NCBI GenBank assembly: GCA_021809995.1
Contig: JAJZJT010000003.1
Coordinates: 1-36,127 of the forward strand
Source of the DNA: Actinomycetes bacterium
GTDB taxonomy: Bacteria > Actinomycetota > Acidimicrobiia > Acidimicrobiales > RAAP-2
DNA: 36,127 nucleotides
Reading direction: 5' to 3'
Made by a program: the position numbers and the translations under genes. The notes under the pieces were generated by a model that had not been told where the DNA came from, did not search any database, and saw nothing but the letters and a program-made list of their open reading frames with translations. This document shows positions 1 through 36,127 of the stretch, piece by piece (within the stretch, counting starts at the first letter, position 1; each line of letters starts with the position of its first letter).

Positions 1-1860
1 GAGGGCTCGTCGCCCGGCGCGCTCGAGGTCGCCGACGACCCGGTGGGCCCACGTCGGTGGGCGCGTCCTGGCGGCGGCGACGGCGGCGAACGCGACGACG
101 ACGACCGCGAGCCCGCCGCCGATCGGTGCCCATGGCAGGCGCCCGGCGAGGTGGCCGATCCCGCCGGTGAGGACGGAGCCGGGGCTGGGGTTGGCGAGGG
201 GCACGTGGGCGGTGGGGTCGAAGCTCTGCCAGCCGTAGCCGGGGAACCACACCTGGACCCAGGCGTGGGCGTCCTTGGCGCGGACGTCGTAGAGGTCGGT
301 CAGCGGGTTGTAGCTCCCCGGCACGTACCCGACTGCCTCGCGGGCCGGGATGCCGAGGGTGCGGAGCATGACCGTGAGCGCCGTCGAGATCTGCTCGCAG
401 TACCCGACCCGGGTGCCGAAGAGGAAGGAGTCGACGGCGTCCGCCCCGGCGGGCAGCGGAGGGATGTCGGTCGAGTAGCGGACGTGGACGGACATCCAGC
501 GCTCGAGCGCCACCACCGCGTCGTAGGGATCGCGGCCCCCGGAAACCTGTCGGGCGAGGGCGGCGGCCCGCTCGTAGGGACGGGGGAGCTGCAGGTAGCG
601 GGCTCGTTGGGCCGGGGTGAGCGACGTCGTCGCGAACGGGCTGGCCCCACCGGCCGCCCGGAGCTCGGCGGCCGTGGCCGTGTTGTCCTGCGCCACCACG
701 GTGTAGACGGTCCCCGCACCCATCGAGGACGCCGAGACGATGGTCCCGTCACCGGCGAGGAACAGGCGGGGGGTGTCGAGGTAGACGCGTGTGGCGTTCT
801 CGGTGTGGAACACGAGGTTCGGGCCGCTCTCGGCGAGGTAGAACGTCTCGACGTCGGTGGTGTTGGCGGCGAGCGGCGCCTGGGCGTCCTCGGGCACTGG
901 CACCGCGTAGGGTGAGCCGCCGGTCAGGACCCGGACCGAGCCGGCGGTGGCGCTCGAGCCGGTCTCGCTCCAGCTCCGGCCGTTCCAGGTGTCGTAGGTC
1001 TGGCCCACCCAGTAGCCCGGTCGTGACGCCCGGACCCTGAGCACGAGCCGGTTGCCGAGGGTCACGCGGTCGGCGGTGTCGAGGGAGCGCGCGAAGCCGA
1101 GATAGCCGCCCACCCCGAGCCGCCCGGATGACGACGCGGCCCGCGCCGGTGCTGCCGGGTTGCCGTCGGTCAGGTGTGACGGGCTCGTGACGGGAGCGTC
1201 CCCGGTCGACGACGACGGGAACACGAGCGAGGCGGCCACGTGGGGCGCGGGCAACACGACGAGCAGGCCCAGGGCGACGAGGGCCGTCGTGACGACCGAT
1301 CCGCCGAGCAGCCCCCAGGGTGCGCCTGTCACCGACGCCATCGACTGCCACATCGAGACGAGGGCGACGAGGACGCAGACGGCCCACAGGGCGACGTAGA
1401 CGGCGAAGGCGACGGCCACCGACTGGGCGGCCGCCACGGCGATCAGGGCGGTCGACCCGGCAAGGGAGTACGCCACGTCGCGCCGCGAGGGGACGTCGAA
1501 GGCGTGCGTCGCCAGCACCCAGCAGAACAGGGTGGCGAGGGGCGCCTCTACCGTGGCGACGTCCCCGGGGGTCGCCGTGCGGGTGACGGTGAGGAGGAAC
1601 CAGGCGAACCCGCCCACCACGCAGACGGCCAGGACCGGCTTGATCGCCGGCCACGGCCGCGCCCGCGTGCGGTAGGAGAGCACGTTGCCGGCCACGGTGG
1701 CCACGAGCGTGGCGGCGGCGACGGGCGCGGAGAGCTCGCCCTGGGCGTGGCAGGCGGCTACCGCCACCGCCACCGCCGCCGTGGCGGCGGCCCGGAACCG
1801 GACCGAGTGCTCGGGCGGCCCGGGACGGTTGGCGTCGATGACGCGCTGCCACACGGTCAC
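1..1860 (-). CDS. TgpA-like transmembrane transglutaminase, C-terminus cut by window edge
   Basis: Direct translation of the minus strand from GTG at 1860 gives 620 uninterrupted codons that continue past the left edge. The first roughly 210 residues hold several hydrophobic segments, as in TgpA/DUF3488 proteins. They are followed by an extracytoplasmic part and a transglutaminase-like core. The expected catalytic triad is visible: Cys488 in GYCEQ, His532 in DAHAWV and Asp548 in SFDPT. A further hydrophobic segment follows at about residues 575-595, and the usual cytoplasmic DUF4129 tail would lie outside the window. The GTG overlaps the stop codon of the DUF58 gene (GTGA), so translation is probably coupled. 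The order moxR, DUF58, transglutaminase is a widespread bacterial set. The family is membrane-bound, with the catalytic domain facing outward; its substrate here is unknown. Confidence 0.88.
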   Translation of the reverse strand, partial: MTVWQRVIDANRPGPPEHSVRFRAAATAAVAVAVAACHAQGELSAPVAAATLVATVAGNVLSYRTRARPWPAIKPVLAVCVVGGFAWFLLTVTRTATPGDVATVEAPLATLFCWVLATHAFDVPSRRDVAYSLAGSTALIAVAAAQSVAVAFAVYVALWAVCVLVALVSMWQSMASVTGAPWGLLGGSVVTTALVALGLLVVLPAPHVAASLVFPSSSTGDAPVTSPSHLTDGNPAAPARAASSSGRLGVGGYLGFARSLDTADRVTLGNRLVLRVRASRPGYWVGQTYDTWNGRSWSETGSSATAGSVRVLTGGSPYAVPVPEDAQAPLAANTTDVETFYLAESGPNLVFHTENATRVYLDTPRLFLAGDGTIVSASSMGAGTVYTVVAQDNTATAAELRAAGGASPFATTSLTPAQRARYLQLPRPYERAAALARQVSGGRDPYDAVVALERWMSVHVRYSTDIPPLPAGADAVDSFLFGTRVGYCEQISTALTVMLRTLGIPAREAVGYVPGSYNPLTDLYDVRAKDAHAWVQVWFPGYGWQSFDPTAHVPLANPSPGSVLTGGIGHLAGRLPWAPIGGGLAVVVVAFAAVAAARTRPPTWAHRVVGDLERAGRRAL

Positions 1861-2819
1861 GGCTGACGCTCCGGGTCCGAGGCCGGTGATGGCACCGCGC
1901 TCCGGGGCGCCACGGCGCGGGCCAGGCGCCTCCCGGCGTCGACGACATCGGCGACCGGGGCGACCACGTGGCCCCCCGGCTCGTCCGTGACGAGGAGCAC
2001 GCGCTCTCCGCGCCGCAGCAGCGGGACGAGCGTGGCCATCGCCTCGCCGGCTCGACGCTCGGCGGCGACGAGGTCGTCGGGGAGGACGACCTCGACCACG
2101 ACGGGCTCGTCGGTGGGGTGCTCGGCCTCGCGCACCATGAGCGAGCCGGCGTGCGCGGTTCCGGGCCAGTGGACCGCGCTGCGCCGGTCGCCCGGCACGT
2201 AGGCGCGCACGGCGCGGGCCAGGCCCGAGGGCGCGGGGACCAGGTGCGGGGCGTCGCCGGGCTGGTCGTCGCGACGACCGTCGCGCCCGGCTGCGTCCGT
2301 CGCCCTCGGAGCCACGTGGAGCGGCCGGGTAAGGGGGACCCGGTGGTGCCGACCCCACCACAGCAGCCCGAAGGGCGCCGCGGAGTCGACGGAGACGACG
2401 AGCTCGCCGACGACGCCGCGCAGGGGTGGCACGACCTCGACGTCGACCGTTCGCTCGCCCCGGGCTGGCCCCGCGGCGGTCACCGGGGGTCCCGGCGGGG
2501 AGAGCGGCCGCAGCCGGACCGGTCCCGTCGCCGTCACGACGAGCGTCACCGGCGAGCCGGCCACGGCGTCCGAGGGTGAGACGGCGCACCGGACCCGTGC
2601 CCGGGCGGCGACGAGCGCCGGGACGAGGAGACCGGTGACGAGCACGGCGGCGACGAGGACCCCGACCGCCTGCACCCAGCCTGAGCCGCTCGAGCGGGAG
2701 ACGCCCGTCCAGGCGACCAGGCCGGCGACGCTGCCGACCACCGGGCCGAAGACGGCCTGGGGGTGGACGTGCCGGCGCATCCGCCGGCCGTCGGGGAGCC
2801 GTCGACCACGCCCGCTCAC
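1857..2819 (-). CDS. DUF58 domain protein of the MoxR/transglutaminase cluster
   Basis: This 320-residue protein has two hydrophobic segments near the N-terminus (about 22-40 and 51-72). Near residue 207 it has the DUF58 signature YVPGDRRSAVHW, followed by GSLMVREAE. DUF58 proteins accompany MoxR ATPases and are thought to carry a degenerate von Willebrand A-like fold; their biochemical role is not settled. I chose GTG at 2819, 10 bases after the moxR stop, because it keeps the genes tightly spaced. ATG at 2780 (13 codons later) is an equally possible start, and neither has a strong ribosome binding site. The stop overlaps the start of the transglutaminase gene. Confidence 0.85.
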   Translation of the reverse strand: MSGRGRRLPDGRRMRRHVHPQAVFGPVVGSVAGLVAWTGVSRSSGSGWVQAVGVLVAAVLVTGLLVPALVAARARVRCAVSPSDAVAGSPVTLVVTATGPVRLRPLSPPGPPVTAAGPARGERTVDVEVVPPLRGVVGELVVSVDSAAPFGLLWWGRHHRVPLTRPLHVAPRATDAAGRDGRRDDQPGDAPHLVPAPSGLARAVRAYVPGDRRSAVHWPGTAHAGSLMVREAEHPTDEPVVVEVVLPDDLVAAERRAGEAMATLVPLLRRGERVLLVTDEPGGHVVAPVADVVDAGRRLARAVAPRSAVPSPASDPERQP

Positions 2820-2829
2820 GGCAGGCGGC

Positions 2830-3867
2830 TCACAGCACGGGGACGGGCGTGGCGGCGAGCACCTCGTCGACGACGGCGCGCCCGGCGCGCCCGGTCGGAG
2901 CCGCCCCGTCGACGACGAGCCGGTGGGCGAGGCACGCCACGGCGACGCCCTGGACGTCGTCGGGCGTGACGTAGGTGCGCTGGTCGAGGACGGCGCGCGC
3001 CTGGGCGCATCGGATGAGGGCGATCGCCGCACGAGGGCTGGCCCCGAGGCGAACGGACGGGGCCGTCCGGGTCGCCCGGACGACGGCGACGGCGTAGGCG
3101 GCCACGGCAGGGGCGACGGTCACCGTCGACGTGGCGTCGATCGCCGCTTCCCAAGCGGCGGGCGACCCGGCGGGGTCGAGCGCAGCCAGCGCGTCCCGGC
3201 CGCCGTCGTGGAGCACGAGCCGCTGCTCGACCTCGGCGTCGGGGTAGCCGATGGTGGTGGAGAGGCCGAAGCGGTCGAGCTGGCTCTCGACCAGGGGGTA
3301 CGTCCCGAGCTGGCCGACGGGGTTCTGGGTGGCGACGACCAGGTGGGGCCGCGGCAGCGGCCACGACGTGCCGTCGACGGACACCTGGCCCTCCTCCATC
3401 GCCTCGAGGAGGGCCGACTGGGTGCGCGGCGGTGTCCGGTTGAGCTCGTCGAGGAGCACGACCGGGGCGAAGACCGGGCCGGGCCGGAACTCCCAGCTCC
3501 GGGTGTCCTGGGCGAAGACACTGACCCCGGTCACGTCCGAGGGCAGCAGGTCGGGGTGCCCCTGCACCCGGGCGAGCCCGGCACCGAGGGCCGTGGCGAG
3601 GGCCCTGGCGAGCACCGTCTTGCCCACCCCAGGGACGTCTTCGATGAGGAGGTGGCTGCCGGAGAGCGCGGCGACGACGGCGGTCGTCACGGCGTCGTCG
3701 CTGCCGAGCAGGACGCTGGCAAGCGCGCCGCGGAGGCCGACGGCGAGCGCCATCGCGTTCGCCAGCGGGGCGTGGGGCGGCAACGGACGGCCCGTCGTCC
3801 CTGCCTCGGCCACCGGTGCCGGTCCTGCGCCGGTGGCGGTGGCCGCCCGTCCGCTCCCGATGGTCAT
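2830..3867 (-). CDS. MoxR-family AAA+ ATPase
   Basis: The protein has 345 residues. Walker A is DVPGVGKT (77-84) and Walker B is VVLLDELNR (Asp140, Glu141), followed by the MoxR hallmark PPRTQSALLEAMEEGQV. Sensor 1 is ATQNP, and a C-terminal AAA lid follows. MoxR proteins are thought to act as chaperone-like ATPases on partners encoded beside them, here DUF58 and the transglutaminase. ATG at 3867 is the right start because GGAGCTGGAG lies directly before it; longer in-frame readings run back into glpK. The gap of 122 bases to glpK suggests a separate promoter, and an imperfect 15-base dyad lies in it at 3946-3960. Confidence 0.93.
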   Translation of the reverse strand: MTIGSGRAATATGAGPAPVAEAGTTGRPLPPHAPLANAMALAVGLRGALASVLLGSDDAVTTAVVAALSGSHLLIEDVPGVGKTVLARALATALGAGLARVQGHPDLLPSDVTGVSVFAQDTRSWEFRPGPVFAPVVLLDELNRTPPRTQSALLEAMEEGQVSVDGTSWPLPRPHLVVATQNPVGQLGTYPLVESQLDRFGLSTTIGYPDAEVEQRLVLHDGGRDALAALDPAGSPAAWEAAIDATSTVTVAPAVAAYAVAVVRATRTAPSVRLGASPRAAIALIRCAQARAVLDQRTYVTPDDVQGVAVACLAHRLVVDGAAPTGRAGRAVVDEVLAATPVPVL

Positions 3868-3989
3868 CTCCAGCTCCGATCTCGCTCGGCGCCCTGCCCG
3901 CGGCCGGCGCACCGCGGCCGCGGCTCTGCACGCGTCCGGCAGCCCCCGGTACGGTATCGGACGCTCAGGTGCCCGACCGGAGCGCGTCC

Positions 3990-5459
3990 TCAGAAGTCGA
4001 GAGCCGACAACTCGGGGACGGTCCCTTCCGCCCGAGCGCGGGCGGCAAGCCACCGGGCGCGGCGCTCGAGCCGCGTCGTCTCTCCGAGCTGTGGCTCGAC
4101 CGTCGCCGCGGGGGCCCACAGCGCGGCCGTCTCCGCCTCGTCAGCCCAGGTCCCCACGGCAATTCCGGCCAGGAACCCGGCGCCGAGCGTGGTCGCCTCC
4201 ACCACCGGAGCCACCTCGACGGGCACGCCGGCCGCGTCGGCCAGCGCCTCGACGAAGACCCGGTTGGCGGCCATCCCGCCGTCGACTCGCAGGGTGTCGA
4301 CGGGCAGACCGGTGTCGGCCATGGCGGCCTCGCGCAGGTCGGCACCCCGGTGCGCCACCCCCTCGAGCACGGCCCGGACGAGCTCGGGACGGCCCGTTCC
4401 CCGGGTGATGCCGACGAAGGTCCCGCGGGCGCCGAAGTCCCACACGGGTGCGCCCAGCCCGAGGAGCGCGGGCACGAACCACACGTCGCCGGTGTCCGCG
4501 CACGCCGCGGCCACCGCTTCCGAGTGGGCGGCGTCGTCGATGACGCCGAGGTCGTCCCGGAGCCACTCGACGCACGCCCCCGCCGAGAGCAGGATCGCCT
4601 CGACGCCCCAGGTGGTCGCTCCGTCCCGGCGCCACGCCACGATCGGGATGGTGCCGGCCTCGCCTCGGGCGGTGAACGAGGGACGGATGGCCCCGACGCA
4701 CTGGTCGAGCATCCCCCCGGTGCCGAAGGTGGCCTTGGCTCGCCCCGGTACCGTGCAACCTTGGCCGACCAGCGAGGCCTGCTGGTCGCCGGCGATGCCG
4801 GCGATGGGCGGCGACCCGGCGACGGCCGACGCCGTGCCCACGGCTCCCGACGAGTCGACGATGGCGGGGAGGACGGCCTCGGGCACGGCGAGCGCGTCGA
4901 GGACGGCGGGGTCCCAGCCCCGCGCGTCGCGGTCGAGCAACCCGGTCACTGCGGCGTTGGTGGCGTCGGTGACGTGGACGGCGCCCTCCGAGAGCACCCA
5001 GGCCACGAACGTGTCGACCGTCCCGAAGGCCAGGGCCCCCGAGCGCGACCGGCTCCGGTCGGGGTCGACGTCATCGAGGATGGCGGCGAGCTTGGTGGCC
5101 GAGGCGTTGGGGCCGAGCCGGAGGCCCCTGCCCTGCAGCTCGAGGCACGTCCCGACCGTGCGGAGGTCCTGCCAGCCGATGCCCGGCGCCACTGGACGTC
5201 CGTTCGACCGGTCCCATACGAGCGTGGTCGCCCGTTGGTTGGTGATCCCGATGGCGTCGACGGCACCGGCGCCGTCGAGGGCGGCGGTGGCCAGCTCGAG
5301 GGTGGCTGCGGCGATTGCCGCCCCGTCCACCTCGACCAGACCGGGGAAGGGCGTGGCGGGCAGGACCGGGCGCTGGTGGACGTGGTCGAGGCTCCCGTCG
5401 GGACGGACGACGGCGGCGCGGACACCGGAAGTGCCGACGTCGACGACGAGGATGCTCAC
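3990..5459 (-). CDS. glpK: Glycerol kinase-like FGGY carbohydrate kinase
   Basis: The protein has 489 residues, close to the usual 500 for GlpK. It starts with the ATP-binding phosphate 1 motif DVGTSGVR and contains GITNQRATT (71-79) and GWQDLRT, both typical of glycerol kinase. GIAGDQQASL provides the likely catalytic base Asp225. FGTGG, WDFGARGTFVGITRGT and VDGGMAAN follow in the C-terminal actin-like domain. Glycerol kinases phosphorylate glycerol to sn-glycerol 3-phosphate, the substrate of GlpD encoded upstream in the same direction. GTG at 5459 is preceded by GGAG about 11 bases away. The 37-base gap after the FAD oxidase stop supports one transcript. FGGY kinases differ in substrate, so glycerol rests partly on this context. 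Confidence 0.88.
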   Translation of the reverse strand: MSILVVDVGTSGVRAAVVRPDGSLDHVHQRPVLPATPFPGLVEVDGAAIAAATLELATAALDGAGAVDAIGITNQRATTLVWDRSNGRPVAPGIGWQDLRTVGTCLELQGRGLRLGPNASATKLAAILDDVDPDRSRSRSGALAFGTVDTFVAWVLSEGAVHVTDATNAAVTGLLDRDARGWDPAVLDALAVPEAVLPAIVDSSGAVGTASAVAGSPPIAGIAGDQQASLVGQGCTVPGRAKATFGTGGMLDQCVGAIRPSFTARGEAGTIPIVAWRRDGATTWGVEAILLSAGACVEWLRDDLGVIDDAAHSEAVAAACADTGDVWFVPALLGLGAPVWDFGARGTFVGITRGTGRPELVRAVLEGVAHRGADLREAAMADTGLPVDTLRVDGGMAANRVFVEALADAAGVPVEVAPVVEATTLGAGFLAGIAVGTWADEAETAALWAPAATVEPQLGETTRLERRARWLAARARAEGTVPELSALDF

Positions 5460-5496
5460 CGCCAGTCCTGCTCCGCCCGCGCCGGGCGGGTACCGG

Positions 5497-7025
5497 TCAT
5501 CCCGGCCACGCCGGCGGGCCGAAGGGCGTGGACAGCCCGAGCTTGCCGGGGTTGAGGATGCCGTGCGGGTCGAGGGCGTCTTTCACCGACTGGAGGACGC
5601 GGAAGCCCGTCCCGAGGGCGGCGGGCAGGAACCGCGCCCGGTTGAGCCCGATGCCGTGGTGGTGGCTGATCGCCGCGCCCGCCTCGAGCGTGGCCGCCGT
5701 CACGGCGTCCCAGGCGGCCCGGTAGTACGCGTCGGCCCACGCACGAGAAGCGGGGCTCGGCGGGCTCGTCTCGCCGGCTTCGCCGAGAGGCTGGCGCCCG
5801 ACGAACGTGAAGTACAGGCAGGCGCCGTCGGGGTACGCGTGGCTCTGGTGCGAGGAGGCGACGAGCGTGCCCTCGACGCCTCCGAGGGCATCGAGCACGG
5901 CACGGTAGAGGCCGGGCAGGACGGCCCACCGCCCTGCCACCTCCACCGTGTCCACGACCACACCGGCACGCCAGAGGGGGGCGAGCGCCGAGACGTCGTT
6001 GCGGTGGGCGAGCCACCGGTCGACGAGATCGTCGTCGAGCCGGTCGGCGCCGCGGCACTCGTCGTCGACGAGGGCGAAGGTGGCGCCGACGAGGACGGGG
6101 TCGGCCTCGTCGAGGACGATGAGCACGTTGGTCTCCCCGCGGTCGAAGGACCGGCCCGACTCGGTCGCGTCGTAGAGGCGCAGCACGGCGGGCGTCGCGC
6201 CGCGCCGGAGGATCCGGCGGCAGGCGTCGAGGCCCTCGGCGAACGTCGGGAACCCGAACGCGCGCCTGCTCTCGGCGGCGGGGACGGGGTGCACCCGGAC
6301 GGCGGCCTCGGTCACCACGCCGAGGGTGCCTTCGCTCCCCACGAAGAGCTGGGTGAGGTCGGGACCGGTGGCGGCGCGGGGCCCGCGCCCGCCGGTCGTG
6401 ACGACCGTGCCGTCGGCCAGCACGACCTCGAGGCCGACGACCATGTCCTCGATCTTGCCGTAGCGCGTCGAGTACTGGCCGGCCCCACGGCATGCCACCC
6501 ACCCGCCGACCGTGGAGAGGGCCATCGACTGGGGCCAGTGCCCGAGCGTCAGGCCTCGGGCGCGTAGGCCGTCTTCGACCTCGGGCCCGAAGGTCCCCGC
6601 TCCCAGCCGGGCGACGAGCGAGACGTCGTCGATCTCGGCGATCCCCGCGAGGCCGCACAGGTCGAGGGACACGCCACCGAAGACCGGTACGGTGGCCCCG
6701 CAGACACCGCTGCGTCCTCCGGCGGCGGTGACCGGCACCCGGGCCTCGTGGCAGAGCGCGAGGACGGCGGCGACCTCGCCGACGGTGGCGGGGCGGGCGA
6801 CGACGGCGGGGAGGGCGGGCACCTCGCCGGCGGCCGCCCAGCCGATGGCGAGGGGCCACCAGTCGCGCCCGTGCTCGCTGCGGGCGTCGTCGGACCGCGT
6901 GACGGTCGTGCAGACGTCGGTGAGCCGAGCGGCCAGGCGGTCGTCGAAGGCGGCCCGCGCCCCGCCGAGGCGCTCGGTCGGGGGGCCTCCCCCCGTCTCG
7001 ATCGGGGTGACGGGCGTGGGCTCGG

Positions 7026-7029
<4 letters not shown>
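5497..7029 (-). CDS. FAD-linked oxidase resembling alkyl-dihydroxyacetonephosphate synthase
   Basis: This 510-residue protein belongs to the vanillyl-alcohol oxidase superfamily. An FAD-binding type 4 domain covers about residues 75-250, with the phosphate loop TAAGGRSGVCG (101-111) and GAGTFGPEVEDGLRARGLTLGHWPQS. An FAD-oxidase C domain follows, and the C-terminus has SHHHGIG (455-461) and LDPHGILNPGKL. The histidine triplet is characteristic of the alkyl-DHAP synthase (AgpS) group. That enzyme swaps the acyl chain of acyl-DHAP for a fatty alcohol in ether lipid synthesis. Bacterial relatives may instead be dehydrogenases of 2-hydroxy acids or glycerol derivatives. Its GTG overlaps the glpD stop (GTGA), so it is likely translated with GlpD. 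The family is clear; the substrate is not. Confidence 0.85.
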
Positions 7030-8894
<1,865 letters not shown>

Positions 8895-8961
8895 ACCCGG
8901 GCTGCCGCGGCGGGGAGCCGCCGAGACGCGTCAGGGCACCGCCGCGACGCGCCGGGAGCAC

Positions 8962-8991
8962 TTGACGGACAGTCACGTCGGGGGGTATGCC
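8962..8991 (+). promoter_or_regulatory. Predicted promoter of the secreted beta-helix gene
   Basis: TTGACG (8962-8967) and TATGCC (8986-8991) are separated by 18 bases and resemble vegetative -35 and -10 boxes. The gene's ribosome binding site GGGGGGAA lies just before ATG 9023, leaving a leader of about 25 bases. A longer reading from ATG 8987 would start inside the -10 box, which argues for 9023. Confidence 0.55.
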
Positions 8992-9022
8992 GTCTCTACC
9001 GCATCGACCTTGGGGGGAACTG

Positions 9023-12000
9023 ATGTCCGGTCGTCCGTGGACCCGTCTATTGACCGTCGTGCCCGTTCTCGCGCTCGTCGCAGGGGTCTTGGCTGCGACA
9101 CCACCGAGCGCGGCAGCTGCCGTGCCACCGGTCTCCGGCGTCCCGCCCACGACGTCGCCGAGCGGGTACTGGCTGGCGACGGCCGGCGGGCAGGTGGTCG
9201 TCTCCGGCGCCGCCGGTGTCTACCAGCGGTCGGGTGGGCCCGCCTCGTCGGCCGCGCACGCCCACGTCGTCGGCATCGCCCGGACGCCGTCCAGCGACGG
9301 CTACTGGCTGGCCGCCGCCGACGGCGCCGTCGTGCCCCACGGGGACGCCGGCTTCTTCGGCTCGGCGCTCGCCCGACCGGGCGCGCCCGTCGTCGCCATC
9401 GCGGCGACCCCGGACGGCCAGGGGTACTGGCTGCTGCGCGCCGACGGCACCGTGCTCGCCTTCGGTGACGCCGGCATGCGGGGCTCGGCCACCACCGCTG
9501 CCCTCGGGTCGACCGCCGTCGGCTTTGCCCCGACCCCGACCGGCAACGGCTACTGGGTGCTCGGCGCCGACGGCACGGTCCTCGGCTTCGGGGACGCCAC
9601 GCTCCACGGCTCGGCCACCACCGCCGCCCTCGGGTCGACCGCCGTCGCCATCGCCGGCACCCCAACCGGCAACGGCTACTGGGTGCTCGGCGCCGACGGC
9701 ACGGTCCTCGGCTTCGGGGACGCCGCCGGGTACGGCTCGGCCACCACCGCCGCCCTCGGCGGCCCGGCGGTCGCCCTCGTGTCGACCCTCTCCGGCCACG
9801 GCTACTGGGTCACCGGTGCCACCGGGACCGTCCTCGCGTTCGGCGACGCCACCACCACCCCGGCACCGGCGGTGCCCGCCGGCGCCGGCGCCGTCGTGGG
9901 CATGGCGGCGGTCGGGCCGACCGTCGGCGGACAGGTGCTCCTCGTCGGCACGTACCACGGCATCCCCGGGCAGTACACGTCGATCCAGGCCGCAGTCGAC
10001 GCGGCCCGCCCGGGTGACTGGGTCCTGGTGGCGCCGGGTGACTACCACCCGACGACCGACCTGACGCACCCGCCGAGCGCGGCGAACGTGTCGAACGGCT
10101 GGAACGGCGGGATCGAGATCTCCACGCCCGACCTCCACGTGCGGGGCATGAACCGGGCGACCACCATCATCGACGGCACGAAGGCCGGGTCGCCGACGTG
10201 CAGCTCGAACCCCGCCGACCAGCAGCTCGGCGAGACGCTCCCCGGCCAGACCAAGCCCATCGGCCGCAACGGGATCGTGGTGTGGAAGGCCGACAACGTC
10301 ACGATCCAGAACCTGACGGTCTGCAACTTCCTCCAGGCCAACGGCAACGGCGGCAACGAGATCTGGTGGAACGGCGGCTCGGGGTCGGGCGCGATCGGGA
10401 TGGCCGGCTACTCGGGCAGCTACCTGACGGCGACCTCGTCCTTCGACGGCACGGTCGCCGGCGAGCAAGCGGCCGGCCTCTACGGCATCTTCTCGAACAG
10501 CGCCGCCGGGCCCGGGGTCTGGAACCAGATCTACGCCAACAACTTCACCGACTCGGGCATGTACATCGGGGCGTGCCAGCAGGCGTGCGACGCCTGGATC
10601 CACAACGCGTGGATGGAGAACAGCGCCCTTGGCTACTCCGGGACCAACTCGGGCGGCACGATGGTCATCGACCACTCGCAGTTCGACAACAACGAGGACG
10701 GGTTCGACACGAACACGCAGAGCGTCGGTGACCCCCCGCCACCCCAGAACGGCACCTGCCCGAGCGGGGGCGTGAGCGCCATCACGAAGACCACGTCGTG
10801 CTGGGTGTTCATGCAGAACTACGTCCACGGCAACAACAACCCCAACGCCCCCGGCTACGGAGCGGTGGCCCAGCCGACGGGCACCGGCATGACGGTGTCG
10901 GGTGCCACCCACGACACGATCATGAACAACCTCTTCGCCGACAACGGGGCGTGGGGCACCCTGTTCGTCCCCTACCCCGACACCAGCCCGGGCGGCCCGG
11001 GCGTGTGCACCGGCTCGGGGGGACACCTCGCCCTCGGCGTGTGCCTCTACGACCCGGAGGCCGACGCGCTCCTCAACAACACCTACGTGCACAACGGCTT
11101 CTTCGGGAACCCGAGCAACGGCGACTACGGGGAGATCACGTTCTTCCCGAACGAGCCGCAGAACTGCTTCGCCGGCAACGTGGCGCCCGACGGGAGCTCG
11201 CCGGCCAACCTCGAGCAGACGCAGCCGACCTGCGGGGCGCTCACCACCCAGACCGTCTCGTCGAGCCAGTTGGGCCAGCCGGGGTCCCTGATCAACCAGG
11301 TCCTGTGCGACACGGGCTTCGCTTCGTCGTTCGGCCAGTCGTGCACGCCGAGCGAGGACAAGTACCCGACGCCGTCGGCCAACGCGCCGGTGCTGACCTC
11401 GGTGCCCACGTCGCTGCCCACCATGCCCAACCCCTGTCAGGGCGTCCCCGCCAACGCCTGGTGCCCGCCGGTGCCGGCGGGCAAGGCGGTCCCGACCACG
11501 ACAGTCGGGGTCCCCGCCTCCGGCTCCACCCTCACCGGGGGCGTCTATCTCGACGCCTCGGCCTCCTCACCCACCGGGGTGCGCCGCGTGCGGTTCGTGC
11601 TCTCGGGGGGCGGGCTCCATGACCTGGTGGTCTCCGGCTCGACGGCGACGACGGTCGGCTACATCGGCGGCTTCGACACGACGACCGTGCCCAACGGCAC
11701 CTATCAGCTGCGGAGCGAGGCCTTCGGCGACGACGGCGTCCACGCCTTCAGTCCCCCGGTCGTGGTGAGCGTGCTCAACCATCGCCTGCGCACACGGGTG
11801 CTCGTCCCGGGCAGCGGCGCCGTGGTGACCGGCGGCTCGGTCCTCGACGCGTCGGCGACCGGCCTCGGTCCGGTCACGTCGGTCCGCTTCGCCCTCACAG
11901 GGAACGGCCTGCGGCGCCCGGTCGTCGTCGGACGGGCCCGGCTCACCGGCTACGGATGGATCGCCCTGCTCGACCCGGCGGGGCTGTACCCCGGGGCCTA

Positions 12001-12091
12001 CAAGCTGGTCAGCATGGCCGTGGACGACCGCGGCGAGCACGCCGTGAGCGTGCCGATCCCGGTGACCCTCGCCGTCGCACCACCGGGCTGA
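9023..12091 (+). CDS. Large secreted protein: GYW repeats, predicted right-handed beta-helix, two C-terminal modules
   Basis: The protein has 1022 residues. A Sec signal peptide covers about residues 1-34 (WTRLLTVVPVLALVAGVLAATPPSAAAA). Six repeats of about 42 residues follow (about 48-285), each built on GYW(L/V)xxADGxVxxFGDA; this looks like a propeller-type repeat common in secreted actinobacterial proteins. From about residue 310, YTSIQAAVDAARPGDWVLVAPGDY is the standard opening of pectate-lyase/NosD-like parallel beta-helix proteins. Asn-rich strands such as NNFTDSGMYIG and NNLFADNG continue to about residue 800. Two related modules of about 95 residues close the protein (PASGSTLTGG and PGSGAVVTGG, each with SVRFALTGNGL-like text). 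No sortase motif, catalytic site or membrane anchor is evident. A polysaccharide-binding or surface role is inference. The start has a strong GGGGGGAA site. Confidence 0.88.
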   Translation: MSGRPWTRLLTVVPVLALVAGVLAATPPSAAAAVPPVSGVPPTTSPSGYWLATAGGQVVVSGAAGVYQRSGGPASSAAHAHVVGIARTPSSDGYWLAAADGAVVPHGDAGFFGSALARPGAPVVAIAATPDGQGYWLLRADGTVLAFGDAGMRGSATTAALGSTAVGFAPTPTGNGYWVLGADGTVLGFGDATLHGSATTAALGSTAVAIAGTPTGNGYWVLGADGTVLGFGDAAGYGSATTAALGGPAVALVSTLSGHGYWVTGATGTVLAFGDATTTPAPAVPAGAGAVVGMAAVGPTVGGQVLLVGTYHGIPGQYTSIQAAVDAARPGDWVLVAPGDYHPTTDLTHPPSAANVSNGWNGGIEISTPDLHVRGMNRATTIIDGTKAGSPTCSSNPADQQLGETLPGQTKPIGRNGIVVWKADNVTIQNLTVCNFLQANGNGGNEIWWNGGSGSGAIGMAGYSGSYLTATSSFDGTVAGEQAAGLYGIFSNSAAGPGVWNQIYANNFTDSGMYIGACQQACDAWIHNAWMENSALGYSGTNSGGTMVIDHSQFDNNEDGFDTNTQSVGDPPPPQNGTCPSGGVSAITKTTSCWVFMQNYVHGNNNPNAPGYGAVAQPTGTGMTVSGATHDTIMNNLFADNGAWGTLFVPYPDTSPGGPGVCTGSGGHLALGVCLYDPEADALLNNTYVHNGFFGNPSNGDYGEITFFPNEPQNCFAGNVAPDGSSPANLEQTQPTCGALTTQTVSSSQLGQPGSLINQVLCDTGFASSFGQSCTPSEDKYPTPSANAPVLTSVPTSLPTMPNPCQGVPANAWCPPVPAGKAVPTTTVGVPASGSTLTGGVYLDASASSPTGVRRVRFVLSGGGLHDLVVSGSTATTVGYIGGFDTTTVPNGTYQLRSEAFGDDGVHAFSPPVVVSVLNHRLRTRVLVPGSGAVVTGGSVLDASATGLGPVTSVRFALTGNGLRRPVVVGRARLTGYGWIALLDPAGLYPGAYKLVSMAVDDRGEHAVSVPIPVTLAVAPPG
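9482..9770 (+). repeat. 126-base tandem repeat inside the GYW-repeat region
   Basis: Units begin at 9482, 9608 and 9734 (exact period 126 bases, 42 codons). The first two are nearly identical, differing mainly in about 20 bases after GTCGACCGCCGTCG and at the end of the unit. The third diverges after its first 28 bases. High DNA identity means this part of the repeat array expanded recently or is homogenised. Confidence 0.9.
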
Positions 12092-12252
12092 CGGGACCGA
12101 TCGGGCGGCTGGATGGTCCACCGGGCCGACGTGACCGGCCGGGTCGACCGGCGGGCGACCTGTCGACATGTCCGGACCGGCGCGTCCGCTCCGTAACCTG
12201 GGGTCGGACGCGCCCGCGCCGCGACGGAGGTTCGCGCCCGTAACAACCACTG

Positions 12253-12283
12253 ATTGTTAGGTAACAATTATTGGTGATAGACT
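12253..12283 (+). promoter_or_regulatory. Fur/PerR-type palindrome overlapping a leaderless promoter
   Basis: ATTGTTAGGTAACAAT (12253-12268) is a perfect 7-2-7 inverted repeat in an unusually AT-rich stretch. TTGTTA (12254-12259) can serve as the -35 box; TAGACT (12278-12283) follows after 18 bases as the -10 box. ATG starts 7 bases later, so the transcript is probably leaderless. An operator on the -35 box directly before a Fur-family gene suggests autorepression. Confidence 0.7.
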
Positions 12284-12290
12284 GGCCGAG

Positions 12291-12782
12291 ATGCAGACCC
12301 CCGAGGAGCTGACGGCGCGCTTCCGTGCCACGGGCCGGAAGGTGACGGCCCAGCGGCAGTGCGTGTTCCGCGTGCTCCAAGGGGACGTCTCCCACCCCTC
12401 GGCGGAGGCCGTGCACGCCGCCGCGCGACGCGAGGTCGAGACGATCTCGCTCAAGACCGTCTATCAGACCCTGCACGACCTGGCCGAGCTGGGAGAGATC
12501 GCGGCGCTCGACGTGGGGACCGGCATGGTCCGCTACGACCCCAACGTCGAAGAGCCCCACCACCACCTGGTGTGCCAGGTGTGCGGCAAGGTCCGCGACC
12601 TGGCCGTCGACTTCCCCGAGCTATCGGTGCCCGACGGCGAGGCGCAGGGCTTCGAGCTGGGAGCGCCCGAGATCGTCTTCCGTGGCCGGTGCCCAGCGTG
12701 CAGGACCGTCGGACCGCCCGAACTGCCCGTGCGGGACGGGACCGCGACCGACGACGACAGGGCGCGGGCCCGGACCGGCTGA
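12291..12782 (+). CDS. Fur-family metalloregulator, PerR-like
   Basis: The protein has 163 residues: a winged-helix domain at about 1-80 (KVTAQRQCVFRVLQ, ISLKTVYQTLHDL) and a dimerisation domain with metal sites. Two CxxC pairs (Cys95/Cys98 and Cys134/Cys137) form the structural zinc site. Possible sensing ligands are His35, Asp83 in RYD, His90/His92 in HHH and Asp103. Asp rather than Glu at the position after Tyr82 matches Bacillus PerR better than Fur. The family represses iron, peroxide or zinc genes. The rubrerythrin gene directly downstream supports a peroxide-sensing role. No ribosome binding site precedes ATG 12291; the start sits 7 bases after a TAGACT -10 box. A Fur- or Zur-like specificity remains possible. 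Confidence 0.88.
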   Translation: MQTPEELTARFRATGRKVTAQRQCVFRVLQGDVSHPSAEAVHAAARREVETISLKTVYQTLHDLAELGEIAALDVGTGMVRYDPNVEEPHHHLVCQVCGKVRDLAVDFPELSVPDGEAQGFELGAPEIVFRGRCPACRTVGPPELPVRDGTATDDDRARARTG

Positions 12783-12924
12783 GCGGCGACCTCCCCACCC
12801 GTCGCCCGTGCCCGCCGGCGGCCCGGGGACGCACCGGGGCGCCGCGTGGCCGGCGGGCACTGCGACCACGTAGACCGACCCATCGGACACCGACAGACCA
12901 CAAGAGAAGAGAAGAGAGGAAGCC

Positions 12925-13344
12925 ATGCCTGCACTGAAGGACACGAAGACCGAGGCGAACCTGAAGGAGGCGTTCGCCGGTGAGAGCCAGGCCAATCGTC
13001 GCTACCTGTACTTCGCCCAGAAGGCGGACGTCGAGGGCTATCCGGACGTGGCGGCGCTGTTCCGCTCGGTGGCCGAGGGAGAGACCGGCCATGCCTTCGG
13101 GCACTTCGACTTCTTGAAGGAGGTCGGCGACCCGGTGACCGGCGCGGCGGTCGGGCCCACCGAGGACAACCTGAAGTCGGCCATCGAGGGCGAGACCTAC
13201 GAGTACTCGGAGATGTACCCCGGCTTCGCCCGCACGGCGCGCGAGGAGGGCTTCGACGAGATCGCCGAGTGGTTCGAGACCCTCGCCCGGGCCGAGAAGA
13301 GCCACGCCGGACGGTTCACCGAGGGACTGTCCTCGGTCGCCTGA
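12925..13344 (+). CDS. Rubrerythrin without a rubredoxin domain
   Basis: This 139-residue protein is a ferritin-like four-helix bundle. Di-iron ligands of the rubrerythrin type are visible: Glu20 in [10 protein letters not shown], Glu53 and His56 in EGETGH, Glu90/Glu93 in EGETYEY, and Glu124/His127 in EKSH. Rubrerythrins reduce hydrogen peroxide in the cytoplasm. Classical ones end in a rubredoxin domain (two CxxC pairs) that feeds electrons; this one stops after the bundle and has no cysteine at all. A partner must therefore supply electrons, and the Fe-S protein encoded next is an obvious candidate. The start has a purine-rich site, GAGAGGAAGCC, just before ATG. Confidence 0.93.
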
Positions 13345-13483
13345 GCGCGACGGCGACCCCCCGAGGGGCCGCCTGCCGTGTCCCCGGCCCCGGGCGAGCG
13401 ATCCGGGGTCGGGGACGGGCCCGTCAGGGCTCCACCCACCGCCACGCCGGCGCCCCCGCAGGGCGAAGGTACGAGGAGGCCGC

Positions 13484-14809
13484 ATGACCACCACCTACGA
13501 CCCGGCCGACCGCCAGTACCTCGACGACGGCGACCTGCGGCACGAGCTCGAACGCGTCTTCGATCTCTGCCACGGCTGTCGGCTGTGCTTCAACCTCTGC
13601 CCGTCGTTCCCCACCCTGTTCGACTTCGTCGACCGGCACGACGGCGACGCGTCGGCGCTGACCGTGGCCGAGCAGGACCAGGTGGTGGACGAGTGCTACC
13701 AGTGCAAGCTGTGCTACGTGAAGTGCCCCTACGTCCCGCCGCACGAGTGGGCGCTCGACTTCCCCCGGCTCATGATGCGGGCCCATGCCGTCCGCCACGC
13801 CAAGGGCCAGGGGCTCAAGGCGCGCCTCACCGACCAGTTCCTGGGCCGGACCGACCTCCTCGGGACGGTCTCGACGGCGATGGCACCCCTCGTGAACGCC
13901 GTGACGGGCACACCCGGCTCGTTGCCTCGTCGCCTGATGGAGAAGACGGTGGGGCTGGCTGCCGAGCGGCTCCTGCCGCCGTACGCCCGGCAGCGGTTCA
14001 CGACGTGGTTCGCCCGTCGGGCCAAGCCGGCGGGCGCCCCGGCGCAACCCGAGGTCTCCGTCTTCCCGACGTGCTTCGTCGAGTACATGGAGCCGGAGAT
14101 CGGCAAGGACATCGTCCGGGTCTTCGAGCACAACGGCGTCGGTTGTGCCGTGCCCGAGGGCACGAGGTGCTGCGGAGCGCCGTGGCTCCACGCCGGTGAC
14201 GTCAACGCGTTCACCCGCGCCGCCGAGCGGAACGTGGCTGCCCTCGCCGGCGAGGTCCGAGCGGGACGCGACGTGGTCGTCGCCCAGCCCACCTGCGCCT
14301 ACGTGGTCAGGCAGGACTACCCGCGGGTCCTCGCTCACTCACCGCTCGCCGAGGACGCCGCCCTGGTGGCCGCCCACACGAGCGACCCGGCCGAGTACCT
14401 GATGGCTCGCCACCGCGACGGCACCCACCCTCTCGTGACCGAGTTCCCCGGCCGCGAGCGGGGCGACGTGCCCGACCAGGTCACCTACCACGTCGCCTGC
14501 CACCTGCAGGCCCAACAGGTCGGCCTGAAGAGCAGGGACCTGCTCAAGGTGGCCGGCGTCAAGGCGACGCTCGTGCAGCGATGCTCGGGCATCGACGGTA
14601 CGTGGGGCTATCGGGCCGAGCACTACGAGCTGGCCCGGACCGTGGCCAAGCCCCTCGCGCGCGACATCGAGTCGGCCGGCAACGAGCTGGTCTGCGGCGA
14701 CTGCCACCTGGCCAACGGGGCGATCGAGCAGGAGACCGGCCGGCGGCCGCTCCATCCGATGCAGGTGCTGGCGCGCGCCTACGGGCTCGACGAGGAGGGC
14801 CGGTCGTGA
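13484..14809 (+). CDS. GlpC/HdrD-like protein with two 4Fe-4S clusters and cysteine-rich domains
   Basis: The protein has 441 residues. Two 4Fe-4S motifs lie near the N-terminus: Cys29/32/35/39 ([12 protein letters not shown]) and Cys71/74/77/81 ([12 protein letters not shown]). Two cysteine-rich (CCG-like) halves follow: Cys197, Cys229-Cys230-Gly and Cys271; then Cys339-His, Cys367 and CGDCH (404-408). This is the layout of GlpC, the electron-transfer subunit of anaerobic glycerol-3-phosphate dehydrogenase, and of heterodisulfide reductase HdrD. No catalytic GlpA/GlpB partner is encoded nearby, and glpD here is the aerobic single-subunit type. Its place between rubrerythrin and DUF3501 suggests a role in peroxide or thiol redox instead; that is inference. 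GAGGAGG lies seven bases upstream of ATG. Confidence 0.88.
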
Positions 14810-15447
14810 GCGACGGCCCCCATCTGCTGACCCTCGACGACATCGTCGACCTGCGCGCCTACGAGCGCGAGCGCGACGAGTTCCGGCGCCGGGTCATCGC
14901 CGTGAAGAAGCTCCGTCGCGTCGCCGTCGGTCCCATCGTCAGCTGCACGTTCGAGAACCGTCTGACCATGCGCTTCCAGGTGCAGGAGATGGCCCGGGCC
15001 GAGCGCATGACCACCGACGAGCAGGTCCTCCACGAGCTCGAGGTCTACAACCGGCTGCTGCCGGGCCCCGGGGAGCTGTCGGTCACCCTCTTCCTCGAGC
15101 TCACCGACGAGGCAAGCCTCCGTCGCTGGCTGCCGGCACTGGTCGGCATCGAGCGGAGCCTCGTCCTGCGCGTCGGGGACCCTGGCTCGCCCGGTGGCGC
15201 CCGGGTGGTGGCCGCGTCGCCGGACGAGGCGCACGAGGCGCAGCTCACCCGCGAGGAGGTGACGGCGGCCGTCCACTACGTGCGGTTCCGTCTCGAGCCC
15301 GACGCCGTCGACGCCTTTGCGGCCGGCCCCGTTCGGCTCGCCGTCGAGCACCCCGCCTACCCCGAGGGGCACGAGGGGACGCCGCTCTCGGCCGGCACCG
15401 TCGCCGAGCTGCTCGCCGACCTCCGAGGCGTCCCCGCCACCTGGTAG
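14806..15447 (+). CDS. DUF3501 family protein
   Basis: This 213-residue soluble protein starts at GTG overlapping the stop of the Fe-S gene (GTGA), which suggests coupled translation. It contains LDDIVDLRAYERERDEFRRRVIAVKKLRRVAVGPIVSCTFENRLTMRFQVQEM near the N-terminus, which I recognise as DUF3501. A C-terminal part with VHYVRFRLEPDAVDAF and VRLAVEHPAYPE follows. The only cysteine is the one in SCTFEN. The function of DUF3501 is unknown. The family is encoded with rubrerythrin and GlpC-like Fe-S proteins in other bacteria as far as I recall, so the three products may form one redox system. Confidence 0.8.
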   Translation: MSDGPHLLTLDDIVDLRAYERERDEFRRRVIAVKKLRRVAVGPIVSCTFENRLTMRFQVQEMARAERMTTDEQVLHELEVYNRLLPGPGELSVTLFLELTDEASLRRWLPALVGIERSLVLRVGDPGSPGGARVVAASPDEAHEAQLTREEVTAAVHYVRFRLEPDAVDAFAAGPVRLAVEHPAYPEGHEGTPLSAGTVAELLADLRGVPATW

Positions 15448-15517
15448 CGACCCGGGGTCGAGCCCGGCGTCCGGCAAGGCGGTCGTCCAAGTCGCGTGCA
15501 AGGGTCCGAGCCGAGGC

Positions 15518-15580
15518 TGGCGGTGCCGCCACCAACGAGTGGGGCGGTGGCGGTGGTCCCGGCCGGGCCGGGCACCGCCA
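15518..15580 (+). other. Inverted repeat before ssb
   Basis: TGGCGGTGCC (15518-15527) is exactly complementary to GGCACCGCCA (15571-15580), with 43 bases between them that are themselves rich in GCCGCCACC and GGCGGTGG. The region could form alternative stems in the 5' leader of ssb or act as a terminator for DUF3501. There is no T-run. Confidence 0.45.
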
Positions 15581-15605
15581 GGCACGACCGGAGAAGGACG
15601 CGATC

Positions 15606-16028
15606 ATGAGCGCTTCGACCACCCTTGTCGGCAACCTCACCAGGGACCCGGAGATCCGCTACACGCGAGACGGCCAGGCGACCACCACCCTCGGCGTCGC
15701 CGTCAACCGTCGCTGGCAGCAGCGGGGCACCGGCGAGTGGGAGGAGGCGACCTCGTTCTTCGACGTCGTGTGCTGGCGCGACCTGGCCGAGAACGTCGCC
15801 CTGAGCCTCACCAAGGGGGCCCGGGTCGTCATCTCGGGGCGCCTCGAGCAGCGCAGCTGGGAGAACGAGGAGGGCGAGCGGCGCACGAAGGTCGAGGTGG
15901 TCGCCGACGAGGTGGCGGCGAGCCTCCGCTTCGCCACCGTCGAGGTGCACCGCACCGAGCGCCGCGACGCCGCGACCGACCCGGACGTCACCGGTGGCTC
16001 CCCGGCGCTCGACGGCGCGGCCTCGTGA
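15606..16028 (+). CDS. ssb: Single-stranded DNA-binding protein, short form
   Basis: The 140-residue protein has an OB fold: TTLVGNLTRDPEIRYTRDGQATTTLGVAVNRRW, then TSFFDVVCWRDLAENVALSLTKGARVVISGRLEQRSWE and the last strand KVEVVADEVAASLRFA. It binds and protects single-stranded DNA. The replication SSB of actinobacteria normally has a long Gly-rich tail ending in an acidic DDDIPF-type tip that recruits partners. This protein has only about 30 residues after the OB fold and ends in LDGAAS. It is therefore more likely a second SSB paralogue than the housekeeping copy. GGAGAAGG precedes ATG by 10 bases. The next gene overlaps its stop. Confidence 0.9.
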   Translation: MSASTTLVGNLTRDPEIRYTRDGQATTTLGVAVNRRWQQRGTGEWEEATSFFDVVCWRDLAENVALSLTKGARVVISGRLEQRSWENEEGERRTKVEVVADEVAASLRFATVEVHRTERRDAATDPDVTGGSPALDGAAS

Positions 16029-16297
16029 CCGGCGCCGTCGCCACCGACGGCCCTGTGGCCGGCGGAGCAGTGGCCCGGCGGGACGCCGGGACCGGTGACA
16101 CGGTGCCGGGCACCGCTCGGCCACCCCAGCGCGTCCGCTTCGGCGAGGCCGTGGTGCTCACCAAGCTCGAGGTGTTCGCCGCCTGCCAGGCGCTCGCCGA
16201 CGCCGACCGGGCGCTTCGCGGGTCGGGGCGGGACGTCGAGCGGTCCGGACTGGCCGAGCTGTTCTCCCTACTCGAGCGCCGGCTCGCCCGTACCTGA
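16025..16297 (+). CDS. Hypothetical 90-residue protein coupled to ssb
   Basis: GTG at 16025 overlaps the ssb stop (GTGA). The first 35 residues are Gly/Ala-rich and probably disordered. The rest ([52 protein letters not shown]) looks helical. I do not recognise the family. The coupling to ssb and the continued codon bias support a real gene. Its last 30 bases overlap the 3' end of msrB on the other strand, an unusual tail-to-tail overlap. Confidence 0.6.
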
Positions 16298-16747
16298 CCG
16301 CCCGGCCGCCTCGTAGTCGAGCGAGAGAGAGTTGACGCAGTAGCGCAGGCCGGTCGGCGCCGGGCCGTCGGGGAACACATGTCCGAGGTGGCCGCCGCAG
16401 CGGGCGCACCGGATCTCGGTCCGGACCATGCCGAAGCTGCGGTCCTCGTGCTCCTCGACGGTCCCGGCCCTGAGCGCCCGGGTGAAGCTCGGCCACCCTG
16501 ATCCTGAGTCGAACTTGTCCTCGGCGGAGAAGAGCTCGGCGCCGCAGCCGGCACAGGTGAAGACGCCCGACCCCTCCACGTGGAGGAGCGCACCCGACCA
16601 CGCGGGTTCGGTGCCCGCCTCTCTCAGCACGTGGAACCGCTCGGGGGACAACCTCGCCCGCCACTCGGAGTCACCGAGCGAACGGGGGCCGGCCGTGCTC
16701 GTGACCGCCTGTCGCTCTGTCGGCTGTGCCGGCTCCGTCGTCCCCAT
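16268..16747 (-). CDS. msrB: Peptide-methionine (R)-S-oxide reductase
   Basis: The protein has 159 residues and reduces methionine-R-sulfoxide in damaged proteins, with thioredoxin as usual electron donor; trxA begins divergently 306 bases away. The MsrB fold is clear: [32 protein letters not shown] and [11 protein letters not shown]. Cys65/Cys68 and Cys114/Cys117 bind the structural zinc, and Cys137 is the catalytic nucleophile. The usual recycling-cysteine position before GWPSF is Ser, so another cysteine or direct thioredoxin attack must complete the cycle. ATG at 16747 has the strong site GAGGAGG 6 bases upstream. Its 3' end overlaps the 90-residue gene by 30 bases. Confidence 0.95.
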
Positions 16748-16980
16748 GTCGTCCTCCTCACGTCCGCACTGCCATCGGTCGCCCGGCCGTCCGCGGCCGC
16801 CGGTCCGGCCGCGCCCGGTCCACCAGACCCGACCAGCTTGCACGGGCGGGCGTCTGCGCGGGTATCGCCGATCCCGAAGGTGCCAACCGCACCACGGCCC
16901 GCAGTGTTCCCCGGACGCCCCGGCATCGGCGCCGCCGTTGGCGCTCGGCCCGGCGGTGTGCGTCCGATCGCCGCTCCGGA
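16748..16980. other. Intergenic region between msrB and trxA
   Basis: This is most of the 306-base divergent gap. Apart from the msrB ribosome binding site (16750-16757) I see no open frame with a start signal or clear repeat. The trxA-side operator and promoter lie just beyond it. Confidence 0.6.
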
Positions 16981-16999
16981 ATACCCCGAGGGGTATGTT
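16981..16999 (+). promoter_or_regulatory. CsoR-family-like operator overlapping a -10 box before trxA
   Basis: ATACCCCGAGGGGTAT (16981-16996) is a perfect 7-2-7 palindrome. TACCCC...GGGGTA sites are typical of CsoR-family repressors, which sense Cu(I) or, in CstR, persulfides. TATGTT (16994-16999) overlaps its right arm and could be a -10 box, giving a leader of about 50 bases before trxA. Which regulator binds is unknown; no csoR gene lies in the window. Confidence 0.6.
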
Positions 17000-17053
17000 G
17001 GTTGACCACCAGTGCCGAGTGACCACCACGCGACCGAGAGGAACGACGCAACC

Positions 17054-17413
17054 ATGGCGACGGTGAACCTGACCAACGAGACCTTCGAACCGACTGTGAC
17101 CGCCCCCGGCACTGTGCTGGTGGACCTGTGGGCGGCGTGGTGCGGACCGTGCCGGATGTTCGGACCGATCTTCGAGCAGTCCTCCGAGAAGCACCCCGAC
17201 CTCACCTTCGCCAAGGTGGACACCGAGGCCGAGCAGGAGCTGGCCGGGCGCCTCGGCATCATGTCGATCCCCACGCTCATGGTCTTCCGCGACGGGATCC
17301 TCCTCTACGCACAGCCGGGCGCGCTGCCCGAGGCGTCCCTCGAGGAGCTCATCGGCAAGGTCACCGAGCTCGACATGGACGACGTCCGTCGACAGGTCGA
17401 AGCTCGGGCGTGA
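17054..17413 (+). CDS. trxA: Thioredoxin
   Basis: This 119-residue protein is a cytoplasmic disulfide reductase. The active site is WCGPC (Cys30, Cys33), the buried Asp lies in LVDLWA, and the cis-proline is in SIPT (Pro73). Length and fold match classical thioredoxin, with a slightly extended C-terminal helix ([12 protein letters not shown]). ATG at 17054 has GAGAGGAACG about 11 bases upstream; a GTG at 17012 in frame would add 14 residues that are not thioredoxin-like. Thioredoxin can serve MsrB, encoded divergently, and peroxidase partners. The palindrome 58 bases upstream suggests metal- or sulfur-responsive expression. Confidence 0.96.
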
Positions 17414-17522
17414 CCATCCCCGCGGCGCGGGGCGGCGGACGTCCGGACGTGCTCCCTCGCCTCGGCGCGCCCATCATGGGGGAGGCGGGGATGCCGTCCG
17501 CACCCCGAGGAAGGAGCGTTCG

Positions 17523-17891
17523 ATGAGCGACGGGCATGCACACGACGTACTGGCCGACCTGAGGGCTCCGGTCCGGGCCCTGCGCGAGCTGGTGCCGGAT
17601 GCCTGGTCGGCCTACGCCCACCTCCACGGCGCGGCCATGGCCGAGGGCGCGCTCTCCACGCGCACAAAGGAGCTGATGGCGCTGGCCATCGCCATCTCGA
17701 AGGAGTGCGATGGCTGCATCGCTTCGCACGCCCGCGGCGCGGCGCGCGCCGGCGCCAGCGAGGCGGAGGTCGCCGAGACGGTCGCCGTGGCCATGCTGAT
17801 GAACGGGGGGCCTGCCACCGTCTTCGGGCCGCGGGCCTTCGAGGCCTTCCGCGAGTTCGCGGCGCCGCCGGCGGCCCCCGCCGAGCCCTGA
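17523..17891 (+). CDS. AhpD-like carboxymuconolactone decarboxylase-family protein
   Basis: The 122-residue protein carries the AhpD core: ELMALAIAISKECDGCIASHARGAARAGASEAEVAETVAVAMLMNGG, with Cys62, Cys65 and His69 as the redox-active CxxC...H site. Members with this motif act as alkylhydroperoxidases or as thiol carriers for peroxiredoxins. Members without it are decarboxylases, so a redox role is favoured. AAGGAG lies 9 bases before ATG. The gene is 109 bases after trxA on the same strand and may share its transcript. No ahpC is present in the window. Confidence 0.9.
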   Translation: MSDGHAHDVLADLRAPVRALRELVPDAWSAYAHLHGAAMAEGALSTRTKELMALAIAISKECDGCIASHARGAARAGASEAEVAETVAVAMLMNGGPATVFGPRAFEAFREFAAPPAAPAEP

Positions 17892-17962
17892 GCCCCGACC
17901 GGCGACAAACGAGCGTTCGCGGGCGGACGACCCCGGTCCAGTGGCCGACCGGGGCGGTTTGC

Positions 17963-17968
17963 TAACGT
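17963..17968 (+). promoter_or_regulatory. Possible -10 box upstream of fadE30
   Basis: TAACGT within GGTTTGCTAACGTCG is a TANNNT-type hexamer in a GC-rich gap. It would give a leader of about 90 bases. No clear -35 box is visible. Confidence 0.3.
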
Positions 17969-18062
17969 CGCGTCAGGTTCGTCGGCGCCGGGTTCCACGG
18001 CTCCGGAGCGCTCGGCTCCGAGGCGCCCACGCTGCGCCGGCGCGCCGCACGACCGCACGCCC

Positions 18063-19271
18063 ATGGACCACCACGACCGCCCCGAGGACCACGCCTTCCG
18101 TTCCGAGGTGCGGGCGTGGCTGGCCGCCCACGTGGCCGGCGAATTCGCCGCCTTCGGTGGCCGGGGCGGACCGGGCGACGAGGAAACCGGTCTCGAGCTG
18201 CGGCGCGCCTGGGAGCGCGAGCTCGCAGCCGGGGGCTGGACGTGCGTCGGTTGGCCGGCCGAGCACGGCGGCCGCGGCGCCACCGTGGCCCAGCAGGTCA
18301 TCTTCAACGAGGAGTACGTGCGCGCCAGGGCGCCGGGCCGGGTGAGCGTGATCGGCGAGGGCCTGCTCGGGCCCACCCTCATCCACTTCGGCACGGCAGA
18401 GCAGCAGGCGCGCTTCCTTCCGCCCATCGTGGCGGGCACCGAGCTGTGGTGCCAGGGCTACTCCGAGCCCGACGCCGGGAGCGACCTCGCCTCGGTCGCC
18501 ACCCGGGCCGAACGCTCGACGTCGGATGGCGGCGCGGTGTGGGAGGTGACGGGCCAGAAGGTATGGACCTCGCTCGCCCACGTGGCGGACTGGTGCTTCG
18601 TGCTGTGCCGGAGCGAGCCGGGCTCGACCCGGCACCGGGGCCTTTCCTACCTGCTCGTCCCCATGGACCAGCCGGGCGTCGAGGTGCGCCCGATCGTGCA
18701 GCTCACCGGCACGTCCGAGTTCAACGAGGTCTTCTTCGACCACGCCCGGACGGACGTCGCCAACGTGGTCGGCGCCCCGGGAGACGGATGGCGCGTGGCG
18801 ATGGCCACGCTCGCCTTCGAGCGAGGCGTCGGGCTGCTCGGCCACCAGCTGTCGTTCCGGCGCGAGCTGGACGCCCTGGTGGCGACGGCGCGCGCCAACG
18901 GCCGGTCGTCCGACCCGCTCGTGCGCCAGCGCCTGGCCCGCGCCCACGTCGAGCTCGAGCTGCTGCGGCTGAACACCCTACGGAGCCTCGCCGCCGACGA
19001 CGGTGCCCCTTCCAGTCCGGCCGCGTCGATCGCGAAGCTCTCGTGGGGCTCGTGGCACCAGCGGTTCGGCTCGCTCGCCCTCGACGTGCTCGGTCCGGCC
19101 GGCACCGCGTGGGCGGGAGGAGCACCGGAGCCCACGGTCTTCGAGGCGTTCCGGCGGACGTTCCTCTTCAGCAGGGCCGACACCATCTACGGCGGGTCGA
19201 ACGAGATCCAGCGCAACATCATCGGGGAGCGAGTGCTGGGGCTCCCCCGGGAGCCGAAGGGAGCGCCGTGA
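18063..19271 (+). CDS. fadE30: FadE30-like acyl-CoA dehydrogenase of steroid C/D-ring catabolism
   Basis: The 402-residue flavoprotein has the acyl-CoA dehydrogenase domains in order. Signatures are LWCQGYSEPDAGSDLASVATRA, QKVWTSLAHVADWCFVL, LTGTSEFNEVFFDHARTD, GAPGDGWRVAMATLAFERGV and the C-terminal TIYGGSNEIQRNIIGERVLGLPRE. From memory these lines match mycobacterial FadE30 closely. FadE30 introduces a double bond into the CoA thioester of the propionate side chain left after steroid A/B-ring removal (HIP-CoA derivatives). Like that family it has Gly where many acyl-CoA dehydrogenases have the catalytic Glu in YEG, so the base must be elsewhere. No clear ribosome binding site precedes ATG. 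ipdF follows with an overlapping stop/start, and fadD3 comes next, which strengthens the call. Confidence 0.85.
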   Translation: MDHHDRPEDHAFRSEVRAWLAAHVAGEFAAFGGRGGPGDEETGLELRRAWERELAAGGWTCVGWPAEHGGRGATVAQQVIFNEEYVRARAPGRVSVIGEGLLGPTLIHFGTAEQQARFLPPIVAGTELWCQGYSEPDAGSDLASVATRAERSTSDGGAVWEVTGQKVWTSLAHVADWCFVLCRSEPGSTRHRGLSYLLVPMDQPGVEVRPIVQLTGTSEFNEVFFDHARTDVANVVGAPGDGWRVAMATLAFERGVGLLGHQLSFRRELDALVATARANGRSSDPLVRQRLARAHVELELLRLNTLRSLAADDGAPSSPAASIAKLSWGSWHQRFGSLALDVLGPAGTAWAGGAPEPTVFEAFRRTFLFSRADTIYGGSNEIQRNIIGERVLGLPREPKGAP

Positions 19272-20089
19272 TGACCGTGCCGACGACCGGGGCGGCGGGT
19301 CCGCCCCCACCCCCGCCCCCACTGCCGGCCCACGGGCTCCTCGACGGCAAGGTGGTCGTGGTCACCGCCGCCGCCGGAACGGGGATCGGCTTCGCGACCG
19401 CCCGCCGGTGTGCCGAGGAGGGCGCCACCGTCGTCGTCTCCGACGCCCACGAGCGCCGGCTCGCCGAGGCCGCCGACGCGCTGGGCGAGGTCGATCGGTC
19501 GGGCCGGCGCCCGCTCGCCGTCGCCTGCGACGTGACCGACGAGTCGCAGGTGCAGGCGCTCTACGAGGCGGCGGTGGCCGAGCACGGAGGCTTCGACGTC
19601 GCCGTGAACAACGCCGGGCTCGGCGGACAGGTAGCGGTCGTCGACATGACCGACGACCAGTGGTCGGCCGTCCTCGAGGTCACCCTGACCGGCACGTTCC
19701 GGTGCACCCGGGCCGCCCTCCGGCACCTCTACCGCCTCGGGCGCGGGGGTGCAGTCGTCAACAACGCCTCGGTGCTCGGCTGGCGCGCGCAGGCGGGCCA
19801 GGCCCACTACGCCGCGGCCAAGGCCGGGGTCATGGCCCTCACTCGTTGCAGCGCGGTGGAGGCGGCACCTCACGGCGTCCGGGTCAACGCCGTCGCGCCG
19901 AGCCTCGCCCTCCACCCGTTCCTCAACCGGGTGATGTCGGACGAGGAGCTCGAGGCGCTGCGCGCACGCGAGGTGTGGGGCAGGGGTGCCGAGGTGTGGG
20001 AGGTTGCGAACGTCATCGTCTTCCTGGCCAGCGGGTACGCGTCGTACCTGACCGGCGAAGTGGTGTCGGTCTCGAGCCAGCACCCCTGA
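19271..20089 (+). CDS. ipdF: IpdF-like short-chain dehydrogenase of steroid C/D-ring catabolism
   Basis: The 272-residue NAD(P)-dependent SDR has the nucleotide motif VTAAAGTGIG (31-40), where the usual first Gly is replaced by Ala, as in IpdF. It also has NNAGLGG (113-119) and the catalytic Ser167, Tyr180 and Lys184 (YAAAK). The lines HGLLDGKVVVVTAAAGTGIG and NNASVLGWRAQ match mycobacterial IpdF as I recall it. IpdF acts on CoA-linked hydroxy intermediates of HIP breakdown. A run of seven prolines (11-17) precedes the fold and is unusual. ATG shares its A with the fadE30 stop; GTG at 19268 is an alternative one codon earlier. Confidence 0.86.
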   Translation: MTVPTTGAAGPPPPPPPLPAHGLLDGKVVVVTAAAGTGIGFATARRCAEEGATVVVSDAHERRLAEAADALGEVDRSGRRPLAVACDVTDESQVQALYEAAVAEHGGFDVAVNNAGLGGQVAVVDMTDDQWSAVLEVTLTGTFRCTRAALRHLYRLGRGGAVVNNASVLGWRAQAGQAHYAAAKAGVMALTRCSAVEAAPHGVRVNAVAPSLALHPFLNRVMSDEELEALRAREVWGRGAEVWEVANVIVFLASGYASYLTGEVVSVSSQHP

Positions 20090-20128
20090 CGGGCAGGCCA
20101 TGGCCGTCTCGTCCCGGTTGGGCTGGAC

Positions 20129-20134
20129 TAACCT
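20129..20134 (+). promoter_or_regulatory. TAACCT -10 box, probable leaderless fadD3 promoter
   Basis: TAACCT lies 6 bases before GTG 20141 in the 51-base gap after ipdF. No Shine-Dalgarno sequence is present, so a leaderless transcript beginning at or next to GTG is likely. I see no good -35 box. Confidence 0.45.
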
Positions 20135-20140
20135 GACGGG

Positions 20141-21895
20141 GTGTCAGGAGAGCAGGTCGGCGACGTGGGGGGTGACGTGGTCGACCCGCGCGGCGACCTC
20201 GCCTGGGGGACGATCCCGACGCTCGTGGCCGATGCGGCCGCGCGCGGTGGCGAGCAGGTGGCCGTCGTCGCGCCCGGCGAGGGACCAGCCGGCGGCGCCC
20301 GGGTGAGCTTCGGCGAGCTCGCCGACCAGGTAGCGACGGCGACGCGTGCCTACGTGGCGAGCGGGGTCCGGCCCGGCGACCGGGTGGCCGTCTGGGCGCC
20401 GAACGGGCTCGAGTGGATCGTGGCCTCCCTGGGTGCCCTCGGAGCGGGCGCCGTCCTGGTCCCCCTCAACACGCGGTTCAAGGGCGCCGAGGCGGCCGGC
20501 GTGCTGCGGACGTCCGGTGCCCGCTTCCTCGTCTCCGTCGACTCCTTCCTCGGCGTCGACTACCCCGAGGCCCTGGCCGACGCCGTCAGCGCCCACCCGC
20601 TGCCCGACCTCGAGGCGGTGATCACGGTGCCCGCCCCCCGGGCCGGGAGGGTGACCGGCGCGCCGCGTCGACCGGGCGCGTCCTCGAGCGTGCCGTGGGA
20701 CACCTTCCTCGAGCGCGCCGACAGCGTCCCCGAGGAGGTGGCAGCTGGCCGCACCGCGGCCGTGAGGGCCGACGACGTCTCCGACCTGGTCTTCACCTCG
20801 GGAACGACCGGCGCCCCGAAGGGCGTCATGACGACCCACGCCCAGACCCTCCGGACGTTCGCCACCTGGTCGGCCGTCGTCGGGCTCGCCCCCGGCGACC
20901 GCTACCTGATCGTCAACCCGTTCTTCCACACCTTCGGCTACAAGGCGGGTGTCCTCGCCTGCCTCATGGCAGGAGCGACCATGGTCCCCGAGCCGGTCTT
21001 CGACCTCGACCGGCTGGTGCGGACCGTCGAAGCCGAGCGCATCACCGTCCTGCCTGGGCCCCCGACGGTGCTCCGGTCGCTCCTCGAGCATCCCGAGCGG
21101 GACCGGGTCGACCTCTCGAGCCTGCGCCTCGCCGTCACCGGCGCCGCCGAGGTGCCCGTCGAGCTGGTCGAGCGGCTGCGCGACGAGCTCGGCGTCGCCA
21201 CCGTGCTCACGGCCTACGGGCTGACCGAAGCGTGCGGCACGGTCACCATGTGCCGCCGAGGGGACCCGCCCGAGGTGGTGGCGAGGACGTCGGGTCGGGC
21301 CATCCCCGACGTCGAGGTGCGCGTGGTGGACTCGGCCGGGCGCGCCCGTCCCGCCGGCGAGCCGGGCGAGGTCGTGGTCCGCGGCTACAACGTCATGCGC
21401 GGCTACTTCGGCGACCCCGAGGCGACGGCGTCCGCCGTGGACGAGGAAGGTTGGCTGCACACCGGCGACGTCGGCGCTCTCGACGAGGCGGGGAACCTCG
21501 CCATCACCGACCGCCTGAAGGACATGTACGTGAGCGGGGGCTTCAACGTTTACCCGGCCGAGGTCGAGGCGGTCTTGCGCACCCACCCGGGGATCGCCCA
21601 GGTGGCGGTGGTCGGCGTGCCCGACGCCCGCCTCGGCGAGGTGGGCTGCGCCGTCGTCGTCCCGGCCCAGTCGCAAGACGGCACCGGCGGCCCGACGGGG
21701 GTTGCCCGTGGCCTGGCCGACGACCTGACGGCGTGGGCGCGCCAGCGCCTGGCCAACTTCAAGGTCCCCCGCCGCGTCGTCCTCGTCGATGAGCTGCCGG
21801 TCAACGCCGGCGGCAAGGTGCTGAAGCGCGAGCTGCGGGACCGCTACGGCGAGCCGGCGACGCTCGGCGACGGGGGGCGGGCCGGCACCGGGTGA
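20141..21895 (+). CDS. fadD3: FadD3-like HIP-CoA ligase
   Basis: This 584-residue adenylate-forming enzyme activates its carboxylic acid substrate to a CoA thioester in two ATP-dependent steps. The P-loop is LVFTSGTTGAPKGVMTTH. Further motifs are NPFFHTFGYKAGVLACLMAGATMVP, ITVLPGPPTV, LTAYGLTEACGT, GWLHTGDVGALDEAGNLAITDRLKDMYVSGGFNVYPAEVE and the C-terminal Lys in NAGGKVLKREL. These lines match mycobacterial FadD3, which is specific for 3-[(3aS,4S,7aS)-7a-methyl-1,5-dioxo-octahydroinden-4-yl]propionate (HIP) and starts breakdown of the last two steroid rings. The N-terminal 35 residues are an acidic extension not typical of the family. Co-direction with fadE30 and ipdF supports the substrate. 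Confidence 0.88.
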   Translation: MSGEQVGDVGGDVVDPRGDLAWGTIPTLVADAAARGGEQVAVVAPGEGPAGGARVSFGELADQVATATRAYVASGVRPGDRVAVWAPNGLEWIVASLGALGAGAVLVPLNTRFKGAEAAGVLRTSGARFLVSVDSFLGVDYPEALADAVSAHPLPDLEAVITVPAPRAGRVTGAPRRPGASSSVPWDTFLERADSVPEEVAAGRTAAVRADDVSDLVFTSGTTGAPKGVMTTHAQTLRTFATWSAVVGLAPGDRYLIVNPFFHTFGYKAGVLACLMAGATMVPEPVFDLDRLVRTVEAERITVLPGPPTVLRSLLEHPERDRVDLSSLRLAVTGAAEVPVELVERLRDELGVATVLTAYGLTEACGTVTMCRRGDPPEVVARTSGRAIPDVEVRVVDSAGRARPAGEPGEVVVRGYNVMRGYFGDPEATASAVDEEGWLHTGDVGALDEAGNLAITDRLKDMYVSGGFNVYPAEVEAVLRTHPGIAQVAVVGVPDARLGEVGCAVVVPAQSQDGTGGPTGVARGLADDLTAWARQRLANFKVPRRVVLVDELPVNAGGKVLKRELRDRYGEPATLGDGGRAGTG

Positions 21896-21978
21896 CGGGC
21901 GGGCCGGCCCGAGGTCGGAGCAGTGGTGGCATGTCGCCACCCCGGAGGTCGGAGCGAGTGAAGAGAAGGGGGAGCACG

Positions 21979-23085
21979 GTGCGGGGCATCGTCTACACAG
22001 GCAGTGGTGTCGAGGTCACCGACGAGCTCGACGTGGGCCTGCCCGGCCCCACCGAGGTCCGGGTGGCCATGGCCGCCGCTGGCGTCTGTCACAGCGACCT
22101 GTCGGTGATCAACGGGACCATCCCGTGGAAGGCACCCTCGGTGCTCGGGCACGAGGGTGCAGGGGTGGTCGAGGCGGTCGGCTCCGAGGTGCGCTCCGTG
22201 CGGCCGGGCGACCATGTGGTGCTCGCCACCCTTGCCAGCTGCGGGACGTGCCGGGCGTGCAGCACGGGCCATCCGACCTGGTGCGTCCGCACGCTCGGCA
22301 ACGTGTCCCAGCCCTTCACTTACCGCGGCGAGCCCGCCTCGAACTTCGCCGCCACCTCGGTCTTCGCCGAGTCGACGATCGTCAAGGAGGTGCAGGCGGT
22401 CAAGATCGCCGACGACGTCCCGTTCACCTCGGCCTGTCTGATCGGCTGCGGCGTCCTGACCGGTGTCGGCGCCGTCTTGAACCGGGCCAGAGTGCGCCCG
22501 GGCGAGACGGCTGCCGTCTTCGGGGTCGGTGGTGTCGGCCTGAACGTCGTCCAGGGGCTCCGGCTCGCCGGGGCGAGCCGGATCGTTGCCGTCGACACCC
22601 AGCCGGCCAAGGAGGAGCTGGCGCGGCGCTTCGGCGCCACCGACTTCGTCGACGCCTCGAGCACCGATCCCGTGGCCGCCGTGCGCGCCGTGGTGCCCCA
22701 CGACCCGTCCCGCCCGAGCGGCGGCCTCGGGTGGACGGGGGGCGTCACCTGGTCCTTCGACTGCGTCGGGCACCCCTCGGTGCTGCGGACGGCGCTCGAC
22801 GTCCTCGATTGGGGCGGAACGGCCCTCGCCATCGGCATCCCGCCGCAGGGGACCGAGGTGGCCGTCGACGTGAACGCCCTCGCCTACGTCGACCGGGGCC
22901 TGCTCGGCTGCCGGTACGGCTCGGCGCGTCCCCACCACGACATCCCCCTGATGGTCGACCTGTACCAGTCCGGACAGCTGCTCCTCGACGAGCTGGTGAG
23001 CGAGACGCGCCCCCTCGAGGGCTTCCGCGACATCGTCGCCGGCATGGAGGCGGGCCAGCTCGCCCGGGGCGTGCTCACGTTCTGA
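21979..23085 (+). CDS. Zinc-dependent alcohol dehydrogenase, MDR family
   Basis: The 368-residue NAD(P)-dependent enzyme has catalytic zinc ligands Cys37 and His58-Glu59 (GHEGAGVVEAVG) and Cys157. Structural zinc ligands are Cys88/91/94/102 (CGTCRACSTGHPTWC), as in class III-like alcohol dehydrogenases. The Rossmann motif is GVGGVG (182-187). It interconverts alcohols and aldehydes or ketones; the substrate is unknown. Being 83 bases behind fadD3, it may handle a steroid- or terpenoid-derived alcohol. I chose GTG at 21979 because GGGGGAG lies a few bases upstream and the protein then starts at the conserved first strand; a longer reading from 21892 adds 29 basic residues. Confidence 0.9.
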   Translation: MRGIVYTGSGVEVTDELDVGLPGPTEVRVAMAAAGVCHSDLSVINGTIPWKAPSVLGHEGAGVVEAVGSEVRSVRPGDHVVLATLASCGTCRACSTGHPTWCVRTLGNVSQPFTYRGEPASNFAATSVFAESTIVKEVQAVKIADDVPFTSACLIGCGVLTGVGAVLNRARVRPGETAAVFGVGGVGLNVVQGLRLAGASRIVAVDTQPAKEELARRFGATDFVDASSTDPVAAVRAVVPHDPSRPSGGLGWTGGVTWSFDCVGHPSVLRTALDVLDWGGTALAIGIPPQGTEVAVDVNALAYVDRGLLGCRYGSARPHHDIPLMVDLYQSGQLLLDELVSETRPLEGFRDIVAGMEAGQLARGVLTF

Positions 23086-23132
23086 CCCCCCCCGGGGAGG
23101 CGGCTCGTCGCCCGTGCCACCTTGCCCGCCCC

Positions 23133-23138
23133 TAGGGT
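23133..23138 (+). promoter_or_regulatory. TAGGGT -10 box, probable leaderless promoter
   Basis: TAGGGT lies 6 bases before GTG 23145 of the phosphatase gene. The only GGAG-like sequence touches the start codon and is too close to act as a ribosome binding site. Confidence 0.4.
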
Positions 23139-23144
23139 GCGGAG

Positions 23145-23702
23145 GTGCCCGACGTGCTCGTGCTGTGCACTGCCAACGTGTGCCGCTCGCCGATGGCGCA
23201 GGGGTTCCTCACCGCCGAGCTGGCCTCTCGCGGGGTCGGGGGGACGGTCCGGTCGGCGGGGACGGACGTCGGCCCCGAGCGGCCACCGGCGGACGCGGTG
23301 GCCGCCATGGCAGCGTGGGGCATCGACACGTCGGGCCACCGGGCCCGGGCTCTCGACGACGGGCTGCTCGAAAGCGCGGACCTCGTGCTCGGCATGACCC
23401 GGAAGCACGCGCGCGAGGCCGTGGTCCGGGTGCCGGCGGTCTTCCCCAGGGCGTTCACCCTGAAGGAGCTCGTCCGCCGCGCCACCGCCGTCGGACCGCG
23501 CTCGGCCGGCCAGCCCTTCGCCGCGTGGCTGGCCGCGGTGGGGGAGGGCCGAAGTCGCGGCGCGCTCGTGGGCCGGTCGGCGGGCGACGACGTCGCCGAC
23601 CCCATCGGAGGCCCGCCCGAGGTCTACCGGGCGACGGCGGCCGAGCTCCACGACCTGGTGGTCGCGCTCTGCGACCTGGCCTGGCCGACCCGGGAGGACT
23701 GA
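23145..23702 (+). CDS. Low-molecular-weight protein tyrosine phosphatase-like protein
   Basis: The 185-residue protein starts with the CX5R loop CTANVCRSP (Cys8, Arg14), and the general acid is probably the Asp in VADPIGGPPEVY. It should remove phosphate from phosphotyrosine; relatives with the same fold are arsenate reductases. It is longer than the usual 150 residues because of an insert at about 105-150 (FTLKELVRRATAVGPRSAGQPFAAWL...), as in several actinobacterial members. No tyrosine kinase or arsenic gene is nearby. It lies between steroid genes and an acyl-CoA ligase without clear functional link, and seems to have its own promoter. Confidence 0.88.
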   Translation: MPDVLVLCTANVCRSPMAQGFLTAELASRGVGGTVRSAGTDVGPERPPADAVAAMAAWGIDTSGHRARALDDGLLESADLVLGMTRKHAREAVVRVPAVFPRAFTLKELVRRATAVGPRSAGQPFAAWLAAVGEGRSRGALVGRSAGDDVADPIGGPPEVYRATAAELHDLVVALCDLAWPTRED

Positions 23703-23828
23703 CCTTTGTCGGAAGGCCCGTCCCCCACGCACCTTGCCCGGCCGACCCGGGAGGCGGCGCGGTCGGCGCCCCAGCGCCCGCCCCGGATGCCGGGTCTGCC
23801 GGGACTGCCGCGGCGAGCGCGGGTTTGT

Positions 23829-23834
23829 TACAGT
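23829..23834 (+). promoter_or_regulatory. TACAGT -10 box before the first acyl-CoA ligase
   Basis: TTTGTTACAGT ends 10 bases before ATG 23845. No Shine-Dalgarno sequence lies between, so the transcript is likely leaderless or has a leader of only a few bases. Confidence 0.4.
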
Positions 23835-23844
23835 CGGCCGGCAT

Positions 23845-25536
23845 ATGACGGAGCGTCAGAAAGCAGGGGAGCTGCGAACGCTGCCCGACGTGCTGCGGGA
23901 CGCGGCACGGGAGGCGGCTGACGTCGAGGCCTTCGTCGAGCCTGCAGTGGGCGGCAGGGCGCGGCGCTCCCTGACCTTCGCCGAGTGGGACGGGGCGTCC
24001 GACGGCGTGGCCGGGCTGTTCGCGGTGCTCGGCGTCGGGCGGGGCACCGTGGTGAGCCTCTGGCTTCCCTCGAGCATCGACTACATGGTCTGCTACGCAG
24101 CGGCCGCCAAGCTCGGCGCCGTGACCTCGGGGGTCAACCCGCGCCTCGGTGGCGCCGAGGCCCGCTCGATCCTCGAGCGGACGCAGCCGGTGGTCACCGT
24201 CGTCCCCGACGCCGACAACCGCCCGGACGGGCCTGTGGGCGCCGTGGTCACCGTCGACGACGTGCGGCGCGCGGCGACTGGTCCCGCCCCGACCGGCTGG
24301 CCGGTGCTCGACCCCTCGGACCCGGTCGTCGTGGCGTGGACGAGCGGCACCACGGGTGTGCCGAAAGGGGCGGTGTTCGACCACCGGAACCTCTTCGCCG
24401 TGGCCGCCGGCACGGACTCCCTGTCGGCCTCGGGCGACCGGCGCCTCTCCCCGCTGCCCTTCGCCCACGTCGGCACCGTGACCCGCACCGTCGACGAGGC
24501 GCTCAAGCGGGTCACCACCGTCATCACGCCGACGCCGTGGCGAGCCGTCGACGCCATCGCCGTCATGGAGGCCGAGCGCGTGACGGTTGCCCAGGGCGTG
24601 CCCACCCAGTGGGCGCTCGTGCTCGACCGGCCCGAGCTGGAGGCCGCCGACCTGTCCTCGCTCCGGGTGGTGGGCACCGGTGGCGCGCGCGTGCCCGAGG
24701 AGCTCGTCGCAGCCCTCCGGGACCGCCTCGGGGTCCCCGTCGTCGTCCGCTACACGTCAACCGAGGCGTCGCTCGGCACGGGGACGAGGCCCGACGACGC
24801 CGACGCCGTGGTGGCGACCACGGTGGGGCGGCCGGTCGCCGGGGTCGAGCTCAGGGTCGTCGACGACGACGGGCAGGTCGTCGCGACCGGCGAAGTCGGC
24901 CGGGTCGAGGTGCGCTCGCCCGCTGTCATGCGCGGCTACTGGGGCGGGCCCCTCACCGGGGTGGGGGCGGCGGGTGTGGTCTTCGACGAGCGCGCCACGG
25001 CCGCCGTCGTGCGGCCCGGGGGCTGGCTGGCCATGGGTGACTTCGGTGCGCTCGACGCGGCGGGGAACCTGCGGCTCGCCGGCCGGGAGCACGACCGCTA
25101 CCTGCGCGGGGGCTACAACGTCTACCCGGCCGAGGTCGAGGCGGCGCTCGCCACGCTCGACGGGGTGGCCGAGGCCGCGGTCGTGGGCGTGCCGGACCCG
25201 GTCCTCGGCGAGGTCGGGGTGGCCTTCGTCGTGATGGAGGACCGAAGCGCCCCGCCCCCGGCACCCGACGATCTGCTCGGGAGCGTACGTGCGGGGCTCG
25301 CGCCCCTTGTCGCGGACTACAAGGTTCCCGACCGTGTGGTTGCGGTCGGCGCTCTGCCGCTCACCCCCATGTCCAAGCTCGACCGGCAGACGCTGCGCCG
25401 GTGGGCCGAGGACGGGCCGGCGGACGGCGCCCGACCGGCGCAGGCACCGGCGCAGGCACCGGCGCAGGCACCGAGGAGCGCCGCCGAGGTCCCCGAGACG
25501 GCCGGACGGCGTCCGGCCACGACGACGAGGAGCTGA
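23845..25536 (+). CDS. AMP-dependent acyl-CoA ligase of unknown substrate
   Basis: The 563-residue member of the adenylate-forming family has the P-loop VAWTSGTTGVPKGAVFDH. YTSTEAS replaces the usual YGxTE, and WLAMGDFGALDAAGNLRLAGREHDRYLRGGYNVYPAEVEA forms the hinge region. The hinge has His where most ligases have Lys or Arg (GREHDRY). The C-terminal lysine is in PMSKLDRQTLRRW. It should form an acyl adenylate and then a CoA thioester. A disordered tail of 45 residues with three AQAP repeats follows the catalytic end. ATG 23845 is chosen because it follows a promoter-like TACAGT; an upstream ATG at 23734 adds a Cys/Arg-rich stretch unlike the family. Confidence 0.86.
   Translation: MTERQKAGELRTLPDVLRDAAREAADVEAFVEPAVGGRARRSLTFAEWDGASDGVAGLFAVLGVGRGTVVSLWLPSSIDYMVCYAAAAKLGAVTSGVNPRLGGAEARSILERTQPVVTVVPDADNRPDGPVGAVVTVDDVRRAATGPAPTGWPVLDPSDPVVVAWTSGTTGVPKGAVFDHRNLFAVAAGTDSLSASGDRRLSPLPFAHVGTVTRTVDEALKRVTTVITPTPWRAVDAIAVMEAERVTVAQGVPTQWALVLDRPELEAADLSSLRVVGTGGARVPEELVAALRDRLGVPVVVRYTSTEASLGTGTRPDDADAVVATTVGRPVAGVELRVVDDDGQVVATGEVGRVEVRSPAVMRGYWGGPLTGVGAAGVVFDERATAAVVRPGGWLAMGDFGALDAAGNLRLAGREHDRYLRGGYNVYPAEVEAALATLDGVAEAAVVGVPDPVLGEVGVAFVVMEDRSAPPPAPDDLLGSVRAGLAPLVADYKVPDRVVAVGALPLTPMSKLDRQTLRRWAEDGPADGARPAQAPAQAPAQAPRSAAEVPETAGRRPATTTRS
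25438..25473 (+). repeat. 12-base tandem repeat, three perfect copies
   Basis: GCGCAGGCACCG occurs three times in a row and encodes AQAP three times in the disordered tail of the acyl-CoA ligase. Copy-number change would keep the frame. Confidence 0.95.
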
Positions 25537-25538
25537 CC

Positions 25539-26375
25539 GTGGACCGATCTGGGACGCCCGTCTCCGGCGTCACCGCCGACCCCATCCGGCTCGGGACGAT
25601 GCTCTACACGCTGGTGGAGCCCCATCGGGGCCACGAGGTGGACTACAACCGGTGGTACGAGCGAGACCATTTCTACGCAGGCTGCCAGATCGGCGCGTTC
25701 AACTTCGCCGGCGCGCGCTTCGTGGCGACGTCCGACCTGAAGGCGCTGCGCCGGCCGGTCCCGGGTGGGACGCCCGCACCGCTCGTCGGCGACCCCCAGG
25801 TCGGCTCGTACCTCGCCCTCTACTTCGTCCTCGCCGGGCACCATGACGAGTGGAACCGGTGGGCGGTCGACCAGGTCAACCTCCTCCATGCGTCGGGCCG
25901 GATGTTCGCCGAGCGCGACCACGTCCACACCGGCCTCTACCGCTTCGCCTTCGAGCACCGGCGCGACGACGACGGCGTGCCTGCCGAGCTCGTGCTCGAC
26001 CACCGCTTCGGTGGGTTGGCCTCGGTGTTCGTCGAGGCCGAGGGCGCGCCCGTCGACGAGCTCGTCGACTGGTACCGCACCGTGGCCCTCGGGCGGTTGC
26101 TGCCGGGCTCGCCCGTGGCGACCGTCCTCGGATTCACCCCGCTCCCGCTGCTCGGCGATGCGCCCGGGGACGTGCCGAGGGACGCGGCGGCCGAGCGCCG
26201 CCTCCTCCTGCTGTGCTTCCTCGACGAGGAGCCGGCCACCGCATGGCCCCGAGTCCTCGCCGGGCACCCGGCGCTGCTCGGGGGACGGGGGCGCATCGTG
26301 TGGGAGGCACCGTTCCGGCCGACCGTGGTCGGCACCGACACCTACGTCGACCGCCTGTGGGAGGACCAGCGGTGA
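25539..26375 (+). CDS. Unrecognised 278-residue protein, possibly an EthD-like dimeric alpha/beta barrel
   Basis: The N-terminal part (IRLGTMLYTLVEPHRGHEVDYNRWYERDHFYAGCQIGAFNFAGARFVA) resembles the YNxWYxxxH pattern of EthD/dabb-type ferredoxin-like barrels. The C-terminal part (RLLLLCFLDEEPATAWPRVLAGHPALL) could be a second such half. This is inference from pattern only. It has no signal peptide or membrane segment, and only two cysteines. GTG at 25539 has GAGGAG about 10 bases upstream and follows the ligase stop by two bases. The next ligase overlaps its stop (GTGA). Being locked between two acyl-CoA ligases suggests a role in the same catabolic route. Confidence 0.7.
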   Translation: MDRSGTPVSGVTADPIRLGTMLYTLVEPHRGHEVDYNRWYERDHFYAGCQIGAFNFAGARFVATSDLKALRRPVPGGTPAPLVGDPQVGSYLALYFVLAGHHDEWNRWAVDQVNLLHASGRMFAERDHVHTGLYRFAFEHRRDDDGVPAELVLDHRFGGLASVFVEAEGAPVDELVDWYRTVALGRLLPGSPVATVLGFTPLPLLGDAPGDVPRDAAAERRLLLLCFLDEEPATAWPRVLAGHPALLGGRGRIVWEAPFRPTVVGTDTYVDRLWEDQR

Positions 26376-28057
26376 GCGACCCCCCCCGAGCTGGCGGGGC
26401 GGCGGACGCTCCGGTCCACGGCGCCGGCTCGACGGCGGGAGCGGCGAGCGTCGTCGAGCGCCTCGCCCGGGCAGGCGAGCGGCCGGGGTGGGTGGGTGCC
26501 CCGTCGCTGTGGTCGCTCGTCGAGCGTCGCGCGGCCACGACGCCCGGCCGGGCGCTCGCCGTCGAGGACACCGGTGCTCGGCTGACCTTCGGTGACTACC
26601 GCGACCGGTGCCTTGCCGCCGCCGCCGGCCTCGCTCGCCACCACGGCGTGGGCGAGGGCACGCCGGTGAGCTGGGAGCTGCCCACCTGGGTCGAGTCGCT
26701 CGTGCTGGTCGGCGCGCTCGCTCGGCTCGGCGCGCGTCAGAACCCGATCATCCCCATCTACCGCGGGCGCGAGGTGGGCTTCGTCACGCGCCAGAGCGGG
26801 GCCCGGCTGCTGGTCGTGCCGCCGAGCTACCGGGGCTTCGACTTCGCCGCCATGGCCGCCGAGGTGGCGGCGGGAAGCGACGGTCTCGAGGTGCTCGTGG
26901 CGGACCGCTCGCTGCCCGAGGCTGATCCGACATCGCTCCCGCCGGCTCCGCCGGACCCCGACCGAGACGAGGACGCACCCGTTCGGTGGGTCTTCTACAC
27001 CTCGGGGACCACGGCCGACCCGAAGGGAGCCCAGCACACCGACCTGACGGTGCTCGCCGCGGCGCTCGCCATGTCGGAGTGCCTGGCCATCACCGAGGAC
27101 GACGTCTCGGCGCTCGTCTTCCCCTTCACCCACATCGGGGGCATCGGGTGGCTGCTGGCAGCTCTGGTGACGGGGTGCACGCTGCTCGTCACCGAGGCGT
27201 TCGACCCGGTGGCGACGCCGGCGTTCCTCGCTGCCCACGGCGTGACGCTCGCCGGGTCGGGCACGCCCTTCCACCAGGCGTACCTGGCTGCGCAGCGCGC
27301 GCTCGCCCCGGGCTCGGGCCCGTTGTTCCCCGTCGTGCGCGCGTACCCGGGCGGAGGAGCCCCGAAGCCTCCCCAGCTCCATCGGGACGTGCGCGCGGAG
27401 ATCGGCGGCCTCGGGATCGTCTCGGGCTACGGCCTCACCGAGGCGCCGATCGTGGCCATGGCCACCGTCGACGACCCCGACGACAAGCTGGCCGAGACCG
27501 AGGGCAGGCCGACCGCCGGAGTGACGATCCGCGTCGTCGGCCTCGACGGGCAGGTGGTGCCGTCGGGCCAGGAGGGCGAGCTGCGCGTGCGCGGACCGCA
27601 GGTCATGCGCGGGTACCTCGATGCCACGCTCGACGCCGCCGCCTTCGACGAGGACGGCTACTTCCGCACCGGCGACCTCGGCCGGCTCGACGCCGAGGGC
27701 TACGTGACGATCACAGGCCGGTTGAAGGACGTGATCATCCGCAACGGCGAGAACATCTCGGCGAAGGAGGTCGAGGACCTGCTCTACGCCCACCCGGCGG
27801 TCGCCGACGTCGCCGTCGTCGGCCTGCCCGACGAACGCACCGGCGAGCGGGCCTGCGCGGTCGTGGCGCTCCACCCCGGGGCCGACCTCGACCTCGAGGG
27901 CGTCCGTTCGTTCCTCGTCGGCGCGGGGCTCCGGGTCCAGGCCGCGCCCGAGCAGCTCGAGGTGGTGGCCTCGGTCCCTCGCAACCCGGCTGGCAAGGTC
28001 TTGAAGCAGGCCCTGCGTGACCGCTACGCCGCCGGGAGCGCTCGGCCGGCGGGCTGA
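26372..28057 (+). CDS. AMP-dependent acyl-CoA ligase, cyclohexanecarboxylate/medium-chain type
   Basis: The 561-residue enzyme starts at GTG overlapping the preceding stop. The P-loop is WVFYTSGTTADPKGAQHTD; FPFTHIGGIGWLLAALVTGCTLLV and YPGGGAPKPPQ follow. Further on are GYGLTEAP, YFRTGDLGRLDAEGYVTITGRLKDVIIRNGENISAKEVEDLLYAHP and the catalytic Lys in NPAGKVLKQALRDRY. The NGENISAKEVE hinge and GGG motif resemble ligases for alicyclic or medium-chain acids. It should produce a CoA thioester; the exact acid cannot be read from the sequence. The first 40 residues are an Ala/Gly-rich extension. Its last codons lie in a perfect 35-base tandem duplication. Confidence 0.88.
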   Translation: MSDPPRAGGAADAPVHGAGSTAGAASVVERLARAGERPGWVGAPSLWSLVERRAATTPGRALAVEDTGARLTFGDYRDRCLAAAAGLARHHGVGEGTPVSWELPTWVESLVLVGALARLGARQNPIIPIYRGREVGFVTRQSGARLLVVPPSYRGFDFAAMAAEVAAGSDGLEVLVADRSLPEADPTSLPPAPPDPDRDEDAPVRWVFYTSGTTADPKGAQHTDLTVLAAALAMSECLAITEDDVSALVFPFTHIGGIGWLLAALVTGCTLLVTEAFDPVATPAFLAAHGVTLAGSGTPFHQAYLAAQRALAPGSGPLFPVVRAYPGGGAPKPPQLHRDVRAEIGGLGIVSGYGLTEAPIVAMATVDDPDDKLAETEGRPTAGVTIRVVGLDGQVVPSGQEGELRVRGPQVMRGYLDATLDAAAFDEDGYFRTGDLGRLDAEGYVTITGRLKDVIIRNGENISAKEVEDLLYAHPAVADVAVVGLPDERTGERACAVVALHPGADLDLEGVRSFLVGAGLRVQAAPEQLEVVASVPRNPAGKVLKQALRDRYAAGSARPAG

Positions 28058-28100
28058 GCCGAGCCGCCGGGAGCGCTCGGCCGGCGGGCTGAGCCGAGCC
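28031..28100 (+). repeat. Perfect 35-base tandem duplication spanning a stop codon
   Basis: Unit 28031-28065 is repeated exactly at 28066-28100, with the first 6 bases of a third copy following. It covers the last codons and TGA of the acyl-CoA ligase and most of the 53-base gap to the convergent MFS gene. Each unit contains the self-complementary GAGCGCTC flanked by GCCGG and CCGGC, so each copy can fold into a stem that may act in termination on both strands. Confidence 0.9.
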
Positions 28101-28110
28101 GCCGGGGCCC

Positions 28111-29979
28111 TCAGCTGCCGACGACGGCGCCTCCGACCGCCTCGTCACCCAGGTCGTCTCCGCCGAGCTCCTCGTCGGTCATCCCGGCGGCGGCACCGGC
28201 GCCGACCTCCTCCATCGCCACCTCGGCGGCGGCGCCGAGCCCGGACTCGGCCTGGGCGGCCGGCGAGAGGCGCGACGGGGTGCGCTGGCCGCCACGCAGC
28301 GAGGAGAAGACCGCGGCGAGGAAGCACGACGCCGCCGCCATGTCGAAGGCCAGGCGGAGCCCGTGGCCGAAGGGCCCCGAGATGAGGTGGGGGAAGAAGC
28401 TGCGACCGGTCAGGTAGTGGGCGTGCGCCGCACCGACCTGGTGGAGCACGTGCGGCCCGAGCAGTTCCTGGATCGGGTTGAGGCCGAGGAACGCGGCGAA
28501 GAGGCTGCCGATGGGCGGGATGTGGGCGACCGCCTGCGCCGACGCGGCCGGAACGCCCTGGGCGGTCAACCCGGTGAAGAGGGCGGTGGGCAGCTTGGCG
28601 GCGAGCCCGAGGGCGATCACCGTGAAGAACACGCCGATCGACAGGACGCTCGCCGAGTTCTGGAACGTGTTGAGCATGCCGGCGCCGGCACCTCGCTGGT
28701 CGATGGGGAGGCTGTTCATCACCGCGCTGGTGTTGGGCGCGGCGAAGAGCCCCATCGAGATCCCCACCAGCAAGAGCATGAGGGCGAAGGCTGGGTAGGG
28801 GAAGTTCATCGGGAGCAGCTGGAGGAGCACGAACGACACGCCGGTGAGCGCCAGGCCGGCCGTGGCGAAGGGGCGGGCGCCGTAGCGGTCGGCGAGGCGG
28901 CCCGACACCGGGCCGGCGAGCAGGAAGCCGATGGTGAGGGGGACCATGTAGATACCGGCCCACAGCGGCGTCTCCTGGAACGAGTAGCCGTGCTGCGGCA
29001 GCCAGATCCCTTGCAGCCAGATGATGAGCATGAACTGGAGCCCGCCTCGGGCGAGGGCGCCGAGGAGGGCGGCGATGTTGCCCATGGCGAAGGGCCGGCT
29101 CCGGAACAGGTGGAGCTGGAACATCGGCTGGTCGACGTGGAGCTCGATGAAGACGAAGCCCACCAGCACGACGGTGCCACCGAGGAGGCACGCCAGCACG
29201 AACGGGCTCGTCCAGCCCATGGTGTGGCCACCGTAGGGCTGGAGGCCGTAGACGATGCCCGTGAGCACCCCGATGAGGCCCACGGCGAAGGTGATGTTGC
29301 CGGTCCAGTCGATCCGGGCATGCACTCGTCGACCGTTGTCGCGCAGCTTGGCGTACGCCCACACCGTCCCGAAGAGCCCGAAGGGGACCGACACCAAGAA
29401 GACCAGGTGCCACTCGACCGGGGCGAGGACGCCCCCGAGGATCAGGCCCAGGAACGAGCCGCCGATCGCCGCGACCGCGTTGATGCCGAGGGCGAGCCCC
29501 CGCTCGTCGGCCGGGAAGGCGTCGGTGATGATGGCGCTCGAGTTGGCGAAGAGGAAGGCGCCGCCGACGCCCTGGCCGATCCGCATCACGATGATCCACA
29601 GGGCGCCGGCCGGCCCGGTCATCCAGGTCACGGCGAGCAGGATCGAGAAGACCGTGAAGACGGCGAAGCCGAGCGTGTACATGCGGACCCGGCCGAACAT
29701 GTCGCCGACGCGCCCGAGGCTGACGACGAGGACCGACGTGACGAGCAGGAACCCCATCAGGATCCACAGGAAGTAGGACGTGTTGGAGGGGGCCAGCGGG
29801 TTGAGCTTGATGCCGCGGAAGATGTTGGGCAGGGCGATCAGCAGGATGGACCCGTTGATGGTGGCCATCAGCATGCCGATGGTGGTGTTGGACAGGGCGA
29901 TCCACTTGTAGCGGTCCGGGTGGCCCGCCGGGGGCGGCGCCCCTGTCGCCCGCTGCTCCTCGTGCTGCTCGTCGCTCAT
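28111..29979 (-). CDS. MFS drug exporter, DHA2 (14-helix) family
   Basis: The 622-residue inner-membrane transporter has about 14 hydrophobic segments. Motif A is [14 protein letters not shown] after helix 2, and a motif C-like [18 protein letters not shown] lies in helix 5, the antiporter signature. A second A-like loop is [16 protein letters not shown]2 members of the EmrB/QacA group export drugs or other hydrophobic compounds by proton exchange. The last 75 residues form a Glu/Asp/Ala/Gly-rich tail after helix 14, which is unusual. ATG 29979 has GAGGAACG just upstream. It is divergent from a MarR regulator, a classic regulator/efflux arrangement, so it is probably repressed by MarR and induced by the substrate. 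Confidence 0.9.
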
Positions 29980-30170
29980 CGTTCCTCGGTCGTCGGTCTC
30001 GTCCGGCTGGTCCGGCTCGCTCTGGTGCAGGTCAGCTCTGGTGGACGTCGTGGGCCGTGCCCGGCCGGGTGGTGGGACCCGATGCGCAGCCGGCTGCCCG
30101 TCGAGGCAAGCGACCGTCCCGGTCGGTAGGGCGGGCGGCGCAGCGCCACCAGCCGTCCAGGGTGGCATAC

Positions 30171-30190
30171 TATTTGCTTGACCGCAACTA
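30171..30190. promoter_or_regulatory. Inverted repeat in the MFS/MarR divergent region
   Basis: TATTTGC (30171-30177) and GCAACTA (30184-30190) form a 7-6-7 inverted repeat with one mismatch, within the only AT-rich patch of the 284-base gap. TACTAT (30168-30173) beside it could be a -10 box for marR. This size suits a MarR dimer operator. Confidence 0.5.
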
Positions 30191-30263
30191 ATCAGCAGGG
30201 CGACGGTGCGCCAGCAAGACGACGAGGCAGGCCGTCCGACGACCGGGCCGGGGGCTCACGGGG

Positions 30264-30812
30264 ATGGAGACGACGACACCAGCGAAGTCCTTCGGCGCTG
30301 CAGGTGCGCACGCCGTCGACGACGCGACCGCGCTCCGGGTCGTGCTCGTCCGGCTCCAGCGCCAACTGCGGGCCCACTCCGGCGGCGCGCTCACCCCGTC
30401 CCAGGCGTCCGTGTTGGCGCGGGTCGAGCATGAGGGCCCGATGCGCATGGGCGCCCTGGCCGAGGCCGAGGGGACCTCAGCAGCTACGGTGAGCCGGCTG
30501 GTCGACACGCTCGAGGCACAGGGCCTCGTCGCGCGCGTCCCCGACCCGATCGACGGCCGGGCCAGCGTCGTCCAGCTGAGCGCCGAGGGCGGCAACCTCC
30601 TCGACGAGCTCCGGATGCGCAGCACCCGTGCGCTCCGACGCGCCCTCGAGCAGGTCGGCGCGGACGAGCGCACGGCGATCGCCTACGCCCTGCCCGCCCT
30701 CGCCGCGCTCACCGACCGGCTCCACTGCCTCGACGCCGGCAGTGATGACGGCCCTACCATCGGCGAGGCCATCGAGGAGGCCCGGTCGCGGGGGGTCAGG
30801 CCGAACCGCTGA
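30264..30812 (+). CDS. MarR-family transcriptional regulator
   Basis: The 182-residue protein is a winged-helix dimer: LTPSQASVLARVEHEGPMRMGALAEAEGTSAATVSRLVDTLEAQGLVARVPDPIDGRASVVQLSAEG. The DNA-reading helix is at about 71-88 and the wing at DPIDGRA (94-100). Such proteins usually repress divergent efflux genes and release DNA when bound by phenolic or other lipophilic ligands. No second ATG or GTG lies upstream in frame; GGGG just before ATG is a weak ribosome binding site. The gene ends 18 bases before the convergent PAS gene. Confidence 0.9.
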   Translation: METTTPAKSFGAAGAHAVDDATALRVVLVRLQRQLRAHSGGALTPSQASVLARVEHEGPMRMGALAEAEGTSAATVSRLVDTLEAQGLVARVPDPIDGRASVVQLSAEGGNLLDELRMRSTRALRRALEQVGADERTAIAYALPALAALTDRLHCLDAGSDDGPTIGEAIEEARSRGVRPNR

Positions 30813-30830
30813 CGGCGTCGCCCCGGTCGG

Positions 30831-31367
30831 TCACCCGCCGGGCTCGACCGGCGGCGCGCAGGTCGCGGTGGCGGCCCGAGGCATCGCCACGAGCACCACC
30901 TCGTCGTCGCCGTCGACCGTCGACCGCCTGATGAGCACCGACTCCGCCCACACCTCGGTGCCATCGGGGTGCACGAAGCGGTTGGTCACCCGCAGGGGTC
31001 GTGGGCGGGGTCCCGGCCCGGTGAGGAGCAGCGCAGCCTGGGCGGCGTCGTCGGGGTGGAGGCAGTCGGCGAGCTGCCGGCCGACGAGGTCGTCGCGGGT
31101 CCTCCCGGTGAGCGCAGCCAGGTCGCCTTCGGCCGTCCGGGCCCGTGCCTCGGGGCCGACCGAGATCACGACCCACGACGACGCCTTCCACGGTCCGGAG
31201 GCGCCGACCTCCTCCGTCGCCACGGCGGCCGTCGGCCGCCGACCGCCGGCGTGCCCATCCTCGTCTCCGTCCTGCCCACTCGGTTTCTCCACGCCGGTGA
31301 GTATCGACGCGCGCGGAGAGTGGCTTGAGATGGTGAACGGACGATCCTGCCTGGTCGGAGACGCCAC
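30831..31367 (-). CDS. Single PAS-domain protein
   Basis: The 178-residue form from GTG 31367 has a PAS fold at about 65-165: SSWVVISVGPEARARTAEGDLAALTGRTRDDLVGRQLADCLHPDDAAQAALLL, then RFVHPDGTEVWAESVLIRR and DEVVLVAM. PAS domains bind small ligands or mediate contacts in signalling. No kinase, GGDEF, HTH or other output domain is present, so it must work with a partner or be a remnant. The start is uncertain. GTG at 31292 (VEKPSGQD) lies seven bases after GATACT on the minus strand, a plausible leaderless start that would give 153 residues. The first 60 residues of the long form look disordered. Confidence 0.7.
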   Translation of the reverse strand: MASPTRQDRPFTISSHSPRASILTGVEKPSGQDGDEDGHAGGRRPTAAVATEEVGASGPWKASSWVVISVGPEARARTAEGDLAALTGRTRDDLVGRQLADCLHPDDAAQAALLLTGPGPRPRPLRVTNRFVHPDGTEVWAESVLIRRSTVDGDDEVVLVAMPRAATATCAPPVEPGG

Positions 31368-31386
31368 CGGCTCGTCCCCGCCCGTC

Positions 31387-31392
31387 TACGAT
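31387..31392 (+). promoter_or_regulatory. TACGAT -10 box, probable leaderless promoter of the DNA glycosylase gene
   Basis: TACGAT lies 8 bases before GTG 31401. No Shine-Dalgarno sequence lies between, so the start codon is probably at or close to the transcript 5' end. Confidence 0.45.
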
Positions 31393-31400
31393 GGCCGGCC

Positions 31401-32048
31401 GTGGCTCCCCGGGCAGTGGTCGAGGCGGTCGAGGCCCTGGCACGCCGCGACCGGGTCGTCGCCGGCCTCCTCGAGCGGCACGGTCCGCCGGCCATCGGGC
31501 GCCCGGCACCTCGTGGCGCCCGCTTCGCGGCCCTGGCCCGCTCCATCGTCTACCAGCAGCTGGCGGGGACGGCGGCGGCGTCGATCCACCGCCGGGTCGT
31601 CGACGAGCTCGGCGGCGCCGTGACGCCCGAGGCCATCCTCGCCACGCCCGCCGAGGAGCTGCGGGCCTGCGGGCTGAGCGGCGCGAAGGAGGCGGCGTTG
31701 CGCGACCTGGCGGCCAAGGTCGCCACCGGTGACGTGCCCCTCGACCGCCTTGCCCGGCTGGACGACGACACCGTGGTCGCCGCCCTCACGCGCGTCCGGG
31801 GCGTCGGGGAGTGGACCGCGCACATGTTCCTGCTCTTCACGCTGGGCCGCCTCGACGTGTGGCCAACCGGCGACTTCGGGGTCCGGGCGGGGTACGCAGC
31901 CGCATGGGGCCTCGACGTCCCGCCCCCGGCGCGCGCCCTCGCCCGCGAGGGAGACCGGTTCCGACCCCACCGCAGCCTGGTCGCGTGGTACTGCTGGCGG
32001 GCGGCCGACGAGGCGAAGCTGGCCCGGCGGGTGGCTGCAGGGCGCTGA
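31401..32048 (+). CDS. DNA-3-methyladenine glycosylase II (AlkA-type, HhH-GPD family)
   Basis: The 215-residue enzyme removes alkylated bases from DNA. It has FAALARSIVYQQLAGTAAASIHRRV near the N-terminus and the helix-hairpin-helix LTRVRGVGEWTAHMFLLFTLGRLDVWPTGDFGVR, with catalytic Asp158. It lacks the Fe-S cysteine loop of endonuclease III/MutY and the N-terminal domain of E. coli AlkA, as in short bacterial 3-methyladenine glycosylases. It stands alone, convergent with the thiolase gene, and is separated from it by a strong hairpin. No adaptive-response regulator (Ada) is nearby. Confidence 0.92.
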   Translation: MAPRAVVEAVEALARRDRVVAGLLERHGPPAIGRPAPRGARFAALARSIVYQQLAGTAAASIHRRVVDELGGAVTPEAILATPAEELRACGLSGAKEAALRDLAAKVATGDVPLDRLARLDDDTVVAALTRVRGVGEWTAHMFLLFTLGRLDVWPTGDFGVRAGYAAAWGLDVPPPARALAREGDRFRPHRSLVAWYCWRAADEAKLARRVAAGR

Positions 32049-32096
32049 GCTCCCGTCGACGGTCCGGGGGCGGCCTGGCGCTCGACCGGGCCGGTG

Positions 32097-32136
32097 CCCC
32101 GGGGCGGCACCCGGACCCCCGGGTGCCGCCCCGGGG
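32097..32136. terminator. Perfect 18-bp GC stem, bidirectional terminator candidate
   Basis: The arm at 32097-32114 (CCCCGGGGCGGCACCCGG) pairs perfectly with 32119-32136, with a 4-base loop. It sits between two convergent genes and directly touches the thiolase stop codon. There is no T-run on either side, as is common in high-GC actinobacteria. Confidence 0.75.
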
Positions 32137-33345
32137 TCAGGAGAGCCGCTCGACGATCATCGCCATACCCTGGCCCCCGCCCACGCACATCGTCTCGAGG
32201 CCGATGGTCTTGCCGGTGTCCTCGAGGGCGTTGAGCAGGGTGGTCATGATGCGGGCTCCGGTCTGGCCGAAGGGGTGCCCGAGGGCGATCGCCCCGCCGC
32301 GCACGTTGAGCTTGTCCCAGCTGATGCCGAGCTCGCGGGCCGACGGGATGACCTGGGCGGCGAAGGCCTCGTTGATCTCGACGAGGTCGACGTCGTCGAT
32401 GGTCATGCCCGCCCGCCCCAGCGTCTGGCGCACGGCGTCGACCGGTCCGAGCCCCATGATCTCAGGGTTGAGGCCTGACACGCCGCTCGCGACGATGCGG
32501 GCGAGCGGGGTGATCCCGAGCTGTGTCGCCCTGGTGTCGCTCATGACGACCACGGCGGCCGCCCCGTCGTTGAGCGGGCAGGCGTTGCCAGCCGTCACCG
32601 TGCCTCCTTCGCGGAACGCCGGCTGGAGGTTGGCGAGCCCCTCGAGGGTGGTGCTCGGCCGGGGGCCGTCGTCCTTGGTCACGACCGTGCCGTCGGGCGT
32701 GGTCACCGGGATGATCTCGCGCTCGAAGAAGCCGGACTCCTGGGCGGCCACGGCACGGGTCTGCGACTGGAGCGCGTACTCGTCCTGCTCCTGACGCGAC
32801 ACGCCCATGAGCTCGGCCACGTTCTCGGCGGTCTGGCCCATGGCGATGTACACGTCCGGCAGCGTCCCCTCGAGCGGGGCCCAGGGGTCACCGGCCTTGG
32901 GCGTGCGTGCCGCGGTGCGCTCCTCGGCGGTCGCGAACGCCGGGTGATGGGGGCCGATGTCGGCCGCGCCGTGGCGGTAGCGGCTGACCGTCTCGACCCC
33001 GGCGGCGACGAAGACGTCGCCCTCGCCCGCCCGGATGGCGTGAGCGGCCATGCGGATGGTCTGGAGCGACGACGAGCAGTAGCGGTTGACCGTCACGCCG
33101 GGGACGTTGGGCAGGCCGGCCAGCAGGGCGGCGACCCTCGCCACGTTGTAGCCGGCCTCGCCAGCGGGCTGGCCCGAGCCGAGGATCACGTCCTCCACCG
33201 TGTTGGGGTCGAGGGCAGGGACCTTGGCGAGCACTTCCTTGATCACCAGCGCGGCGAGGTCGTCGGGGCGGCAGTCGACGAGCGATCCCTTCATCGCCCG
33301 TCCGATGGGCGTGCGGCCGGTGGCGACGATGACGGCTTCGGGCAT
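32137..33345 (-). CDS. Acetyl-CoA C-acyltransferase (thiolase)
   Basis: The 402-residue enzyme cleaves or forms 3-ketoacyl-CoA. The nucleophile Cys90 is in NRYCSSSLQT; family members more often read CSSG, so the CSSS form is a small variant. NEAFAAQ, GHPFGQTGAR (His357) and CVGGGQGMA (Cys387) complete the active site. Length matches degradative thiolases. ATG 33345 has GAGGAG about 9 bases upstream; a longer open reading adds 74 Arg/Pro-rich residues that are not thiolase-like. It is encoded alone, so the pathway cannot be told. It differs from FadA6 of the steroid pathway, which has CGSSQQA at the nucleophile as I recall. Confidence 0.93.
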   Translation of the reverse strand: MPEAVIVATGRTPIGRAMKGSLVDCRPDDLAALVIKEVLAKVPALDPNTVEDVILGSGQPAGEAGYNVARVAALLAGLPNVPGVTVNRYCSSSLQTIRMAAHAIRAGEGDVFVAAGVETVSRYRHGAADIGPHHPAFATAEERTAARTPKAGDPWAPLEGTLPDVYIAMGQTAENVAELMGVSRQEQDEYALQSQTRAVAAQESGFFEREIIPVTTPDGTVVTKDDGPRPSTTLEGLANLQPAFREGGTVTAGNACPLNDGAAAVVVMSDTRATQLGITPLARIVASGVSGLNPEIMGLGPVDAVRQTLGRAGMTIDDVDLVEINEAFAAQVIPSARELGISWDKLNVRGGAIALGHPFGQTGARIMTTLLNALEDTGKTIGLETMCVGGGQGMAMIVERLS

Positions 33346-33513
33346 CAGTGAACTCCTCGGGTGTGCGCGGGCGTCAGCGGTGGCGCCGTGCCGGTCGGCG
33401 CGGCGACGACCACCCCGGGGGCCGGGGCGTCGCAAGGTTACAGGGTGGCCGCCCGGCGGATCGAGACGAGCAAAGCGGCACGGCATCGACCCGCCACCCG
33501 GCTCCCGTCGCGA

Positions 33514-33540
33514 ACGGGTCGACGGGTCGACGGGTCGACG
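33514..33540. repeat. 8-base tandem repeat ACGGGTCG, three copies
   Basis: Three exact copies plus ACG create three GTCGAC palindromes spaced 8 bases apart, in a noncoding region upstream of a secreted-protein gene. Confidence 0.9.
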
Positions 33541-33614
33541 CCAACCTGTCGCCCGGGGCACCGCCACCGTCCGCGGTCAATCTCACCCGGAGCGGTCGAT
33601 GTCAAGACTCTGGC

Positions 33615-33635
33615 GCCCAATTCTGCAAGTTGGGC
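33615..33635 (+). other. Small hairpin upstream of the first secreted protein
   Basis: GCCCAA and TTGGGC pair across a 9-base loop (TTCTGCAAG) in an AT-richer patch. It could be an operator half-site pair or an RNA stem; its role is unknown. Confidence 0.4.
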
Positions 33636-33803
33636 TTCAGTTGACGCCGGCGATGCCGATACGTGATGTCGGGCCGGGACTGTCCCGCCCGCCGTCGGTG
33701 CAGGGCGCCGTCGCCGCAGGCTGCCGGACACCGGGTCCGCCGTGGCAGCGACCGGGGACGACGAGCGGCGACGGTGCAGGACGAGAGCACTAGGAGCAGC
33801 ACT

Positions 33804-34517
33804 ATGCACGCACCCCGTCGGACGCGACGAGCGGGGCTCGTCGCCTCACTGGTCGGCGTCGCCGCCCTCGGGCTCACCGCAGCCACGACCCTCGGTCTCA
33901 CCAGCTTCACCGCCCAAGTCGGGGGCACGGGCACCTACCAGAGCGGGACGCTCGTCCTCGCCAAGCAGGTCGGCAGCGGCGCTCCGTGCCTGTCGAGCTC
34001 GAACGCCGCCGGCTCCATCACCACCAACATCGACGCCACCTGCCCGGGCAGCGACCTCGGGTCGGTCGCCACCGGGGGACCCGGGACGACCGCCACGACC
34101 ACGGTCACGCTGACCAACGAGGGGTCGGTCGCCGCCACCAGCGGGCTCGCCCTCACCACCGGCGCGTGCACGGCGACCGGCGCCCCCGATGCCGCGTCGC
34201 CGCTCGTCCCCCTGGCCACGGGCTCGGACACCACCGGCTTCTGCGGCAAGGTCGACGTGACGATCGAGGACCTGACGGGGACCGTCTCGTGCCTCTTCCC
34301 GGCGGGCGCCGGAGCCTGCCCCGCCCCGTCGAACGCAGGCGGCACCCTCGCCACGCTGGCTGCCAAGACGACGCCGCTCGCCGCCTCACTGGCACCGGGG
34401 GCTTCCGAGCAGCTCCAGATCACCACCATGCTCGACGACGGAGCGACCACCGGGGCGACCAACGCCGACCAGGGGCTGGTCGCGAGCATGCCGATGACCT
34501 ACACGCTCGCCCAGTGA
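33804..34517 (+). CDS. Secreted camelysin/TasA-like protein
   Basis: The 237-residue protein starts with a basic n-region and long hydrophobic segment (RRTRRAGLVASLVGVAALGLTAATTLGLTSFTAQ). GGTGTYQSGTLVLA follows, typical of SipW-type signal peptides and mature starts of camelysin/TasA-like surface proteins. The mature part is Thr/Ala/Gly-rich with repeated TVTLTNEGSVAATSGLAL-type beta strands and six cysteines, likely forming disulfides outside the cell. TasA relatives form fibres or coat proteins; that role is inference here. AGGAGCAGCACT precedes ATG 33804. No SipW peptidase gene is visible before the window ends. The next gene repeats its N-terminal module and may be co-transcribed, 39 bases downstream. 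Confidence 0.78.
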   Translation: MHAPRRTRRAGLVASLVGVAALGLTAATTLGLTSFTAQVGGTGTYQSGTLVLAKQVGSGAPCLSSSNAAGSITTNIDATCPGSDLGSVATGGPGTTATTTVTLTNEGSVAATSGLALTTGACTATGAPDAASPLVPLATGSDTTGFCGKVDVTIEDLTGTVSCLFPAGAGACPAPSNAGGTLATLAAKTTPLAASLAPGASEQLQITTMLDDGATTGATNADQGLVASMPMTYTLAQ

Positions 34518-34556
34518 GTTGACGGGGTCGCGCCCTCCGGCGAGCCCGACGCGCCG

Positions 34557-36127
34557 ATGAGCGTCTCCGACCCGCCGGAGCGGGCGGCAGGGACACGGTG
34601 GCGGGCCGTCCGCACCCGACCGCGGTGGCGGGTGCGGACGGCTGTCCCCGCGCTGCTCGGCGTCGTGGCCGTGGTGGCGGCGGTCTCGGGTACCCCGGAG
34701 GCGTTCGGGGGCTTCGGCGCGGCGGTCGGGGGGACCGCGGCGACGCCGTCGGGGACCCTGGTGCTCGCCGACTCAGCCGGCGGCGCAACGTGCACGAGCG
34801 CGCCCGACGTCGCCGGCGGGATCACGTCGGACGTGGCTGCGTGCCCGACGTCGGTCATGTCCCCCGTGCTGGGCTCGTCGAGGACGTTCTCCGTCACCTC
34901 AGCGGGCTCCCTCGTCCCGACCTCGGTCACGTTGTCGACGGCCGGGTCGTGCGGTGTCGAGGAACTGGCTGATGCCGCGACGGGCTCCGGTGACCCGGGG
35001 CTCGTCGTCGGAGGCACCACGGTGGGGGTGCCCGGGCCCCCTGCCCTGTCCGGAGCACGGGCGGTGGCCTTCGACGGCCGCTCCGGCTACGCCGAGACGG
35101 TTGGCGGGCCGGCCCAGTCTTTCGACGCGTCCCCGGGACCGCAGGCCTTCTCGCTCGTCGCCTGGTTCGAGACGACGAGCGGGGGATCGGTGATCGGCTT
35201 CAGCAACAGCCAGTCGGACACGGGCCAGCAGACGTGGGACCGCCAGCTGTGGGTGGACCCGGCGGGGCACGTGGTCTTCGGCGTCTACCCGAACCGGACC
35301 TTCGAGGTGTCGAGCGCCCAGACCACGACGACGAGCTTCGCAGACGGCGCCTGGCACCTCGCCGTCGCCACGGTCACACCGGTGACCGCCCGGCGGGCGA
35401 CCGTCGAGCTCTACGTCGACGGTCGGCTCGTCGGAGGAGGGGTGCGTGACGAGCCGATCACCGCCGGCCAGCCGGCCCAGGCCTACGGCGGGTTCTGGCA
35501 CCTCGGGTGGTCGGGGGCCGGCAGCGGGTGGCCCGACCCGCCGACCAGCCCGTTCTGGGCGGGCTCGCTCGCCGACGTGGCCGTCGTCCCTGCACCGCTC
35601 AGCGCATCCCAGGTGGCCGTCCTCGCCGCGGCGAGGAGCCAGGCGGCCTTCGCCTCCGCCGTGGCCGCGACGGCCCCCCAGTCGTTCTGGACGATGCAGG
35701 GCACGGGCGCTGCCCGCTACACCGGGCCGGTCGCCGACCTCGCGTCGGCCGGGGCGACGTTCCCGGACGCGTCGGGCAACCCGGGCACCAACACGGGGAC
35801 GGGCTTCGGCGGCCTGGCTCCCGACAGCGCCGGTCCCCTCGGGGGACCTGCCACGTCCTTCGACGGCTCGACGGGCTGGGTCGAGACGACGACCGGCCCC
35901 CCCACGCCCTTCTACGCCTCGCCGGGCCCCCAGTCCTTCTCGGTCGCGGCGTGGTTCGAGACGACGACCGGCGGGTCGATCCTCGGCTTCACGAGCAGTC
36001 GCTCGGACACGGGCCAGCAGACGTGGGACCGCCAGCTGTGGGTGGACCCGGCGGGGCACGTGGTCTTCGGCGTCTACCCGAACCGGACCTTCGAGGTGTC
36101 GAGCGCCCAGACCACGACGACGAGCTT
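34557..36127 (+). CDS. Secreted protein with LamG-like repeats, cut by window edge
   Basis: Direct translation from ATG 34557 stays open for 523 codons to the right edge. The N-terminus has an Arg-rich n-region and a hydrophobic segment (VPALLGVVAVVAAVSG). SGTLVLADSAGGATCTSAPDVAGGITSDVAAC then aligns with SGTLVLA...SITTNIDATC of the preceding protein, so both share one module. Two concanavalin-like (LamG/laminin-G-type) domains follow, at about 175-365 and from about 435. Each has FDG...GxxET, FSxxAWFETT, QLWVDPAGHVVFGVYPNRTFEVSSAQTTT, and in the complete first copy WHLAVATVTP and LYVDGRLVGGG. Such domains bind sugars or proteins at the cell surface. No strong ribosome binding site precedes ATG; no other start is available after the upstream in-frame stop at 34515. 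Confidence 0.8.
   Translation, partial: MSVSDPPERAAGTRWRAVRTRPRWRVRTAVPALLGVVAVVAAVSGTPEAFGGFGAAVGGTAATPSGTLVLADSAGGATCTSAPDVAGGITSDVAACPTSVMSPVLGSSRTFSVTSAGSLVPTSVTLSTAGSCGVEELADAATGSGDPGLVVGGTTVGVPGPPALSGARAVAFDGRSGYAETVGGPAQSFDASPGPQAFSLVAWFETTSGGSVIGFSNSQSDTGQQTWDRQLWVDPAGHVVFGVYPNRTFEVSSAQTTTTSFADGAWHLAVATVTPVTARRATVELYVDGRLVGGGVRDEPITAGQPAQAYGGFWHLGWSGAGSGWPDPPTSPFWAGSLADVAVVPAPLSASQVAVLAAARSQAAFASAVAATAPQSFWTMQGTGAARYTGPVADLASAGATFPDASGNPGTNTGTGFGGLAPDSAGPLGGPATSFDGSTGWVETTTGPPTPFYASPGPQSFSVAAWFETTTGGSILGFTSSRSDTGQQTWDRQLWVDPAGHVVFGVYPNRTFEVSSAQTTTTS
35214..35338 (+). repeat. 125-base direct repeat, copy 1, in the LamG-like gene
   Basis: Identical over at least 125 bases to 36003-36127. 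The copies are 789 bases (263 codons) apart, in frame, and encode the QLWVDPAGHVV...SSAQTTTTSF core of each LamG-like domain. Confidence 0.95.
36003..36127 (+). repeat. 125-base direct repeat, copy 2, reaching the window edge
   Basis: Exact second copy of 35214-35338. It still matches at the last base of the window, so its true length is unknown. Flanking domain sequence is clearly diverged, so the identity is local. Confidence 0.95.

Follow-up and report, generated by a model that had tools for sequence, protein, structure and literature searches.

A putative TasA-like fibre operon with a nested LamG protein in Acidimicrobiia-type bacteria

In Bacillus subtilis, the peptidase SipW cleaves both TasA and TapA, and the N-terminal strand of each TasA subunit completes the next subunit of the fibre (passages of PMC9674648). 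TapA donates its N-terminus, and a role beyond initiation is considered unlikely in the excerpted text of PMC10151520. In Bacillus cereus, TasA and CalY form heterofilaments, with CapP as a further component, and a single SipW processes both proteins (PMC13082335, in excerpt). According to the corresponding part of PMC10903470, TasA-like systems have a wide distribution that includes archaea.

The locus compared with these systems lies at the end of the window, which is the whole stretch of DNA analysed (36,127 nucleotides, bases 1-36127 of contig C53) from a genome of 2.89 Mb in 355 contigs. Two reading frames, P1 and P2, had been pointed out in an earlier sequence-only reading of this DNA. 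Both frames are present, as are the strings quoted for them, SGTLVLA and SITTNIDATC in P1 and SGTLVLA and GITSDVAAC in P2. At both N-termini, a stretch resembling a signal peptide precedes a segment that ends in SGTLVLA. The features of the locus are as follows.

33792..33796, + strand: AGGAG, resembling a ribosome-binding site, ahead of the P1 ATG (sequence reading)
33804..34517, + strand: P1, TasA-like putative fibre subunit of 237 aa, with a signal peptide and a six-cysteine beta module (open reading frame, homologues, predicted fold)
33804..33902, + strand: P1 signal peptide, its limits set by eye from the basic start and hydrophobic stretch, which are conserved in the 24-row alignment
33903..33938, + strand: P1 segment SFTAQVGGTGTY, behind the signal peptide and conserved in position and pattern; candidate donor strand, a putative function taken from TasA
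34557..36127, + strand: P2, a P1-like module interrupted by LamG domains; the contig end cuts the gene (open reading frame, Pfam, profile alignment)
34557..35030, + strand: N-terminal half of the P1-like module of P2, with three cysteines, the third Cys codon being 34950-34952 (hhalign, cysteine columns)
35136..35618, + strand: P2 LamG1, best Pfam stretch, residues 194-354 (PF13385, E 3.3e-13)
35844..36125, + strand: P2 LamG2, cut off, start approximate (second PF13385 stretch)
35214..35338, + strand: exact 125-base repeat, copy 1, inside LamG1 (sequence comparison)
36003..36127, + strand: exact 125-base repeat, copy 2, terminating at the contig end (sequence comparison)

Within the window P2 comprises 523 aa, and its reading frame is still open at 36127. 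LamG2 is 77.2% identical to LamG1 across 92 residues, and the two copies of the 125-base repeat are the same part of the two domains. Since the contig end coincides with the end of this repeat, the repeat is the probable cause of the assembly break. Our main reading, to which we assign a probability of roughly 0.7, is that P1, P2 and a SipW-type peptidase form one operon that would specify a TasA-like surface fibre with its own LamG adhesin.

P1 matched no Pfam family at E <= 10. NCBIfam yielded nothing useful for P1 or P2 and no TasA (NF046066) match for P1, and a search of the own genome with the camelysin profile PF12389 (Peptidase_M73) gave no match. An AlphaFold model of P1, based on 24 alignment rows, was of moderate quality (mean pLDDT 68.1, pTM 0.65), with low confidence for the N-terminal strand. 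When the model was compared with 350,542 PDB chains by Foldseek, the TasA fibre 8aur was the sole hit at E <= 1e-3 (E 1e-4, probability 1.00, TM 0.40). TasA also headed the comparison by VIA (Z 9.4, 146 aligned, rmsd 3.2), followed by further TasA entries (8.0 and 7.9) and, at rank 4, by the bundling pili of Pyrobaculum (7ueg, Z 7.4); all later matches shown were at 6.8 or below. VIA Z values of 7 to 8 are about the level of models without clear relatives, so that the top match and the consistency of the top four carry the weight. On the basis of this model, P1 is predicted to have a TasA-type jelly-roll fold.

A sequence bridge between P1 and the camelysin and TasA families is provided by two relatives. 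The weak relative L139, found by the P1 profile at E 1.5e-7, scores 25.5 bits with the Pfam camelysin model, above the cut-off of 22.5, in a match that covers its N-terminal part only (profile 3-46). L138, which is found by the P1 profile at E 1.1e-31, lies just under the same cut-off (22.1 bits); its match to the NCBIfam TasA model has E 1.6e-4. The description of P1 as camelysin-like in the sequence-only reading therefore agrees with the predicted fold, but the Pfam camelysin model itself does not recognise P1. Directly behind the signal peptide, a GFSAxIxN segment is conserved in the 24-row alignment. A sequence link between P1 and AbpX (9sj2 and 9rhp; PDB E 0.15-0.17), obtained with a 7-row profile, was lost with the 24-row profile, for which the PDB contained a single, unrelated match (E 3.8), and was therefore discarded.

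P1 and P2 had been thought to share an N-terminal module. The two proteins indeed match far above shuffled controls, but the likeness is not restricted to the N-terminus, because the C-terminal part of P2 matches as well. In hhalign, the N-terminal half of P2 aligned to residues 13-130 of P1 with a probability of 98.3 and a score of 93.5. The C-terminal half, which the window lacks, aligned to residues 149-231 (probability 95.0, score 53.9). Both halves combined reached a probability of 99.1 and a score of 127.9. Column-shuffle controls (100 each) gave best scores of 19.8 for the N-terminal and 19.4 for the C-terminal half. The P1 cysteines at positions 62, 80, 122, 147, 163 and 172 are present in all covering rows of the 24-row alignment. 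The same six columns are filled in P2, three ahead of the LamG domains (13/13 rows) and three behind them (14/14), and the LamG inserts are free of cysteine in 14/14 rows.

As judged from these alignments and from complete relatives, a P1-like module is present in full, and the LamG domains interrupt it between cysteines 3 and 4. The order of the halves and the cysteine columns thus replace the earlier picture of a module fused to adhesive domains by one of domains inserted within the module. In the P1 model, the insertion site is an irregular stretch of lower confidence between the end of a strand (126) and the start of a helix (146). The likeness of P2's own module to P1 is one of sequence profiles; the search with a model of whole P2 was filled by LamG folds and is neutral on a TasA-like fold of the P2 halves. 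In L139, extra residues (about 137 aa by profile match) lie at the same loop between P1-like halves, so that this loop seems to accept inserts more than once. A tree was calculated from 21 P1 and 13 P2 modules after removal of the LamG domains, omitting L055, L056 and L058 (partial P1) and L057 (P2 without the N-terminal half). The P1 and P2 modules were split by one branch (support 99/99, 100% of 200 bootstrap trees), which argues for old paralogues and not for repeated fusions.

The LamG domains proposed for P2 were borne out by PF13385 (Laminin_G_3), which scored 50.5 bits against a cut-off of 27.6. Six of the seven members of set A2 match this family at E <= 1; the seventh row is a C-terminal fragment (L030:1-369). 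In the related loci most P2 proteins carry two LamG domains, while one is found in L045, L053 and L058 and three in L060. The identity of LamG1 and LamG2 within one protein is 84.4% in L039 and 42.1% in L055; copies that are much alike within one protein seem to have been duplicated or homogenised within lineages. A P2 model from 14 rows (pLDDT 72.5, pTM 0.55) matched laminin LG4-5 pairs in the PDB by Foldseek (E 2.7e-12). By VIA, the matches were domain 4 of the arabinanase AbnA (Z 18.4), PTX3 and PAPP-A, all at Z about 18. LamG domains also occur in enzymes and non-adhesive proteins.

The structure of AbnA domain 4, the best structural match of the LamG domains, was solved with an arabino-oligosaccharide. 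This would suit a protein whose LamG domains bind the matrix polysaccharide of the own cells and cross-link the biofilm, so that P2 would be a matrix linker and not an adhesin for outside surfaces. TasA fibres are described as matrix scaffolds in passages of PMC9674648, which is consistent with such a role. However, the pentraxin and PAPP-A folds match equally well, and the LamG fold therefore does not tell the ligand. We regard cross-linking of the own matrix as rather unlikely, although it is the most credible of the alternatives to an adhesin.

A search for the peptidase started from the P1 homologues, which occur in 7 of the 61 genomes of the neighbourhood, the own genome included. In all six other genomes, a match to TIGR02228 (SipW-like) lies on the same strand as P1 at a distance of ~2-3 kb. 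The order P1, complete P2 (707-750 aa), peptidase is found in G001, G035, G021, G020 and G032, and G007 has P1 and the peptidase without P2. In the own genome, contig C155 opens partway through a protein-coding gene; the encoded part aligns with the G001 P2 at its C-terminus (76% identity). Behind it lies a peptidase gene, the GTG start of which overlaps the P2 stop. Gene order in the relatives suggests that C155 continues the P2 of the window, across a gap of ~100 alignment columns (about 100 residues). An exact overlap was not found between the window end and the stretches of C155, C13 and C56.

Of 38 SipW-like stretches, all have the His and 37 have the Ser motif that precedes it, the remaining one being truncated. 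In the C155 peptidase (L030), S43, H85 and D111 are invariant in 7 rows. We take this Ser-His catalytic type to be that of SipW, as opposed to a Ser-Lys type. The C155 protein (38.8 bits) and the L120 protein (51.6 bits) missed the TIGR02228 cut-off of 51.85 bits, and for this reason the peptidases are named SipW-like here. A second SipW of the own genome, encoded on C13, reached 80.8 bits with TIGR02228, and a profile search of the own genome with TIGR04088 matched only at this other locus. The SipW-like proteins have a C-terminal extension. It was considered as a hidden P1-like domain and rejected (hhalign probability <= 0.7).

When named genomes were searched with the P1 alignment, 23 loci were obtained. 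Near P1 on the same strand, LamG genes and SipW-like genes were each present in 20 of the 23 loci, and 18 loci had both. Among the 18 loci with both genes, 17 have the order P1-P2-SipW and one (L050) has the order P1-SipW-P2. The sequences of L046 and L049 break off within the LamG gene, before any peptidase position; L051 and L061 are without a LamG gene, and L056 has neither a LamG nor a SipW-like gene. Six of the 23 loci are records that were used to build the search models; among the other 17, a LamG gene was found in 15, a SipW-like gene in 14 and both in 13. The hosts are Actinomycetota assemblies, several of them Acidimicrobiaceae (bog, palsa and other environmental), with a few other labels. 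One host is a cultured strain, Agreia bicolorata VKM Ac-1804 (Microbacteriaceae). In a sample of the phylum, 8 of 396 genomes had a P1 match, several of them weak, and the Agreia P1 had no match when searched in plasmids and phages. The SipW-type peptidase that had been predicted is thus represented by a SipW-like gene of the Ser-His type, both on C155 and in 20 of the 23 loci. A locus with neither a peptidase nearby nor any similarity of the modules would have spoken against the proposed pair; instead, SipW-like genes, a TasA-like predicted fold of P1 and profile matches between the modules were found.

A different arrangement was observed in the Microbacteriaceae, where 27 of 249 genomes had a P1 match and one locus each was examined from 18 of these 27. 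The order is P1, SipW-like gene, LamG protein in 17 of the 18 loci. The LamG protein (~280-300 aa) consists of a signal peptide, a short segment (for example AYVASIRNSNN or GFTAKINNGTN) and a single LamG domain. This domain ends 3-8 residues before the stop, and the second half of the module is absent in 17 of 17 proteins. The segment aligns exactly at the first strand of P1 after the signal peptide (hhalign 84.8% with the signal peptide included). Without the signal peptide, the score was 26.1 against a best of 17.6 and was reached by 0 of 200 shuffles, a control that is optimistic because the cut pattern was chosen by eye. The NCBIfam model 'TafC fimbrial protein' came up for two Microbacteriaceae LamG proteins and one Agreia protein; the matches were far below cut-off, the first two falling on the LamG part.

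All 17 Microbacteriaceae LamG proteins keep only a P1-like first strand before a C-terminal LamG, as might be expected if they and P2 were starters or anchors like TapA or CapP, with the LamG tying the fibre to the cell envelope instead of binding foreign surfaces. TapA, too, donates its N-terminus, with a function past initiation considered unlikely (excerpt of PMC10151520), and CapP controls the TasA-CalY filaments (excerpt of PMC13082335). However, the nested P2 keeps the whole module and its six cysteines, which a mere starter would not need, and a LamG number of 1 to 3 is a better fit to display than to anchoring. We consider a starter or anchor function unlikely. We judge it very improbable that no fibre is made, with P1 acting as a secreted camelysin-type protease (Peptidase_M73; the family takes its name from a metallo-endopeptidase) and P2 as an enzyme or a binding protein on the surface: a weak relative does pass the Peptidase_M73 cut-off, but only with its N-terminal part, the closest fold of P1 is that of a TasA fibre subunit, and an adjacent paralogue that keeps the module but bears lectin-like domains would be odd for a protease.

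In the preferred reading, a TasA-like fibre with its own LamG adhesin, the SipW-like peptidase would remove the signal peptides and thereby free the N-terminal strand (GFSAxIxN...). P1 would then polymerise, most likely by placing this strand into the next subunit, in analogy to TasA. P2 would be a P1 paralogue whose loop between cysteines 3 and 4 has taken up one to three LamG domains. Since both the strand and the remainder of the module are retained, P2 could enter the fibre and hold its LamG domains out sideways, where they might bind glycans or other surfaces. The Microbacteriaceae LamG protein owns the strand only; it could give a strand but not take one, and so could serve only as the first subunit. 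Should the fibre grow by addition of subunits at the cell, this LamG lectin would end up at the fibre tip. In this scheme fibre formation, polymerisation, signal-peptide cleavage, donor-strand exchange, glycan binding and the ligand are what we infer. The original proposal of a fibre subunit and its adhesin with shared export by SipW is thus supported in its parts, namely the module, the LamG domains and the peptidase gene, and the roles of fibre subunit and adhesin are putative.

More tentatively, with somewhat less than an even chance of being right, Actinomycetota may form donor-strand fibres with dedicated lectin subunits of two makes. One would be the nested LamG protein of Acidimicrobiia-type bacteria and Agreia, which could be placed anywhere in the fibre, and the other the strand-only LamG protein of other Microbacteriaceae, which would be confined to one fibre end. 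If this is true, such fibres would be a Gram-positive counterpart of tip-adhesin pili that is free of chaperone, usher and sortase.

Searches of the open literature returned nothing for SipW together with LamG. Judged by title, there was nothing on biofilms for TasA with LamG and no actinobacterial fibre for TasA and SipW in Actinobacteria. None of the papers that combine at least three of Microbacterium, TasA, camelysin and SipW mentions Microbacterium, and nothing was returned for AbpX with AbpA or for TafC with fimbria. The parts are known; no description of the nested LamG subunit or of the strand-only LamG protein came up as far as the open literature was searched. TasA-type fibres are known as scaffolds, and the passages of the literature consulted do not describe them as carriers of adhesins. 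Here the operon itself appears to supply a lectin-like subunit, with a strand-only second solution in a related family. Display of the LamG domains at the tip or along the length, as well as the ligand, can be tested in the culturable Agreia bicolorata. The locus also widens the range of TasA-like systems to uncultured bacteria of the Acidimicrobiia type, in which the second component differs and for which we know of no structural work.

The locus has in common with tapA-sipW-tasA of Bacillus subtilis the predicted subunit fold, a dedicated SipW-type peptidase and a second exported protein with a similar first strand. In contrast to B. subtilis TasA, P1 has six conserved cysteines and is without a Pfam match, and unlike TapA, which has an Ig domain, P2 has LamG domains within its P1-like module. 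The gene order here is P1-P2-SipW, and the peptidase has a C-terminal extension. Two TasA-family proteins and one SipW are likewise found in the sipW-tasA, bc1280/capP and calY system of Bacillus cereus, whereas LamG is unmentioned there in the excerpted text of PMC13082335 and CapP is a separate chaperone-like protein. The AbpA pili of Pyrobaculum calidifontis are distant and share the TasA-like fold (7ueg, Z 7.4). To our knowledge, AbpA pili have no LamG partner. Chaperone-usher pili of the FimH type employ donor-strand exchange with a two-part tip adhesin. They appear in the VIA comparison of P1 at Z about 6, and the system described here has no chaperone or usher. In the FimH type the binding domain precedes the pilin domain, whereas in P2 the putative binding domain is inserted in the subunit.

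The window closes on an exact repeat of 125 bases, positions 35214-35338 recurring at 36003-36127, where the second copy reaches the window end. The LamG repeat is probably where the assembly stopped.

Several related loci carry duplicated or broken genes. In L054, two copies of P1, the putative TasA-like fibre subunit gene (9896-10591 and 13921-14630), precede P2, the LamG-bearing gene, and SipW; the second copy is disrupted by a frameshift. Both P2 and SipW are frameshifted in L052 (2015-5223), and SipW also in L057 (8494-9763) and L136 (5463-6406). The frameshifts in L052, L057 and L136 reflect either decay or sequencing errors. The record of another related locus, L060 (CAJCJA010000055.1), is titled 'Candidatus Saccharibacteria'. 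This label is probably wrong, because G403, the genome that matches the record with identical contig coordinates, is assigned to the same family as the window.

The SipW-like protein in the source genome's locus L030 (369-1430) and its relatives have a C-terminal extension of ~110 residues with hydrophobic stretches on both sides, for which a known family was looked for and none found.

Two P1-like proteins of 372 and 666 aa, carrying additional non-LamG segments, are encoded in L139 (G374:C25, 3097-6255), the locus of a weak P1 relative. In the first, the segment lies between P1-like halves, the position of the LamG insert in P2.

L139, 7966-8571: SipW-type gene, downstream of both P1-like genes

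Apart from the P1/P2 locus, the source genome has a further TasA-like and SipW gene pair in L031 (G000:C13:10000-27000), at which the models used gave no LamG match.

L031, 7254-8012 and 8059-8778: TasA-like gene and SipW gene, matching NCBIfam TasA and TIGR02228

The TasA-like gene, whose product has a SipW-type signal peptide, matches the NCBIfam TasA model with E 1.4e-4, and the plain SipW gene scores 80.8 bits, above the TIGR02228 cut-off.
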